This document shows, one piece after another, positions 1 to 64,000 of a stretch of DNA of 64,000 nt (the stretch's first letter is position 1; each line of letters opens with the position of its first letter). The position numbers and the translations under genes are program-made. The DNA is taken from NCBI RefSeq assembly GCF_009765165.1, contig NZ_VLNU01000001.1, forward strand, positions 1,550,001-1,614,000. The letters run 5' to 3'. The notes below the pieces were generated by a model. It had not been told where the DNA came from, made no database searches, and saw only the letters and a list, made by a program, of their open reading frames with translations. The DNA comes from Lysobacter panacisoli (lineage in GTDB: Bacteria > Pseudomonadota > Gammaproteobacteria > Xanthomonadales > Xanthomonadaceae).

Positions 1-2
1 TC

Positions 3-851
3 CAGCGCCTGCGCGTGCTGCCCGGCGACGCCGCGCTGACGCTGAACCTGGTCGTCCTCTACGTCTGCCTGCCCGCGGCGGTGCTGCGTTACGTGCCGCG
101 CCTGCATCTGGAGCCGGCGCTGCTGGGCGTGGCCGCGGTGCCGTGGCTGTTGCTGGGCGCGACCGTGCTGCTGGTCGGCGCACTCGCGCGCTGGCTGCGT
201 TTCCGTCGTGACGAGACTGCGGTCCTGATGCTCACCGTCGCGCTGGGCAACACCAGCTTCCTCGGCTATCCGCTGACCCGCGCGCTGGTCGGCGAACACG
301 CCCTGCCGTACGCGGTGGTGTACGACCAGTTCGGCACCTTCCTGGTGTTGTCGACGTTCGGCCTGTGGGTGCTGGCGCACTACAGCGGCGAACACGCGCC
401 GTCGCCGCGGCAGATGGTCGTGCGGGTGCTGAAGTTCCCGCCGCTGTGGGCGCTGGTGGCGGGGTTCACGGTTATGCCGGTCGATCCGCCGGGCTGGCTC
501 GCCGGTGGCCTGCAGCGTCTGTCCGATGCTCTGTTGCCGCTGGCGATGCTGACCATCGGCCTGTCGGTGCGCCTGACCCTGCCGCGCGACGAGCTCAAGC
601 CGCTCGGCATCGGCCTGCTGCTGAAGCTGGCGGTGATGCCGGCGCTGGCCTGGCTGCTCGTGCCGCTGCTCGGGCTGCAGGGCGAGATGGCCCGTACCAC
701 CGTGCTCGAAGCGGCGATGCCGTCGATGGTCACGGCCGGCGCGCTCGCCATCGCCCACGGCCTGGCCCCGCGCCTGGCGGCGGCGATGGTCGGGTACGGC
801 CTGCTCCTTTCGCTGCTGACCCTGCCGCTGTGGGCGACGGTCGGCACCTGA
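3..851 (+). CDS. AEC family (auxin efflux carrier-type) transporter, 5' end missing
   Basis: This is an integral inner-membrane permease of the AEC family, whose members export or import small organic acids or similar solutes; the substrate cannot be read from sequence. The frame is open to the window edge (QRLRVLPGD precedes the first possible GTG at 15), so the true start and the first helix lie upstream. About 280 residues remain. They consist almost entirely of hydrophobic helices separated by short charged loops, with a family-typical '[10 protein letters not shown]' segment near residue 80 and a C-terminal helix bundle ending in LPLWATVGT. It ends 58 bp before the ParA-like gene on the same strand. 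Family membership is fairly secure. Confidence 0.85.
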
Positions 852-909
852 GCGTGTCGCGCGGCCGGGCCCGGTGTACGCTGCGGCTTCCATCCAGAGG
901 GGAGTCCGC

Positions 910-1542
910 ATGAAGACCGTGCTGGTGGCCAGTTCCAAGGGGGGCGTGGGCAAGACCACGATCGCCACGCACCTCGCCGCACAATCGGCGCTCGACGGCC
1001 TGCGCACCGCGCTCGTCGACGCCGATCCGCAGGAATCCTCGACGCGCTGGGCGCAGCGGCGCGCGGTCCTCGACAGCGCCGTGCTCCCGCTCGACGGCAC
1101 CCGCCGCAAGGCGTGGCGCAAGCAGCTGCCCGACGACACCCAGCGCCTGATCATCGATGCGCCCGCCGGTTCGATGGCGGACGACCTGGAGAACTTCCTC
1201 GAAACCGCCGACGCGGTGGTCGTGCCAGTGCAGCCGTCGGCGCTCGACATCGAAGCCACCGTGCCGTTCCTCGACTCCCTCGCCAAGCATCCGCGCGTCC
1301 GCCGCGGCCAGTTGCGGGTAGGGCTGGTGGGAAACAAGCTCAAGCCGTGGACCCATGCCTCGCAGCAGGCGATGGAACTGCTCGGCGCGTGGCCCTATCC
1401 GGTGGTGGCCCGACTGCGCGACAGCCAGGCCTACGTAATGCTGACCGGACTGGGAAAAAGCCTCTTCGACTACCACTCCGCCCAGGTGCGCGAGCACCAG
1501 GAGGACTGGGAGCCTTTGCTGAAGTGGTTGAAGAAAGCCTGA
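910..1542 (+). CDS. Solitary ParA/MinD-type P-loop ATPase
   Basis: This 210-residue ParA-superfamily ATPase carries a deviant Walker A motif SKGGVGKTT at residues 9-17 and an 'IIDAPAG' segment in the Walker B position. ATG 910 is chosen because it follows a GAGGGGAGT ribosome-binding site and starts exactly at the canonical '[12 protein letters not shown]'. No parB, minC/E or plasmid replication gene is adjacent, so this resembles orphan ParA proteins that position cargo or regulate a process, rather than a chromosome-partition ParA. Its partner and cargo are unknown. The gene is short compared with chromosomal ParA (about 260 residues) and lacks an N-terminal DNA-binding extension. Confidence 0.88.
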
Positions 1543-1601
1543 GCCATCACGCGGCTGCGCGATAATGCCGGCCGAGCCTCAGCCCTGGAGTTGCCGCGCG
1601 C

Positions 1602-2078
1602 ATGCGTGAACTGATCCTGCTACGACACGCCCACGCGGAACCTGCCGCCAACGGACAGGCCGACCTGGACCGCCCGCTCTCGGCCGAAGGCCTGGCCGAG
1701 GCGGAAGCCGCCGGTCGCTGGCTGGCCGAGAACAAGCTGATCCCCGACTGTGTCCTGTGTTCGCCCTCAAGGCGGACGCGCGAGACGCTGGAGGCGGTGC
1801 TGGCGGCCATCGGCTACGTCGACCAGCGCATCGAACCGTCGATCTACGACGCCACCCCGGGCACGCTGATCTCCCTGGCCGACACTCACGGCGAGGCCGA
1901 ACGGCTGATGCTGGTTGGCCACAACCCCGGACTGGAACGGCTGGCGGCGCTGCTGCACAGCGGCCAGTCCGGCGACTATCGCGGCATGCCTCCGGCAGGG
2001 ATTGCCGTGCTCACCGTGCCGACCGGCACGGGACTGGAACCGGGGGCAGCCCAGCTCAGCGCGTTCTGGTGGCCGTGA
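1602..2078 (+). CDS. sixA: Phosphohistidine phosphatase SixA
   Basis: This small histidine-phosphatase-superfamily enzyme (158 residues) starts with the catalytic RHA signature (LLRHAHAEP, His9 being the expected phospho-acceptor). The second catalytic histidine lies in VGHNPGLERL. SixA enzymes remove phosphate from phosphohistidine on HPt domains or PTS-type proteins; which target applies here cannot be told from sequence. The gene leads a three-gene overlapping operon: its stop TGA overlaps the GTG start of the YceI-like gene. The window also encodes an HPt-bearing hybrid kinase (33416-37741), but any link is speculation. Confidence 0.88.
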   Translation: MRELILLRHAHAEPAANGQADLDRPLSAEGLAEAEAAGRWLAENKLIPDCVLCSPSRRTRETLEAVLAAIGYVDQRIEPSIYDATPGTLISLADTHGEAERLMLVGHNPGLERLAALLHSGQSGDYRGMPPAGIAVLTVPTGTGLEPGAAQLSAFWWP

Positions 2079-2683
2079 CCGTCCGATCCAGGCACCCGGT
2101 CCTTGTACTGCTGTGCGCACTGTCGGCCTGTCCGGCGGTCGCGCAATCGCCTGATGTGCCCGTGCCGGAAGCGGCGGGCGTATCGATCAGTCCCTTCGAT
2201 CCTGCCCACACCCGCTTCGGCTTCGAACTGCGCACGCGCTGGGGCCAGCGCGTCGCCGGTACCTTCCCGCGTTACGAGGGCGACGTGACCACGCTGGCCG
2301 ACGGTCGCCACCGGGTGCGCATCGTGCTGCGCACCGATGGCGTCGTCGTCGAAGGCTCCGAGCGCTACACCGCGCTCGCGCGCGGTCCCAGCTTCTTCGA
2401 CGCCGCCCGCTATCCGTACATCGAATTCGTGTCCGATCCGCATCCCGAATCCCTGATCCACACCGGCGGTCGCATGCGCGGCCGGCTGTCCATGCACGGC
2501 GTCAGCCGCATGGAAGTGTTCTACCTGTCGGAACCCGAGTGCGACGCGCCGGGCCGTGAATGCGACGTGGTCGCCGGCGGCAGCATCAGCCGCGAGGACT
2601 ATTCGCTGGACGGCTGGCAGTTCGCGCTGGTGGACCGCGTGCGGTTCAGCATGCGCGTGCGCGTGGTGGAGCCGGCTCCATGA
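2075..2683 (+). CDS. YceI-family periplasmic protein
   Basis: This 202-residue protein starts with a clear signal peptide (TVRSRHPVLVLLCALSACPAVAQ, expected cleavage after AVAQ). A YceI-like lipocalin fold follows: 'DPAHTRFGFELRTRWGQRVAGTFPRYEG' style N-terminus, a central 'FFDAARYPYIEF' strand pair and a late 'SMHGVSRMEVFYL' segment. YceI proteins bind isoprenoid or amphiphilic ligands in the periplasm. GTG 2075 is chosen because it overlaps the sixA stop (GTGA); an in-frame GTG at 2069 is also possible. The stop overlaps the ATG of the downstream phospholipase-D-like gene, so the three genes are probably translationally coupled. Confidence 0.8.
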   Translation: MTVRSRHPVLVLLCALSACPAVAQSPDVPVPEAAGVSISPFDPAHTRFGFELRTRWGQRVAGTFPRYEGDVTTLADGRHRVRIVLRTDGVVVEGSERYTALARGPSFFDAARYPYIEFVSDPHPESLIHTGGRMRGRLSMHGVSRMEVFYLSEPECDAPGRECDVVAGGSISREDYSLDGWQFALVDRVRFSMRVRVVEPAP

Positions 2684-4698
2684 GCTTGACCCAGCGTGCC
2701 GTCCTGGCGCTGCTTGCCCTTGCACTGAGTGCCTGCGCCTCGCTCTCCAACGCCCAGCGCGACCGCGCTTCGGAGATCGTGGTGGCCGCGCGCTCGACCC
2801 AGGTCGAATGCGAGCGCCGCGACGCCTGTGCGCAGCCCTCGCCGCTGCGCGCGCTGGCCGCGCGTGCCTTCGCCGAATCCACGCCGGAACAGCCGCGCCA
2901 TTACGCGCTGATCCTCGATCGTGGTCCGGACGCGCTGCTCGCGCGCGTCAACCTGATCCGCAGCGCGACCACCGCGATCGACCTGCAGACCTACATCTTC
3001 GACGAGGACGACGCCGGGCGGCTGGTGCTCGACGAACTGCTCGCGGCGGCGCGACGTGGCGTGCGCGTGCGCGTGCTGATCGACCAGCTCTCCGCGCTCA
3101 AGCACATCGACACACTGGCGGCACTCGCCGGCGCGCACGTCAACTTCGAGCTGAAGCTGTACAGCCCGGTTCTCGGTCGTGCGCAGATCAGCTATCCGCA
3201 GTACGCGCTGGCCGCCGCGTGCTGCTGGCGCACGCTCAACCAGCGCATGCACACCAAGCTGCTGCTGATCGACGGCGCGGTCGGCATCACCGGCGGACGG
3301 AACTACCAGGACGACTATTACGACTGGGACGACGAGTACAACTTCCGCGATCGCGACCTGCTCGTGGCCGGTCCGGTCGCGCGGGTGATGGGCGAGGACT
3401 TCGCGCTGTTCTGGAACGATCGACGCAGCACGCCGGTGGAGCGCCTCAACGATGTCGGCGGCCGCGTCCTCTCCGGCGGCGTGCCAGCGTTGCCGGCGAT
3501 GAAGTTCGAACGCCCCGAGCGCGCGCTGGCGATGCTGGCCGACGCCAGCGACGGAGCTCTGGTCGAGGAGCGGCTGGTACAACAGGCGTTGCCAGTGGGC
3601 GCGGTGCGCTACATCTCCGACACGCCGGAAAAACATGCGGCGGTGAACGCCGAGCAGCAGGCCGTCGCATCCGGTTCGCTGCGCAGCCTGATCGAATCCG
3701 CCCAGGACGAAGTGATCCTGCAGACGCCGTACCTGGTGTTGTCGGATGCGGCGCAGGAGATGTTCCGCGGCCTGCACCAGCGTCCGCGCGAACAGCGTCC
3801 GCGCGTGATCATCTCGACCAACAGCCTCGCCGCGACCGACGCCTTCATCGCGTACGCGCTGTCGTACAAGTACAAGCGCCGTTACCTGCGCGAGTTCGGA
3901 TTCAACATCTTCGAATACAAGCCGTTTCCGCGGGACGCACCGATCGACGTGGCCACCACGGGCGCGACACTGCCCGACCTCGACACGGACGAGGCCTCCA
4001 GCGCCGACCCGGGCACTGTGTCGCCATCGCGCGCGCTCGCGGGCGAAAGCGGCACGCCGCCGTCGGCCGAGTCGTTGAAGCAGACTCGCCGCGAGCTGCG
4101 CAACCAGTACGATCGCAGCAGTGTCGTCGAGCGCGAGCAATACCGGCGCGCGCTGTCGCGCGAGTACACCGCGCTGCGCTACAGCACGCGCGGCGCCAAC
4201 CGGCCGGTGCCGCTGGAGCGCGCCGGCGTGCGCATCGGCCTGCACGCCAAGTCGATGGTGATCGACGAGAAGATCGGCGTGGTCGGCACGCACAACTTCG
4301 ATCCGCGCGGCGACCACTACAACACCGAGAGCGCGGTGGTGATCGAGGACCCCGCGTTCGCGCAGGCGCTGGCGGCGAGCATCCGCCGCGACATGGAGCC
4401 GGCCAACTCGTGGGTGATCGCACGGCGCGACAAGCCGCCGGTGTTCTCGGGCCTGGATTACTCGATCGGCAAGATGTTCGAGGCGATGCCGGTGTTCGAC
4501 CTGTGGCCGATGCGCTACGCCACCAGCTACGAGTTCGTGCCCGGCCCCGAATGCCCGGAGCCGTTGCTGCCGAGCGATCCGGGTTTCCGCGCGTGCTACA
4601 CGCCGGTCGGCGATTTTCCGGAAGTTTCCGCTGGCCTGAAGGGCGTCACCACGCGCATCTTCACCGCCTTCGGCGCAGGACTCGCGCCGATCCTCTGA
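2680..4698 (+). CDS. Phospholipase D / cardiolipin synthase-like lipoprotein
   Basis: This 672-residue protein carries two HKD motifs, at His191 (HTKLLLIDG, then GGRN) and His522 (HAKSMVIDEKIGVVGTHNFD). That is the arrangement of PLD-superfamily enzymes such as cardiolipin synthases. The N-terminus has a lipobox (LSAC, Cys19), so the enzyme is probably a lipoprotein facing the periplasm. It is longer than ClsA/ClsB, mainly through a charged insert around residues 425-500 between the two catalytic halves. ATG 2680 overlaps the YceI stop (ATGA). Substrate and reaction (transphosphatidylation or hydrolysis) are not determinable. The window has a second PLD protein at 23201, of ClsB type. Confidence 0.85.
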   Translation: MSLTQRAVLALLALALSACASLSNAQRDRASEIVVAARSTQVECERRDACAQPSPLRALAARAFAESTPEQPRHYALILDRGPDALLARVNLIRSATTAIDLQTYIFDEDDAGRLVLDELLAAARRGVRVRVLIDQLSALKHIDTLAALAGAHVNFELKLYSPVLGRAQISYPQYALAAACCWRTLNQRMHTKLLLIDGAVGITGGRNYQDDYYDWDDEYNFRDRDLLVAGPVARVMGEDFALFWNDRRSTPVERLNDVGGRVLSGGVPALPAMKFERPERALAMLADASDGALVEERLVQQALPVGAVRYISDTPEKHAAVNAEQQAVASGSLRSLIESAQDEVILQTPYLVLSDAAQEMFRGLHQRPREQRPRVIISTNSLAATDAFIAYALSYKYKRRYLREFGFNIFEYKPFPRDAPIDVATTGATLPDLDTDEASSADPGTVSPSRALAGESGTPPSAESLKQTRRELRNQYDRSSVVEREQYRRALSREYTALRYSTRGANRPVPLERAGVRIGLHAKSMVIDEKIGVVGTHNFDPRGDHYNTESAVVIEDPAFAQALAASIRRDMEPANSWVIARRDKPPVFSGLDYSIGKMFEAMPVFDLWPMRYATSYEFVPGPECPEPLLPSDPGFRACYTPVGDFPEVSAGLKGVTTRIFTAFGAGLAPIL

Positions 4699-5057
4699 CC
4701 TGAGGGTGCCGTTCGCGGGTGTTCCGTCGCCCGTGTGTGGACCGCTTTTGCGCAGTGGCCGCTGCGGCCCCCATCCCGGCCTGCCTGTTCAGGCCGATGA
4801 ACGTGACGCTGGTCACTCTGGCTGACGACCCAAGCCCGGCCCGGGAGGCGTCATCGCGGGTCCGGCGAGGCGACCCCTGCCATCAGTCATGGCAACGCTT
4901 CGCCAGAAATAGCTATCTATATCAGCAAGTTCCGGCTGCGGCCGCACCCCTGGCAAGTAGGTCTTCGGTGGGGTGACTTCTGGCCCATGTTGGAAATGAT
5001 CTGGTGTTGTACTTTACCAACACACCAAGTCACACCCCCACTGACAAGGACACCGCC
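4699..5057 (+). other. 359-bp spacer before the tandem small-protein genes
   Basis: I see no convincing gene here. The last 150 bp are clearly more A+T-rich than the surroundings (for example around AAATAGCTATCTATATCAG), which suits a promoter region for the 61-residue protein genes that follow. A purine-rich ACAAGGA at 5044-5050 is a plausible ribosome-binding site for the ATG at 5058. Confidence 0.5.
5003..5024. promoter_or_regulatory. Short inverted repeat upstream of small-protein genes (possible operator)
   Basis: GTGTTG and CAACAC flank an 8-base centre (TACTTTAC), about 35 bp upstream of the first 61-residue gene. A loose TTGGAA sits just upstream. It could be an operator or part of a promoter; the symmetry is short and may be chance. 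Confidence 0.25.
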
Positions 5058-5243
5058 ATGAACGCTCTTCGCACCTTCTCCGCCTCGTTTGCCAAGTCCG
5101 CCAAGGTTCCGCCGGCCGTCCTGGCCAATGCCCGCGCCCACCGTGAACGCGACTTCGGCGTCGGCTACGGCAACAGCTCCGGCTACGCCAGCAACCGCCG
5201 CTACACGTCCGAGTGGGCGCCGCCGCGCTTCCGCTTTGCCTGA
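5058..5243 (+). CDS. 61-residue protein with RDFGVGYGNSSGY core, copy 1
   Basis: I do not recognise a characterised function. ATG 5058 follows ACAAGGA at 7 bp. The protein has a variable, Ala/Ser-rich N-terminal half without a clear signal peptide. Its C-terminal half (HRERDFGVGYGNSSGY onward) is nearly identical to that of the next gene, including NRRY, a Trp and the terminal PRFRxA. Both proteins are exactly 61 residues, start with MNA and are separated by 34 bp. The core is rich in Gly, Tyr, Phe and Arg with no cysteines. It could be a small structural or nucleic-acid-associated protein or a peptide precursor; none of these is shown. Confidence 0.7.
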   Translation: MNALRTFSASFAKSAKVPPAVLANARAHRERDFGVGYGNSSGYASNRRYTSEWAPPRFRFA

Positions 5244-5277
5244 CCCACCGCACCACCCGCCACAGCAGGAAATCGCC

Positions 5278-5463
5278 ATGAACGCCTCCCGTCCCAGCCC
5301 GAACGCTTCCGCCCCCAGCGCCCGCTCCAACGTGATCCCCCTGCCGGAGCGCCACATCCATCGCGATCGTGATTTCGGCGTCGGCTACGGCAACAGCAGC
5401 GGTTACGCCGCCAACCGCCGCTATGCCCAGGACTGGATGCAGCCCCGTTTCCGCTGCGCATGA
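5278..5463 (+). CDS. 61-residue protein with RDFGVGYGNSSGY core, copy 2
   Basis: Paralogue of the preceding gene with identical length and the same 3' half (RDRDFGVGYGNSSGYA, NRRY, W, QPRFRCA). The first 27 residues differ except for MNA, an Arg at position 5 and scattered small residues, so the C-terminal half is the selected part. A CAGCAGGA ribosome-binding site lies just upstream of the ATG. It carries one Cys, at position 60, where copy 1 has Phe. The two genes are probably co-transcribed and followed by the hairpin at 5531-5594. Function unknown. Confidence 0.7.
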   Translation: MNASRPSPNASAPSARSNVIPLPERHIHRDRDFGVGYGNSSGYAANRRYAQDWMQPRFRCA

Positions 5464-5530
5464 GCCGTCGCCAGCGACCCATGCGTGATTCCCACCCCCA
5501 GAACCACGGCAACGCTCTCTCTTTCCCCCT

Positions 5531-5594
5531 GGCCCGGACCCGGCGCGTCGGTCTCTCTCCGTAACCGCGCACCGGCTCCCGGGCCCCTTTTTTT
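5531..5594 (+). terminator. Probable terminator after the small-protein pair
   Basis: GGCCCGG near 5531 can pair with CCGGGCC ending near 5586, followed by seven T (5588-5594). The loop is long, so the exact fold is uncertain, but the T-run after a G+C stem in this background suggests termination. Confidence 0.5.
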
Positions 5595-5652
5595 GCCGGC
5601 CGCCACGCCCTTCCGACTGGCCGCCGCCCGCGACCGCCGCTAAGGTGGCGCG

Positions 5653-6099
5653 ATGAGCGACACACCCCACGCCCCCCGCTCGCCGTTCCGCGGCACGCCC
5701 CGTCTCGACGATCTCAACGCGCTCTCGCGCGGCACCGCGATGGAGCCGCTGGGCATCGTGTTCACCGAGGTCGGTTTCGATTTCGTCCGCGCGACCATGC
5801 CGGTCGATGAACGCACCCGTCAGCCCTATGGCCTGCTCCACGGCGGCGCATCGGTCCTGCTCGCCGAAACGCTGGGCAGCAGCGCCGGTAACCTGAGCGT
5901 CGGCGACGGCGAGGTCTGCGTCGGCATCGAGATCAACGCCAACCACGTGCGCGCCGTGCGCGAAGGCCTGGTCACCGGGACCGCGCGTCCGCTGCACGTG
6001 GGCAGTCGTACCCAGGTATGGGAAATCCGCATCGAGGACGAACGCGGCCGGCTCGTGTGCATCTCGCGGATCACGCTCGCGGTGGTCGCGCGCGACTGA
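5653..6099 (+). CDS. Hotdog-fold PaaI-type acyl-CoA thioesterase
   Basis: This 148-residue hotdog-fold protein of the PaaI / EntH / MenI group hydrolyses acyl-CoA or aryl-CoA thioesters. Family signatures are 'MPVDERTRQPYGLLHGGASVLLAETLGS' (the helix-capping HGG with the catalytic acidic residue in AETLGS), 'GIEINANHVRA' and 'GTARPLHVGSRTQVWEI'. It is soluble and presumably cytoplasmic. The substrate cannot be assigned; the DHNA-CoA thioesterase role of the close relative MenI is unlikely to be inferable here because no men genes are visible. It stands alone, with plsC about 100 bp downstream on the same strand. Confidence 0.85.
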   Translation: MSDTPHAPRSPFRGTPRLDDLNALSRGTAMEPLGIVFTEVGFDFVRATMPVDERTRQPYGLLHGGASVLLAETLGSSAGNLSVGDGEVCVGIEINANHVRAVREGLVTGTARPLHVGSRTQVWEIRIEDERGRLVCISRITLAVVARD

Positions 6100-6201
6100 A
6101 CCGGCCTGCGCGCGCCGTCCGGGCAATGCGCCTGCGTATTCACCACTGTGTGTCGTTGCCGGCGCTGGTCGCGACGGCGGCGCTTCGGTATCTTGCATTC
6201 A

Positions 6202-7008
6202 ATGAATGCGCCGTCCCCCCACGCCGGCGCGACGGCGCCGACCACGGCGCCCGCCGCGCGCGCGCTCCGTTACCTCGTCCGCGTGCCGCTGCTGCTGTGG
6301 CACGTCGTCGTCGATCTGCCGCTGACCCTTATCTGGACCACGCCGCTCACCGTGGGCCTGCGCGTGGGCGACGAACCCATCGCCAATCGCGCGATCCGCG
6401 CCTGGTCGGCCGGGTTGATGTGGATCTTCGGCTTCCGCCTGCGCCGCTTCGGTGAGCCGTTGCCCGGCGCGGCGATGTTCGTCGCCAACCACGTCAGCTG
6501 GATCGACATCGAGACGCTGCACAGCCAGCGCATGATGGGTTTCGTCGCCAAGCGCGAGATCGCCAGCTGGCCGCTGGTCGGCTGGCTCGCCTCGCGCGGC
6601 GAGACGATCTTCCACTCGCGCGGCAGCACCGAATCGCTGGGCGGCGTACTGCACACGATGCTGGCGAGGCTGCGCGAGGGGCGTTCGGTCGGCGTCTTCC
6701 CCGAAGGCGGCACCCGTGGCGGCCGCGAGATCGGCCCGTTCCATGCGCGCATCTTCCTGGCCGCGGTCGAGGCCGGCGTGCCGGTGCAGCCGGTCGCGCT
6801 GCGCTACGGCGAGGGCGGCGACGCCCAGCAGGTGGTCGCGTTCCAGCCGGGCGAAAGCTTCCTGGCCAATTTCCTCCGCCTGCTCGGTGAACCGGCGCGC
6901 CTGGCCGAGGTCCATTTCCTGGAACCCATCCTGCCCGGCGAGGCCGATGGCCGCCGGCGCATCGCCGAGCTGGCGCGCGCGCGCATCGTCGAGGCGATGA
7001 CCAGCTGA
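6202..7008 (+). CDS. plsC: 1-acylglycerol-3-phosphate O-acyltransferase (PlsC family)
   Basis: This 268-residue membrane acyltransferase carries the NHxxxxD catalytic motif (NHVSWID, His97) and the phosphate-binding FPEGGTR at residues 166-172. Two hydrophobic stretches (about residues 22-50 and 65-80) precede the catalytic domain, consistent with inner-membrane anchoring. The reaction expected for the family is acylation of lysophosphatidic acid to phosphatidic acid; some relatives act on ornithine lipids. ATG 6202 is chosen as the start of the proline/alanine-rich N-terminus, since upstream codons encode arginine-rich non-membrane sequence. Confidence 0.86.
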   Translation: MNAPSPHAGATAPTTAPAARALRYLVRVPLLLWHVVVDLPLTLIWTTPLTVGLRVGDEPIANRAIRAWSAGLMWIFGFRLRRFGEPLPGAAMFVANHVSWIDIETLHSQRMMGFVAKREIASWPLVGWLASRGETIFHSRGSTESLGGVLHTMLARLREGRSVGVFPEGGTRGGREIGPFHARIFLAAVEAGVPVQPVALRYGEGGDAQQVVAFQPGESFLANFLRLLGEPARLAEVHFLEPILPGEADGRRRIAELARARIVEAMTS

Positions 7009-7118
7009 ATCGCGGGCGCGCGCGGCAGGGTTCGACGCCCGCCTGCGTTGTAACGGACATGGGGATTTCACGAATCGCGCATGAAGCTCCTGCTTAAGCT
7101 GTCCAGAGGCCGAGACTT

Positions 7119-8129
7119 ATGTTGCTGGTGTCCACGCCGATGCTGACCGTCGCCGATTACCAACCCCCGAGCTGGCTGCGCAACGCGCACGTCCAGTCGG
7201 TGCTGGGGTCCAGCCTGCTGCGCCGGCGGCACGGCGAACGCAGTCTCGCCGCGCTCGGCGCGGTGCATACCGACCACATCGTCGATGCCGGCGATGGCGT
7301 GCGCCTGCAGGGCGTGCACAGCGCAATGCCCGACACGCCCACGCGCGGACTCGTGCTGCTGCTGCACGGCTGGGAGGGCAGCGTCGATTCCAGTTACATG
7401 CGGCTGACCGCGGTCGAACTCCTGCGCGCGGGCTTCGAAGTGTTCCGCCTGAACTTCCGCGATCACGGCGGCACCCACCACCTCAACGAAGGCCTGTTCC
7501 ATTCCAACCGCATCGACGAGGTCGTGCGCGCCGCGACCGAAGTGGCGCGGCGTTTCCCGGGTCATCCGATGGCGGTCGCCGGCTACTCGCTCGGCGGCAA
7601 CTTCGCGCTGCGGCTGGCGTTGCGCGCGCCGGACGCGGGCCTGCAACTGGCCCACGTCGCCGCGGTGTGCCCGGTGCTCGATCCGGCGAGCACGATGGAT
7701 TCGATGGAACACGGCCTGCCGCTGTACCTGTGGTATTTCGAGCGCAAGTGGCGCGGCTCGCTGGCGCGCAAGCGCGAGCTGTTCCCGCAGACGCACGCGT
7801 TCGACGACAACGTCCTGGGCCTGCGCATGCGTCCGCTCACGCAGTGGATGGTCGAGCGCCACACCGACTTCGGCACGCTGGAACGCTACTTCGACGGTTA
7901 CTCCATCGCCGGCGACCGTCTCTCCGCGCTGCAGGTACCGGCCAGCATCCTGATGGCCGAGGACGATCCGGTGATCCCGGTCGACACCTTCCGCGTGTTG
8001 CGCCTGCCGAACGGGGCGCGTCTGGAAATCTCGCCGTGGGGCGGCCACTGCGGCTTCCTGCAGAGCGCGCGATTGGACGGTTTCGCCGAGCGCTGGATCG
8101 CGCGGCGGGTGCTGGAAGCGATCGACTGA
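7119..8129 (+). CDS. YheT-type alpha/beta-fold hydrolase
   Basis: This 336-residue alpha/beta hydrolase is of the YheT/ABHD1-3 type. Visible features are the N-terminal 'PPSWLRNAHVQSVLGS' typical of the family, an oxyanion-hole region LLLHGWEGS, the nucleophile elbow GYSLGG (Ser157), a catalytic-acid candidate in EDDPVIP and the histidine in WGGHCGF. YheT relatives are esterases or lipases of uncertain physiological substrate. A second in-frame ATG at 7140 is an alternative start. It is not obviously in an operon with its neighbours. Confidence 0.88.
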   Translation: MLLVSTPMLTVADYQPPSWLRNAHVQSVLGSSLLRRRHGERSLAALGAVHTDHIVDAGDGVRLQGVHSAMPDTPTRGLVLLLHGWEGSVDSSYMRLTAVELLRAGFEVFRLNFRDHGGTHHLNEGLFHSNRIDEVVRAATEVARRFPGHPMAVAGYSLGGNFALRLALRAPDAGLQLAHVAAVCPVLDPASTMDSMEHGLPLYLWYFERKWRGSLARKRELFPQTHAFDDNVLGLRMRPLTQWMVERHTDFGTLERYFDGYSIAGDRLSALQVPASILMAEDDPVIPVDTFRVLRLPNGARLEISPWGGHCGFLQSARLDGFAERWIARRVLEAID

Positions 8130-8257
8130 CCGGCTCGCGCCGGCGAATGTGTCGACGCCGACAGGAAAAAGGCCTGCCGGCGACAGCACGCATTCAACTT
8201 CACGGCACTAGTGTCGTGGCAACGACACGACGACCGCGGCGAACAGGGGACGATCCA

Positions 8258-8752
8258 ATGAAGCGCACGCTCCTCTGGTTGCTGGTGGCATGCGCACCGG
8301 CGACGGCTTTCGCCCAGGACGAGGCGGCGAAGCTCGACCTCGCCGTGCCGACCACGCCGATCCAGTTCGCCAGCAACAGCGGCGAAGCCCAGGCGCGTTA
8401 CCGCAACGATCCGCCCGGCACCTATTACGGCGACATCGGCGGCGCATCGGCGATGAACCCCGACGTCGCGGACGCCGCCGAGGGCTGGCAGGTCCACGGC
8501 AGCCTCGAGGCCGGCATCGGGTATTCGAAACAGACCGGCAGCAGCCAGTGGCAGGCCGCGCATGTGCAGCTCGACAAGACCTACGTCGACGAGGACGGCG
8601 ACACCAGCCACGTCAACCTGAGCCTGAGCGTGGGCCAGGGCGACGGCCCGATGTTCGGTTCGGGGTATTTCCACCCGGGCTACTACGGCTATGGCGAGCC
8701 CATGCCAATCGACGAACCGCCGCCGGGGCCGCGCGCGCCGTTCAGGCGCTGA
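8258..8752 (+). CDS. Secreted hypothetical protein, 164 residues
   Basis: I do not recognise a family. The protein begins with a textbook signal peptide (KRTLLWLLVACAPATAFAQ, cleavage after AFAQ). A polar domain follows with 'YYGDIGGASAMNPDVADAAEGWQVHGSLEAGIGYSK' style sequence and alternating hydrophobic strands (VHGSLEAGIGYS, HVNLSLSVGQG) that may be beta structure. The C-terminus is Gly/Tyr/Pro-rich. This suggests a periplasmic or outer-membrane-associated protein. A purine-rich GAACAGGGGA lies about 8 bp upstream of ATG 8258. Confidence 0.72.
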   Translation: MKRTLLWLLVACAPATAFAQDEAAKLDLAVPTTPIQFASNSGEAQARYRNDPPGTYYGDIGGASAMNPDVADAAEGWQVHGSLEAGIGYSKQTGSSQWQAAHVQLDKTYVDEDGDTSHVNLSLSVGQGDGPMFGSGYFHPGYYGYGEPMPIDEPPPGPRAPFRR

Positions 8753-8831
8753 GGACGCGCTTCCGCACGCCACGCCGGGCCGGCCGGCGCAAGCCGCTAC
8801 AATCGCGGTTTTCGCCGCTTCCGAGCCGTCC

Positions 8832-10904
8832 ATGTACGAACCGATTCTCGACGCCCTGCGCCGCGGCGCCGCCCCTGAAGCGCTCAACGCCGCGCGCGAG
8901 GCCGTCACGGCCCAGCCGCAGGACGCCACTTCCCATCGCCTGCTTGCCGCCGCGCTGCGGCTGGGTGGCGACCGCGATGCGGCGATGGCCGCCATCGACC
9001 AGGCCATCGAACTGGCGCCGGACGATGCCAACCTGCACCTCGAACGCGCCGGCCTGCTGCTGCACGAGCGCCAGCTCGACGAGGCGCAGGCTGCGCTGGC
9101 CCGCGCCACCGGCCTGGATCCGAACCAGTTCCCGGCCTACATCATCCAGGGCCAGCTCGCGGTCGGCCGCGGCGATCTCGACGAAGCCGAGCGCCTGACC
9201 CGCACCGCGGCGCGCATCGCGCCGGACCACCCGCACGTGGCCGCATTGCAGGGCACGCTGGCGCTGCGCCGCGGCGATGCCGACCAGGCGCTCGCGATCC
9301 TCGGCACCGCCTCGCAACGCGCGCCGAACGACCTGCAGCTGCGCCATGCGCTCGGTTTCGCGTACCTCGCCAAGGGCCACTTCGCGTTCGCCGAACAGGC
9401 GTTCCGCGCGCTGCTGGAGAAGGACGGCGGTTCGCGTCCGCTGCGCATGGTCATCGCCGACCTGATGCGTCGCCAGGGCCGCCCGGGCGAGGCCGCGGAA
9501 GAACTCGCGCCGCTGCTCGAACGCGAAGGTCCGAGCCCCGCACTGCAGCGCCTGATGGGCGAACTCGAACTCGAAGCCGGCCGCAACGAGCACGCTCTGG
9601 AACTGCTGCGCAGTGCGTTCGACGCCGACCCGCGCAACGTGCGCAACATCCTGCCGCTGGTCGAAGCCTGGCGCCGCCTGGGCCTGCACGACGACGCACG
9701 CACGACGGTCGACGCCGCGCTGCGCGAGCACGCGCAGTCGCCTGAGTTGTGGCATGCGCGACTGCTGTTCGAGGAATTCGCCAGCGAGCCGGCGCGCGCG
9801 GTGATCGCGCGCTGGCGCGAGGCGATGCCGGAGTTCATCCCGGCGATCGAAGCGCAGGTCGTCGTCCACGACCACGCCGGCGAATCCGATGAAGCCGACG
9901 CGCTGGTGCGTCGCATCGTCGAACTGCGCCCGGGTTACACCCAGGCCGAGATGCGCATCGTCGATTCGCTGCTGCGGCGCGATCCCGACGCTGCGGTCGA
10001 ACGCGTGGAAGGACTGATCGCGCAGGCGCCCGACGCGAACGTGAAGCGCAGCCTGCGCCAGCTGCTCGGCCGCTGCTTCGATGTCGCCGGCCAGCCCGCG
10101 ACCGCGATCGCGACCTGGGCCGAACTGCACGCCGAAGTGGTGGACCAGCGCTTGCCGCTGCCCGAAATCAGCCAGGGCGAACGCGAATGGCCGGCGGTGG
10201 GACCGCTGCCGGAACCGACGCCGGCGGTGGTGCTGTTGTGGGGCGCGCCGGGTTCGCTGGTCGAACGCCTCGCCGTGACCCTGGACCAGGCCGGTGCGCC
10301 GCTGCGCGTTGATCGCCTCGGCCCACAGCCGCCGACCGATCCGATGCAGCGCTACACCACGGTGCCGGGCCTGCTCGACGGTTCGCTCGACCCGGCCTAC
10401 GTGGCGGGTCTGTGGCGCGCGGCACTGCCGGCGCGCGGCATCAACGACGGCAACATCATCGACTGGCTGCTGTGGTGGGACAACGCGCTGCTGCTGGCGC
10501 TGCGCCCGCACCTGCCGGAGGCGATGGTGCTGGTCGCGCTGCGCGATCCGCGCGACATGCTGCTGGACTGGCTGGCCTACGGTTCGCCGGTGCCGTTCGC
10601 GCTGCCGTCGCCCGAAGCCGGCGCGCGCTGGCTCGCGCAGACGCTGTCGCAGATCGCCGACCTGCACGAGCATCAGCTGTATTCGTACCGGCTGGTGAAG
10701 CTGGACACCATCGCGCAGGACGCCACCGGACTCGCGCAGGCGATGGCCGACGCGCTCGGCATCCGCATGCCGATCCCGCCGCAGGAAGCGCTCGGCCCCG
10801 CGCACTTCGAGGCTGGACGTTGGCGCGAGTACCGCGATGCGCTGGGCGATGCCTTCGCGCTGCTCACCCCGGTCGCGGAACGCCTGGGTTATCCGGCCGA
10901 GTGA
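8832..10904 (+). CDS. TPR-repeat protein with C-terminal sulfotransferase-like domain
   Basis: The gene encodes 690 residues. Residues 1 to about 440 are consecutive tetratricopeptide-like helix pairs (for example ALNAAREAVTAQPQDATSHRL, AIDQAIELAPDDANL, ATRTAARIAPDHP-type units). Residues ~460-690 resemble the P-loop sulfotransferase fold: a VVLLWGAPGS strand-loop at the 5'-PAPS-binding position and a VALRDPRDMLLDW segment matching the 3'-phosphate loop (RDPRD). The same TPR-sulfotransferase architecture occurs in proteobacterial proteins of unknown acceptor. The PAPS loop is GAPGS rather than the common P-R-S-G-T, so activity is not assured. ATG 8832 begins MYEPILDAL; upstream codons in frame are not protein-like. 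Confidence 0.8.
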   Translation: MYEPILDALRRGAAPEALNAAREAVTAQPQDATSHRLLAAALRLGGDRDAAMAAIDQAIELAPDDANLHLERAGLLLHERQLDEAQAALARATGLDPNQFPAYIIQGQLAVGRGDLDEAERLTRTAARIAPDHPHVAALQGTLALRRGDADQALAILGTASQRAPNDLQLRHALGFAYLAKGHFAFAEQAFRALLEKDGGSRPLRMVIADLMRRQGRPGEAAEELAPLLEREGPSPALQRLMGELELEAGRNEHALELLRSAFDADPRNVRNILPLVEAWRRLGLHDDARTTVDAALREHAQSPELWHARLLFEEFASEPARAVIARWREAMPEFIPAIEAQVVVHDHAGESDEADALVRRIVELRPGYTQAEMRIVDSLLRRDPDAAVERVEGLIAQAPDANVKRSLRQLLGRCFDVAGQPATAIATWAELHAEVVDQRLPLPEISQGEREWPAVGPLPEPTPAVVLLWGAPGSLVERLAVTLDQAGAPLRVDRLGPQPPTDPMQRYTTVPGLLDGSLDPAYVAGLWRAALPARGINDGNIIDWLLWWDNALLLALRPHLPEAMVLVALRDPRDMLLDWLAYGSPVPFALPSPEAGARWLAQTLSQIADLHEHQLYSYRLVKLDTIAQDATGLAQAMADALGIRMPIPPQEALGPAHFEAGRWREYRDALGDAFALLTPVAERLGYPAE

Positions 10905-10911
10905 CCGGACT

Positions 10912-10941
10912 CCGCCTTCGTCCGGATGCGGGCGAAGGCGG
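10912..10941 (+). terminator. GC hairpin after the TPR-sulfotransferase gene
   Basis: CCGCCTTCG and CGAAGGCGG form a perfect 9-bp stem around a 12-base loop, beginning 7 bp after the stop codon. No T-run follows, so it may be a weak or Rho-assisted terminator or an mRNA-stability element. Confidence 0.4.
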
Positions 10942-10982
10942 TAGTGCTCGACGTCCGCGCAAGATCAAGAACGGAGACGACC

Positions 10983-11609
10983 ATGCAGATCCGCAGCCAG
11001 AGTTTCCAGCACCGCGAACGCATCCCGGCCGATTTCGCCGCCGGCCAGGCCACCGCGGATGGTTTCGGCTTCGCGCCGAACCGCAATCCGCACCTGGCCT
11101 GGGACGACGTGCCCGCCGGTACGAAATCCTTCGCGCTGGTATGCATCGATCCGGACGTGCCGACCGTGCCGGAAATGGTCGGCAAGGAAGGCGTGCTGAT
11201 CCCGTCCGAGCAGCCGCGCTGCGATTTCGTGCACTGGGCGATGGCCGACATTCCCGCCGACGTGCGCGAGATCGCCGCCGGCAGCTGCAGCGACGGCGTA
11301 GTCCCGCATGGCAAGCAGGCGCCGTCCGGTCCGGCCGGTTCGCGCCAGGGCGTCAACGACTACACGGGCTGGTTCGCGGGCAACGCCGACATGGACGGCG
11401 ACTGGAAGGGCTACGACGGCCCGTTCCCGCCGCCGAACGACCTGCGCCTGCACCGCTATTTCTTCCGTCTGTTCGCACTCGACGTCGAACGGCTGGACTT
11501 GCCCGCGCGCTTCACCGCCACCGACGTCTTCAAGGCGATGCACGGGCACGTGATCGACGAAGCCGCGTTGCAGGGTACGTACTCGCTCAATCCGTCGGTC
11601 AAGGGCTGA
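10983..11609 (+). CDS. YbhB/YbcL family (PEBP-like) protein
   Basis: This 208-residue bacterial phosphatidylethanolamine-binding-protein homologue starts after a GGAGACGACC ribosome-binding site. Family features are NPHLAWDDVPAGTKSFALVCIDPDVP (the ligand-pocket DPD), CDFVHWAMADIP with the pocket histidine, and GYDGPFPPPNDLRLHRYFF matching the conserved GPxPP-HRY segment. No signal peptide is seen, so it is probably cytoplasmic. The YbhB/YbcL molecular function is unsettled. It is coincident that a ybhP/clsB/ybhN-like operon occurs elsewhere in the window; the genes are not adjacent. Confidence 0.88.
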   Translation: MQIRSQSFQHRERIPADFAAGQATADGFGFAPNRNPHLAWDDVPAGTKSFALVCIDPDVPTVPEMVGKEGVLIPSEQPRCDFVHWAMADIPADVREIAAGSCSDGVVPHGKQAPSGPAGSRQGVNDYTGWFAGNADMDGDWKGYDGPFPPPNDLRLHRYFFRLFALDVERLDLPARFTATDVFKAMHGHVIDEAALQGTYSLNPSVKG

Positions 11610-11690
11610 TGCTGCCAACCCTGCGCTGCAGGTGAAGCGGGTAGGATCGAGCGCGGGGATGGCCGCCATCGCGGCCCACGCGCTGACAAC

Positions 11691-12218
11691 ATGGACGACC
11701 TTCCGTATGCCGCGCCGAAGGCCGTGGTGGCCGACAACGCCGGCGCACCGCGGTCGTTCCACATCGCCGGTCGCTGGCGTCGACTGTTCAACTGGCTGAT
11801 CGACAAGATCGTGATCATGATGCTGGGCGCGCTTGTCTTCGCCCTGCTGTACGCGTTCGGTTCCAGCGCGGTGGTCGCGTGGCTCGACGGCCTGACCCTG
11901 GTCACGGAGCAACTGGCCTGCCTGCCGCTCTACCTCGGCTACTACATGGCGATGGAAGGCCTGTTCGGCGTCACGCTGGGCAAGCTGTTGACCGGCACGC
12001 GCGTCGTCGATGAGCGCGGGCATCGGATCCTCCTCCGCCACGCGCTCCTGCGCAGCATGTGCCGGCTGATTCCGTTCGACGCGCTTTCGGTGCTGATGAG
12101 CGACGACAGCCGCATCCGTGGCTGGCACGATTCGCTGGCGGACACATATGTGGTGCTGCGCGTGGCTCCGGCGATGGCGGTCGCCGCATCCGGATCCGAA
12201 CCCGTCGCCGCCTCCTGA
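11691..12218 (+). CDS. RDD family membrane protein
   Basis: The protein has 175 residues. A short cytoplasmic N-terminus leads to 'GRWRRLFNWLIDKIVIMMLGALVFALL', where the family's defining R/D dyad sits at the start of helix 1. A second helix and the conserved 'GLFGVTLGKLLTGTRVVDERG' follow, and then 'RIRGWHDSLADTYVV' containing the third family Asp. RDD proteins are small integral inner-membrane proteins, some implicated in ion transport; the role here is unknown. It is followed by a convergent META/DUF4377 gene. Confidence 0.85.
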   Translation: MDDLPYAAPKAVVADNAGAPRSFHIAGRWRRLFNWLIDKIVIMMLGALVFALLYAFGSSAVVAWLDGLTLVTEQLACLPLYLGYYMAMEGLFGVTLGKLLTGTRVVDERGHRILLRHALLRSMCRLIPFDALSVLMSDDSRIRGWHDSLADTYVVLRVAPAMAVAASGSEPVAAS

Positions 12219-12240
12219 CGGCGACAGGCCATGCGCGGCG

Positions 12241-13074
12241 TTACTTGCGCGGCGCGTCCTTCACCAGCTCCGACTCGACCACCATGTCGAGCACGTACGC
12301 CGTCGACGGTGCGTCGGCCGGTGGGTTCTTGATCGCATAGCGCTTCACGCGCACGACGTTGCGCGTGCCGGCGACGTGTTCGAAGCCTTCGATGTCCTGG
12401 TACAGCGGTTGCCATTCGCCCGGCGTGCCGGTCTTGAGGCCCTGGGCGTCGTAGTGGACTTCGCGCACCTGCAGGCACTGCTTGTCCGGGATCAGCGGAT
12501 GGCTGCACGGCTTGGTTTCGGGCGCGACTTCGTAGAACGCCGTCTCGCCCGCGCCGCCGTAGCGCGTTTCGGCGGTGGCTTCGCCGCGGAAGGTGAGCAC
12601 GTCGCCGCCCGCACCGGTCAGGGTCAGGGTCGGTGACTCGCCGCCTGCCAGCGCGGCCGTCTGCGGACCCTGCAGGCGCTTGCCGACTTCCTGGTCCAGC
12701 GCCATCAGCTTCGGATCCGCGCAGGCCATCAGGGTCGAGGCGAGGTCGGCGACGGTGAGACGCTCGCCTTCCAGCGTGTAGCCGCCGCCCATGCGATTGC
12801 AGGTGTTGGCGACGCCGATCCGGTTGTCGCGGAAATCCAGCTGCACCGGCTTGTCTGCGCGCGCGAACAGCGACTCGATGCGCTGCCCCTTCGCGTCCAC
12901 GGCCTGATCGAGCTTCCAGTGGTACGCGCTGAGCATCGCCGCATCGACGGTGGTCGTTGCGGGTGTCGCCGCCGCGGGCGTGGCGGCGGGTTCCGCGGCC
13001 GGCGGCGTTTCCGGGGCGCGCGAACACGCGGTGGCCAGCGCCACGGACAGGGTGAGAAGGGCGAGTCGCTTCAT
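12241..13074 (-). CDS. META + DUF4377 domain lipoprotein
   Basis: This 277-residue lipoprotein has lipobox ATAC (Cys17 in MKRLALLTLSVALATACS). After an Ala/Pro-rich linker, a META (HslJ-type) domain spans roughly residues 50-140, with 'NRIGVANTCNRMGGGYTLEG' and 'TLMACADPKLMALDQEV' as in heat-shock HslJ. The C-terminal part (about residues 175-270) reads as DUF4377, with 'CLQVREVHYDAQG', 'WQPLYQDIEGFEHVAGTRNVVRVKRY'. ATG 13074 is preferred over an upstream ATG because the signal peptide begins there. It is probably anchored in the envelope; function unknown. Confidence 0.82.
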   Translation of the reverse strand: MKRLALLTLSVALATACSRAPETPPAAEPAATPAAATPATTTVDAAMLSAYHWKLDQAVDAKGQRIESLFARADKPVQLDFRDNRIGVANTCNRMGGGYTLEGERLTVADLASTLMACADPKLMALDQEVGKRLQGPQTAALAGGESPTLTLTGAGGDVLTFRGEATAETRYGGAGETAFYEVAPETKPCSHPLIPDKQCLQVREVHYDAQGLKTGTPGEWQPLYQDIEGFEHVAGTRNVVRVKRYAIKNPPADAPSTAYVLDMVVESELVKDAPRK

Positions 13075-13159
13075 GGGTGTCTCCTGAAAAGGCGACTCAT
13101 GGAAACGAACCAACGCTTAGGACGGGGTGAAGGCGCGCGAGCCGCCGTCACGCCGGTAT

Positions 13160-14014
13160 TCAGCTTCCGGCTGGAACCAGGTACAGCAGCGCTGCGCCGA
13201 GCACGAAGCGGTAGATCGCGAACACCGTGAAACGGTGGCTCTGGATGTAGTGCAGCAGCCACTTCACCGCGATGAAGGCGGTGATCGCAGAGGCGACAAA
13301 GGCCACGCCCAGCGCGGTCCAGTCCTCGTGCGCGGCTTCGCCGTTGTGCAGGACCGAGACCAGCTCGTAGGCCGTCGCCGCGAACATCGTCGGGATGCCG
13401 ACCAGGAACGCGAACTCCGTCGCTGCCGCGCGCGAAGTGGTACCGGCCAGCAGCGCCACGAAGATCGTCGCGCCTGAGCGCGAAGTCCCCGGGAACACGC
13501 CGGCCACGACCTGCGCGATGCCGACCAGGATCGCCACCGTCCAGGTGATCGTCGCTCGCTCGCCGAGCACGGCCGCGCGCTTGGCCGCGAAATGCTCCGC
13601 CGCGATCATCCACACGCCGCCCAGCACCAGCGCCCACGCGATCGGCGTCACTTCATCGGGCAATTCGAAGCCGAGCTTCTTCACGATCACGCCCAGCACC
13701 GCGGTCACGCCGAATGCCACGGCGAGCTTGAACGCATAGTCGCGCGCCTGCGTCGCGTCCAACGGCATGCCGGCCGGACTGTGCTCGGCGAGCGCGCGGC
13801 GGCCGACGAAGCCCATCGCCAGGTCCCACAGTCGCTGGCGGTAGATCAGCACCACCGCGAGGATCGCGCCGGCCTGGATCGATATGTTGAACAGATCGCT
13901 GCGATGGCCCAGCCAGCGCTCGGCGATCAGCAGATGGCCGGTGCTGGAAATCGGCAGGAATTCGGTGATGCCTTCGATGATGCCCAGGAGCAACGCGGCG
14001 AGCAGTTCGGTCAT
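13160..14014 (-). CDS. uppP: Undecaprenyl-diphosphatase UppP (BacA)
   Basis: This 284-residue polytopic membrane protein dephosphorylates undecaprenyl pyrophosphate, recycling the lipid carrier for peptidoglycan. The diagnostic (E/Q)-rich motif is seen at the start (LLGIIEGITEFLPISSTGHL) and the PGTSRSG motif in the middle (GVFPGTSRSGATIF). ATG 14014 gives MTELLAALLLGIIEG, the usual UppP N-terminus. It is transcribed away from glnA, so the 300-bp region between the two starts holds both promoters, including the NtrC sites described below. Confidence 0.95.
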   Translation of the reverse strand: MTELLAALLLGIIEGITEFLPISSTGHLLIAERWLGHRSDLFNISIQAGAILAVVLIYRQRLWDLAMGFVGRRALAEHSPAGMPLDATQARDYAFKLAVAFGVTAVLGVIVKKLGFELPDEVTPIAWALVLGGVWMIAAEHFAAKRAAVLGERATITWTVAILVGIAQVVAGVFPGTSRSGATIFVALLAGTTSRAAATEFAFLVGIPTMFAATAYELVSVLHNGEAAHEDWTALGVAFVASAITAFIAVKWLLHYIQSHRFTVFAIYRFVLGAALLYLVPAGS

Positions 14015-14113
14015 GGGAGCGGGAGGGCCTGTTCGTGTGTCGGATTGCGCGAACGCGCGGCGGTGCTGCTGCGCGCATGCGCGAAACGGCGCAGCATACC
14101 GGATGGCCACGTG

Positions 14114-14130
14114 TGCACCGGGTTGATGCA
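14114..14130 (+). promoter_or_regulatory. NtrC-type site, distal, upstream of glnA
   Basis: TGCACC-GGGTT-GATGCA differs from the NtrC consensus TGCACC-N5-GGTGCA at one base. Its centre (14122) is 31 bp, about three helical turns, from the perfect proximal site. It lies about 127 bp upstream of the start predicted from the sigma-54 element. Confidence 0.75.
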
Positions 14131-14144
14131 TGCAACGGTCACAT

Positions 14145-14161
14145 TGCACCAATAAGGTGCA
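14145..14161 (+). promoter_or_regulatory. NtrC-type site, proximal, perfect consensus, upstream of glnA
   Basis: TGCACC-AATAA-GGTGCA matches the enteric NtrC dyad exactly. Centre at 14153, about 96 bp upstream of the predicted sigma-54 transcription start. ntrB and ntrC themselves lie at 41.7-44.2 kb of this window. Confidence 0.9.
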
Positions 14162-14222
14162 GTTCGGCCGCGACACTGTCGCGCAGCCGAGAAGAATCAA
14201 TGCGTTACGAGCGTGTGAAAGT

Positions 14223-14238
14223 TGGCACGACCTGTGCG
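14223..14238 (+). promoter_or_regulatory. Sigma-54 (-24/-12) promoter of glnA
   Basis: TGGCACG-ACCT-GTGCG fits TGGCACG-N4-TTGCW, with the invariant GG and GC correctly spaced and one base off in the -12 box. Transcription would start near 14249, giving a leader of about 66 bases before the glnA ATG. The two NtrC sites upstream are at enhancer distance. Confidence 0.82.
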
Positions 14239-14314
14239 TCATCCAAGACAGTCACCGCCCCCGCGGCCGGCTTTCCCGAATCCCGAAATCCCCGAATCAC
14301 ATCCCGGAGTTCCC

Positions 14315-15724
14315 ATGTCGATCGAACACGTAGAAAAGCTCATCAAGGACCACAAGGTCGAATTCGTCGACCTGCGCTTCGTGGACATGCGTGGCGTGCA
14401 GCACCACGTCACCTTCCCGAAGTCGATCGTGGAGCCGAGCCTGTTCGAGGACGGCAAGATGTTCGACGGTTCCTCGATCAGCGGCTGGAAGGGCATCAAC
14501 GAGTCCGACATGGTGCTGCTGCCCGACGCCAGCACCGCGTTCCTGGATCCGTTCACCGCCGATCCGACCCTCGTGCTGACCTGCGACATCCTCGACCCGG
14601 CCACCATGCAGGCCTATTCGCGCGATCCGCGCGGCGTCGCCAAGCGCGCCGAGGCCTACCTGAAGGCCAGTGGCATCGCCGACCAGGCCTTCTTCGGTCC
14701 GGAGCCCGAGTTCTTCATCTTCGACTCGGTCCGCTTCGCCAACGACATGGGCCACACCTTCTTCCACATCGACTCGGAAGAAGCTCACTGGAATTCCGGC
14801 CGTGAGTACGACGGCGGCAACACCGGCTACCGTCCGATGGTGAAGGGCGGCTACTTCCCCGTCGCGCCGCTGGATTCGCTGCACGACATCCGCGCCGAGA
14901 TGTGCAAGACGCTGGAACAGGTCGGCATGGAAGTGGAAGTGCACCACCACGAAGTGGCCAACGCCGGCCAGTGCGAGATCGGCACCAAGTTCAACTCGCT
15001 GGTGAAGAAGGCCGACGAACTGCTGACGATGAAGTACGTCATCAAGAACGTCGCCCACCGCAACGGCAAGACCGCGACCTTCATGCCCAAGCCGATCGTC
15101 GGCGACAACGGCAGCGGCATGCACGTGCACCAGTCGCTGGCCAAGGGCGGCGTGAACCTGTTCTCCGGCGACGGCTACGGCGGCCTGTCGCAGATGGCGC
15201 TGTGGTACATCGGCGGCATCTTCAAGCATGCCCGCGCGATCAACGCCTTCGCCAACTCGACCACCAACAGCTACAAGCGCCTGGTGCCGGGTTACGAAGC
15301 GCCGGTGATGCTGGCCTACTCGGCCCGCAACCGCTCGGCGTCGTGCCGCATTCCGTACGTCGCCAACCCGAAGGCCCGTCGCATCGAGATCCGCTTCCCG
15401 GATCCGATGAACTCCGGCTACCTGGTCTTCGCCGCGCTGATGATGGCCGGCCTGGACGGCATCAAGAACCAGATCGACCCGGGCGCGCCGAGCGACAAGG
15501 ACCTGTACGACCTGCCGCCGGAAGAAGAGAAGAACATCCCGACCGTGTGCCACAGCCTCGACCAGGCGCTGGAAGCGCTCGACAAGGATCGCGACTTCCT
15601 CAAGGCCGGCGGCGTGTTCACCGACGACTTCATCGACGGCTACATCGCGCTGAAGATGCAGGAAGTCACGCGCTTCCGCGCGGCGACGCACCCGCTCGAG
15701 TACCAGATGTACTACACGATCTGA
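14315..15724 (+). CDS. glnA: Type I glutamine synthetase GlnA
   Basis: This 469-residue GSI catalyses glutamate + ammonia + ATP to glutamine and forms a cytoplasmic dodecamer. Signatures include the start [22 protein letters not shown], '[12 protein letters not shown]', the ATP-binding '[17 protein letters not shown]' and '[13 protein letters not shown]'. The adenylylation loop [12 protein letters not shown] places Tyr398 (Tyr397 without Met), so it is of the beta subtype regulated by GlnE. The length equals that of the enteric enzyme. ATG 14315 follows CCCGGAG. Regulation by NtrC and sigma-54 is strongly suggested by the upstream sites. A 10-bp hairpin follows the stop. Confidence 0.98.
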
Positions 15725-15730
15725 TCCATC

Positions 15731-15760
15731 CGCGGCCCGGGGCGAATGCTCCGGGCCGCG
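15731..15760 (+). terminator. Hairpin after glnA
   Basis: CGCGGCCCGG pairs perfectly with CCGGGCCGCG across a 10-base loop, starting 7 bp past the glnA stop and followed by a short T-containing stretch (TTCGTT). Probable terminator or attenuator before the GNAT gene. Confidence 0.6.
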
Positions 15761-15803
15761 TTCGTTCCGCACCCTGCTTTCCGGGTTCCCACGGAGATTC
15801 GCG

Positions 15804-16259
15804 ATGGAGATCCGCACCGGCGGTCTCGACCATCCCGATGTCGTCGCGCTGCTGCAGGAGCACCTGCAGGGCATGGCGCTTCTGTCTCCGCCGGAGAGCA
15901 TCCACGCGCTCGACCTCGACGGTCTGCGGGATCCGCGGATCACCTTCTGGTCGGCATGGGAGGGCGGGGAACTCGTCGGCTGTGGCGCGCTGAAGCAGCT
16001 CGATGGCGTGCACGGAGAGATCAAGTCGATGCGCACCGCATCCAGGCACCGCCGCAAGGGGGTGGCGGCCGGATTGCTGGAGCACATCCTCGCCGAAGCC
16101 GGGCGTCGCGCTTACCGGCAGTTGAGTCTGGAAACCGGCTCGATGCAGGGCTTCGCACCGGCGCGCGCGCTGTACGCGCGCTTCGGTTTCGCACTGTGTG
16201 GTCCGTTCGCGGATTACAGGCAGGACCCGAACAGCGTCTTCATGACGCGGGCCGTGTAG
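15804..16259 (+). CDS. GNAT family N-acetyltransferase
   Basis: This 151-residue GNAT-fold acyltransferase has the acetyl-CoA-binding segment RTASRHRRKGVAAGLLEHIL (R/Q-x-x-G-x-G/A-like, here RRKGVA) at about residues 73-92. It is followed by 'YRQLSLETGSMQGFAPARALYARFGFALCGPFADY', characteristic of small YafP/ElaA-like acetyltransferases. An upstream CACGGAGATTCGCG provides the ribosome-binding site. The substrate is unknown. It lies between glnA and the TorF-glnK-amtB genes, but nothing ties it to nitrogen control. Confidence 0.87.
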   Translation: MEIRTGGLDHPDVVALLQEHLQGMALLSPPESIHALDLDGLRDPRITFWSAWEGGELVGCGALKQLDGVHGEIKSMRTASRHRRKGVAAGLLEHILAEAGRRAYRQLSLETGSMQGFAPARALYARFGFALCGPFADYRQDPNSVFMTRAV

Positions 16260-16441
16260 CCACAAGCACGGCGCAGTACCACCACGACAACCAGAGAGAG
16301 GGAAACGAAAACGACGGGCTGCGCCCGCCGCAAGGCGAGTGCGTCTCCGAAGAACGCGCGGGAACGACGAAACGACGCCCGCGTGGCAAGAGCACGAAGC
16401 AATGACCGGGGAGGGGCCACCGCTTATGAGGAGCCTGCGTC

Positions 16442-17200
16442 ATGTCGTCTCGCACCAATGCAAACAAGTTCGTCGCCGCTTCGCTCGTCTCCGCCGCCCT
16501 GTGCGGCCTGGGGATGGCCTCCGCACACGCCGGCGTCGCCGGCTCGGTCTCGCTGACCAGCGACTACATCTTCCGCGGCATCTCGCAGAACAACCAGGAA
16601 CCGGCGCTTCAGGCCGGTGTTGAATACGCCGCCGATAGCGGCTTCTACGTCGGCACGTGGGGCAGCAACGTCAGTTGGCTGTCCGACACGCCCGTGCCCG
16701 ACAACGACATCTCCAACAGCGTGGAGCTGGATTTCTACGGCGGCTACCGCGGCAAGTTCAACGACACGTTCGGCTACGACGTCGGCGCGCTGTACTACTG
16801 GTATCCCGGCGACTATCCCTCCGGCTTCAACAGCCCCGACACCGGCGAGATCTACGTCGGCATCACCGCGGGCGTGTTCGCCGCCAAGTACTCCTACGCC
16901 GTCACCGACCTGTTCGGCTACGCCGATTCGGACGGCAGCGGCTATCTCGATGCCGCGGTGAACTGGGAATTCGTTCCGACCTGGACGCTCAACGCGCACG
17001 CCGGCAAGCAGTGGATCGAGAACAACGAGGACTTCGAGTACCTCGACTGGAAGGTCGGCGTGACCAAGACCTTCGAAGGCGGCTTCGCCGTCGCCCTGGC
17101 GTACACCGACACCGACGCCGAAGAGGCGTTCTACACCAACGTCCACGACAACTTCCTGGGCGACAACACGGTGGTGCTCACCCTCACCAAGACCTTCTGA
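16442..17200 (+). CDS. TorF family putative outer-membrane porin
   Basis: This 252-residue protein starts with a signal peptide (cleavage near SAHA at residue 30). Amphipathic beta strands rich in Gly, Tyr and Asp follow, ending in the outer-membrane C-terminal Phe (LTLTKTF). 'GSVSLTSDYIFRGISQNNQEPALQAGVEY' is the diagnostic N-terminus of the TorF/Gcw_chp family. Such genes often precede glnK-amtB in gammaproteobacteria, so a role in passage of ammonium or small nitrogen compounds across the outer membrane is a reasonable inference. I see no sigma-54 or NtrC site in the 182 bp upstream. Confidence 0.85.
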   Translation: MSSRTNANKFVAASLVSAALCGLGMASAHAGVAGSVSLTSDYIFRGISQNNQEPALQAGVEYAADSGFYVGTWGSNVSWLSDTPVPDNDISNSVELDFYGGYRGKFNDTFGYDVGALYYWYPGDYPSGFNSPDTGEIYVGITAGVFAAKYSYAVTDLFGYADSDGSGYLDAAVNWEFVPTWTLNAHAGKQWIENNEDFEYLDWKVGVTKTFEGGFAVALAYTDTDAEEAFYTNVHDNFLGDNTVVLTLTKTF

Positions 17201-17224
17201 CACCCATCCACACGGAGCTGCGAG

Positions 17225-17563
17225 ATGAAACTGATCACCGCGATCATCCGGCCGTTCAAGCTCGACGAGGTGCGCGAAGCGCTCACCGAAGTCGGCGTGT
17301 CCGGCATCACCGTCACCGAAGTGAAGGGCTTCGGCCGCCAGAAGGGCCACACCGAGCTCTACCGCGGCGCCGAATACGTCGTCGATTTCCTGCCCAAGCT
17401 GAAGGTCGAATGCGCGGTGGCCGAGGCCACGCTGGAGGCCGCACTGGAGGCGCTCGCCAATGCCGCGCGTACGGGCAAGGTCGGCGACGGAAAGATCTTC
17501 GTGCAATCGCTCGAGCGCACGGTGCGCATCCGCACCGGCGAGCTCGACGACGACGCGTTGTGA
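17225..17563 (+). CDS. glnK: P-II nitrogen regulatory protein GlnK/GlnB
   Basis: This 112-residue P-II trimer subunit is full-length. The start MKLITAIIRPFKLDEVREAL, the T-loop with uridylylation site Tyr51 (TELYRGAEY), the B-loop TGKVGDGKIFV and the C-loop are all intact. P-II proteins sense ATP/ADP and 2-oxoglutarate and control AmtB, NtrB and GlnE. The position directly before amtB marks it as the GlnK type. A CACACGGAGCTGCGAG ribosome-binding region precedes the ATG. The amtB reading frame can begin 10 bp after the stop. Confidence 0.96.
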   Translation: MKLITAIIRPFKLDEVREALTEVGVSGITVTEVKGFGRQKGHTELYRGAEYVVDFLPKLKVECAVAEATLEAALEALANAARTGKVGDGKIFVQSLERTVRIRTGELDDDAL

Positions 17564-17573
17564 GGAGGGCGAC

Positions 17574-19193
17574 ATGAACCGTCCAGTCCCACTCACCAGC
17601 GAACCGAACGGTGTCGAGCCGTCATTCCCACGCACGCGGGAACCCAGCGCGAACGTCACCTCAACCGAGCAGAACGAAGGAGCCCCGAACGTGATGCACT
17701 CAAAGATGGATCCCCGCCTTCGCGGGGATGACGGATCCGGGGCGATGGCGCTTTCCCGCCCGGACCGGCAGCGCGCCATCGACGCGCTGCGCAAACCGCG
17801 CCTCGCGGGTCTCGCCGCGTTGTTCGTACTGGCCACGCCAGGCCTCGCATTCGCGCAGGAAGCCGCCGCCGCTGCCGCACCGGTCGCTAACAAGGGCGAC
17901 GTCGCCTGGTTGCTGGTGTGCTCTGCACTGGTGATCTTCATGACCCTGCCGGGCCTGGCGCTGTTCTACGGCGGACTGGTGCGCAGCAAGAACGTGCTGT
18001 CGGTGCTGATCCAGTGCCTGCTGGTGTTCTCGCTGGTGGCGGTGCTGTGGGCGCTGTACGGCTACTCGCTGGCGTTCACGTCGGGCAATGCCTTCATCGG
18101 CGGCTTCGACCGCTTGTTCGCCAAGGGCCTGGACGCGACGGCGATGGGCGCGACCTTCACCAAGGGCGTGTACATCCCGGAACTGGTGTTCTTCGTGTTC
18201 CAGGGCGCGTTCGCGTGCATCACCTGCGCGCTCATCGTCGGCGCGTTCGCAGAGCGCGTGAAGTTCGCCGGCGTGATGCTGTTCACCGTGCTGTGGTTCA
18301 CCTTCGCCTACACGCCGATGGCGCACATGGTGTGGTTCTTCCCGGGGCCCGATGCGTTCACCAGCAACGACGCGGTGCCGGGCGTGCTCGCGCAGTCGGG
18401 ATTCCTGTTCGCCAAGGGCGCGCTCGATTTCGCCGGCGGTACGGTGGTGCACATCAACGCCGCGATCGCTGGCCTGGTCGGTTCGTACGTGATCGGCAAG
18501 CGCGTGGGCTACGGGCGTGAAGCGATCAAGCCGCACAACCTGACCCAGACGATGGTCGGCGCGTCGATCCTGTGGGTCGGCTGGTTCGGCTTCAACGCGG
18601 GTTCGGCGCTGGAAGCGAACGCGGTGGCCGCACAGGCCTTCGTCAACACCTTCCTCGCCACTGCCGCCGCGGTGCTGGGCTGGACCGCGCTGGAATGGAT
18701 CAGCAAGGGCAAGCCGTCGATGCTCGGCGCGGCGTCGGGCGCGGTCGCGGGACTGGTCGCGATCACGCCGGCTGCAGGCTTCGTCGGCCTGTGCGGTGCG
18801 CTGATCATCGGCGCGCTGGCCGGCGTGGTGTGCCTGTGGGGCGTGAACGGACTCAAGCGCCTGCTCGGTGCGGACGATGCGCTCGACGTGTTCGGCGTGC
18901 ACGGCGTCGGCGGCATCCTCGGCGCGCTGCTCACCGGCGTGTTCGCATCGCCCTCGCTGGGCGGCGCGGGCATCTGGGACTACGTCACCGAAACCGCGCT
19001 GCCGGACTACAGCATCGCCTCGCAGGTGTGGATCCAGCTGCAGGGCGTGCTGGTGACGGTGGTCGTCTCGGGCGTGGTCGCGCTGGTTTCGTTCCTGATC
19101 GTGAAGTACACGGTCGGCCTGCGCGTGGCCGAGGACGCGGAGCGCGAAGGCCTGGACATCACCTCGCACGGGGAATCCGCGTACGAGAACTGA
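17574..19193 (+). CDS. amtB: Ammonium transporter AmtB with repeat-derived N-terminal extension
   Basis: From 17574 this encodes 539 residues. From about residue 95 it is a canonical Amt channel: 'FMTLPGLALFYGGLVRSKN', 'DFAGGTVVHINAAIAGLVGS' with the pore histidine, 'NLTQTMVGASILWVGWFGFNAGSAL', 'DVFGVHGVGGILGALLTGVF' with the second pore histidine. Eleven helices are expected in the inner membrane. ATG 17574 follows GAGGAGGG and is tightly coupled to glnK, but codons ~16-53 are a dispersed palindromic element read in frame. Alternatives are ATG 17694 (after AAGGAG at 17677) and ATG 17745, which gives the best signal peptide (ending LATPGLAFAQ). Identity is certain; the start is not. Confidence 0.93.
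   Translation: MNRPVPLTSEPNGVEPSFPRTREPSANVTSTEQNEGAPNVMHSKMDPRLRGDDGSGAMALSRPDRQRAIDALRKPRLAGLAALFVLATPGLAFAQEAAAAAAPVANKGDVAWLLVCSALVIFMTLPGLALFYGGLVRSKNVLSVLIQCLLVFSLVAVLWALYGYSLAFTSGNAFIGGFDRLFAKGLDATAMGATFTKGVYIPELVFFVFQGAFACITCALIVGAFAERVKFAGVMLFTVLWFTFAYTPMAHMVWFFPGPDAFTSNDAVPGVLAQSGFLFAKGALDFAGGTVVHINAAIAGLVGSYVIGKRVGYGREAIKPHNLTQTMVGASILWVGWFGFNAGSALEANAVAAQAFVNTFLATAAAVLGWTALEWISKGKPSMLGAASGAVAGLVAITPAAGFVGLCGALIIGALAGVVCLWGVNGLKRLLGADDALDVFGVHGVGGILGALLTGVFASPSLGGAGIWDYVTETALPDYSIASQVWIQLQGVLVTVVVSGVVALVSFLIVKYTVGLRVAEDAEREGLDITSHGESAYEN
17621..17733. repeat. Dispersed palindromic (REP/BIME-like) element inside the 5' end of amtB
   Basis: The element opens with GTCATTCCCACGCACGCGGG and closes with TCCCCGCCTTCGCGGGGATGAC, i.e. 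two hairpins with inverted outer ends (GTCATTCCC versus GGGATGAC). Read in the amtB frame it yields the 'PSFPRTREP ... MDPRLRGDDG' peptide seen wherever this class of proteobacterial repeat is translated. No other copy is visible in the window. Confidence 0.82.
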
Positions 19194-19236
19194 GGCACGG
19201 CGGCGTGTGCGAACCCCTCCCCGCGCACGCCGCGGC

Positions 19237-19269
19237 AACGCGCGACGGTCAACCCGTCGCGCGTTTTTT
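19237..19269 (+). terminator. Strong terminator after amtB, overlapping the 3' end of the convergent permease gene
   Basis: AACGCGCGACGG and CCGTCGCGCGTT form a perfect 12-bp stem with a 5-base loop, followed by six T (19264-19269). The hairpin overlaps the last codons and stop of the permease on the other strand. Confidence 0.85.
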
Positions 19270-20649
19270 GTTGCGGATGCGGCGCGCGGTCTCGCTCGCG
19301 ATCGCGATCGCCGCGGTCAGAGCGGCCATCGACAGGAACTGCATGCGTGTCTGCGCCGACGACAGCAGCAGGCCGAAGATCAGCGCCAGGATCACCAGTG
19401 CCGACACCGTCAGCCACGGGAAGCCGCGCATGCGGAACGGCAGCGGCGTGCCGGCGCGGTCCGCGCGGCGACGCAGGATCAGCTGCGAGAGCAGCGAGAT
19501 CGTCCACACCAGCAGGCAGGTCGAGCCGACGATGTTGAGCAGCACCGGCAGCACGCGGTCGGGGTACCACAGCTCCAGCACGGTCGCGACGAAACCGAAC
19601 AGCACGCACGACATGACGGCCAGCGCGGGCACCTGGCGACGGTCCACGCGCGCCAGCCAGCGCGGCGCTTCGCCACGCTGGGCGAGCGAATAGATCATGC
19701 GCGAGGCGCCATAGAGGTTGGCATTGAGCGCAGACAACAGCGCGATCACCGCGATCAGGGTGATCGCGGTGGCCGCCCCCGGGATCCGCGCCGCTTCCAG
19801 CACCGCCGCGAACGGTGAGCGCAGCGCCTCGCTGGTCCACGGCACCACCGCGATGATCACGCTCAGCGAACCGATGTAGAACACTAGGATGCGCCAGGCC
19901 ACGGTGCGGATCGCACGCGCAAGGCTGCGCGAAGGATCGGCGGTTTCGGCCGCGGCGACGGCGACGATCTCGGTGCCGCCGAAGGCGAACACGACCACGA
20001 GCAGCGCCGCGCCGATGCCCGCCCAGCCCTTCGGCGCGAAACCGCCTTCGGGCGTGAAGTTCGACAGCCCAGGCGACGCCACGTTGGGCAGCAGTCCGAA
20101 CACGAGCGCGGCGCCGATCACGATGAAGGCGACGATCGCGACGACCTTGAGGATCGCGAACCAGAACTCGAACTCGCCGAAGTTCTTCACGCCCATCAGG
20201 TTGATCGCGGTGAACACCAGCATGAAGGTCAGCGAAGCCAGCGGCACCGACATCCCGGGCCAGATCGTCGACAGCAGGCCAGCCGCGCCGACCGACTCGG
20301 CCGCGATCACGATCACCAGCTGCGCCCACCACAGCCAGCCGACCGTGGCGCCCGCGGTCGCGCCCATCGCATCGGCGGCATAGACCGAAAACGCACCGCT
20401 GGTGGGTCGCGCCGCGGCCATTTCGCCGAGCGCGTTCATCACGATGATCACCAGCGCGCCGGCGACCAGGTACGACACCAGCACGGCCGGGCCCGCCGCC
20501 TGCACGCCGACGCCGGAGCCGAGGAACAGGCCGGCGCCGATCGCGCTGCCCAGTCCCATCATGATCAGCTGGCGCGGCTTGAGCGCGTGGCCGAGTTGCG
20601 AAGCATCGCTGGCGCTGTCGGTCCGCGCGGAAGTCGTGGGCTGGGGCAT
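19249..20649 (-). CDS. APC superfamily amino acid permease (AAT family)
   Basis: This 466-residue, 12-helix amino acid permease has the family start 'HALKPRQLIMMGLGSAIGAGLFLGSG' (unwound helix 1 GxGxxIGxGxF motif). Also present are the helix 3 glutamate region 'NALGEMAAARPTSGAF', the AAT-type 'LMGVKNFGEFEFWFAILKV' and 'FAFGGTEIVAVAAAETADP'. It is closest in look to the GABA/proline/aromatic permeases; the substrate is not assignable. ATG 20649 is chosen because the sequence upstream is not membrane-like. The C-terminus (RRIRNKKRATG) is encoded within the amtB terminator hairpin. Confidence 0.9.
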   Translation of the reverse strand: MPQPTTSARTDSASDASQLGHALKPRQLIMMGLGSAIGAGLFLGSGVGVQAAGPAVLVSYLVAGALVIIVMNALGEMAAARPTSGAFSVYAADAMGATAGATVGWLWWAQLVIVIAAESVGAAGLLSTIWPGMSVPLASLTFMLVFTAINLMGVKNFGEFEFWFAILKVVAIVAFIVIGAALVFGLLPNVASPGLSNFTPEGGFAPKGWAGIGAALLVVVFAFGGTEIVAVAAAETADPSRSLARAIRTVAWRILVFYIGSLSVIIAVVPWTSEALRSPFAAVLEAARIPGAATAITLIAVIALLSALNANLYGASRMIYSLAQRGEAPRWLARVDRRQVPALAVMSCVLFGFVATVLELWYPDRVLPVLLNIVGSTCLLVWTISLLSQLILRRRADRAGTPLPFRMRGFPWLTVSALVILALIFGLLLSSAQTRMQFLSMAALTAAIAIASETARRIRNKKRATG

Positions 20650-20770
20650 CGGGACAGGTCTGATGAAGGCCGCACACCATACCGCGTCGCGTGGCCCGCG
20701 CCCTGTGCCGCGCCTCACGCGCCGCTTCCCCGCGTCGCGCTAGGGTTTTCCATCACGACCGGAGCGCGCG

Positions 20771-21010
20771 ATGGACATCCGCACCCAGACCCTGCCGCCG
20801 GGCTGGCGCATCGAAGCCGCCGGACCGTTCCCCGACACACGTCGCTGCGTGTTGCGGCTGATCGGTCCCGACGGCGAGGACGCGAGCTGGGACGTCGACG
20901 AGCAGGCGCCGCAATGCGACGCGGTGAAACGGTTGGCCGTGGCGCTGGCGCTGACCGGCGAGAGCTATCGCGACGATGACGACCGTCCCGGCCAGCTGCT
21001 GGTGCCCTGA
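20771..21010 (+). CDS. Hypothetical 79-residue acidic protein
   Basis: I do not recognise a family. The gene has a plausible GGAGCGCGCG ribosome-binding site and encodes a soluble acidic protein. Strand-like segments (GWRIEAAGPFPDTRRCVLRL) are followed by a helix (CDAVKRLAVALALTGES) and a Glu/Asp-rich tail. It may be a small xanthomonad-specific protein. Codon use is like that of its neighbours, which supports a real gene, but the short length limits confidence. It is followed by 275 bp in which I see no gene. Confidence 0.55.
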   Translation: MDIRTQTLPPGWRIEAAGPFPDTRRCVLRLIGPDGEDASWDVDEQAPQCDAVKRLAVALALTGESYRDDDDRPGQLLVP

Positions 21011-21285
21011 GTGTCCGTGGAGGTTTTCGCCCCGGCGCCGGGTCGCAGCCGATGGGATTCGGAAGGGGAGGTCCGAGGGGATGGGAATCGGCCTCGGCGC
21101 CGGGGCTCGCGCAGTGTGAACAGGGGGCGGTCGAAGCGCTGTCGGGAAGAACGGAAGGCGACGTCGGTCGTTCCCCGACATGCCGACCGCACGGCATCGC
21201 CGGCTTTGCCGGAGTTGTCGGCATGGCCAATCCATCGCCGGATCGGCCTGCCGCGATCCATCATCCCGGCACGGAGGATCGAACC

Positions 21286-22320
21286 ATGACCTTGCGTGAG
21301 TTGTTCGGCATCGAGCTGCCCATCGTCCAGGCGCCGATGGCCGGCGTGCAGGACAGTGCGCTGGCGATCGCGGTGACTGGCGCGGGCGCACTGGGCTCGC
21401 TCCCGGCGGCGGCGTTCGGCATCGATGCACTGCGCGATCAGCTCGCGCGACTGCAGGCTGCGGGCGGGGCGTTCAACGTCAACTTCTTCTGCCATGCGCC
21501 GCCCACGCCCGATGCCGCGCGCGACGCAGCCTGGCGTCAGGCGCTCGCGCCGTACTACGCCGAGCTCGGCGTCGATGCGCAGGCCGCACCGTCGGGCCCG
21601 GCGCGCGCGCCCTTCAGCGACGATGCGGCGCAGGTGCTGGAAGCGTTCCGTCCCGCCGTGGTGAGCTTCCATTTCGGATTGCCCACGCCGGAACTGCTCG
21701 CGCGCGCGCGTGCCACCGGCGCGAAAGTCCTGTCGTCGGCGACGACCGTCGAAGAAGCACGCTGGCTGGAGGCGCACGGTGCCGACGCGGTGATCGCGCA
21801 GGGTCTGGAAGCCGGTGGGCATCGCGGGCACTTCCTCTCGCACGATCTCGACCGGCAGATGGGCACGTTCGCGCTGCTGCCGCAGATCGTGCGCGCGATC
21901 GACGTGCCGGTAATCGCGGCCGGCGGCATCGCCGATGCGGCCGGCGTCGCAGCGGCTATCGCGCTGGGCGCGGCCGGCGTGCAGGTCGGTACCGCCTACC
22001 TGCTGTGCGACGAAGCCACGACCAGCACCGTCCATCGCAACGCACTCCAGGGCGACGGTGCACGCGCGACCGCGCTCACCCACCTGTTCACCGGCCGCCC
22101 CGCGCGCGGCATCGTCAACCGGCTGATGCGCGAACTCGGCCCCGACCATCCCGTCCCCGACTTCCCGCTCGCCGCGACGGCCGTCGCGCCGCTGCGCACA
22201 CGCGCCGAAGCGCAGGGCCGCGGCGACTTCTCGCCACTGTGGGCGGGACAGAACGTGGACGGTTGCCGAGCGGTATCCGCCGCGCAACTCTCGCGCGATC
22301 TCGCCGCAGGATTGAGGTAA
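21286..22320 (+). CDS. Nitronate monooxygenase (2-nitropropane dioxygenase family)
   Basis: This 344-residue FMN-dependent TIM-barrel protein oxidises alkyl nitronates or is a related NMO/FabK-like flavoenzyme. Visible motifs are ELPIVQAPMAGVQDS at the N-terminus, the 'GLEAGGHRG' motif that carries the catalytic His in class I NMOs, 'VIAAGGIADAAGVAAAIALGAAGVQVGTAYLLCDE' for FMN phosphate binding, and 'TGRPARGIVNRLM'. ATG 21286 follows ACGGAGGA. In many bacteria the enzyme protects against propionate-3-nitronate; that role is inference here. Confidence 0.9.
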   Translation: MTLRELFGIELPIVQAPMAGVQDSALAIAVTGAGALGSLPAAAFGIDALRDQLARLQAAGGAFNVNFFCHAPPTPDAARDAAWRQALAPYYAELGVDAQAAPSGPARAPFSDDAAQVLEAFRPAVVSFHFGLPTPELLARARATGAKVLSSATTVEEARWLEAHGADAVIAQGLEAGGHRGHFLSHDLDRQMGTFALLPQIVRAIDVPVIAAGGIADAAGVAAAIALGAAGVQVGTAYLLCDEATTSTVHRNALQGDGARATALTHLFTGRPARGIVNRLMRELGPDHPVPDFPLAATAVAPLRTRAEAQGRGDFSPLWAGQNVDGCRAVSAAQLSRDLAAGLR

Positions 22321-22460
22321 CCCGTCAACGCCACGGTTCAGCGCGGTGAAGCGCGCGTGCAGCGGCCATCGACGCGATCGATCGCGCGCGCCCGCGCATC
22401 CTCACGCGACCGCCCGTGACGCCAACGCAGAATGAGCCCGGATCACTCGCGCAAGACCGC

Positions 22461-23204
22461 ATGGCCTCGATCAACGTCCTGACCGTCAACATGCACATGG
22501 GCTTCAACCTCCTCAACCGGCGCTTCGTGCTGCCGGAGCTGCGCGAGGCGATCCGCGGCGTTTCCGCCGACATGGTGTTCCTGCAGGAAGTGCTGGGCGA
22601 GCACGCGCTGCATGCGCGCCGCCACGCCGACTGGCCGCAGGCGACGCAGTACGAATTCCTCGCCGATTCGATCTGGACCCAGCATGCCTATGGTCGCAAT
22701 GCCGTGTACCCGCACGGCCACCACGGCAACGCGCTGCTCTCGAAGCTGCCGATCGTCTCGCACGCCAATCGCGACGTCTCCGTGCACGGCCATGAGCAGC
22801 GCGGTCTGCTGCACGCGATCCTGCGCCTGCCAGACCATGCTCGGCAGGTGCATGCGATCTGCGTGCACCTGGGGTTGCGCGAATCGCACCGCCAGCGCCA
22901 GCTCCGGCTGCTGTGCGCGATCGTGCGCGACGAGATCCCCGCCGACGCACCGCTGATCGTCGCCGGCGATTTCAACGACTGGCGCGCGCGCGGCCATCCG
23001 GTGATGCGCGACTGCGGCCTGATCGAAGCCTTCGAAGTGATGCACGGTCGGCTCGCGCGCACGTTCCCGTCGCGCTGGCCGACGCTGCCGGTCGATCGCA
23101 TCTATCTGCGCAACCTGCGCATCACTGCCGCGCAGGTACTGTCGTCGAAACCGTGGTCGCACCTGTCCGATCACGTGCCTTTGCTGGCGAGGGTCGAGCC
23201 GTGA
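22461..23204 (+). CDS. YbhP-like endonuclease/exonuclease/phosphatase family protein
   Basis: This ~247-residue EEP-fold (DNase I-like) phosphohydrolase shows the catalytic Glu in LQEVLGEH, 'HLGLRESHRQRQL', the metal-binding 'VAGDFNDWRARGH' and terminal 'SDHVPLLARV'. In E. coli the homologous gene ybhP is next to clsB and ybhN, the same order as here, so this is probably the YbhP counterpart acting in a cardiolipin/phospholipid context. GTG 22416 would add 15 residues; ATG 22461 begins at MASINVLTVNMH, the family's first strand. The stop overlaps the clsB GTG. Confidence 0.85.
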   Translation: MASINVLTVNMHMGFNLLNRRFVLPELREAIRGVSADMVFLQEVLGEHALHARRHADWPQATQYEFLADSIWTQHAYGRNAVYPHGHHGNALLSKLPIVSHANRDVSVHGHEQRGLLHAILRLPDHARQVHAICVHLGLRESHRQRQLRLLCAIVRDEIPADAPLIVAGDFNDWRARGHPVMRDCGLIEAFEVMHGRLARTFPSRWPTLPVDRIYLRNLRITAAQVLSSKPWSHLSDHVPLLARVEP

Positions 23205-24439
23205 AGTGGACCCGCGCGGTCGATTCGTGCTGGCGCGCGGGCAACCGGGTGCGCGTTCTGGAGAACGGCGAGGAGTACTTCGCGCGCGTGTTCGAGGCCA
23301 TCGACGCGGCGCAGCGCGAAGTGCTGATGGAAACCTTCATCTGGTTCGAGGACAAGGTCGGCATCGAACTGCAGGAGCACTTGCTGCGCGCCGCACAGCG
23401 TGGCGTGCGCGTGCATTTCCTGGTCGATGCGTACGGCTCGCCGGACTTGTCGGAAGAGTTCCTCGCGCCACTCACCGCGGCGGGCGCGACGCTACGGCTG
23501 TACGACCGCCAGCCGACGCTGATGGGCATCCGCCTCAACGTGTTCCGGCGCATGCACCGCAAGCTGGTGGCGGTGGACGAAACGACCGCCTTCGTCGGCG
23601 GAATCAACTACTCGGCCGACCATCTCGCCGACTTCGGCCCGACCGCCAAGCAGGATTACGCGGTCGAGGTGGAAGGGCCTGTGGTGGCGGACATCGTCGC
23701 CTTCATGCGCCACGCCATCGCCACGCGCGGCACGGGCGAGCGCTGGTCGACGGCGGAACCAGTCGACGGCGAGCCCGTCGGCGATGCACATGCGTGCTTC
23801 GTCACCCGCGACAACGGCCGTCGCTCGCGCAGCATCGAACAGGCCTACCGCGAAGCCTTCCGCGCCGCGCGCAAGGACATCGTCATCGCCAATGCCTACT
23901 TCTTCCCGGGCTACGGGTTCCTGCGCGACCTGCGCGCCGCGGCGAAGCGCGGTGTCGAAGTACACCTGATCTTCCAGGGCGAACCCGACACGCCGCTGGC
24001 GTTGATGGCGGCGCGCGTGCTGTACCGACACCTCGTCGACGCAGGCGTGCGCGTCCACGAGTACTGCGAGCGGCCGTTCCACGGCAAGGTCGCGGTGATC
24101 GATGGCGAATGGAGCACGGTCGGTTCGAGCAACCTCGACCCGCTCAGCTTCTCGCTCAACCTAGAAGCCAACGTCTTCGTGCGCGATCGCGACTTCGCGC
24201 GCGAGCTGCGCGGGCGACTGGATCGCCTGATCGAGAACCACTGCCGCGCGATCGATCCGACCAGCGTGCCGCGCGGGCGCTTCTGGCAGCCGCTGACGCG
24301 ACCACTGCTGTTCCATGTGCTGCGGCGATTCCCGCGATGGGCCGGTTGGCTGCCGGCGCACACCCCGCACACCGCGCGGGTGCCCCCGCCGGAATCGCCA
24401 CCGCAGGCGAGCCCGACCGATGTACAGGCGTCGCGATGA
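23201..24439 (+). CDS. clsB: Cardiolipin synthase B-type phospholipase D protein
   Basis: This 412-residue PLD-superfamily enzyme is very close in length to E. coli ClsB (413). HKD motifs occur at HRKLVAVDETTAFVGGIN and at HGKVAVIDGEWSTVGSSNLD, each followed by the expected Asn and Asp. The conserved 'METFIWFEDKVGIELQEHL' lies ahead of motif 1. It has no transmembrane segment, and the expected reaction is cardiolipin or phosphatidylglycerol synthesis. GTG 23201 overlaps the YbhP-like stop (GTGA), and its own TGA overlaps the ATG of the YbhN-like gene, so the three genes form a coupled operon. Confidence 0.92.
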   Translation: MKWTRAVDSCWRAGNRVRVLENGEEYFARVFEAIDAAQREVLMETFIWFEDKVGIELQEHLLRAAQRGVRVHFLVDAYGSPDLSEEFLAPLTAAGATLRLYDRQPTLMGIRLNVFRRMHRKLVAVDETTAFVGGINYSADHLADFGPTAKQDYAVEVEGPVVADIVAFMRHAIATRGTGERWSTAEPVDGEPVGDAHACFVTRDNGRRSRSIEQAYREAFRAARKDIVIANAYFFPGYGFLRDLRAAAKRGVEVHLIFQGEPDTPLALMAARVLYRHLVDAGVRVHEYCERPFHGKVAVIDGEWSTVGSSNLDPLSFSLNLEANVFVRDRDFARELRGRLDRLIENHCRAIDPTSVPRGRFWQPLTRPLLFHVLRRFPRWAGWLPAHTPHTARVPPPESPPQASPTDVQASR

Positions 24440-25389
24440 GCCGGCCGCGCTTGCGCTGGCTGCGACGGCTGGTGTTCTATGCGTTCCTCGTGTTGGTCGC
24501 GTACCTGCTCGTGCGCCAGGCGCGCGCGGTGGACTGGTCGCAGGTGCGCGCCGCACTGGCCGCGTACGATGCGGCGACACTCGCCGTCGCTGCCTCGCTC
24601 ACGCTGGCGAGCTACGTGCTGTATGCATGCTACGACCTCGGCGCACGCCGCTACGCACGCCACACTTTGCCGGCGTCACGGACTACGGCGATCTCGATGA
24701 CCTGCTACGCGTTCAGCCTCAACCTCGGCGCACTCGTCGGCGGTGCCGGACTGCGCTACCGGCTGTACATGCACGCGGGACTGGGCATCGGCACGATCGG
24801 CCGCATCGTGGCGTTCACCATCAGCACCAACTGGCTGGGCTACCTGCTGCTGGCCGGCGGACTGTTCATCGCAGGGCAGGTCGTGGCGCCGCCGCAATGG
24901 CACCTCGGTGCACGCGCGCTGCCGTGGCTGGGTGCCGCGATGCTGGTGGTCTGTGTGCTCTATCTCGTTGCCTGTCGTGCCATGCACGGTCGCGTATTCC
25001 ATGTGCGCGGACACCATTTCCGCCTGCCATCGGTACCGCTGGGCCTGCTGCAATTCGCGCTTGCGGCCTGCAATTGGTCGCTGATGGCGGCGCTGTTGCA
25101 TGTGCTCATGCCGCACGGGACGCCGTACACGGCGGTACTGGGCACGCTGTTGCTGGCTGCGGTGGCCTCGGCGGTCGCGCACATCCCGGCCGGCATCGGC
25201 GTGCTGGAGGCGGTTTTCATCGCGCTGCTGGGCCATCGCATCCCCGCGCCGCAGCTGCTCGCGGCACTTCTCGCGTACCGTGCCTTCTACTACCTGGGGC
25301 CGTTACTGTTGGCCGTCGTGGGCAATGCGTTGCTGGAAGCGCGGCCCCGGGCGGATGGACGGCGTCATTCATCAAGCCAATCGGTGTGA
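24436..25389 (+). CDS. YbhN family flippase-like membrane protein
   Basis: This 317-residue polytopic protein is of the YbhN / lysylphosphatidylglycerol synthase TM region (DUF4956-unrelated) type. It shows helix 1 'LVFYAFLVLVAYLLVRQARAVDW', 'YAFSLNLGALVGGAGLRYRLY' (the family's NLGxLxGGxxxRYRLY signature), 'STNWLGYLLLAGGLF' and 'AVAHIPAGIGVLEAVFIALLG', also diagnostic. The position after clsB matches ybhN in E. coli. A role in moving or sequestering lipid substrates for ClsB is a sensible inference but not shown. The ATG is inside the clsB stop (ATGA). Confidence 0.88.
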   Translation: MSRPRLRWLRRLVFYAFLVLVAYLLVRQARAVDWSQVRAALAAYDAATLAVAASLTLASYVLYACYDLGARRYARHTLPASRTTAISMTCYAFSLNLGALVGGAGLRYRLYMHAGLGIGTIGRIVAFTISTNWLGYLLLAGGLFIAGQVVAPPQWHLGARALPWLGAAMLVVCVLYLVACRAMHGRVFHVRGHHFRLPSVPLGLLQFALAACNWSLMAALLHVLMPHGTPYTAVLGTLLLAAVASAVAHIPAGIGVLEAVFIALLGHRIPAPQLLAALLAYRAFYYLGPLLLAVVGNALLEARPRADGRRHSSSQSV

Positions 25390-25458
25390 ACGCCCCGTCA
25401 CTGTTCGTGCGATAACCTCCGAAAATTTTCCGCAGCCGCGTGGCAAGAGGGGATGTAG

Positions 25459-31001
<5,543 letters not shown>

Positions 31002-31005
<4 letters not shown>

Positions 31006-32711
31006 ACGCGATCGCGCCCGCACCGGTGAAGATCCTGCTGGTCGACGACCAGCCGGCCCGGCTGTTGACCTATCGCACCATCCTGGAACCGCTGGGCGAG
31101 GAGCTGGTGGACGCACACTCGGGCGTCGAGGCGCTGAAGCTTCTGATGGAGGACGAGTACGCCGTCATCCTGCTCGACGTGAACATGCCACTGATGGACG
31201 GCTTCGAGACGGCGACGCTGATCCACCAGCATCCGCGCTTCGAGAACACGCCGATCATCTTCGTCACCGCGGTCAACATCAGCGACCTCGACCGCCTGCG
31301 CGGCTACAAGCTCGGCGCGGTGGATTACGTGATGGTGCCGGTGATCCCGGAGATCATGCGCACCAAGGTATCGGTGCTGGCCGAACTGCACCGCAAGCGG
31401 CGCGAACTGCAGGAAGCCAACGCCAGCCTGGAGGCCGCGCACGACGCGCTCCAGCAGGAGAACACGCGCGAGCTGGAACGGTTGAACGCCTCGCTGCGCG
31501 AAGCCAACGCCAAGCTCGAACTGCGCAATCGCGAACTGCAGGCCGAGAACCGCGAGCGTGTCCGCGCCGAGGCGCGCCTGCGCGAGGCCGACCAGCGCAA
31601 GGACGAATTCCTCGCCACGCTCGCGCACGAGCTGCGCAATCCGCTGGCACCGTTGCAGAACGCGCTGGCCGTGCGCCGCCTGCGCGAGTCGGGCGACAGC
31701 GATCCGCTGCTGGCGATGATGGAACGCCAGTTGTCGCTGCTGGTGCGGATGATCGACGACCTGCTCGATATCGCACGCATCACTCGCGGCAAGCTGACCC
31801 TGCGCCGAGCCGCAACCACGTTGCAGGACGTCGTGTCCGCGGCGGTGGATACCGCGCGCCCGCTGATCGAGGAAGGCCGGCACGACCTGCAGGTCCACCT
31901 GCCCGAAGCGCCGGTGCCGCTGGATGCGGACCACGCGCGCCTGTCGCAGGTGTTCGCCAACCTGCTCAACAACGCCGCGAAGTACTCCGATCCAAGTGGA
32001 CGCATCGAGCTCGGCGCGAACGTGCACGACGGTGACATCGAAGTGTGGGTGACCGATGCCGGCATCGGCCTGGCACCGGAAGAACTGGCGGTGGTGTTCG
32101 AGATGTTCCGCCAGGTGGACACGACGGTGGAACGTTCGCGCGGCGGACTCGGCATCGGCCTGACGCTCGTGCAGCGGCTGGTCGAAATGCACGGCGGCCG
32201 CATCGAGGTGCAGAGCGAAGGGCTTGGCCACGGCTGCACGTTCCGTCTGCGCCTGCCGCGCGGCGGTGAGCTTCCCGCGCCGCGTGCGCCGCATGCCGCC
32301 ACGCCGCAGGCGACGCAGGAGTTAGCGCAACGGCGCGTGTTGGTGGTCGACGACAACCGCGATTCGGCCGACACGCTCGCGATGATGTTGCGCCTGCTCG
32401 GCCACGACGCGCATGCGATCTACGATCCGGCCGCGGTCGAGGATCACGTCGCGAGCTTCACGCCGGATATCGTGTTCCTCGACCTGGGCATGCCGGGCCG
32501 CAGCGGTTATGAAGTCGCGCGTGCGTTGCGCGGATGCGTCGGCGAGCGGCTGGTGATCGTCGCGGTCACCGGCTGGGGCCAGCCGGAGGACCGCCAGCGC
32601 ACGCTGTCGGCCGGGTTCGACCACCATCTGGTTAAACCACCGGACATTCAGGCCGTTACCGACATCTGTCGAAGGGGCGCCCGCCCGTTCGCGGAGGACC
32701 ATGCACCATGA
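31002..32711 (+). CDS. Hybrid histidine kinase, REC-HisKA-HATPase-REC
   Basis: The protein has 569 residues. An N-terminal receiver carries phospho-acceptor Asp59 (LLDVNMPLMDG). A long coiled coil (about 130-195), HisKA with His209 (LAHELRNPLAPL), HATPase_c (LSQVFANLLNNAAKYS; DAGIGLAPEE; SRGGLGIGL) and a C-terminal receiver with Asp494 (VFLDLGMPGRSG) follow. It has no membrane segment, and the N-terminal receiver probably accepts phosphate from the upstream giant kinase. TTG 31002 overlaps the upstream stop (TTGA) and gives NAIAPAPVKILLVDDQPA; GTG 30990 is an alternative. The stop overlaps the next ATG. Confidence 0.9.
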
Positions 32712-33373
32712 CTGGCAACAGCCCTTCCTGGATGAGCAAGTGGGCGCACGACCTGCGCGGCCCGCTTGCGCCGATCCAGTCCGCCCTGTTCCTGCTGCGC
32801 CACGGCAGTGCCGACGGCGCCGAGCGCGATGAACTGTTCGACCTCGTCGATCGCCAGATCCGCCGGCTCACCGGGATGATCGACGAGATCGGCGACTGGG
32901 TTCGCGCCGACCAGGGTCGCCTGCTCACGCGTCGCGGCCCGATCGACCTGGCGCTGCTGATCGAGGCCAGTCGCGGCATTGGCGCCGCGGCCGTCGACGT
33001 GCACTACGCCGGCGACAGCGAGAACGTGACGCTCGAAGGCGACGCGTCGCGGCTGGCGAACCTGCTGACCACGTTCTTCTGGCTGCTGTCGTCGACCGAG
33101 GAAGGCGCGACGGCCGGCAGTGCGACCGTCGAAAGCGACGCCGAGGCGATCCGGCTGTCGGGGCGCATCAGTCCGGCGGTACTCGCAGGCGCGACGGTGG
33201 ACACGCTGTTCACCGAGCCGCAGCCCGCGCCGCTGGGCGACGGTCTTGGCCTGCGCCTGCTGATCGCCGGTGCGATCGCCAGCGGACACGGCGGCGAACT
33301 GCGCACGCAGGCGACGGAGGATGGTGCCACCCACGTCGTGCTGACGCTGCCGTTGACGCAGAAGCCGGCCTGA
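32708..33373 (+). CDS. Degenerate histidine-kinase-like protein
   Basis: The protein has 221 residues. The dimerisation helix and His are kept (WAHDLRGPLAPIQSALFLL), as is a late G2-like loop (PLGDGLGLRLLIAGAIASGHGG). The N-box asparagine is missing (RLANLLTTFFWLLSS) and no DxGxG is seen. ATP binding is therefore doubtful; it may serve as a phosphotransfer or regulatory partner for the two upstream kinases. ATG 32708 overlaps the preceding stop (ATGA), so all three are translationally coupled. It is convergent with the BvgS-like kinase gene. Confidence 0.72.
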   Translation: MTGNSPSWMSKWAHDLRGPLAPIQSALFLLRHGSADGAERDELFDLVDRQIRRLTGMIDEIGDWVRADQGRLLTRRGPIDLALLIEASRGIGAAAVDVHYAGDSENVTLEGDASRLANLLTTFFWLLSSTEEGATAGSATVESDAEAIRLSGRISPAVLAGATVDTLFTEPQPAPLGDGLGLRLLIAGAIASGHGGELRTQATEDGATHVVLTLPLTQKPA

Positions 33374-33415
33374 CGTCGGCGAGTTGCGCCGACGGGGCCG
33401 CGTCGAGCGGAGCGA

Positions 33416-36400
33416 CTAGAGCGCGGACACGATCGCCTCGACGCGACGCAACTTGTCGGCGATCGCGTCGCGTCGCTGGTGCGGATCGGAATCGTCCGTA
33501 TCGGTGCCGGCGTCGCTTACGATCAGGGTCAATGCGCCTTCGATCCGGTGCAGCAGTTCGCGCTGCTTCACTTCGTCGTTGCCCGCCAGCAGGCGATCCA
33601 GCTCGTCCAGCTCCTGGCGGCTGATGGCGACGAGGTCCTCGAGCATCCGCTTCACGTCGTCGCGGCTGCCGTATACGGCGAGGAGGCGGTCGAGTTCGGC
33701 CTGCGGCCGGCTCGATTCGACATACACCGATTCGGTGACCGATGTGCTCAGCAGTGCGGAGAGCTTTGTCGCGAGCGCGTCGATCTGGATCGGCTTGGCC
33801 AGGAAGTCGTCCATGCCGGCCTCGCGGCATCGATGGACCTGTTCGGGCGAGGCGCTGGCCGACAGCGCGATGATCGGCAAGCGGGCGCCGTTGCCCTCCG
33901 TCTCGCGTACGCGCCGCGTGAGGACATAACCGTCCATCACCGGCATGTGGCAGTCGGTGATGAGCAGGTCGTAGTGGGCGCGCTGCAGTTCCGCCAGGGC
34001 GGCCTTGCCGTGTTCGACCAGGGTGTGCGCGTAGCCGAGCCGTTCCAGTTGGCGTGCGATGACGGCGCGGTTCACCGGATGGTCCTCGGCGACGAGGATG
34101 CGCGCGTGCTGCCGCGCCACGACCGGTTGCATCGACGCCGTCGCGTGTGCCGGCAGCCCCAGCGCGAGGCGGCAACTTTCCAGCAGATGGCGCATCGTCT
34201 CGGGATTGCCGCGCAACACGCGGGCCTGGGCGGCGGATGCGGGCGGATGCGTGTCCGCGTTCGAGGCCACGCGCAGGCACGGCCCGAGCGAGAGACAGGG
34301 CGCGTCGATATCGACGTCGACCACGAACAGGTCCGCTTCGTCGGCGGCGACGTCGGCCAGGTCCGACGCTTCCATTTCCATCACGCTGAAGCCGAACGAA
34401 CTCAGACCATTGCTGATTTCCTGTGCGCGCAGTTCGTCGTGCACGCACACCACCACGCTGCGGCCTTCGAACTCCGTCACCGTGCGCAGTGGGCCCGCCA
34501 CCGGCAGGCGGATGTCGAACGCCGCCAGTGTTCCCACCTGCGGCGTGCTTTCAAGATGCAACGTGCCGCCCATCATCTCCGCGAGGCGACGGCTGATCGA
34601 CAGGCCCAGACCGGTGCCGCCGAAGCGGCGCGTTGTGGATGCCTCCGCCTGGGTGAAGGCCTGGAACAGGCGCGCGAGGTTCTCCGGTGCGATGCCGATG
34701 CCGGTATCGACCACTTCGATCCGCACGTGCTGTTCGTCCCCGGTTTCGCCGAGCAGGCGCGTGTGCAGAACGACATGGCCGTGTTCGGTGAACTTGAGCG
34801 CATTGCTCAGCAGGTTGGTCACGACCTGGCGGATGCGGGTGGCGTCGCCGCGGAACGCACCCGCGAGGCGCCAGTCCTGGATGGAGTAGAAGCGCAGCTG
34901 GCCTTCGCGTGCGCGCGCAGCGAACAGCCCCGCGATGCTGTCGACCAGCTCGCGCAGGTCGAACTCGGCGTCCTCGATCACCAGCCGACCGGATTCGATG
35001 CGCGAGTAGTCGAGGATGTCGTCGAGGATCTGCAGCAGCGCCTTCGCCGAGTCGCGCGCCATGATCGCCATGCCGGACTGCTCGGCGTCCAGCGGCGTGT
35101 GCGAGAGCAGCTCGACCATTCCGAGCACGCCCGTCATCGGCGTGCGGATCTCGTGGCTCATCGAAGCGAGGAAGATGCTCTTGGCCGCCGTGGCCGATTC
35201 GGCCTGCACCTTGGCGTCGCTCAAGGCCTGTGCCTGCTCGTGGGCCTGCGTCGTGTCGACCCAGTACCCGCTCCATTCGGCTCCACCGCCGGGTAGCGGG
35301 CGAGGCGCGCCGCCCTCGGTGCGCAACCAGCGCCAGCGTTCGCCGACGAGGACGCGGAAGTCGAACGCTGGAAGGGGCTTCAGTTCGGAAGCCGCCCGTT
35401 CGATTGTCTGCCGGAGCGGGCCCTGGTCGTCCGGATGGACGCGCGCGAATCCCACGGCTTCGTCGCGGAGCAGTTCCCCGGCGGAAACGCCAAGCATCCC
35501 CATGACGTCGCCGCCAAGGTAGCTGAAGCGTCGGTATCCGCGCGCGTCGACCTGAAACTGGTAGACGGTGCCGGGCATCGCCTGGGTGATGTCCGACAGG
35601 CGCTGCTCCGATGCGCGTGCGCGGGCCTCGGCGTTCTTGATGTCGCTCACGTCGACGATGGTGCCGAGCAGGCGCGAGGAATCGTCCTCCAGCCGGAAGG
35701 GCTGCAACCACAGGATCGTATGGCGCGTTTCAGCGTGCGCGTGGTCGGGGTGGACAACCAGCTCGCGACGCGCGCTCTCACCCGAGCGCAGCAACGCCAT
35801 GTCTTCCTCGTGGAGGCCTTCGAGGTCGTCGCAATGCAGGTGCCAGTTCTCGATCAGCGTGCGGCCAAGCAGATCCGACCGCGTGCAGGCGAACATCGTC
35901 TCGTACGCGCGATTGACGGCGAGGTATCGTCCGTCCTGGTCCTTGACGAAGACCGCATAGGGAATGGTTTCCAGCAATGCCTGCTGGAAGCCGAGTTGCG
36001 CTTCGAGCGCGAGTTCCGCCTTGGCCCGCGCTTCGGATGCGCGACGCAGGCGCATGTAGGCCAGGCCGATCGCGCCGAGCACCAGCAGCGTGACGATGGT
36101 GCCGGCGATCACCCACCGCCACGGCAGGCCGTACACGTAGGCAGTGGTCAGCCAGCGCGCGCGGATTGCCTGGCGCTCTCCCTCGCCGAGGCCTCCGAAG
36201 ACGCGATCGATCACCGGCAGCAGGGCGTCGTGCTCGCGGCGCACGCCCATCGCCAGTTCGACATCGAGTCCCGCCGGGCCGACCACACGCAGTTCGGCGG
36301 CGTAACGGTTGCGGATCAGCGCATCGATGGCGGGCAGCGTGCCGATGTAGGCGTCGGCGTTGCCGTCCGCGACCAGGCCGAGGCCGACCTCGTTGCTGCC

Positions 36401-37741
36401 GACAGGATGCAGCCTCGCCTTCGGCAGCAGCGCGCGCAGTCGCGCGATCAACCCGATCTCGTCGCGCACTGCCACGACCTTGCCCGCCAGATCCTGCGGG
36501 CCAGCGATCGGTGGACCCTGCAGGCGCGCGACGATCACTTCAGGGAAGTACTCGTAGGGCTGGCTGAAGCCCATCTCGCGACTGTCCAGATCGTTCGGGC
36601 TGCCGACCGCGATGAGGTCGACCTCGTGCGCGAGCACCATGCGCTGCAGGCTGTTCCAGTCGTCCGCGGGTATCAGCTGCAGACGCAGCCCGGTCCGCTT
36701 CTGCAGCAGGCGGACGTAATCCGCGGCGAGGCCGTCGAATTCGCCCTGGCCGTCGGCGAAGCTGTAGGGGTAACGGTCGATCTCGTAACCGATCTTCAGG
36801 ACCGGCAATGTCGCCAGCCACGCCTGTTCCTTCGCCGTGAGCGTCGGGCGGGGAGCGGCGCTCGCGCCGGCCACTGCGCGAGCGGACTGCGGACGCTCGT
36901 CGGCCGCGCCCCAGCGGGATCGCAGCCGCGCCACTTCGTCGTCGCTGATCGTCGACTCGGCCTTGCGCAGGATCGCCGTCAGTTCGTTGCGATCGCGCCG
37001 TACGGCCGGGGCGATATCGATGCGCGGGCTGTCGAGCATGTCGATCATCACCAGGTCCGCCGTCGGACGCCGACTGAGCAGCGCCGCCGTGCGCGAGGCG
37101 ATGAGTCCGATGTACGCGTCGGCTTCACCGCGCGCGACCATCTCCAGCGCCTGTCGCCCGTCGTCGGCGAACAGAAGCGTCGCATCCGGATAGCGGCGAT
37201 CGAACTCCACCGCACCTTGCCGGAAGCGCCGTTCGAGCACGACGCGCGCGTTCGCGAGGTCATCCACGCTGCGGATCTGCAGGTCGCCCTTGCGCGCGAC
37301 CAGCACCGGATAGCCGGACACGAACGGACGCAGGAGATGGAAGTGCTCCAGCCGTTGCGAGGAGATCGGTTGCGCGAGCAAGAGGTCGTAGGGGATGGGC
37401 TCGGGACCGAACGCCATCGCGCCCCAGTCGGTGTAGGGGTGGAACTCCAGCTGCAGGCCCGCGCGGCCTGCGAGCAGTCGCAGGTAATCCACGCCGAGAC
37501 CTTCGGGCTGGCCGCCGTGCCAGGTTTCCAGCGGCATGTGGTCGCCAGCGAAGACACCGACCTGCAGCACTGGATGCGCCTGCCGCCACGCTTCCTCGGA
37601 CGGTGAGAGCGCGAGGGTCCGCTGCGCCGCCGCCGGATACGTCTGCGCGGTCGCGATGTGTGCCATCAGCAGGAACAGCGCGCCAAGCACGGCCCGCAGG
37701 CGATCGCGGAACCGGGACGACTGGCCTGACGCAAACGGCAT
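33416..37741 (-). CDS. BvgS-like hybrid sensor kinase with two periplasmic binding domains and HPt
   Basis: The protein has 1441 residues. A signal sequence ends near AHIATAQ. Two solute-binding (SBP_bac_3, Venus flytrap) domains occupy about 50-270 and 300-535. A transmembrane helix is at 543-562, then PAS regions (about 600-840). HisKA has His863 (SHEIRTPMTGVLGM), followed by HATPase_c, a degenerate receiver-like stretch, a receiver with Asp1263 (LLITDCHMPVMDG) and an HPt-like end with His1398 (LLHRIEGALTLI). This is the BvgS/EvgS architecture. ATG 37741 gives a normal signal peptide; an upstream GTG at 37786 is possible. The partner regulator is not adjacent. The HPt motif is atypical (IEG for LKG). 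Confidence 0.9.
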   Translation of the reverse strand: MPFASGQSSRFRDRLRAVLGALFLLMAHIATAQTYPAAAQRTLALSPSEEAWRQAHPVLQVGVFAGDHMPLETWHGGQPEGLGVDYLRLLAGRAGLQLEFHPYTDWGAMAFGPEPIPYDLLLAQPISSQRLEHFHLLRPFVSGYPVLVARKGDLQIRSVDDLANARVVLERRFRQGAVEFDRRYPDATLLFADDGRQALEMVARGEADAYIGLIASRTAALLSRRPTADLVMIDMLDSPRIDIAPAVRRDRNELTAILRKAESTISDDEVARLRSRWGAADERPQSARAVAGASAAPRPTLTAKEQAWLATLPVLKIGYEIDRYPYSFADGQGEFDGLAADYVRLLQKRTGLRLQLIPADDWNSLQRMVLAHEVDLIAVGSPNDLDSREMGFSQPYEYFPEVIVARLQGPPIAGPQDLAGKVVAVRDEIGLIARLRALLPKARLHPVGSNEVGLGLVADGNADAYIGTLPAIDALIRNRYAAELRVVGPAGLDVELAMGVRREHDALLPVIDRVFGGLGEGERQAIRARWLTTAYVYGLPWRWVIAGTIVTLLVLGAIGLAYMRLRRASEARAKAELALEAQLGFQQALLETIPYAVFVKDQDGRYLAVNRAYETMFACTRSDLLGRTLIENWHLHCDDLEGLHEEDMALLRSGESARRELVVHPDHAHAETRHTILWLQPFRLEDDSSRLLGTIVDVSDIKNAEARARASEQRLSDITQAMPGTVYQFQVDARGYRRFSYLGGDVMGMLGVSAGELLRDEAVGFARVHPDDQGPLRQTIERAASELKPLPAFDFRVLVGERWRWLRTEGGAPRPLPGGGAEWSGYWVDTTQAHEQAQALSDAKVQAESATAAKSIFLASMSHEIRTPMTGVLGMVELLSHTPLDAEQSGMAIMARDSAKALLQILDDILDYSRIESGRLVIEDAEFDLRELVDSIAGLFAARAREGQLRFYSIQDWRLAGAFRGDATRIRQVVTNLLSNALKFTEHGHVVLHTRLLGETGDEQHVRIEVVDTGIGIAPENLARLFQAFTQAEASTTRRFGGTGLGLSISRRLAEMMGGTLHLESTPQVGTLAAFDIRLPVAGPLRTVTEFEGRSVVVCVHDELRAQEISNGLSSFGFSVMEMEASDLADVAADEADLFVVDVDIDAPCLSLGPCLRVASNADTHPPASAAQARVLRGNPETMRHLLESCRLALGLPAHATASMQPVVARQHARILVAEDHPVNRAVIARQLERLGYAHTLVEHGKAALAELQRAHYDLLITDCHMPVMDGYVLTRRVRETEGNGARLPIIALSASASPEQVHRCREAGMDDFLAKPIQIDALATKLSALLSTSVTESVYVESSRPQAELDRLLAVYGSRDDVKRMLEDLVAISRQELDELDRLLAGNDEVKQRELLHRIEGALTLIVSDAGTDTDDSDPHQRRDAIADKLRRVEAIVSAL

Positions 37742-37957
37742 GGCGGTTATCGCGAAAAACGGGAAGAACCAGCGTAGACCCGGCACCCATCACGCACCAT
37801 CGGACGGTTCCGAACCTGACTTCGCGGTCGATGCGCGATCCACATGCAGGAGGATCGCAAGTGCGGCATTCCGCTTAACAGGTGCTTCACGAATCGACTG
37901 CTTCGTCGCTCGACTCGCCAGTTGCGATGGCCGCGGACGGCATCGCTACCGCTGCAG

Positions 37958-38863
37958 TCAGGGCGAAGCCTTCGCGATATGCCGCGTGTCCACGTCCTTC
38001 CAGCTGCTGTCCGGATCGAACGCGGCCATCGCTTCGGCGAGCTTCGCGCTGTCGGGCCCGAGGTCCTTCTCGAACACTTCGCCGTCGTGGCTGACGATGA
38101 ACGTCATCACGCCGCTGTCGCCGTAGCGCGCCGGCCATGCGACGAGGGCGAAGCCGCGACTCATGTGGTCGCCGATGAGGTAGCTGTATGCGCCACGCAC
38201 GGCGGACGGGCCCTGCGCGGTGAGGATGCGGAAGTGGTAGCCGTTCCATTCGCCCGTCGGGGTGTCGTCGCCGAACAGCGGACCGAGCGGGCTTTCCTCG
38301 TCGTCCTGCGCCCAGTACAGCCCATCGTGCTGGCCGTCGGTACTGACGAACTTGCGTGCGTACTCGAGCACGCCATCGCCGTTTCGGTCGATCGTCGCGT
38401 AATCCATCTGCGCGTCGTGATACGCGAGTGCGGCCTGCACCGCGTCGCGTTCGTTCCGTCCGATGCGGCGCGCGCGGATCTCCGCTTCGCCGGCCTTCAG
38501 ATCGAACGCCCAGCCGCTGCCGCTCTTCGCCAGCGGTACCGGCATGGTCCACGCATCCTTGCCGACGGTGAGCAGCTGGTGCGTGGCATCGGTCTTCTGG
38601 AACCAGTGCTTCTCGCGATAGCGCGTGAGGAAGGCATCGACGTCGTCGCGTTCGACGCTGCCACTGGGGACGTAGCGCGTCCAGTCGGAGCCGAGCACGG
38701 TCTGCAGCTGTGCCGGGTCGGCGGCGGTCGTGCCGAGCGCCGTCACCAGCGCATCGGCCGCGGCCTGCGGCGTGGCGTAGGACTGCTGCGCCATCGCCGG
38801 CATCGCGCACGACGACGCCAGCAGGAACACGACGATCAGGCGGATGGTTGCGGTCATCGGCAT
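37958..38863 (-). CDS. DUF2950 family secreted protein
   Basis: This 301-residue protein has a signal peptide (cleavage near MPAMAQ, residue 26). The DUF2950 layout follows: 'YATPQAAADALVTALG' start, 'REKHWFQKTDATHQLLTVGKDAWTMPVPL', 'DYATIDRNGDGVLEYARKFVSTDGQHDGLYW' and 'GYHFRILTAQGPSAVRGAYSYLI'. It is periplasmic or surface-exposed; function unknown. It sits directly downstream of the DUF3300 gene (8-bp gap) on the same strand, a pairing often seen, so the two probably form one unit. Confidence 0.86.
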   Translation of the reverse strand: MPMTATIRLIVVFLLASSCAMPAMAQQSYATPQAAADALVTALGTTAADPAQLQTVLGSDWTRYVPSGSVERDDVDAFLTRYREKHWFQKTDATHQLLTVGKDAWTMPVPLAKSGSGWAFDLKAGEAEIRARRIGRNERDAVQAALAYHDAQMDYATIDRNGDGVLEYARKFVSTDGQHDGLYWAQDDEESPLGPLFGDDTPTGEWNGYHFRILTAQGPSAVRGAYSYLIGDHMSRGFALVAWPARYGDSGVMTFIVSHDGEVFEKDLGPDSAKLAEAMAAFDPDSSWKDVDTRHIAKASP

Positions 38864-38870
38864 GCTCCTT

Positions 38871-40280
38871 TCAGCGACGGCGTCCGCCGCCGCCGCGCGA
38901 CGGCGCGCGGGCCGGACGGCTCATCTGCCGCCCGCCGCCGCGCGAACTCTGCGGGCGCTGCGATGCGGAGAAACTGTTGTGGCCGCGACCGGAGTCCATG
39001 CGCGTCTGCGACGGATTGCGCGCACCGGAGAAGGCGTTGTCGTGCTGCCTCGCCTGCATGCCCGCGTTGTCGCGCGCACCCTGTCGCGCCTGCATGTTGT
39101 TGGCCTGCGTCGGACGCTGCATGTCGCCGCGGTTCTGGCCCGCGCCGGCCTGGCGCGAACGCGGCTGCTGGCTGATCTCGCGCGAGGCCTGTCCGGCCCG
39201 GTCGCGCGCTTCGCGATTGCTGGTCGCGGGCGTCTGGAAGCCGCGCTGCTCCATCGTCTGTCGCGCGCGGTCGCGATCGGCGGTGCGCGCGCCATCGCGC
39301 GTGCCCTCGCGACCGCGGAACGCATCGCGCTGGCCGGCGCCGTCGAGCTGGCGCCCGAACTTCTCGCGGCTGGCGTTATCGCGGTACGGCACGCCGTCGC
39401 GATTGGCCGCGTTGTGGCGCCACGTGTTGTCGTTGCGGTTGATCTGCCGGTTCGAGTTGATGTTGTTGTAGCGATTGACGTCGATGTCGACGTCGCCGCC
39501 CCACCAGTTGCAGTTGCCCCACAGCGCACCGCCGACCGCGACGCCGATGCCGAAACTGAAGAGCGCCGCGCCCGGGTAGTAGTACGCCGGCGGCGGATAG
39601 TAGTACGGCGGATACGACGGATACGCCCAGCTGCCGTAGACCGAACTGGGGTAGCTCGGCACGTACACGACCTGCGGATCGGCGGGTTCGATCACGATGG
39701 TCTGCGTGCCGGCCGGAACGGTGGTCGTGGTTGCGGTCGTGCCCGGTGGAGGCGCGGACTGCTTGGTGACCTTCTGCTGTTCGTTCGACTTGAGGTTGCC
39801 GGCCGCATCGGCCTGGCGGCGCAGCCGCTGCACCGATTCCATCACCGCTTCGGGCTGCGCGAGGAACGCATCGCCCATGCGCTGCACCCACGACGGATCC
39901 TGTCCGAGCACCGCAAGCAGCTGCGGGAACGCCACCAGCGACTGCACGCTGGGATCCCACGGCTGGTTGGCGACCTGCTTCACCGCCTCCTCGCCCTTGG
40001 CGTCCTTGTGCGCCTTCGACCACTCGACCGCATCGGCGACGTCGCCGGGATAGGTCGAGGCCATCAGCACCTGCGCCAGCAGCGTGTCCGGATACAGCGC
40101 GACCGGCGCCATCATCTGGTCGAGCTGCTCGCGACTGAACGTCTGCGACGAGGCGGTGGACGCCGCGGCAGGCGTGGCGGCGGGCTTCGATGCCTGTGCG
40201 CGTACGTCCGCGTCGAACGGTACGTCGACGAACGTCAGCAGCAGCGCGGCCGCCAGTAGATTGGGCACCCGTGTGCGCAT
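38871..40280 (-). CDS. DUF3300 family secreted protein with low-complexity tail
   Basis: This 469-residue protein carries a signal peptide. A DUF3300 domain (FSREQLDQMMAPVALYPDTLLAQVLMASTYP... WDPSVQSLVAFPQLLAVL) spans residues ~45-180. A Tyr/Pro stretch (YPSYPPYYYPPPAYYYPG) leads into an Asn/Arg/Gly/Gln-rich disordered tail to the end (RGGGGRRR). Its distribution with DUF2950 suggests an envelope or surface complex. The tail is highly basic and could bind polyanions, but this is only inferred. Preceded on the same strand by an OmpA-type gene about 55 bp away. Confidence 0.86.
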   Translation of the reverse strand: MRTRVPNLLAAALLLTFVDVPFDADVRAQASKPAATPAAASTASSQTFSREQLDQMMAPVALYPDTLLAQVLMASTYPGDVADAVEWSKAHKDAKGEEAVKQVANQPWDPSVQSLVAFPQLLAVLGQDPSWVQRMGDAFLAQPEAVMESVQRLRRQADAAGNLKSNEQQKVTKQSAPPPGTTATTTTVPAGTQTIVIEPADPQVVYVPSYPSSVYGSWAYPSYPPYYYPPPAYYYPGAALFSFGIGVAVGGALWGNCNWWGGDVDIDVNRYNNINSNRQINRNDNTWRHNAANRDGVPYRDNASREKFGRQLDGAGQRDAFRGREGTRDGARTADRDRARQTMEQRGFQTPATSNREARDRAGQASREISQQPRSRQAGAGQNRGDMQRPTQANNMQARQGARDNAGMQARQHDNAFSGARNPSQTRMDSGRGHNSFSASQRPQSSRGGGRQMSRPARAPSRGGGGRRR

Positions 40281-40335
40281 GGGATCCTCCAGTCGCGCGG
40301 CGCGAGCGCGAAGCGCGCCGCGCGCGGTTCGTCGC

Positions 40336-41106
40336 CTACTTGCCGGCCTGTACGCCCTTGTCGACGATCAGCTTCACCACGACCTTGCGTGCGTTGGCGT
40401 TGCTGCCGCTGCCTGCGTCGGGCGCGATGCCCATTCCGTCGCCCGCACGCACGCGACCCGGCATGAGGCCGGCCTTCTGCTGCAGGAAATTGGCGACGGC
40501 ATTGGCGCGGCGGATGCTCAGGCGCTGGTTCGCCTCGGCATTGCCGGTCGAATCGGTGAAGCCCTGCATCACGACCTGGTAGTCCTGGGTTTCCTTCGCC
40601 TTGGCGGCGAACGCCATCAGGTCGGACTGCGCGGTCCCGGACAGCTTCGTGCTGCCCGAATCGAACAGCACCTCGGCCGTTGCGAGCGCTTCGTACTTGC
40701 CGAACTCGTTCATGCGCGCCGTGGTCGGCGCCAGTCCGGCCTGCACCTGCTGCGCGGTCTTGAAGTCCTCCGACTTGAAGGAGACTTCGCTCGCGCTGAA
40801 GCCACTGCCCGCGGCGACGGCGTCGACGGTCACCGGCAGGCCGGGGATCAGCGCGCCCTGCTCGACCTTCTCGTGCACCACGCCGGTCAGGCCCTTGGTC
40901 TTCTTGTAGGTCGTGGACGGCGACAACGTGATGGTCTGCTCGACGTTGTTCGCGTCCTTCACGACGATCGTGTCGCCCTGGACCGAGGTGATCAGGCCCT
41001 TGATCTTGCTCTTGTCGCCGTCCGCGGCGAAGGCGGAAACGGCGGCCAGCGCGCTCGCGAGCGCAACGGTCAGGATCAGCGGCGACCGCAACTTCTGGAT
41101 ACTCAT
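40336..41106 (-). CDS. OmpA family protein
   Basis: The protein has 256 residues. A signal peptide ends at AFA (residue 27). An N-terminal domain of about 110 residues, unusual for the family, contains a small beta-barrel-like segment (KIKGLITSVQGDTIVVKD). A C-terminal OmpA-like peptidoglycan-binding domain follows, with 'ATAEVLFDSGSTKLSGTAQSDL', 'VVMQGFTDSTGNAEANQRLSIRRANAVANFL' and 'NARKVVVKLIV'. The peptidoglycan-contact Asp and Arg (GFTDSTG; RRANAV) are present. It is periplasmic and cell-wall-bound. ATG 41106 has a CTTCCCCC-complement (GGGGGAAG) ribosome-binding site. It leads the DUF3300-DUF2950 genes. Confidence 0.9.
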   Translation of the reverse strand: MSIQKLRSPLILTVALASALAAVSAFAADGDKSKIKGLITSVQGDTIVVKDANNVEQTITLSPSTTYKKTKGLTGVVHEKVEQGALIPGLPVTVDAVAAGSGFSASEVSFKSEDFKTAQQVQAGLAPTTARMNEFGKYEALATAEVLFDSGSTKLSGTAQSDLMAFAAKAKETQDYQVVMQGFTDSTGNAEANQRLSIRRANAVANFLQQKAGLMPGRVRAGDGMGIAPDAGSGSNANARKVVVKLIVDKGVQAGK

Positions 41107-41298
41107 GGGGGAAGTCCTCGTAGTGGACGGCGGGGCGTCCGGCCCCGTCCAACGCCCCTTCTACGCCGTTCAGGGCGGGCCTCAATTGGCCTTTGGCCCC
41201 ATCGGTGGGCGCATCGCGCCGGCGTCACGGCCTGTCCGCCGGATCCGCCGGTACGGCATCCGTGCTCGTTGCCCGGAACGTGGGAATCCAGACTTCAC

Positions 41299-41600
41299 GC
41301 GCCGTATTCCGAGCCCGGATGGCCGAGCGCTGGGCTCCGCTGCCCAGTGTCATCGCTCGGAGCGCCGGGAAGGGAAGCCCCGCACGCCGGCCCCGCAGCT
41401 CGAATCGCCGTGCGACGAGCCCCGTGTGCCGGGTTCCGAGCCCGGATCGTCGAGCGTCCAGCCTCGCCGGTCGGGCTCGTCGCCCGGAGTGCCGGGCACG
41501 GGAGCCCGGCGCGCCGAGCTCGGAGCTCCGCCTGCCGGGCGACTGGCCCGGCGTTCCGGGCCCTTCGCTCCGACCGCCGAGCACTCCTGCCTCGCGCGCC
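41299..41600. repeat. Degenerate ~120-127-bp tandem repeats upstream of ntrB
   Basis: The motif TTCCGAGCCCGGAT recurs at 41307 and 41434, and a shorter TTCCGGGCCC relative is at 41554. Surrounding blocks (CGAGCG, CGGAGTGCCGGG) recur in the same order. The 593-bp spacer 41107-41699 has no convincing gene. A 165-codon plus-strand frame (41193-41690) is open but consists of Arg/Ala/Pro/Ser-rich repeat translation. Confidence 0.55.
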
Positions 41601-41682
41601 GAGCAGAAGGCAGCGACCGCCGTGTTCCGCCCCTCGCGCGCCGATTGCCTGGTGTCCAAGCCCACTTTCGGCGCAACGCGCT

Positions 41683-41699
41683 TGCACTAAGATGGTGCA
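41683..41699 (+). promoter_or_regulatory. NtrC-type site abutting the ntrB start
   Basis: TGCACT-AAGAT-GGTGCA matches the NtrC dyad at 11 of 12 conserved positions and ends at the base before the ntrB ATG. The central TAAGAT also resembles a sigma-70 -10 box, which would put transcription start at or next to the ATG. Binding here would block the promoter and initiation, as expected for autoregulation. Confidence 0.78.
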
Positions 41700-42758
41700 A
41701 TGTCCGCGCACCCACTGCCCGACGCCGAACGACCCGACCTCGATGGCCTGACCACGCCGATGGCGTGGAGCGACGAGGAAGGCGCGATCGTCGGCTGCAA
41801 TGCCGCGTTCTCGCGCTGGCTCGGGGTCGGTGCGCGGCGCCTGATGGGCTGGCCACTGGCCGGACTCGACGGTGGCGACAGCCACCTGGCCGAAGCGATG
41901 GCCCGGCTCGACGCCGCCGACGCGCCGCTGCGCCTGCGCCGCAGCCGGCTGCGTTACGCCGACGGCGAGGAATGCTTCGCCGACCTGTGGCTGAGCCGGC
42001 GCGATGAAGGCGGCTGGCTGCTGGAAGCGCATCCGGTCGACGAATTTCCGGGCGACGATCCGGCGCTGCTGTTGCCGTCCGTGTTGTCCGCCTCGCTCAA
42101 GGGTCTCGCCCACGAACTGCGCAATCCGCTCGCCGGCCTCAAGGGCGCGGCGCAACTGCTGTCACGCCGGCTCGAAGCCGACCCCGGCGATTCGCGCGAA
42201 CTGGTGGCGATGATCGGCAGCGAAGTCGAACGCCTCACCGGTCTGGTCGATCGCCTGCTCACGCCCGCGCCACCGCGCCCGCACGCGCCGCTCAACATCC
42301 ACGCCGTGCTCGAACGCGTGCTGCGCCTGGGCGAAAGCGACGCCGGCTGGGCGGTGCGGCTGGTGCGCGACTACGACCCGAGCCTGCCCGAATTCGCCGG
42401 CGACGCCGACCGCCTGATGCAGGCGGTATGGAACCTGGTGCGCAACGCCATCGAGGCCGGCGCCACGCACGTCACGCTGCGCACGCGCGCCGAGCACGCG
42501 GTGCGCATCGCCGACACCGTGCATCCGATCGCATTGCGGTTGGAAATCATCGACGACGGCCGCGGCGTGCCGGAAGAACTCACCGAACGTTTGTTCCTGC
42601 CGCTGGTGTCGGGTCGCGCCGAAGGCAGCGGTCTCGGCCTCGCGCTCGCGCAGCAGGTCGCGCGCGAGCATCGCGGCTCGCTGGCGTACCGCTCGCGACC
42701 GGGCCACACCGTGTTCACCCTGCTGCTGCCGTTGCAGATCGAGGAAGAGGAGACGTGA
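41700..42758 (+). CDS. ntrB: Nitrogen regulation sensor kinase NtrB (GlnL)
   Basis: This 352-residue cytoplasmic kinase has a PAS domain (residues ~15-115), HisKA with His138 (LAHELRNPLAGLKGAAQLL, the NtrB signature) and HATPase_c (LMQAVWNLVRNAIEAG; DDGRGVPEEL; 'GRAEGSGLGLALAQQVA'). It phosphorylates NtrC and is controlled by P-II. ATG 41700 directly follows an NtrC site, leaving no room for a normal ribosome-binding site; the next Met is residue 21 within the PAS region, so the ATG is still preferred. ntrC follows after 34 bp. Confidence 0.95.
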   Translation: MSAHPLPDAERPDLDGLTTPMAWSDEEGAIVGCNAAFSRWLGVGARRLMGWPLAGLDGGDSHLAEAMARLDAADAPLRLRRSRLRYADGEECFADLWLSRRDEGGWLLEAHPVDEFPGDDPALLLPSVLSASLKGLAHELRNPLAGLKGAAQLLSRRLEADPGDSRELVAMIGSEVERLTGLVDRLLTPAPPRPHAPLNIHAVLERVLRLGESDAGWAVRLVRDYDPSLPEFAGDADRLMQAVWNLVRNAIEAGATHVTLRTRAEHAVRIADTVHPIALRLEIIDDGRGVPEELTERLFLPLVSGRAEGSGLGLALAQQVAREHRGSLAYRSRPGHTVFTLLLPLQIEEEET

Positions 42759-42792
42759 TGCCTGCATCGTCGTGGTCATCGAGGGCAGGCGC

Positions 42793-44205
42793 ATGAGCGG
42801 CGCACGCGTGTGGGTGGTCGACGACGACCGCAGCGTGCGCTTCGTGCTCGCCACCGCGCTGCGCGAAGCGGGGTATCGCGTCGACGGTTTCGAGAACGCG
42901 CGCGACGCACTCGACGCCCTGTCCGAACGCGGCGCACCGGACCTGCTGTTCACCGATGTGCGCATGCCCGGCGATGACGGCCTGGTGCTGCTCGACAAGC
43001 TCAAGGCGCAGGCGCCGAAGCTGCCGGTGATCGTGATGAGCGCGTACACCGACGTGGCCAGCACCGCCGGTGCGTTCCGCGGCGGTGCACACGAATTCCT
43101 GTCCAAGCCGTTCGACCTCGACGAAGCCGTAGCGCTGGCCGAACGCACGCTCGCCACTACCGCCGAGGCCGCGCCGCAGCGCGAGGACGCCGCCACGCAG
43201 GAAGATGCGCTGATCGGCGACACGCCGGCGATGCGCACGCTGTTCCGCGCGATCGGTCGCCTCGCACAGGCACCGCTGTCGGTGCTGGTGACCGGCGAGA
43301 CCGGCACCGGCAAGGAGCTCGTCGCGCGCGCGCTGCACCGCGAGTCGCCACGCGCGAAATCGCCGTTCGTCGCGCTCAACACCGCCGCGATTCCGGCCGA
43401 ACTGCTGGAAAGCGAACTGTTCGGCCACGAGGCCGGCGCGTTCACCGGTGCGCAGCGCCGCCACACCGGCCGCTTCGAACAGGCGCACGGTGGCACGCTG
43501 TTCCTCGACGAGATCGGCGACATGCCGTTGTCGCTGCAGACGCGGTTGCTGCGCGTACTCGCCGAGGGTGAGTTCTTCCGCGTCGGTGGACGCGAACTGA
43601 TCCGCGTCGACGTGCGCGTGATCGCGGCCACCCACCAGGACCTGGAGACGCTGGTCGCCGACGGACGCTTCCGTGCCGACCTGCTGCATCGCCTCGACGT
43701 CGTGCGCCTGCGCCTGCCGCCATTGCGCGAGCGTCGCGAGGATATCCCGCGCCTGGCGGAACGTTTCCTCATCGCCGCCGCCGGACGCTTCGACGCACCG
43801 GCCAAGCGCTTCGCGCCCGCCGCGCTGGAACGCCTCATCGCCTACGACTGGCCCGGCAACGTGCGCCAGCTCGAGAACCTGTGCTGGCGACTCGCCGCGC
43901 TCGCACCGGGCGACACCATCGGCCGCGAGGATCTCGACGAAGCGCTTGCGGCCACACCGGGCAAGGACAGCCCGCACGTCGATGGCGATGATGACTGGGA
44001 TCGGCGCCTGTCCGCATGGGTGCGCGCGCAGCTGGAGCTCGGCCGCGACGACATCCACGCGCAGGCGCGCGAACGCTTCGAGCGCGCGTTGTTCGACGCG
44101 GCGCTCGAGCACACCGGCGGGCGTCGCACCGAAGCGGCTGCGCGCCTGGGCCTGGGCCGCAACACGCTGACGCGCAAGCTGGGTCCGGGACGTCGGCGTT
44201 CGTAG
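42793..44205 (+). CDS. ntrC: Nitrogen regulator NtrC, sigma-54-dependent response regulator
   Basis: This 470-residue protein has a receiver (Asp55 in TDVRMPGDDG) and a sigma-54 AAA+ domain with Walker A GETGTGKE (168-175), the GAFTGA loop at 215-220 and the 'GTLFLDEIGDMP' Walker B region. A Fis-type helix-turn-helix follows (GGRRTEAAARLGLGRNTLTRKL). The length is that of the enteric protein. Phospho-NtrC would bind the dyads upstream of glnA and ntrB. ATG 42793 is chosen (MSGARVWVVDDDRS); an ATG at 42772 adds seven residues. Confidence 0.96.
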   Translation: MSGARVWVVDDDRSVRFVLATALREAGYRVDGFENARDALDALSERGAPDLLFTDVRMPGDDGLVLLDKLKAQAPKLPVIVMSAYTDVASTAGAFRGGAHEFLSKPFDLDEAVALAERTLATTAEAAPQREDAATQEDALIGDTPAMRTLFRAIGRLAQAPLSVLVTGETGTGKELVARALHRESPRAKSPFVALNTAAIPAELLESELFGHEAGAFTGAQRRHTGRFEQAHGGTLFLDEIGDMPLSLQTRLLRVLAEGEFFRVGGRELIRVDVRVIAATHQDLETLVADGRFRADLLHRLDVVRLRLPPLRERREDIPRLAERFLIAAAGRFDAPAKRFAPAALERLIAYDWPGNVRQLENLCWRLAALAPGDTIGREDLDEALAATPGKDSPHVDGDDDWDRRLSAWVRAQLELGRDDIHAQARERFERALFDAALEHTGGRRTEAAARLGLGRNTLTRKLGPGRRRS

Positions 44206-44293
44206 CCGCACCGAGTTTCACCGCTGCACGACCCCGGCGCGATTAGGCTGCGTCGTGTCCGGGTCGTATCCGCATCACCGAATGGAGACGTTG

Positions 44294-44869
44294 ATGAACA
44301 CCTCGCTGACCACTGCCCTGCTCGCCGCGTCCGTCGTGGCCCTGTCCGCCTGCAGCTCCACGCCCTCGACGAAATCCTCGTCGTCCGCGGCCGGCCCCGC
44401 GCCCGTCTCCACCGCGAAGGCCGCCAACGTGAACCTCGCCGCGGCGTCGGCGAGCCTGGTCAGCGGCAAGCTCAGCGTCGTGCCGATGAGCGATGGCGTG
44501 CATATCACCGGCGAAGTCGGCGGCCTGGCGCCCAACAGCACGCACGCGATCCACATCCACGAGAAGGGCGATTGCAGCGCGGCCGACGCGAGCAGCGCGG
44601 GTGGCCATTTCAATCCGTCCGGCGCGCCGCACGGCAAGGTCAGCAGCGGCGCGCACCACGGTGGCGACATGGACAACATCGTCGCCGACCGCGAAGGCGT
44701 GGCGAAGGTCAACGTGCATGCCAGCGGCGTCACGCTCGGCGGCGGCGCGACGAACGACGTCGCCGGCAAGGCGGTGATCGTCCACGCCTCGCCCGACGAC
44801 TACAAGACGCAGCCCACTGGCAACGCCGGCGGCCGCATCGCGTGCGGCATCATCACCGTCACGCAGTAA
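44294..44869 (+). CDS. sodC: Cu/Zn superoxide dismutase SodC, lipoprotein
   Basis: The protein has 191 residues. The signal peptide ends in lipobox LSAC (Cys20) and a Ser-rich linker follows. The Cu/Zn-SOD fold shows 'THAIHIHEKGDCSAADASSAGGHFNPSG' (Cu ligands His-x-His, zinc-loop Cys and His), 'HHGGDMDNI', 'AVIVHASPDDYKTQPTGNAGGRIACGII' with the Cu ligand His, the active-site Arg and the disulfide Cys. It acts in the periplasm, membrane-anchored, dismutating superoxide. The ATG follows GGAGACGTTG. Confidence 0.95.
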   Translation: MNTSLTTALLAASVVALSACSSTPSTKSSSSAAGPAPVSTAKAANVNLAAASASLVSGKLSVVPMSDGVHITGEVGGLAPNSTHAIHIHEKGDCSAADASSAGGHFNPSGAPHGKVSSGAHHGGDMDNIVADREGVAKVNVHASGVTLGGGATNDVAGKAVIVHASPDDYKTQPTGNAGGRIACGIITVTQ

Positions 44870-44912
44870 ACCTCGCATCGGAGGCCGCATCGTTCGGGGT
44901 TAGGATGCGGCC

Positions 44913-45404
44913 ATGACCCGACTGCGCATCCGCGAAGCCCACGCCCACGACCGCGACCTGCTCGCGCAGTGGGCGATGGCGATGGCGCTGGAAACCGAGC
45001 ACAAGCACCTGGACGAAGCGACGGTGCGCGCCGGCATGGCGGCGGGCATCGCCGATCCATCGAAGGCACGCTATTTCATCGCGATGCAGGAGTCCGACAT
45101 CGCCGGCCGCGAGACCATCGCGGCGCCGGTCGGCACACTGATGCTCACGCGCGAATGGAGCGACTGGCGCAACGGCGACTGGTGGTGGATCCAGAGCGTT
45201 TACGTGCCACCGGAGCATCGGCGGCAGGGCGTGTTCGCGACGTTGTACCGGCACGTCGAGGCACAGGCGCGCGCGACGCCGGGAGTGATCGGCCTGCGCC
45301 TGTACGTGGAGCGCGGCAACGCGAATGCACAGCGCACGTACCAGTCGCTGGGCATGGTCGATGCGGGGTACGACATCTTCGAGGCGGAGTTTGCGCGGGG
45401 GTGA
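44913..45404 (+). CDS. GNAT family N-acetyltransferase
   Basis: The protein has 163 residues. The GNAT acetyl-CoA-binding motif VYVPPEHRRQGVFATLYRHVEAQ is at about residues 91-113. 'GLRLYVERGNANAQRTYQSLGMVDAGYDIFE' follows, typical of RimI-like relatives. N-terminal 'TRLRIREAHAHDRDLLAQW' is the usual first strand-helix. The substrate is not assignable. It is the last gene before a 506-bp repeat-rich spacer. Confidence 0.88.
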   Translation: MTRLRIREAHAHDRDLLAQWAMAMALETEHKHLDEATVRAGMAAGIADPSKARYFIAMQESDIAGRETIAAPVGTLMLTREWSDWRNGDWWWIQSVYVPPEHRRQGVFATLYRHVEAQARATPGVIGLRLYVERGNANAQRTYQSLGMVDAGYDIFEAEFARG

Positions 45405-45526
45405 TCGGGCGCGGACACCTTGCGATTGGAGATCGGCTGAGTGCAATCGCACGTTCGACTGAGGGTGTCTGAGCCACAGAGCCCGAGTGACAGCCTTGAG
45501 CCACAGCGTTGAGCAACAACAGTGCC

Positions 45527-45599
45527 GTAGCCCGGGTAAGCGAAGCGCACCCGGGGAGTGCAGGGAATGCCCCGGGTGCGCTCCGCTTACCCGGGCTAC
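45527..45599. repeat. 73-bp near-perfect palindrome
   Basis: Two 30-bp arms beginning GTAGCCCGGGTAAGCG and ending CGCTTACCCGGGCTAC are inverted with a single mismatch around a 13-bp centre. It could form a long hairpin or cruciform and may end transcription from the GNAT gene. The sequence looks like a known type of dispersed palindrome in Pseudomonas/Xanthomonas-like genomes. Confidence 0.8.
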
Positions 45600-45803
45600 C
45601 AGAATGACGTTGCTGTTGCCGTGCACTGCTCGCGCTCTTCGCCCTTCAGCGACTTCCGAGCGAGCCGAGCACCGGAGCCGGAAAGGGGCCGAAGAGCCGC
45701 CCACTGTTTGAGCGCAGCGAGTTTGGGCGGCGTGCCCCTTTACGGCGTAGGCGCGCAGGGCACCGCCGCGTAGCGGCGGCTCGTGAGAGGAGCGAACGGT
45801 TTT

Positions 45804-45848
45804 GGTTACTTTTGCCAGGACAAAAGTAACCCGCTCGCTTGCGAGCGG
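45804..45848. repeat. Dispersed GGTTACTTTTG/CAAAAGTAACC palindrome plus adjoining hairpin
   Basis: A perfect 11-bp inverted repeat (GGTTACTTTTG, 6-base loop, CAAAAGTAACC) is directly followed by CCGCTCGC-TT-GCGAGCGG. The first half is a sequence I recognise as widely dispersed in Xanthomonadaceae. It lies downstream of the minus-strand gene that ends at 45911. Confidence 0.78.
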
Positions 45849-45910
45849 AAGCTGTTGCTGTTGTTGCTCAAGAGCTGTTGCTCAGAGCTAAAGAGCGAAG
45901 GCCCCGACAA

Positions 45911-46822
45911 TCACGCCAGCGCCGCGCGCCCCTCATCCGTGCAATGCACGAAATTCACCGGAATCCCGTGCGCGCCCAGCACCGCGGCGATCTGCCGCTG
46001 CCGTGCCTGGAAATGCCGGTGCTGCTGCTCCAGCCGGCTGCGGCATTCGGGTGTATCGCAGGGCGCTTCGGTCGCATAGCGCTGCTTCCACGCGCGCGGT
46101 TCGAACAGCGCGATGCGCGCTTCGCCGTCGGCGTAATGCACCAGCGGTTCGGGCGGCGCGTCGAGCCAATGTTCGCCGGCCGGTTCCAGCAGCGCGGTTT
46201 CCAGCAGCGGCCACAGCGGCGAAAGGCCAGCGTGGTCGTACTGCATCGCCATCATCGCGGCGAGGTCGTGCACGGTCAGGTAGCGCGCGTGTTCGACCTG
46301 CAGGCCGAAGGCGTGCTGCGCGGCCAGTGCGGTCGCCGCGCCAGCCATGCCGCGCTCGAGCAGTTCGCGCTCGAACGCATCGCCGACACGCGCGGCGATC
46401 GCTTCGTCGCCGCCGAGCACGAACGGCACCAGCCGGAACGGGCCGCCGGCGTGGTCGGGCGACGGCGTGAGTGCGCCCGGCAGCTGCGATTCGTGCGATC
46501 CGAAGGCGATGATGCGGCCGGCTTCGGCGCCGGCACGCGGTGCGCGCGCGGCGAGCTGTTCCAGTTCACGGTGCAGCGGCCAGCCGGGACGCAGCAGCTC
46601 GACCGGGTCGTAATGCGCGCCGACGGTGACCAGGTCGAGTGAGCTGGCCTCGGAGGCGAAACCCGCCAGGTCCTGCGCGATCAGACCGGCCAGCGCCCCG
46701 ACCTCGTTCTGCGCCAGGGCCTGCCGGACCACCGGTGCGTCGCCCCGAAGCTCGAGCGCGAGCGCCCCGAGCACGTGCAGGGAAGCGGGCGGGGCGGGCA
46801 GGGCGGACTCGGCTGGCGTCAT
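45911..46822 (-). CDS. Conserved-looking hypothetical protein, 303 residues
   Basis: I do not recognise a family. The protein is soluble and helix-rich with no signal peptide or membrane segment. Segments that look ordered include LHVLGALALELRGDAPVVRQAL, RLVPFVLGGDEAIAARVGDAFERELLERG and 'QYDHAGLSPLWPLLETALL'. A C-terminal part with two Cys (CDTPECRSRLEQQHRHFQARQRQIAAVLGAHGI) ends the chain. Its ATG (46822) is about 120 bp from the divergent thiolase gene. It may be xanthomonad-specific. Confidence 0.72.
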   Translation of the reverse strand: MTPAESALPAPPASLHVLGALALELRGDAPVVRQALAQNEVGALAGLIAQDLAGFASEASSLDLVTVGAHYDPVELLRPGWPLHRELEQLAARAPRAGAEAGRIIAFGSHESQLPGALTPSPDHAGGPFRLVPFVLGGDEAIAARVGDAFERELLERGMAGAATALAAQHAFGLQVEHARYLTVHDLAAMMAMQYDHAGLSPLWPLLETALLEPAGEHWLDAPPEPLVHYADGEARIALFEPRAWKQRYATEAPCDTPECRSRLEQQHRHFQARQRQIAAVLGAHGIPVNFVHCTDEGRAALA

Positions 46823-46942
46823 GGATACGGTGGCGTTTGGTCGCTCGCGAAGGCGGCGCTACACTTCGGTCCATTATGCCCGCCCGGGCGTCAACGCCCG
46901 GGCGACTCTCTCTTTTCCGATGTTCCCCCGCGAGGTGTAGCG

Positions 46943-48220
46943 ATGCGTCCTGCCCGTCCCGTTGCCGTGCTTGGTGGCGTCCGTATCCCGTTCTGCCGCC
47001 AGAACACGGCCTATTCGGACGTCGGCAACCTGGGCATGTCGGTGCGCACACTCGGCGCGCTGGTCGAGAAGTTCGGCCTGCACGGCCAGCAGCTGGGCGA
47101 AGTCGCGATGGGCGCGGTGATCAAGCACTCCAGCGACTGGAACCTCGGCCGCGAGGCCGCATTGTCGTCGGGCCTGTCGCCGTTGACCCCGGGCATCACC
47201 CTGCAGCGCGCCTGCGGTACCTCGCTGGATTCGATCGTCCACATCGCCAACAAGATCGCCGCCGGCCAGATCGACTCCGGCGTCGGCGGCGGTTCCGACA
47301 CCACCTCCGACGTGCCGATCGTGTACGGCCGCAAGTTGCGCCGCCGCCTGCTCGAAGCCGCCCGCGCCAAGACGCCGCGCGACAAGCTGGCCGCGTTCAA
47401 GGGCTTCCACCTGCGCGAGCTCAAGCCCGAATTCCCGGGCGTGGCCGAGCCGCGCACCGGCAAGTCGATGGGCGAGCACTGCGAGGACATGGCGAAGGAG
47501 TGGAACATCTCGCGCGACTCGCAGGACGAGTGGGCGCTGTCCTCGCACCTGAAGCTGGCCGCGGCCTACGAGCGCGGTTTCTTCGACGATCTGGTGGTGA
47601 GCTTCCGCGGCGTGTCGCGCGACAACATCCTGCGCGGCGACAGTACGCTGGAGAAGCTGGCCTCGCTGAAGCCGGCGTTCGACAAGACCTCCGGTCGCGG
47701 CACGCTGACCGCGGGCAATTCCACGCCGCTGACCGACGGTGCGTCGGCGTGCCTGCTGGCGTCGGACGAATGGGCGCTGTCGCACGGTCTGGAGCCGCTG
47801 TGCTACCTGCGCGATGCGCATGTCGCGGCGGTGGACTTCGTGCACGGCGAGGGCCTGCTGATGGCGCCGACGGTGGCCGTGCCGGAGATGCTCAAGCGCA
47901 ACGGCCTGACCCTGCAGGACTTCGACTTCTACGAGATCCACGAGGCCTTCGCCGCGCAGGTGCTGTGCACGCTGCGTGCGTGGGAGAGCGAGGAGTACTG
48001 CCGCAACCGCCTCGGCCTGGACGCGCCGATGGGGCGCATCGACGTCAGCAAGATCAACCCGAACGGGTCCTCGCTGGCGGCCGGCCACCCCTTCGCCGCG
48101 ACCGGTGCGCGCATCGTCGCCACCGCCGCCAAGGAGCTGAAGCAGCGTGGCGGCGGCCGCTGCCTGGTGTCGATCTGCACCGCCGGCGGCATGGGCGTGG
48201 TCGCCATCCTGGAGCGCTGA
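46943..48220 (+). CDS. FadI-type acetyl-CoA C-acyltransferase (thiolase)
   Basis: This 425-residue thiolase has the acyl-enzyme cysteine in LQRACGTSLDS, the 'NGSSLAAGHPFAATGARIV' strand-loop, the catalytic histidine in EIHEAFAAQVLC and the second cysteine in CTAGGMGVVAIL. Length and insert pattern fit FadI/trifunctional-partner thiolases, which cleave 3-ketoacyl-CoA in beta-oxidation. No fadJ partner is next to it. ATG 46943 begins 'MRPARPVAVLGGVRIPFCRQNTAY', preceded by CGCGAGGTGTAG. Confidence 0.9.
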   Translation: MRPARPVAVLGGVRIPFCRQNTAYSDVGNLGMSVRTLGALVEKFGLHGQQLGEVAMGAVIKHSSDWNLGREAALSSGLSPLTPGITLQRACGTSLDSIVHIANKIAAGQIDSGVGGGSDTTSDVPIVYGRKLRRRLLEAARAKTPRDKLAAFKGFHLRELKPEFPGVAEPRTGKSMGEHCEDMAKEWNISRDSQDEWALSSHLKLAAAYERGFFDDLVVSFRGVSRDNILRGDSTLEKLASLKPAFDKTSGRGTLTAGNSTPLTDGASACLLASDEWALSHGLEPLCYLRDAHVAAVDFVHGEGLLMAPTVAVPEMLKRNGLTLQDFDFYEIHEAFAAQVLCTLRAWESEEYCRNRLGLDAPMGRIDVSKINPNGSSLAAGHPFAATGARIVATAAKELKQRGGGRCLVSICTAGGMGVVAILER

Positions 48221-48381
48221 CCGCCCGAAAACGCGAACTGCAGCACAGAAATGTTGCAGGTCGCCGGGCCCAGGCCTAGGATCGGCGCGCGGGCTGGGCG
48301 GTGTGGGGACACCGTCCGAGATCGGCCCGCGAACGCTCCCAGCGGGCGCTACCGCTGGCAACGCACGTTTCGGGGGAAACG

Positions 48382-48933
48382 ATGTCGACGATCCAACCGC
48401 ACGGGTCCACGAGGGCCCGGCTCGATGCCGCCTTGGCCGAGTTCTCTACCGACGCATGGCGCGACGGCAAACAACTGGTGGTCCGACCCGGCTGCACGCT
48501 GCCCGACCGCTGCATCAAGTGCAACGAGCCGGCGCAGCGGCTCACGCGCCGCAGCTTCTACTGGCACCACCCGGGGCTGTACGTGGTGGCCCTGCTCAAC
48601 CTGCTGATCTACGCGGTGATCGCCATCTTCGTGCGCAAGCGCACGCCGGTGACGGTCGGCCTGTGCCGCCAGCACCAGACGCGGCGGAGCATCGTCCTCG
48701 CGCTGGCGACGGTGGGCGCGCTGGCGGGAACGGCGGTCGCGTTCAAAGGGCTGATCGACATGAGCTACGTGGTCGTCGGCATCGGCGCATTCGTGACACT
48801 GGCGAGCCTGGTGTTCGGCATCGTCGCCGGACGCGTGCTCGTGGTGACGCGCATCGGCGAGAACTACACCCGGTTCGACGGTGCAGGCGCGGAATTCCTC
48901 GCCAGCCTGCCGACGTTCTACCGCACGCGCTGA
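48382..48933 (+). CDS. Membrane protein with CxxC motif, 183 residues, function unknown
   Basis: The N-terminal soluble part contains 'GCTLPDRCIKCNEPAQRL', a Cys-x-x-Cys zinc- or redox-type motif at about residues 48-51, and a further Cys in LCRQHQ. Hydrophobic helices near 71-85, 105-120 and 128-150 indicate two to three membrane spans. The C-terminus ends in a basic tail. ATG 48382 follows CGGGGGAAACG. Relatives with this 'LPDRCIKCN' style exist among proteobacterial hypotheticals; no role is known to me. Confidence 0.7.
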   Translation: MSTIQPHGSTRARLDAALAEFSTDAWRDGKQLVVRPGCTLPDRCIKCNEPAQRLTRRSFYWHHPGLYVVALLNLLIYAVIAIFVRKRTPVTVGLCRQHQTRRSIVLALATVGALAGTAVAFKGLIDMSYVVVGIGAFVTLASLVFGIVAGRVLVVTRIGENYTRFDGAGAEFLASLPTFYRTR

Positions 48934-48967
48934 CCGCATCGCACCCTCGCCCGAGGGTGCGGACGGC

Positions 48968-50218
48968 TCATTGCCGCAGGCGCGGCACGCCGTGTTCGTC
49001 GCGTTCCTCGACCACGGCCTGGTCGAAGATCGTCTGGCGCATGTCGCGTCCGGGCAGTTCGAGCGCGGCCTCGCCGCGCGCGGAACGCAGCGCGTTCGCA
49101 TAGCACAGGCGCGCGAGTTTCTCCTCGCCGGCCTCGGCGAAGCCGGCACCGAGTTCCTCCCACGCCTCGCTGTGCGCACCCTGCGCGAGTGCGCGGTGCA
49201 GGTAGGCCTCGGCCTGCGGCCACTGGCCCTGCGCGCGTGCGATGCGCGCCAGTGTCGACAACAACGCCGGGCTGCCCGGATGCGACGGCAGCCAGCGCTC
49301 GGCGTTGGTGCGGCGTTCGTCGAGGCGACCGACCGGAAGCCGTCCGTACAGCGCGACCAGCGATTCGTCCCAACGCGCATCCAGCGCCTGTTCGACGCTG
49401 CGCGTGGCGGCTTCGTCCCAGCGCATCGCGGCGGCGCGTTCGGCGTAGGCGGACACTGCGGCCGGATCGTGGCGCAGCGGCTTGGGCAGCGCTTCCCAAC
49501 GGTCGGCGAGCACATTGGCGTCGGCCGCTTCGCGCAGCGATGCCGCGCCCCACTGTGCTTCGAGCGTGGCGAGGCGTTCGTTCGACAGCGCCTGCTGCTG
49601 GCGCAACGCGCCGAGCAGGCCGTAGGCCTCGCCGCTGCGACCGAGCGCGGCCAGCGCTTCGCCGCGCAGCACCAGTCCACGCGGCGGTAGCGGTGTCGCC
49701 GACGGTGCATCGAGCAGTGCGAGTGCATCGGCGGGGCGGTCGTGCGCGAGTGCGAGCTCGGCTTCGGCGATCGCGCGAGTACCGGCGTGGTCCAGGCCGA
49801 TCGCGGCCAGATGCGCGCGCGCCGCGGCATCGTCGCCGCGCGCCTGCGCGGCACGCGCCGCACCGACACGCGCGACGGCGAGGGCGTCGGGTTCGTCCGC
49901 GGCCTGCGCGAGCAGCTTTTCCGAACGCGTCCATTGCCCCTGGTGCAGCGATTCGAACCCGTCGATCAGGCGTGCGCGTGCCTGCCGGCGACGGTGTCGG
50001 CGCATCGCCGCGAACGGCAGGTTGGCCAGCTTCCACACCAGCCACAGCACCGCCAGCGCGACCAGGAGCAACGCGATCGCCTTGGGGACGTTGGTGGTGT
50101 AGTCGTTGCCGCCGTAGCGAACCAGCACGTAGCCGGGGTCCTGGACGAGCAACTGCGCGAGCAGTGCGCCGACCAGCGCCAGCACGATCCAGAACAGCAC
50201 GTTGCGGAAGAGGTTCAT
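48968..50218 (-). CDS. hemY: HemY protein (TPR-containing, heme operon)
   Basis: This 416-residue protein has two N-terminal membrane helices (NVLFWIVLALVGALLAQLLVQDPGYVLVRYGG and AIALLLVALAVLWLVWKLANLPF), the HemY_N signature, followed by TPR-like helical repeats to residue ~400. It is unrelated to Gram-positive HemY oxidase; the gammaproteobacterial protein is of uncertain function in heme metabolism. It follows hemX by 34 bp in the hemD-hemX-hemY order typical of the class. Confidence 0.9.
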   Translation of the reverse strand: MNLFRNVLFWIVLALVGALLAQLLVQDPGYVLVRYGGNDYTTNVPKAIALLLVALAVLWLVWKLANLPFAAMRRHRRRQARARLIDGFESLHQGQWTRSEKLLAQAADEPDALAVARVGAARAAQARGDDAAARAHLAAIGLDHAGTRAIAEAELALAHDRPADALALLDAPSATPLPPRGLVLRGEALAALGRSGEAYGLLGALRQQQALSNERLATLEAQWGAASLREAADANVLADRWEALPKPLRHDPAAVSAYAERAAAMRWDEAATRSVEQALDARWDESLVALYGRLPVGRLDERRTNAERWLPSHPGSPALLSTLARIARAQGQWPQAEAYLHRALAQGAHSEAWEELGAGFAEAGEEKLARLCYANALRSARGEAALELPGRDMRQTIFDQAVVEERDEHGVPRLRQ

Positions 50219-50252
50219 GGCGACTTCGGCTCCTTGCGTCGCGAATGGCCGT

Positions 50253-51233
50253 TCAATGCGCGGTGCGCAGCTGGCGCAACTGCTGCAGTGTGCTGCCCAG
50301 CGTCGGAAGCGTGAGTGAAAGCGGGCGCGTGGCGATGGCGCGCAGGCGCGCGCGCTGTTCGTGCAGGGTCGGCGATTCCGGCCACAGGCGCGCCATCCAC
50401 GTCTCGGCGCGTTGCAGCGCGGCGCGGAAACCGGCTTCGTCGCGACGCTCGGCGGCGGCGCGAGCGAGCGAGATCTCCAGCTGCAACCCGGCGGCCGCGG
50501 CGATGCGATCGGCCGGCTGCACCGCGACCGCGCGATCGCTCGGGCGCACGTCGATCAATCCGGCGAACGCGCGGCGCCACCACGGCGCATCCGGTGTCGA
50601 CGTCGCGGTCGGCTCGACCGGTGCGGCCGTGATCGTCTGCGCGAGTGCGTCGAGTTCGGCCATCGCGCGCACGCGCGGTTCGGTGCCGAGCGCCTCGATG
50701 CCGGCGCGCTCCTGCTGCAGGGTCTGGCGCAGGCTGAGGTAGGCGGGATCGACGACGCCGTCGAGCACGTGCCCGGCCAGCGCATAGGCGCGGCGTGCGC
50801 CTTCCAGGTCGCCGGCGATCAGCAGGCGCTGCTGGCCCAGGCTGAGCAGCAGTTCGGTCTCGTCCAGGCGCAACGCCTGCGCGCCGTGCAGGTCGGGATC
50901 GGCGAGCTTGGACACGGTGTCTTCGATCAGCGCCGCGCGCTGGCCGATGCCGAGCAGTTCGTCGCGCAGCACGCGGTTGGTCGCGTCGGCCTGTTGCAGG
51001 CGTTGCAGCTGCGCGCGCTGGTCGCGGCGGATCGCATCGATGCGGCCCTGCAGTGCTTCCACGCGCTGGTCGGCATCGAGCGCGGCCTCGCGTTCGCGAT
51101 CGCTGCGCGCCTGCCATTGCATCCAGCCGTACCCGCCCGCTGCGGCAACCAGCAGCACCAGCAGCAACCAGGCCCAGCCACGCGAACGTCGCGGTGCAGC
51201 CGGAGAAAGGGTCGGATCGGGAGTGGCGGACAC
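50253..51233 (-). CDS. hemX: HemX family protein
   Basis: This 326-residue protein has a single N-terminal membrane helix (WAWLLLVLLVAAAGGYGWMQW, about residues 20-40). A long coiled coil (EREAALDADQRVEALQGRIDAIRRDQRAQLQRLQQADATN) and an all-helical HemX domain follow (QRLLIAGDLEGARRAYALAGHVL, 'QPADRIAAAAGLQLEISLARAAAERRDE'). The older annotation as uroporphyrin-III methyltransferase is not supported: no SAM motif is visible. It is expected in the inner membrane with the bulk in the periplasm or cytoplasm. Between hemD and hemY. Confidence 0.88.
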   Translation of the reverse strand: MSATPDPTLSPAAPRRSRGWAWLLLVLLVAAAGGYGWMQWQARSDREREAALDADQRVEALQGRIDAIRRDQRAQLQRLQQADATNRVLRDELLGIGQRAALIEDTVSKLADPDLHGAQALRLDETELLLSLGQQRLLIAGDLEGARRAYALAGHVLDGVVDPAYLSLRQTLQQERAGIEALGTEPRVRAMAELDALAQTITAAPVEPTATSTPDAPWWRRAFAGLIDVRPSDRAVAVQPADRIAAAAGLQLEISLARAAAERRDEAGFRAALQRAETWMARLWPESPTLHEQRARLRAIATRPLSLTLPTLGSTLQQLRQLRTAH

Positions 51234-51281
51234 GGCGGTACGGGGCGGGAAGACCGCGCCATGCTACCGGAGCGCCACGCG

Positions 51282-52043
51282 TCACGCCGGAGGCGCGGTT
51301 CCGCTGGCGGCGGCGAAAAGGTCGGCGGGACGCGCGCTGCGGGCGACGATCGCCTCGGCGAAACCGTGCGCGCGGGCGAGGTCGGCGAGGCGCTCGCTGG
51401 CCGCGACGACGCGGGCACGGCGCAGGCGTTCCAGCGCATCCGGCGGCAGCGTCGCCAGCAGGTACTCCAGGGCTTCGCCGCTGGACAACGCCAGCGTCGC
51501 CCGCTCGCGCAAGGCCAGCAGGTGCGCGATCGACTGCGGCGAGGGCGCGATCGGCACGCGTTCGTACACGTCGGCGCGCAGCACGTTCGCGCCGCGCGCC
51601 TGCAAGGCCGGGATCAGCACGCCGCGACCGCCCGGTGCCGTGACGAACCCGATCGTCTGTCCGTCGATGTCGATCAGACCCGGCAACGCGAGCAGTCCTT
51701 CGCTGTCCATCCGCGTCGGCGCTTCGACCTCGGCGATGCCGGCGCGATGCAGAGCCGCCGCCGTGCCTGCACCGACCGCGAACCAGCGTTGCCCCGCGCG
51801 CGAGGCCAACGGCTGCAGCGCGCGTGCCGCACGCACCGCGACCGGGCTGGTGAACAGCACACGCGGTGCATCGAGTGCGGTGCGCAGGGCGCGGCGCGAG
51901 GCCTCGTCGTCGCGCCAGCGCAGTCGCCACGGCGACAGCGCGATCACGCCCAGACCCACGCGCGCGGCGGCGCGGCGCATCGGCGCATGCTCGCCGCGCG
52001 GGCGCAGCGAGATCACGAACCGCTCGGGCGTGCGTACTGGCAT
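51282..52043 (-). CDS. hemD: Uroporphyrinogen-III synthase HemD
   Basis: This 253-residue cytoplasmic enzyme closes hydroxymethylbilane with D-ring inversion to uroporphyrinogen III. HemD is poorly conserved in sequence; supporting features are 'RFVISLRPRGEHAPMRRAAA' start, 'VLFTSPVAVRAARAL', 'FVTAPGGRGVLIPALQARGANVLRADVYERVP' (the family's YERxxP) and 'LALSSGEALEYLLATL'. The hemX-hemY neighbours confirm it. ATG 52043 is chosen; codons upstream are not protein-like. hemC is not in the window. Confidence 0.9.
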   Translation of the reverse strand: MPVRTPERFVISLRPRGEHAPMRRAAARVGLGVIALSPWRLRWRDDEASRRALRTALDAPRVLFTSPVAVRAARALQPLASRAGQRWFAVGAGTAAALHRAGIAEVEAPTRMDSEGLLALPGLIDIDGQTIGFVTAPGGRGVLIPALQARGANVLRADVYERVPIAPSPQSIAHLLALRERATLALSSGEALEYLLATLPPDALERLRRARVVAASERLADLARAHGFAEAIVARSARPADLFAAASGTAPPA

Positions 52044-52108
52044 CGCACCAGCATAGCCGCCGGCGCGCGGACTCCTACAATGGGCACGATTCCCCCACCG
52101 ATCCCTGC

Positions 52109-52579
52109 ATGAACCTCCACCACGAACACGACGCCGCACTGCGGCGCCTGCACGAGCACTACCAGTCGATGCCGCCGGTCGCGGCGATGGACGTGCGCGT
52201 CGCCGGTTACGACGGCAACCGCCTGCGCCTGCACGCGCCGCTGTCCACGCACGTCAACGACAAGGGCTGCGCGTTCGGCGGGAGCCTCGCGTCGATGATG
52301 ACGCTGGCCTCGTGGGGACTGGTCTCGCTGCACGTGGAAGCGGCGGGGCTGCAGGCCGAGGTGTTCGTGGCCGACAGCCAGATCCGCTACCTGGCGCCGT
52401 TGTTCGCCGACCTGGATGTCGAGGCCGAACTGGCGCCCGACTCCAGCTGGCCCGGCTTCATCGCGACCCTGCGTGAACGCGGTCGCGCCCGTACCGGGCT
52501 GGTCGCGCGCGCGCGGCTTCCGGACGGTGGAATCGCGACCGAGTTCACCGCCCGCTACGTCGCCATCGCCAAGTCCTGA
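52109..52579 (+). CDS. YiiD C-terminal-type hotdog thioesterase
   Basis: The protein has 156 residues. The hotdog fold of the YiiD_C family shows as 'HAPLSTHVNDKGCAFGGSLASMMTLASWGLV' and 'ADSQIRYLAPLFADLDVEAEL'. It is presumably an acyl-thioesterase; substrate unknown. ATG 52109 gives 'NLHHEHDAALRRLHEHYQS', the usual family N-terminal helix. It is divergent from hemD, with 65 bp between starts. Confidence 0.82.
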   Translation: MNLHHEHDAALRRLHEHYQSMPPVAAMDVRVAGYDGNRLRLHAPLSTHVNDKGCAFGGSLASMMTLASWGLVSLHVEAAGLQAEVFVADSQIRYLAPLFADLDVEAELAPDSSWPGFIATLRERGRARTGLVARARLPDGGIATEFTARYVAIAKS

Positions 52580-52633
52580 GCCAAGCCCGCGGCGACGGGC
52601 TAGGATGGCCGAAGTTCCGGAGGGGAATGCCCG

Positions 52634-53062
52634 ATGCGCCGTCTGACCCAGCTTGCAGCCCTGGCGCTGCTCGCCCTGCTGTCCACCTTCAGCGTGTCCG
52701 CGCTGGCCAAGAGCAAGATGGAACAGCTGCAGAGCAACCAGTACGCCTGGTCGGGCGCGATCCGTTGGGGTGATTTCGAAGGCGCTCTGAGCCTGATCGA
52801 CCCGGCCTACCGCGAGGCGCACCCGGTCAGCGACCTGGAGCTCAAGCGCTACGAGCAGGTCCAGATCACCGCTTATCGCGAGCGCAATTCCAGCGCCGAC
52901 AAGAAGGGCGGCGTGGCGATGCGCGACATCGAGATCGGCGTGGTCAACCGCCACACCCAGGCCGAACGCACCGTGCGCTACCGCGAAGAGTGGCGCTGGA
53001 ACGATGCCGACAAGAACTGGTGGCTGGTGACCGGACTGCCGGACCTGTGGGGCGGCGAATGA
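52634..53062 (+). CDS. Secreted hypothetical protein, 142 residues
   Basis: The protein begins with a signal peptide (cleavage near VSALA, residue 25). An alpha+beta domain with 'SNQYAWSGAIRWGDFEGALSLIDP' and 'RTVRYREEWRWNDADKNWWLVTGLPDLWG' follows. The shape recalls NTF2/SnoaL-like or small periplasmic proteins found in xanthomonads; I do not know a function. The C-terminal Trp-rich stretch is striking. An ATG at 52634 follows a GGAGGGGAATG ribosome-binding site. Confidence 0.78.
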   Translation: MRRLTQLAALALLALLSTFSVSALAKSKMEQLQSNQYAWSGAIRWGDFEGALSLIDPAYREAHPVSDLELKRYEQVQITAYRERNSSADKKGGVAMRDIEIGVVNRHTQAERTVRYREEWRWNDADKNWWLVTGLPDLWGGE

Positions 53063-53159
53063 CGCGCTGAGCGCCCGTCGCGGGGCCGGACCGCCCCGGT
53101 TTTGCGCCACCGCCGGCACTGGGCGACAATCCCGGCCCCGTTTCCGTCGCCGTGATGCC

Positions 53160-53597
53160 GTGAACTTCCAAGAACTGCTGGCCTTCGCCGAGCGCCACCC
53201 CCTCCTGTCCCTGGCGCTGGTCGGCCTGACCCTGGCGATCATCTACACCGAGGTCGCGCGGTTGTTCCGTGGCTACAAGGCGCTGCGTCCGGCCGAACTG
53301 ACCGGACTGATGAACCGCGACAACGCACTGGTCGTCGACCTGTCGGCGAGCGGCGATTTCGAGAAGGGCCACATCGCCGGCAGCAAGTCGGTGCAGCCCA
53401 GCCAGTTCGATCCGGAAAACAAGCTGCTGGCCAACGCCAAGTCGCTGCCGGTGGTGGTCGTGTGCCGCAACGGACAGGCGTCCGGCGATGCGGCCAAGCG
53501 CCTGAAGAAGGCTGGCTTCGAACAGGTGTACTGGCTCGACGGCGGCATCGCCGCGTGGCAGAACGCCGACCTGCCCCTGGTCAAGGGTCGCGCCTGA
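53160..53597 (+). CDS. Rhodanese-like domain protein with N-terminal membrane anchor
   Basis: The protein has 145 residues. One N-terminal membrane helix (HPLLSLALVGLTLAIIYTEV) is followed by a rhodanese domain with active-site loop CRNGQASG; the cysteine is catalytic in sulfur transfer. 'VVDLSASGDFEKGHIAGSKSV' is the normal rhodanese first part. E. coli YibN has the same layout and the same place before secB. GTG 53160 is the only suitable start before the helix. Confidence 0.88.
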   Translation: MNFQELLAFAERHPLLSLALVGLTLAIIYTEVARLFRGYKALRPAELTGLMNRDNALVVDLSASGDFEKGHIAGSKSVQPSQFDPENKLLANAKSLPVVVVCRNGQASGDAAKRLKKAGFEQVYWLDGGIAAWQNADLPLVKGRA

Positions 53598-53791
53598 CCC
53601 TCGCGACGGCCGGTTCGTTTTTCTCAAACGGCCGGCCTTGATCGCCTCGCGGGACGCCCCAACACCGTCTTTGGGGACAGCACACACCGCTTGCCGCGGA
53701 CGCGCCGACTCGCGCAATCTGAACAGCCGGGCGCGCCAGGGGCGCGTGCCATAATCGACCACTTTCCGCATTTATTGCCTGGAGTTACGAG

Positions 53792-54307
53792 ATGTCCGAA
53801 GAAAACGTCAACGGCGCCGCCGCGTCCACCGAAGCCAACGGTCCGGCGTTCACCGTCGAGAAGATCTACGCCAAGGACGTCTCCTTCGAGGTTCCGGGCG
53901 CACCGGCCGTGTTCAACGAGCAGGCCCAGCCGCAGCTGCAGATGAACCTCAACCAGAGCGTGCAGCGCCTCAACGACAACGCGTTCGAAGTGGTCCTGGG
54001 CATCACCCTGACCTGCAACGCGAACGACAAGGCCATGTACGTCGTCGAAGTGAAGCAGGCCGGCGTGTTCGGCCTGGCCGGCTTCGACGCCCAGACCCTG
54101 GACGGCATGCTCGGCACGCATTGCCCGAACGTCCTGTACCCGTACGCACGCCAGCTGATCAGCGACCTGATCCAGGCCGGCGGCTTCCCGCCGTTCTTCC
54201 TGCAGCCGATCAACTTCGACGCGCTGTACGCCGAAGGCCTGCGCCAGCGCGCGGCGCAGCAGGCCGGCAGCGGCCTGGCCGACGCCGAGACCGCCGGCAA
54301 CGCCTGA
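53792..54307 (+). CDS. secB: Protein-export chaperone SecB
   Basis: This 171-residue tetrameric cytoplasmic chaperone binds unfolded precursors and delivers them to SecA. It is recognised by '[19 protein letters not shown]', '[32 protein letters not shown]' and '[42 protein letters not shown]'. An acidic/Ala-rich N-terminus and C-terminal tail are normal. The gene lies 14 bp from gpsA, the usual neighbour. A GGAGTTACGAG ribosome-binding region precedes the ATG. Confidence 0.97.
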
Positions 54308-54320
54308 TCGCGTCCGCGGC

Positions 54321-55349
54321 ATGGAAGCGAACGCACTTCCTAGCGTCGCGGTGCTCGGTGCGGGTTCCTGGGGCACCGCCCTCGGAGCCCTGATCGCGCG
54401 GCACGGTCATCCGACCGTGCTGTGGGGGCGGGATGCCGACGGCATCGCCGCCATCGACCAGCGCCACGAGAACCCGCGCTACCTGCCCGGCATTCCGTTG
54501 CCGGACTCGCTGCGCGCGACCACCGACCTGGCCGACGCCCTCGTGGGCGCCGATCTGGTGCTGGTGGTCGTTCCGTCGCACGCCTTCGCCGAAACCCTGC
54601 GCAAGCTCGCGCCGCACCGACCGGCGCATGCCGGCGTGGCGTGGGCGACCAAGGGTTTCGAGCCGGGCAGTGGCCGGTTCCTGCACGAAGTCGCCGAAGA
54701 GGTGCTCGGCAGCGACGTGCCGCTGGCCGTCGTCACCGGCCCGTCGTTCGCCAAGGAAGTCGCGCAGGGCCTGCCCACCGCGCTGACCGTCCACGGCAGC
54801 GATGCCGGCTTCGCCCAGGCGGTCGCCGATGCGCTGCACGGTCCGGCGTTCCGCGCCTACACCGGCAACGACATGCTCGGCGCCGAACTCGGCGGCGCGA
54901 TGAAGAACGTGCTCGCGGTCGCCACCGGCGTCGCCGACGGCATGCAGCTCGGTCTCAACGCGCGCGCGGGCCTGATCACGCGCGGGCTCAACGAAATGCT
55001 GCGGCTCAACCACGCGATCGGCGGCAAGGCCGAGACGCTGATGGGCCTGGCGGGTCTGGGCGACCTGGTGCTCACCTGCACCGGCGATCTCTCCCGCAAC
55101 CGTCGCCTGGGCCTCGCCCTGGGACGCGGGCAGTCGATCGACGAAGCCGTGCGCGAGATCGGACAGGTGGTCGAATCGGTGCAGACCGCCGACGAAGTGA
55201 TGCGCCAGGCCGAACGCCACGGCATCGAGCTGCCGATCTCCAGCGCGGTGCAGTGCGTGCTGCACGGCGAGATCACGCCCGCGGAGGGCCTGCGCCTGCT
55301 GCTGGCGCGCGAGCAGAAGCCGGAATATCCGCGCGACCTGTTCGGTTGA
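54321..55349 (+). CDS. gpsA: NAD(P)H-dependent glycerol-3-phosphate dehydrogenase GpsA
   Basis: This 342-residue cytoplasmic enzyme makes sn-glycerol 3-phosphate for phospholipids. The dinucleotide fold [17 protein letters not shown] begins near residue 11. Catalytic and substrate motifs include '[17 protein letters not shown]' and '[37 protein letters not shown]' with the catalytic Lys. The ATG at 54321 follows secB by 13 bp. A bidirectional terminator follows the stop. Confidence 0.96.
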
Positions 55350-55353
55350 TGAA

Positions 55354-55390
55354 ACAAAAAAGCCCGGCGCGAAGCCGGGCTTTTTCTTTT
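55354..55390. terminator. Bidirectional terminator between gpsA and the first Ax21-like gene
   Basis: AGCCCGGC/GCCGGGCT stem with a short loop is flanked by an A-run on the left (AAACAAAAAA) and a T-run on the right (TTTTTCTTTT), so it can act on both convergent transcripts. Confidence 0.88.
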
Positions 55391-55406
55391 GCATCGAAGG
55401 CGGCGC

Positions 55407-56042
55407 TCAGAAGCTCGCGCGCATGCCCACGGCGACCTGCGAGAACTCGCTGCCGGCTTCGAATTCGCCGACGATGCCCCAGGTCGAACCCAGCTTGTAC
55501 TGCAGGCCCGCGCTCACGCTGCCGGCGCTGTCGTACACGTCGCCGTCGGTGTAGTTGGCCTTGACCCACACCTCGACCGGATCGGCGATCAGATGGCGCA
55601 CGCCCACGGCGATGCGCACGTCCGTACCGTCCTGGCTGCCTTCGCCGTCGTTGTCGATGTCGATCTCGGTGCCGAGCACGCTGAGCTCGGCGACAAGGTC
55701 GGTGCGCTCGCGCAGGCTGTGGTGGTAGCCCAGGCCGACGTTGTACTGCGACATGTCGATGCCGACTTCGCCCAGCTGGCCCACGAACGGCGCGGACACG
55801 CCCAGGTCGTCGTCGCCGGCGCGGTAGCCGCCGAAGATGTGCCAGGACGGCGCGATCTCGGCCGAGCCGGCGATGAAGAAGCCCGCGGCTTCGATGTCGT
55901 CGATCTCGAAACCATCGACCTGCGGCAGGTCCTGGTTGAGCTGGGCGTAGCCGCCTTCGATATAGGTGTAGCTGTGGCCGTCGGCCATCGCGGCGAACGG
56001 CGCCGTCGCCAGCGCGAGCGCCAGTGCGAGTTGCTTCTTCAT
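55407..56042 (-). CDS. Ax21-family outer-membrane protein, copy A
   Basis: The protein has 211 residues. The signal peptide (KKQLALALALATAPFAAMA) is followed by an eight-to-ten strand beta barrel starting 'SYTYIEGGYAQLNQD' and ending in the outer-membrane signature Phe (VAVGMRASF). Features shared with the two neighbouring paralogues are Y(I/V)E(G/A)GY, GS.E(I/L).P...(I/V)FG.Y, NVGLGYHHSL and a terminal RASF. In xanthomonads the family (Ax21/OmpO-like) is found in the outer membrane and vesicles; earlier claims of a sulfated quorum peptide were withdrawn. Confidence 0.82.
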   Translation of the reverse strand: MKKQLALALALATAPFAAMADGHSYTYIEGGYAQLNQDLPQVDGFEIDDIEAAGFFIAGSAEIAPSWHIFGGYRAGDDDLGVSAPFVGQLGEVGIDMSQYNVGLGYHHSLRERTDLVAELSVLGTEIDIDNDGEGSQDGTDVRIAVGVRHLIADPVEVWVKANYTDGDVYDSAGSVSAGLQYKLGSTWGIVGEFEAGSEFSQVAVGMRASF

Positions 56043-56155
56043 GTTTTCCCCAGTGATGTTCTTGTAAGTGCGTGCCGCAGGGCGGCGACGCACCTTACCG
56101 CGACCCCGGGCGAACCGTGAGTGCCGCCTGCGCGAACTGCAACCGGGCTCCCGAT

Positions 56156-56184
56156 ACGAAAAACCCGGCCTTGGCCGGGTTCTT
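56156..56184 (-). terminator. Terminator after Ax21-like copy B
   Basis: AACCCGGCC-TT-type stem (ACCCGGCC/GGCCGGGT) with the A-run at its left end reads as a T-run on the minus strand, about 20 bp past the stop at 56205. Confidence 0.85.
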
Positions 56185-56204
56185 CGTTGCCGCATGGAGG
56201 CGTC

Positions 56205-56861
56205 TCAGAAGCTGGCGCGCACGCCGGCCGAGAAGCGGCTCAGGTCGTCGATGACTTCGACTTCGGCCACGATGCCCCAGGTCTTGTTGAACTTGTACTG
56301 GCCACCGGCGGTGCCGATGAAGTCGCCGCTGACTTCGCCAAGGTCGATGTAGCCGAGCTTGACCCAGCCCTCGAGGGTGTCGGAGCCGCCACGCAGGCCG
56401 AGCGCGGCGCGGCCGCCCTTCGACGTCAGGTCGTCGGAGCCGCTATCGCCGTCGGAGGTCGAGAACGAGAAGTCCTCGTCCAGACGCACGTAGGCCAGCT
56501 CGCCGATGAAGTCGACCTTCTCGCCCATCGCCATGTGGTAGCCCAGGCCGAACTCGCCCTGCTTCAGCTCATCCTCGACGTCGAAGGTGACGACGTCGCC
56601 GCCGCCGAAATCGATCGCGACGGAGTCGTCGTCCTTGCCCTGGCTGTACGAGCCGAACACGTAGAACGACGGGCTGAGCTCGAACGAGCCGCGGATGTAG
56701 CCGCCGTCGGCGGTGAAGTCGCCGAGCAGTTCGTCGTCGTAATCGATGTTGGCCTGGGTGTAGCCGCCCTCGACATAGGTGTAGCTCAGGCCGTTGCCCT
56801 GCGCGGACGCAACGAACGGCGCGGCCGCCAGCACGGCGGCCAACATGAGACGCTTCTTCAT
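56205..56861 (-). CDS. Ax21-family outer-membrane protein, copy B
   Basis: The protein has 218 residues. A signal peptide (cleavage near FVASA, residue 20) is followed by a beta barrel starting 'LSYTYVEGGYTQANID' and ending in GVRASF. Acidic loops are frequent (DEDFSFSTSDGDSGSDD). It shares the frame of copies A and C but is clearly diverged, so the duplication is old. It has its own terminator, so it is independently ended. Confidence 0.84.
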   Translation of the reverse strand: MKKRLMLAAVLAAAPFVASAQGNGLSYTYVEGGYTQANIDYDDELLGDFTADGGYIRGSFELSPSFYVFGSYSQGKDDDSVAIDFGGGDVVTFDVEDELKQGEFGLGYHMAMGEKVDFIGELAYVRLDEDFSFSTSDGDSGSDDLTSKGGRAALGLRGGSDTLEGWVKLGYIDLGEVSGDFIGTAGGQYKFNKTWGIVAEVEVIDDLSRFSAGVRASF

Positions 56862-56962
56862 GAAATCCCCTGATCCTTTGGTGATGTGGTCCTACCGCCA
56901 TTGCAGCGGCGCGCGCACGATATCCGAATGCGCTGGTTGTCACAATCTGTCCGGAACCCTGT

Positions 56963-56993
56963 CAAAAAAGAAGCCCGGCCTAGGCCGGGCTTC
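56963..56993 (-). terminator. Terminator after Ax21-like copy C
   Basis: GAAGCCCGGCC-TA-GGCCGGGCTTC forms an 11-bp stem; AAAAAA at its left end is the T-run on the minus strand. It ends the gene at 57053. Confidence 0.88.
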
Positions 56994-57052
56994 CAGTCGC
57001 GATAGTGGGGGAGAGAGAGATATCGCGATGAAACAGTTGCTGGCAGCGGCGC

Positions 57053-57661
57053 TTAGAAGCTGGCGCGCGGACCGATGAAGTACGCGGTGTAGCCGTCGAC
57101 GAACTTCACTTCGCCGTTGATGCCCCAGGTCTGGTTGAACTTCACCTGGGCGCCGACCTTGCCGTAGAACTCGCTGTCGGCGTGTTCGTAGTCCTCGAAA
57201 CCAGCCAGGGCGTAGCCCTCGAAGTTCGGGGTGAACGCGCCGCGCACGCCGGCTTCGACGCTCCAGCCGTCGGCATCGGTGCCGCTGAAGTCGATGCCGC
57301 CGACGCGCACGCCGTCGGTTTCGGACTTCTGGTAGGCCACGCGGGTCAGCAGGTCGAGCTGCGAGTTGAGCTCGTGGTTGTAGCCGACACCGATGTTCCA
57401 CTGGTCGACGTCCACGCCATTGACGCGGCCGAGCACGGTGTCGAAATCGTCGGTTTCCTGGCCGCTGTAGCCGCCGAAGATGTGGAAGTTCGGGGCGATC
57501 GCAGCCGAACCGTTGATGGCCCAGCCATCGGCGTCCGGACCGCTGTCGACGCTGGTACCGGCGTAGCCGGCTTCGACGTAGGTGTACGACACGCCTTCCG
57601 CGGCCGAAGCGGCGAACGGCAGGGCAGCCAGGAGGGTCAGGGCAAGCAGGGAACGCTTCAT
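57053..57661 (-). CDS. Ax21-family outer-membrane protein, copy C
   Basis: This 202-residue protein is the closest of the three to canonical Xanthomonas Ax21 (start MKRSLLALTLLAALPFAASA, then EGVSYTYVEAGYAGTSVD). A beta barrel with 'APNFHIFGGYSGQETDDFD', 'DQWNIGVGYNHELNSQLDLLTRV' and the end 'YFIGPRASF' follows. It is likely secreted to the outer membrane and vesicles. The ribosome-binding site reads GAGGCTGAGACCCA before the ATG. Confidence 0.87.
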   Translation of the reverse strand: MKRSLLALTLLAALPFAASAAEGVSYTYVEAGYAGTSVDSGPDADGWAINGSAAIAPNFHIFGGYSGQETDDFDTVLGRVNGVDVDQWNIGVGYNHELNSQLDLLTRVAYQKSETDGVRVGGIDFSGTDADGWSVEAGVRGAFTPNFEGYALAGFEDYEHADSEFYGKVGAQVKFNQTWGINGEVKFVDGYTAYFIGPRASF

Positions 57662-57952
57662 TGGGTCTCAGCCTCTTGTGTTCTTGGTTGCCGGGGCCGG
57701 GCTTCATCAGAAGCACATCGGGGGCGGCTCCGGTGACGTGAAGTATCCGGAGCTAACCGAAATTTAACCTGAATACTAAACTGCAAGGTGCAGGAACTTC
57801 CCCGGCGCAGGCCGGTCGCGCCTGGCGCGCCAGGGGTTCAGATGGGGGTACGCGCCCGCTGTCAGGCCCGTAGCCCGCGCTCAAGTCCGCGCGAACCGGC
57901 GTCGAGGTGGCACCGCCACGCGGGGCCCGACGTGCATGCAACGGCCTTGCCT

Positions 57953-58372
57953 TCAAGGACTGCGCACGGACTCCTGCGTCGAGATCACGCGCCAGGCGTT
58001 GCCTTCCTTCAGATACACGTCGGTGTAGGCGACGCTGAGCGGTTGCGCACCCGGCGCGCGGTAGTCGTTGATGCCCGTCACCACGGCCACGTTGCCGTGC
58101 ATGCGTACCTGCACGTTGCGCAGCGTCTGCGTGGCGCCCTTCGGCAGCGGTGGGGCCGCCACGGTCGTCGCCTTGTCGCGTACCTGCCCACGCATCGTGG
58201 TGTTGACGTACGCCGGATGCAGCAGCTTGTCGACGAAGACCCGATCGCCGCGACCCACCGCGTCGATCCATTGCTGCTCGAGTGCCTTGATCGTCGCCGC
58301 GTCGTCGGCGTGCGCCGACAGCGATGCAAGCACCAGTGCGAGCGCGAAGAAAGTTCGGAAAGAAGTACGCAT
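57953..58372 (-). CDS. Secreted DUF4440 / NTF2-like protein
   Basis: The protein has 139 residues. A signal peptide (cleavage near LSAHA, residue 22) is followed by an NTF2-like fold: 'TIKALEQQWIDAVGRGDRVFVDKLLHPAYVNTTMRGQV' and 'VQVRMHGNVAVVTGINDYR' then 'YTDVYLKEGNAWRVISTQES'. The family binds small ligands or acts as an isomerase-like domain; function here is unknown. It is divergent from the adhesin gene. Confidence 0.85.
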   Translation of the reverse strand: MRTSFRTFFALALVLASLSAHADDAATIKALEQQWIDAVGRGDRVFVDKLLHPAYVNTTMRGQVRDKATTVAAPPLPKGATQTLRNVQVRMHGNVAVVTGINDYRAPGAQPLSVAYTDVYLKEGNAWRVISTQESVRSP

Positions 58373-58772
58373 GGCCGTCTCCGAATGTAGGGACGAACGA
58401 ACTGCCGACCGCAGCGGCGCTGCCCATCGGGCGGACGAGTATGCGGCAGCGAAAGTTATCCCACCGTGCGTGTCGGCCGCCGCTGGATGACATTCGGAAA
58501 GTTCCTAATTTCAGGGGTTTCCGTGGGCCCGCGCACGGTGAACGCCAGCGCAATCGATCCGGTGGAAAAAAAGCCAGATTAAGAAAAATCCCATGTTGGT
58601 GTGGATGCGCGGTTCCTAGCATTTCTCCCGCACTCCCGACTTGTTGCATCTCGACGAAAGCGTGGCAGCACAACGCCGCGCCGGAGGGGCTTTACCGCCC
58701 GCCCACGGATGAGCTCTCCGATGAACGCCGCCGGCCGAGTGAAACCCCTCCAGGACAAGAGTTTCTTCTGAA
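58373..58772. other. 400-bp divergent spacer before the adhesin gene
   Basis: No gene is seen. The stretch 58490-58625 is more A+T-rich than average (AAAGTTCCTAATTTCAGGGG; AAAAAAAGCCAGATTAAG), suiting promoters for the adhesin and the divergent NTF2-like gene. No convincing riboswitch or operator was found. Confidence 0.5.
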
Positions 58773-61700
58773 ATGAACACCATCTATCGCATCGTTTGGA
58801 ACGCCTCTACCGGCTCGTGGGTAGTGGCCTCGGAAATGGCCAAGGGCCGAAAGAAAGCATCGAGCCGCACCGCAACCCTGGCGGCGGCCGTCATGCTTGG
58901 CATGAGCGGCCTCGCGTCGGCGGGCTCGCTCGACGGCGGTTCCGCGCCGGGTATCAACTCCGAAGCCATCGGCAACGCAACGTCAGGGGGAACAGACTCC
59001 ATCGCTATCGGATCGTCGACTTTGCGCACCGATGCAAACGGCCAGGCGGCCATCGCGATCGGCCAGAACCAGCACGCGAACGGCAAATGGGACGTCGCAC
59101 TGGGCGCCGACAGCACGACGTCAGGCATCGCGTCCGTCGCGATCGGCCAAGGCGTGACGGCTAACCAGGATCAGGCAGTCGCGATCGGCCAGGGATCGCA
59201 AAGCACCGGGCTGGCGGCAGTGGCAATGGGCGCCAACGCAAAGGGTGCCGGAACCAACGCGGTAGCCCTTGGCGCCAACGCAAACAGCGCTTCTGCCAAC
59301 GCGGTGGCACTGGGCTTCAATACGATGGCCCAGACCAGTGCCGTCGCCATCGGCGACCAGAGCGTTGCTTCCGGTTCGATGTCGATCGCCATGGGCAAGT
59401 CCGCTCAGGTCAGCGGTCTGAACAGCGTCGCGATTGGTGGCTCGACGCTGGTAACGGGGATGCAGTCCGTAGGCCTTGGTCAGGCCGCGTCGGTGGACGC
59501 GAACAGCGCCATCGCGATCGGCACGGGTGCCAAAGTGACCGGCGCCAGCTCTTCATACGCAGTTGCCATGGGCGCGAACTCCGACGCTACCGGCGTGGGT
59601 GCGGTGGCGATCGGCAACAGCGCCAAGGCCAGCAAGGGCATCGCCGTGGGCGACGGTGCACAGGCTGCGCAGGGTGCCGTCGTACTCGGTGCTGCAGCGC
59701 AGGCAACGGCCATCGGCGGCTCGGCGATCGGCAACCAGTCCACTGCTTCAGGTATCGTCGGCACGGCGCTGGGTGTGGCTGCACAGGCGAACGATGATTA
59801 CAGCGTCGCCCTCGGTTCGTACTCGGTAAGCGCGGCTCCCGTCGCCACGTCCAGTGCGATCATTGCCGGCCGTACTTACAACTTCGCAGGCGCTACTCCG
59901 ACCGCAACGGTCAGCGTAGGCGGTGGCGTTCAGGCGCCGTATCGCACCATCACCAACGTCGCCGCCGGTCGCATCGATGCCAGCAGCACCGACGCCGTGA
60001 ACGGTTCGGAGCTGTTCGCGACCAACACGCAGGTCGGCATCAACACCGCGGCCACCAACGGCCTGGCGGGCGTCCTCGGCACGACCGTCAACCCGGCCAC
60101 CGGCGCCGTCAATGCGCCGACCTACGCGCTGGCAAATGCCGGCGCGATCAGCGGCATGCCGGGTGCGGCGACCAACGTCGTTAACGGCTTCGCCAAGGTC
60201 GACGCGGCGCTGGGTGCGATGAAGACTTCAATCGTCAACGGCACGGTTGGCCTCGTCCAGCAGGATCCGACGACCCGCGACATCACCGTCGCCAAGGCCA
60301 CTGATGGCACGAAGGTGAACTTCGCAGGCACCGCGGGCGACCGCGTGTTGACGGGCGTGGCCGACGGCGCCATCTCGTCCACCAGCAACGAGGCCATCAA
60401 CGGTTCGCAGCTGTATGCGACGAACCAGACCGCTATTGGCCTGGCGACCGCTCTGGGTGGCGGCGCGGTGGCCGATCCGGTCACCGGCACCGTTGCTGCG
60501 CCGAGCTACGCGCTGACCAACGCCGACGCGATCACCAATGACACCACCGGTGCAGCGACGGACGTAGGCGCGGGCTTCGGCAAGGTCAACGCGGCACTGG
60601 GTACGATGAATACGTCCATCGCCAACATCGCCAACGGTACGATGGGCCTGGTCCAGCAGGATGCGACCTCGCGCCTCATCACCGTCGCCAAGGACACCGA
60701 CGGGACGCAGGTCAGCTTCGCCGGTACGGCGGGCGATCGCGTGCTGGCCGGCGTGGCCGCGGGCACCGCGGATACCGATGCGGTCAACGTATCGCAGCTG
60801 AGGCAGATCAAGGCCCAGGCTGCCGGTGCCGGTGAGCGTTCCGTCAAGTACAAGTGGAACGACACCAACAACGACGGCGTGATCGATCCGGGCGAGGTGG
60901 ACTACAGCGTCGCCATGCTGGAAGGCGCGCAGTCCACGGACGGTGGCGTCACCGATGGCACCTCGATCACCAACCTGCACCGCGGTGCGGTCAGCGCCCT
61001 GAGCACCGACGCCATCAACGGCAGCCAGCTGTATGGCACGGCCAACAGCATCGCCACCCATCTGGGCGGCGGCGCGGCGGTGCAGACGGACGGCACGGTG
61101 TCGGCTCCGGCCTACACGCTGGCCAATGCGTCCGGCGGCACCACCACGTACAACAACGTCGGTGACGCCCTGGGCAACCTCGATCAGCGCACGACTGGCA
61201 ACACCACCCAGATCAACAACCTGGACGGTCGCGTCACGAACATCGAAGGCGATGTCACCGACATCAGGAACGACATCACCAACATCGACGGTCGCGTGAC
61301 CAACGTGGAAGGCGATGTCACCAACCTCGACAACCGTGTGACCAACGTGGAGGGCGATGTCACCAACCTGACCACGCAGATCAACAACGGTGGCGTCGGC
61401 CTCGTGAAGCAGTCCACCCCGGACGGCGTCGTCACCGTTGCGGGCAGCACGGGCGGCAACGAGGTCAGCGTGGCCGGCACCGGCGGTCCGCGTCGCATCA
61501 GCGGCGTGGCGCCTGGCACGCAGGACACCGACGCGGTGAACCTGGGCCAGATCCGCCAGACGGCGGCGCAGACGCTCGGCGAAGCCAACGCCTACACCGA
61601 TCGTCGCGTCGACGACTGGGGCTATGCGATGGACCACCGCATCGATGCCGTCAACCGCCAGGCGAACCGCGGTATCGCGGCGGCTTCCGCCCTGGTCAAC

Positions 61701-61886
61701 GTGACGCCGTACGTGCCCGGCCATACCGTGCTCAATGCGGGCGTGGCGACCTACCGTGGCGAAGGCGCACTGGGCGTCGGCGTCTCGCGCTGGACGAAGG
61801 ACGGTCGCGTGAACTTCAACGCGGGTGTCTCGGCGGCGCAGAACGACGAGCCGATCTACCGCGTCGGCATCGGCGTGATCTTCTGA
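58773..61886 (+). CDS. Trimeric autotransporter adhesin (YadA-type) with EF-hand loop in the stalk
   Basis: The protein has 1037 residues. An ESPR-type extended signal region (MNTIYRIVWNASTGSWVVAS) is followed by a hydrophobic core with cleavage near Ala50. A head of ~14-residue AIG.xxAxA.G YadA repeats spans residues ~55-330, followed by neck/stalk blocks. A perfect 12-residue EF-hand loop DTNNDGVIDPGE sits at 697-708. A left/right-handed coiled coil with VTNVEGDVTNL repeats begins near 818, and the YadA membrane anchor ends in Phe1037. Three chains would form one surface fibre (type Vc secretion). Ligand unknown. Confidence 0.93.
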   Translation: MNTIYRIVWNASTGSWVVASEMAKGRKKASSRTATLAAAVMLGMSGLASAGSLDGGSAPGINSEAIGNATSGGTDSIAIGSSTLRTDANGQAAIAIGQNQHANGKWDVALGADSTTSGIASVAIGQGVTANQDQAVAIGQGSQSTGLAAVAMGANAKGAGTNAVALGANANSASANAVALGFNTMAQTSAVAIGDQSVASGSMSIAMGKSAQVSGLNSVAIGGSTLVTGMQSVGLGQAASVDANSAIAIGTGAKVTGASSSYAVAMGANSDATGVGAVAIGNSAKASKGIAVGDGAQAAQGAVVLGAAAQATAIGGSAIGNQSTASGIVGTALGVAAQANDDYSVALGSYSVSAAPVATSSAIIAGRTYNFAGATPTATVSVGGGVQAPYRTITNVAAGRIDASSTDAVNGSELFATNTQVGINTAATNGLAGVLGTTVNPATGAVNAPTYALANAGAISGMPGAATNVVNGFAKVDAALGAMKTSIVNGTVGLVQQDPTTRDITVAKATDGTKVNFAGTAGDRVLTGVADGAISSTSNEAINGSQLYATNQTAIGLATALGGGAVADPVTGTVAAPSYALTNADAITNDTTGAATDVGAGFGKVNAALGTMNTSIANIANGTMGLVQQDATSRLITVAKDTDGTQVSFAGTAGDRVLAGVAAGTADTDAVNVSQLRQIKAQAAGAGERSVKYKWNDTNNDGVIDPGEVDYSVAMLEGAQSTDGGVTDGTSITNLHRGAVSALSTDAINGSQLYGTANSIATHLGGGAAVQTDGTVSAPAYTLANASGGTTTYNNVGDALGNLDQRTTGNTTQINNLDGRVTNIEGDVTDIRNDITNIDGRVTNVEGDVTNLDNRVTNVEGDVTNLTTQINNGGVGLVKQSTPDGVVTVAGSTGGNEVSVAGTGGPRRISGVAPGTQDTDAVNLGQIRQTAAQTLGEANAYTDRRVDDWGYAMDHRIDAVNRQANRGIAAASALVNVTPYVPGHTVLNAGVATYRGEGALGVGVSRWTKDGRVNFNAGVSAAQNDEPIYRVGIGVIF

Positions 61887-61911
61887 TCCAAGCGCGGTCG
61901 AGGGAAACAGG

Positions 61912-61947
61912 AACGGCGGAACCGCGAGGTTCCGCCGTTCTTCTTTG
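61912..61947 (+). terminator. Terminator after the adhesin gene
   Basis: GAACGGCGGAACC and GGTTCCGCCGTTC form a perfect 13-bp stem with a GCGA tetraloop, followed by TTCTTT. It sits 26 bp after the stop and just before the convergent trmL. Confidence 0.88.
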
Positions 61948-61963
61948 GGTTCCCTGGAACGGA

Positions 61964-62446
61964 TCAGTTTGCGCTGCCCGCGTATCCCATCTGCCGCCAC
62001 GCCTCGAACACCACCACCGCCACCGCGTTGGACAGATTGAGGCTGCGATTGTCCGGACGCATCGGCAGGCGCAGGCGCTGCGCGGCGGGAACGCTTTCGA
62101 GCACATCCGTCGGCAGCCCGCGCGTCTCCGGGCCGAAGAGGAACACGTCGCCCGGTGCATAACGCGGCATGTCGAAACGCACCGTGCTTCGCGTGCTCAA
62201 GGCGAACACGCGCGGCGTCGCGCCATTCGCACGCTCGATCGCCACCAGCGCGGCGGCGAGATCGTCGTGCACCTGCAGCGATGCGTACTCGTGATAGTCC
62301 AGGCCGGCGCGCTTGAGCTGGCGGTCCTCCAGCGTGAAGCCCAGCGGTCGCACCAAGTGCAGGCGCGCCCCGGTGTTGGCGCACAGGCGGATCACGTTGC
62401 CGGTGTTGGGCGGGATTTCCGGCTGGAACAGGATGACGTCGAGCAT
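61964..62446 (-). CDS. trmL: tRNA (cytidine/uridine-34-2'-O)-methyltransferase TrmL
   Basis: This 160-residue SPOUT-class methyltransferase modifies the wobble base of certain tRNA-Leu. Trefoil-knot motifs are seen in '[23 protein letters not shown]', '[15 protein letters not shown]' and '[30 protein letters not shown]' (the last being diagnostic). It follows the SDR gene by 30 bp on the same strand and is convergent with the adhesin. Confidence 0.96.
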
Positions 62447-62476
62447 GCGATCAGCGTTGCGTGCGAAGAGAGGGCA

Positions 62477-63190
62477 TCACCACGGCAGCGCCTTGCCCTG
62501 CCAGTCGATGAAACGACCACTGTCGTCGATGGACGCGCCGTCGATCGCCTTGAGCAGTCCGCGTACCGACGTCTCCGCGGAAATCTGCGCACCGCTGCCG
62601 CCCATGTCGGTCTGCACCCAGCCCGGATGCAGCGCGACGACTGCGATGCGGCGCTCGCGCAGCGCGCTGGCGAGCAGCACCGTCGCCATGTTCTGCGCCG
62701 CCTTCGAGATCGCGTAACTGGGTGTATGGAAGCCGTCGGTGGAGGCGATGGAGCCGAGGACCGACGACAGGTTCGCGACCTTGCCACCGTCTACCAGCAG
62801 CGGCGCCAGCGTCTGCGTGAGCAGGAACGGCCCGCTTGCGTTGGTGCGCAGCGTTTCGTCGAGCTGTGCCGGCGGCACGTCGCCGAAACGCTCGCCGGAA
62901 TGCAGTACGCCGGCGTTGTTGATGAGCAGGTCGATGCCGTCGATCACCAGCGGCAACTCGCGCGCGAGTTCGGCGTGGGACTTCGGATCGGCGAGATCGA
63001 GCGGAAGCACGTGCAGTCGCCCGGGATGTTCGCCGACGAGCCGGTTCAATGCGTTCGCGCGGGCCGGATGCCGGCAGGTGGCGACCACATGGTCGCCGTG
63101 GGCGAGCAGCTGGCGGACGAACTCCAGTCCGAGGCCGCGGTTGGCGCCGGTGACCAGGCTGCGTCGCGGGGGGCGCTTGGCGGAGGGCAT
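62477..63190 (-). CDS. Short-chain dehydrogenase/reductase (SDR)
   Basis: This 237-residue Rossmann enzyme has the cofactor motif TGANRGLGLEF (TGxxxGxG), 'NNAGVLHSG', a catalytic Ser in LSSVLGSI, and YAISKAA (YxxxK). It resembles C-factor/carbonyl reductase-type SDRs ('GWVQTDMGGSGAQIS'). The substrate is unknown. ATG 63190 is the start just before the Rossmann fold; upstream codons in frame are not protein-like. trmL follows. Confidence 0.9.
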   Translation of the reverse strand: MPSAKRPPRRSLVTGANRGLGLEFVRQLLAHGDHVVATCRHPARANALNRLVGEHPGRLHVLPLDLADPKSHAELARELPLVIDGIDLLINNAGVLHSGERFGDVPPAQLDETLRTNASGPFLLTQTLAPLLVDGGKVANLSSVLGSIASTDGFHTPSYAISKAAQNMATVLLASALRERRIAVVALHPGWVQTDMGGSGAQISAETSVRGLLKAIDGASIDDSGRFIDWQGKALPW

Positions 63191-63387
63191 CGGGGCATCC
63201 GGCTGGGGCGGGCGCACAGTGTAAAGAGGTCGGTGTGGAGTGCCCGCCGCGGCTTGCGCCGACCGTCGCCTGCGACAAAGGCCTACCGGGGCAGGGACTT
63301 GTGGCCTAGTGCCTGCATTCACGCAGCGCGGCTAGGATGCTGGATCGGCCCGGCGGTCACGCCCGGCCTTCGCCTGAGGAGTCCGCC

Positions 63388-64000
63388 ATGTTCCTGTCGC
63401 CCCGCCCGCGCGCCGCCGCGCTCGCCCTGGCCCTCGCCGCCGCGCTCGGTGGCACCGCCTTCGCGCCGACCGCCGTGTTGGCCGCGCCGAAGGCGACGGT
63501 GGACATCCCGTACGAGGAATTCACCCTGCCCAACGGCCTGCGCGTGGTCGTGCACACCGACCGCAAGGCGCCGATCGTCGCCGTGAACCTGTGGTACCAC
63601 GTCGGCAGCAAGGACGAACCCGCCGGCCGCACCGGCTTCGCGCACTTGTTCGAGCACCTGATGTTCAACGGTTCGGAGAACCATCGGGGCGAGTTCTTCG
63701 AACCCTTCGAGCTGGTCGGCACCACCGACCAGAACGGCACCACCAATTCCGACCGCACCAACTACTTCCAGAACGTGCCGACCACCGCGCTCGACATGGC
63801 GCTGTGGATGGAGTCCGACCGCATGGGCCACCTGCTCGGCGCGATCGACCAGAAGGTCCTGGACGAGCAGCGCGGCGTGGTCCAGAACGAGAAGCGCGAG
63901 AACGAGAACCAGCCCTATGGCCAGGTCTGGGATGCGCTGGGCAAGGCGCTGTACACCAAGGACCATCCGTACCACCACAGCACCATCGGCTCGATGGCCG
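63388..64000 (+). CDS. M16 family zinc metallopeptidase, 3' end beyond the window
   Basis: About 204 residues are visible. A signal peptide (cleavage near AVLAA, residue ~33) is followed by 'EFTLPNGLRVVVHTDRKAPIVAVNLWYHVGSKDEP' and the inverted zinc motif HLFEHLMFNGSE (HxxEH). 'NGTTNSDRTNYFQNVP' and 'EQRGVVQNEKRENENQPYG', with the third zinc-ligand Glu, follow. The intact protein is probably ~900 residues and periplasmic, like PqqL-type peptidases. ATG 63388 follows GAGGAGTCCGCC. Confidence 0.92.
   Translation, partial: MFLSPRPRAAALALALAAALGGTAFAPTAVLAAPKATVDIPYEEFTLPNGLRVVVHTDRKAPIVAVNLWYHVGSKDEPAGRTGFAHLFEHLMFNGSENHRGEFFEPFELVGTTDQNGTTNSDRTNYFQNVPTTALDMALWMESDRMGHLLGAIDQKVLDEQRGVVQNEKRENENQPYGQVWDALGKALYTKDHPYHHSTIGSMA

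Follow-up and report, generated by a model that had tools for sequence, protein, structure and literature searches.

A family of small proteins in the Lysobacterales whose conserved core is related to the tail of a DUF1232/YkvA protein

The gene pair and its family

Two adjacent open reading frames of equal length, 61 codons each, lie near one end of the window (the whole 64,000-nucleotide stretch that was analysed), as the original prediction had described. To simplify the presentation below we refer to their products as microproteins, to their variable N-terminal part as the head and to their conserved C-terminal part as the core.

5058..5243, + strand: microprotein gene 1, 61 aa, open reading frame from ATG to TGA, matched by the family profile
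5278..5463, + strand: microprotein gene 2, 61 aa, open reading frame from ATG to TGA, matched by the family profile
5133..5240, + strand: conserved C-terminal core of gene 1 (core profile, E 1.2e-21)
5353..5460, + strand: conserved C-terminal core of gene 2 (core profile, E 2.1e-22)
5531..5594, + strand: probable intrinsic terminator, a GC stem followed by seven T (RNA fold of 5525-5597)

The 406-base stretch holding both genes has a single match in its own genome, which is itself. A gap-free alignment of the two proteins gives 34 identities over 61 residues, with 26 of 34 identical over residues 28-61 and 8 of 27 over the head (residues 1-27). The N-terminal halves are indeed unlike and the C-terminal 34 residues alike, although the earlier description of the latter as almost identical is slightly strong. 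The calculated pI values are 11.3 and 10.7 and the net charges about +6.6 and +4.7. The ribosome-binding sites that had been proposed are visible in the sequence as purine-rich aaggacaccgccATG and caggaaatcgccATG, and a terminator behind the pair is supported by folding, with a long GC stem at 5531-5585, then seven T, and -34.9 kcal/mol for the 5525-5597 segment. A terminator consensus scan, which covers loops of 3-8 only, detected none and missed the 5531-5594 candidate, and a sigma-70 consensus promoter scan of the locus was likewise negative.

A profile built from both proteins, which can also match the DUF1232 tails described below, has matches at E<=0.001 in 187 of 297 genomes of the same family (taken as Lysobacteraceae, as inferred from the named loci), spanning 41 of 54 genera, and in 662 database proteins. 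Homologues beyond this strain are thus abundant, and their presence in 187 of 297 genomes rules out chance open reading frames. Neither window frame has a match in Pfam or in NCBIfam up to E 10, so that the core belongs to no named family in either, as had been supposed, and the titles and abstract beginnings seen in the literature hold nothing about the microprotein family. The microproteins are a real, unnamed family.

The 63 named loci come from Lysobacter, Luteimonas, Thermomonas, Vulcaniibacterium, a Cupriavidus-labelled MAG and other MAGs; they were picked by exact core peptides, so that their invariant residues are partly selected for. With a core profile that includes DUF1232 tails, 38 of 299 order-wide genomes match at E<=0.01; five of these genomes belong to other families, and the weakest matches are probably noise. 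Among 369 class-wide genomes the same profile at E<=1e-4 finds only the genome of the window, and plasmids and phages searched with one member (P0005) as query gave no match; the family was found in one bacterial order only, the Lysobacterales. At E 0.001 the core profile finds just the two window frames and a DUF1232 protein in their own genome, which therefore has two microproteins and one tailed DUF1232 protein. A fourth match, considered as a further tail-bearing scaffold, was rejected as noise (E 8.45). Single copies occur at 44 of the 59 microprotein loci, two copies at 12 and three copies at three; tandem arrangement is optional (15 of 59), and copies do not always come in tandem as the original prediction had asked.

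Selection differs sharply between head and core. Pooled Nei-Gojobori estimates over 11 related loci give dN/dS of 0.27 for the core and 0.92 for the head of gene 1, and 0.13 and 0.84 respectively for gene 2. The core values are far below one and bear out the strong selection on a short Gly/Tyr/Arg core that had been proposed, with the head varying while the core is conserved. As pS in gene 2 is 0.34 in the core and 0.27 in the head, synonymous change in the core is not suppressed there, while in gene 1 it is lower in the core (0.26 against 0.38), and we read the constraint as acting mainly on the peptide. Row P0225 of alignment A4, with an odd C-terminus, was kept in.

The upstream element

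The A+T-rich leader of the gene pair holds a conserved 51-bp element (4974-5024) composed of a block TGACTTCYGGCMCAT followed by GTGTNNTANNNTACYANCACA.

4974..5024, + strand: conserved promoter-like element, left box TGACTTCTGGCCCA plus right box with TANNNT (genome-wide pattern)
5003..5026, + strand: right box GGTGTTGTACTTTACCAACACACC, an imperfect dyad over the putative -10 (pattern search)
5010..5015, + strand: putative -10 hexamer TACTTT (column counts; promoter role inferred)

TANNNT is invariant in 55 of 55 loci, conservation across these loci stops sharply at both ends of the element, and the starts of its two parts are 30 nt apart in 42 of them, 31 in 11 and 29 in two. We take the element to be a dedicated promoter whose -10 is TANNNT. 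A structured RNA leader was considered and rejected: despite a long hairpin in the window's own leader (-33.4 kcal/mol), the leader has no Rfam match up to E 1, and the 55 loci show no covariation and a consensus stem of only five pairs.

Matches to the element across genomes were not picked by core peptides, unlike the 63 named loci. At <=3 mismatches, 108 of 297 genomes contain the element pattern, with no match in the reversed control; it occurs once per genome save in G069 (three) and G110 (two). For the right box, again at <=3 mismatches, each of 12 genomes searched has a single match and the reversed control none. Thirty element loci were fetched; in 26 of 28 tested, an open reading frame with the motif lies within 500 bp downstream, and two further loci, in G222 (L205) and at L189, were positive on separate inspection. 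Degenerate versions of the family lie behind the element at L173 and L199, which make up the rest of the 28, and four genomes (G003, G055, G133 and G169) have the element and no profile match, yet encode degenerate family members there. A 3-mismatch match in G001 (L204) with no family frame behind it is probably due to chance.

The strict right-box pattern is missing from 11 of the 63 named loci, namely L085 and L091-L093, which have no microprotein, the scattered copies L052, L059, L081 and L094, the conserved-locus copies L062 and L064, and L042, where the box is present with one change. The left box at <=1 mismatch occurs once, at the microprotein locus, in 12 of 16 genomes; the remaining four, which have neither microprotein match nor element, contain only 2-mismatch left-box matches. 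Such 2-mismatch matches are not far above the reversed control, and the left box was rejected as a regulon marker. The element, occurring nearly always once per genome, could serve as a handle for fishing a putative regulator.

CRP/Clp-type class II promoter sites have the form TGTGA-N6-TCACA at class II distance. By our count a similar GTGA-N6-CMCA-like box is centred about 30 bp before TANNNT; the distance fits, but the right half-site is poor, often GCCCA. Unlike such a site, the central six bases of the box are conserved as well, and at <=1 mismatch the box was seen at this locus alone in the 16 genomes searched, with no regulon.

The core as a protein tail, and its genomic setting

Run against the loci, a microprotein profile also picked out the final ~36 residues of open frames of ~215 aa which carry a DUF1232 domain; of seven larger carriers or relatives searched, six contain PF06803. 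The window frames themselves have no DUF1232 domain (Pfam, up to E 10), and a DUF1232 protein used as query matches both of them via its tail only (E 3.1e-5 and 9.8e-5). An hhalign comparison of the microproteins with the DUF1232 tail covers 38 columns with a probability of 99.1 and E 8e-19. On this evidence the microprotein core is homologous to the tail at the C-terminus of a helical DUF1232/YkvA protein, in the tailed form found in the Lysobacterales, and so is not confined to small proteins. Titles and abstract beginnings in the literature gave no function for DUF1232/YkvA, and the part of PMC10924467 that was seen mentions a YkvA family gene only in passing. The microprotein family provides a genetic handle on DUF1232/YkvA.

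In the genome of the window the tailed DUF1232 gene lies at G000:C1:3147985-3148605, by our reading upstream of prfB, and its tail is more diverged. By eye, a run of palindromic CCCTCTCCC/GGGAGAGG repeats occupies L101 2126-2370 between this gene and the putative prfB.

Across the 297 genomes, according to presence lists compiled by hand, 99 have both a profile match and a tailed DUF1232 protein (called at E<=1e-30), 88 a profile match only, seven a tailed DUF1232 protein only and 103 neither. The co-occurrence has a Fisher p of 8e-18, uncorrected for phylogeny and inflated in so far as some profile matches may themselves be DUF1232 tails. As 88 of the 187 genomes have no tailed DUF1232 protein at that threshold, titrating the partner of DUF1232 cannot account for the entire function of the microproteins, and their persistence without the larger protein favours a third partner over simple competition.

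Outside the family, 15 genomes of the order were sampled, and the DUF1232 orthologues of all 15 are without the GYG box. In these proteins (C-termini in L095-L124) the basic stretch is kept, and many end in aromatic residues, e.g. WKPALFRFG, LFRFR or FSLF. Three genomes (G297, G308 and G309) have a microprotein with the GYG box and a DUF1232 protein without it, so that either the tail or the free gene may have come first.

The neighbourhood of the microproteins in the window was assigned by Pfam. A ParA-like ATPase, a histidine phosphatase and a PLD-family enzyme precede them, and a thioesterase, an acyltransferase and an alpha/beta hydrolase follow.

2677..4698, + strand: PLD-family enzyme, start codon provisional (PLDc_2, E 5.4e-30), a conserved neighbour
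5653..6099, + strand: 4HBT-type thioesterase (E 1.8e-18), a conserved neighbour

The ParA-like ATPase gene (window 910-1542), some 3.5 kb upstream, is also a member of the conserved neighbourhood. By our own count 48 of 59 microprotein loci retain at least one window neighbour. A tailed DUF1232 gene lies inside the same locus in 16 of the 63 named loci, mostly in Luteimonas and in varying orientation, and at L085, L091 and L093 it directly follows PLD with no microprotein between. In 3 of 15 other-family genomes (G307, G309 and G300) PLD lies within about 1.5 kb of a DUF1232 gene whose tail is without the GYG box. In 12 of 12 same-genus genomes none of nine neighbour queries matches near the DUF1232 gene, which must sit elsewhere there. 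Together these arrangements suggest an old PLD-DUF1232 pair that would have been joined later by the microprotein genes.

This setting bears on three alternative explanations. The first is that the cationic tail, with its Trp/Phe end, would attach to anionic phospholipid and act together with the PLD-family enzyme encoded next to it. In its favour can be cited the adjoining PLD-family enzyme, thioesterase and acyltransferase, conserved in most loci, and the occurrence of DUF1232 beside PLD in those three other-family genomes. However, 11 of the 59 loci are scattered without these neighbours, and lipid binding alone would not fix GYGxSSGY. We consider this explanation quite unlikely.

Arrest or regulatory leader peptides, in which the C-terminal ~35 residues would act in the exit tunnel and regulate the gene that follows, leaving the head unconstrained outside, would account for conservation that reaches the stop codon and for a nearly neutral head. 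The ribosome exit tunnel is about as long as the conserved C-terminal stretch of ~35 residues, and in an arrest peptide conservation up to the stop, as seen here, would be expected. The fixed downstream gene is missing here, however, the next gene being a microprotein, DUF1232, the thioesterase or others depending on the locus; the core also ends a DUF1232 protein of ~200 residues; and there is no conserved RNA structure in the upstream leader, the region covered by the covariation test. We regard this explanation as very improbable.

The least probable is a precursor of a modified or secreted peptide, one of the suggestions of the original prediction. In its favour, the genes are small, occur in tandem at some loci and are conserved towards the C-terminus. 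Against it, this conservation lies at the C-terminal end, the head is almost neutral (the dN/dS values above) and without leader-type conservation, no maturase, protease or exporter was found by Pfam among six neighbours scanned, and the same sequence forms the DUF1232 tail.

Possible role of the module

The AlphaFold2 model of a DUF1232 protein from Luteimonas has six helices, of which the sixth extends to residue 176, a mean pLDDT of 69 and values under 50 at residues 1-7, 173-194 and 200-203; for a microprotein the mean is 63 and DSSP assigned no elements. These models were built from alignments of only 44 and 27 sequences, and their low pLDDT is weak proof of disorder, although it is probable that the tail and the core are intrinsically disordered. 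Sequence searches of the PDB returned nothing for DUF1232 and two chance-level matches for the microproteins (E 0.71 and 3.2), and the DUF1232 model has no match by fold at E<=0.001.

We are almost certain of the anatomy of the system as described, that is the family, the common tail, the selective constraint on the module, its conserved locus and its own promoter-like element, all of which were computed directly. What we infer beyond it concerns disorder in the cell, binding, a partner and an effect of dose. The explanation we prefer, to which we give a probability of about 0.45, is that of a disordered linear binding module used both as a tail and as a free protein on one conserved partner. 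Both genes would encode free copies of a C-terminal module, approximately RxRDFGxGYGxSSGYxxxRxYxxxWxxxxFRx-end, that is cationic and Tyr/Arg-rich and recurs as the DUF1232/YkvA tail, in several lineages within the same locus. Its Tyr, Arg and aromatic residues would dock on a single conserved partner in the cell, most probably a protein. When carried as a tail, the module would bring the DUF1232 protein to this partner, and as a free microprotein it would make that same contact at a level governed by its own promoter, so as to occupy, co-assemble on or titrate the partner. An orphan motif has in this way become a defined, testable module, and a conserved, probably disordered tail has an independent life as a gene family across the Lysobacterales.

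A competing explanation is that the disordered Arg/Tyr/Gly-rich core binds RNA or drives sticker-type co-assembly, the microproteins then being RNA- or ribosome-associated proteins. In the core, Gly, Ser and Asn separate the Tyr, Arg and aromatic residues in the manner of a sticker grammar, and this spacing, the low-confidence models and the high pI and net charge all agree with this. Against it, the near-invariant GYGxSSGY positions suggest a specific contact over loose multivalency, and no RNA-binding domain is found by Pfam. The microproteins may associate with RNA, though as a full explanation we find this unlikely; RNA or condensate and lipid ligands lead among the specific alternatives, arrest and precursor peptides being disfavoured.

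Small proteins having one interaction domain in common with a larger protein are known as microProteins (miPs), and here too a small protein duplicates part of a larger one that its own genome encodes. Unlike miPs, the common part is a disordered tail, as predicted by the models, and not a folded domain, the hosts are bacterial, and the microproteins also occur without the larger protein.

Extending the preferred binding-module reading, we tentatively suggest that the module is produced in two forms, as the DUF1232 tail and as free proteins of ~60 residues, the latter from a private 51-bp promoter with a putative dedicated regulator, and that the dose of free tails would tune the occupancy of one core partner; this fuller version is distinctly less probable than the binding module itself. 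Counting against the best explanation are the 11 of 59 microprotein loci without any window neighbour (L052, L059, L063, L069-L072, L074, L077, L081 and L094), eight of which were looked at and, barring L052 and L059, have no obvious common neighbour. The L052 and L059 copies (about 4001-7182), which lie outside the conserved locus and have other heads and no 51-bp element, are both followed downstream by a LuxR-family regulator that contains an AAA ATPase domain.

Two further variants were seen among the loci fetched through the element. In genus g4 (G003, G055, G133 and G169; L200-L203) the core is degenerate, e.g. GYGRSQGYG, and a second small open reading frame follows with a different Arg/Tyr-rich end (MFRIS or FRVR). 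In 12 of the 30 fetched element loci (L176-L180, L182, L184-L188 and L190) the proteins have another conserved head, [FL]YRLFP, near the N-terminus.
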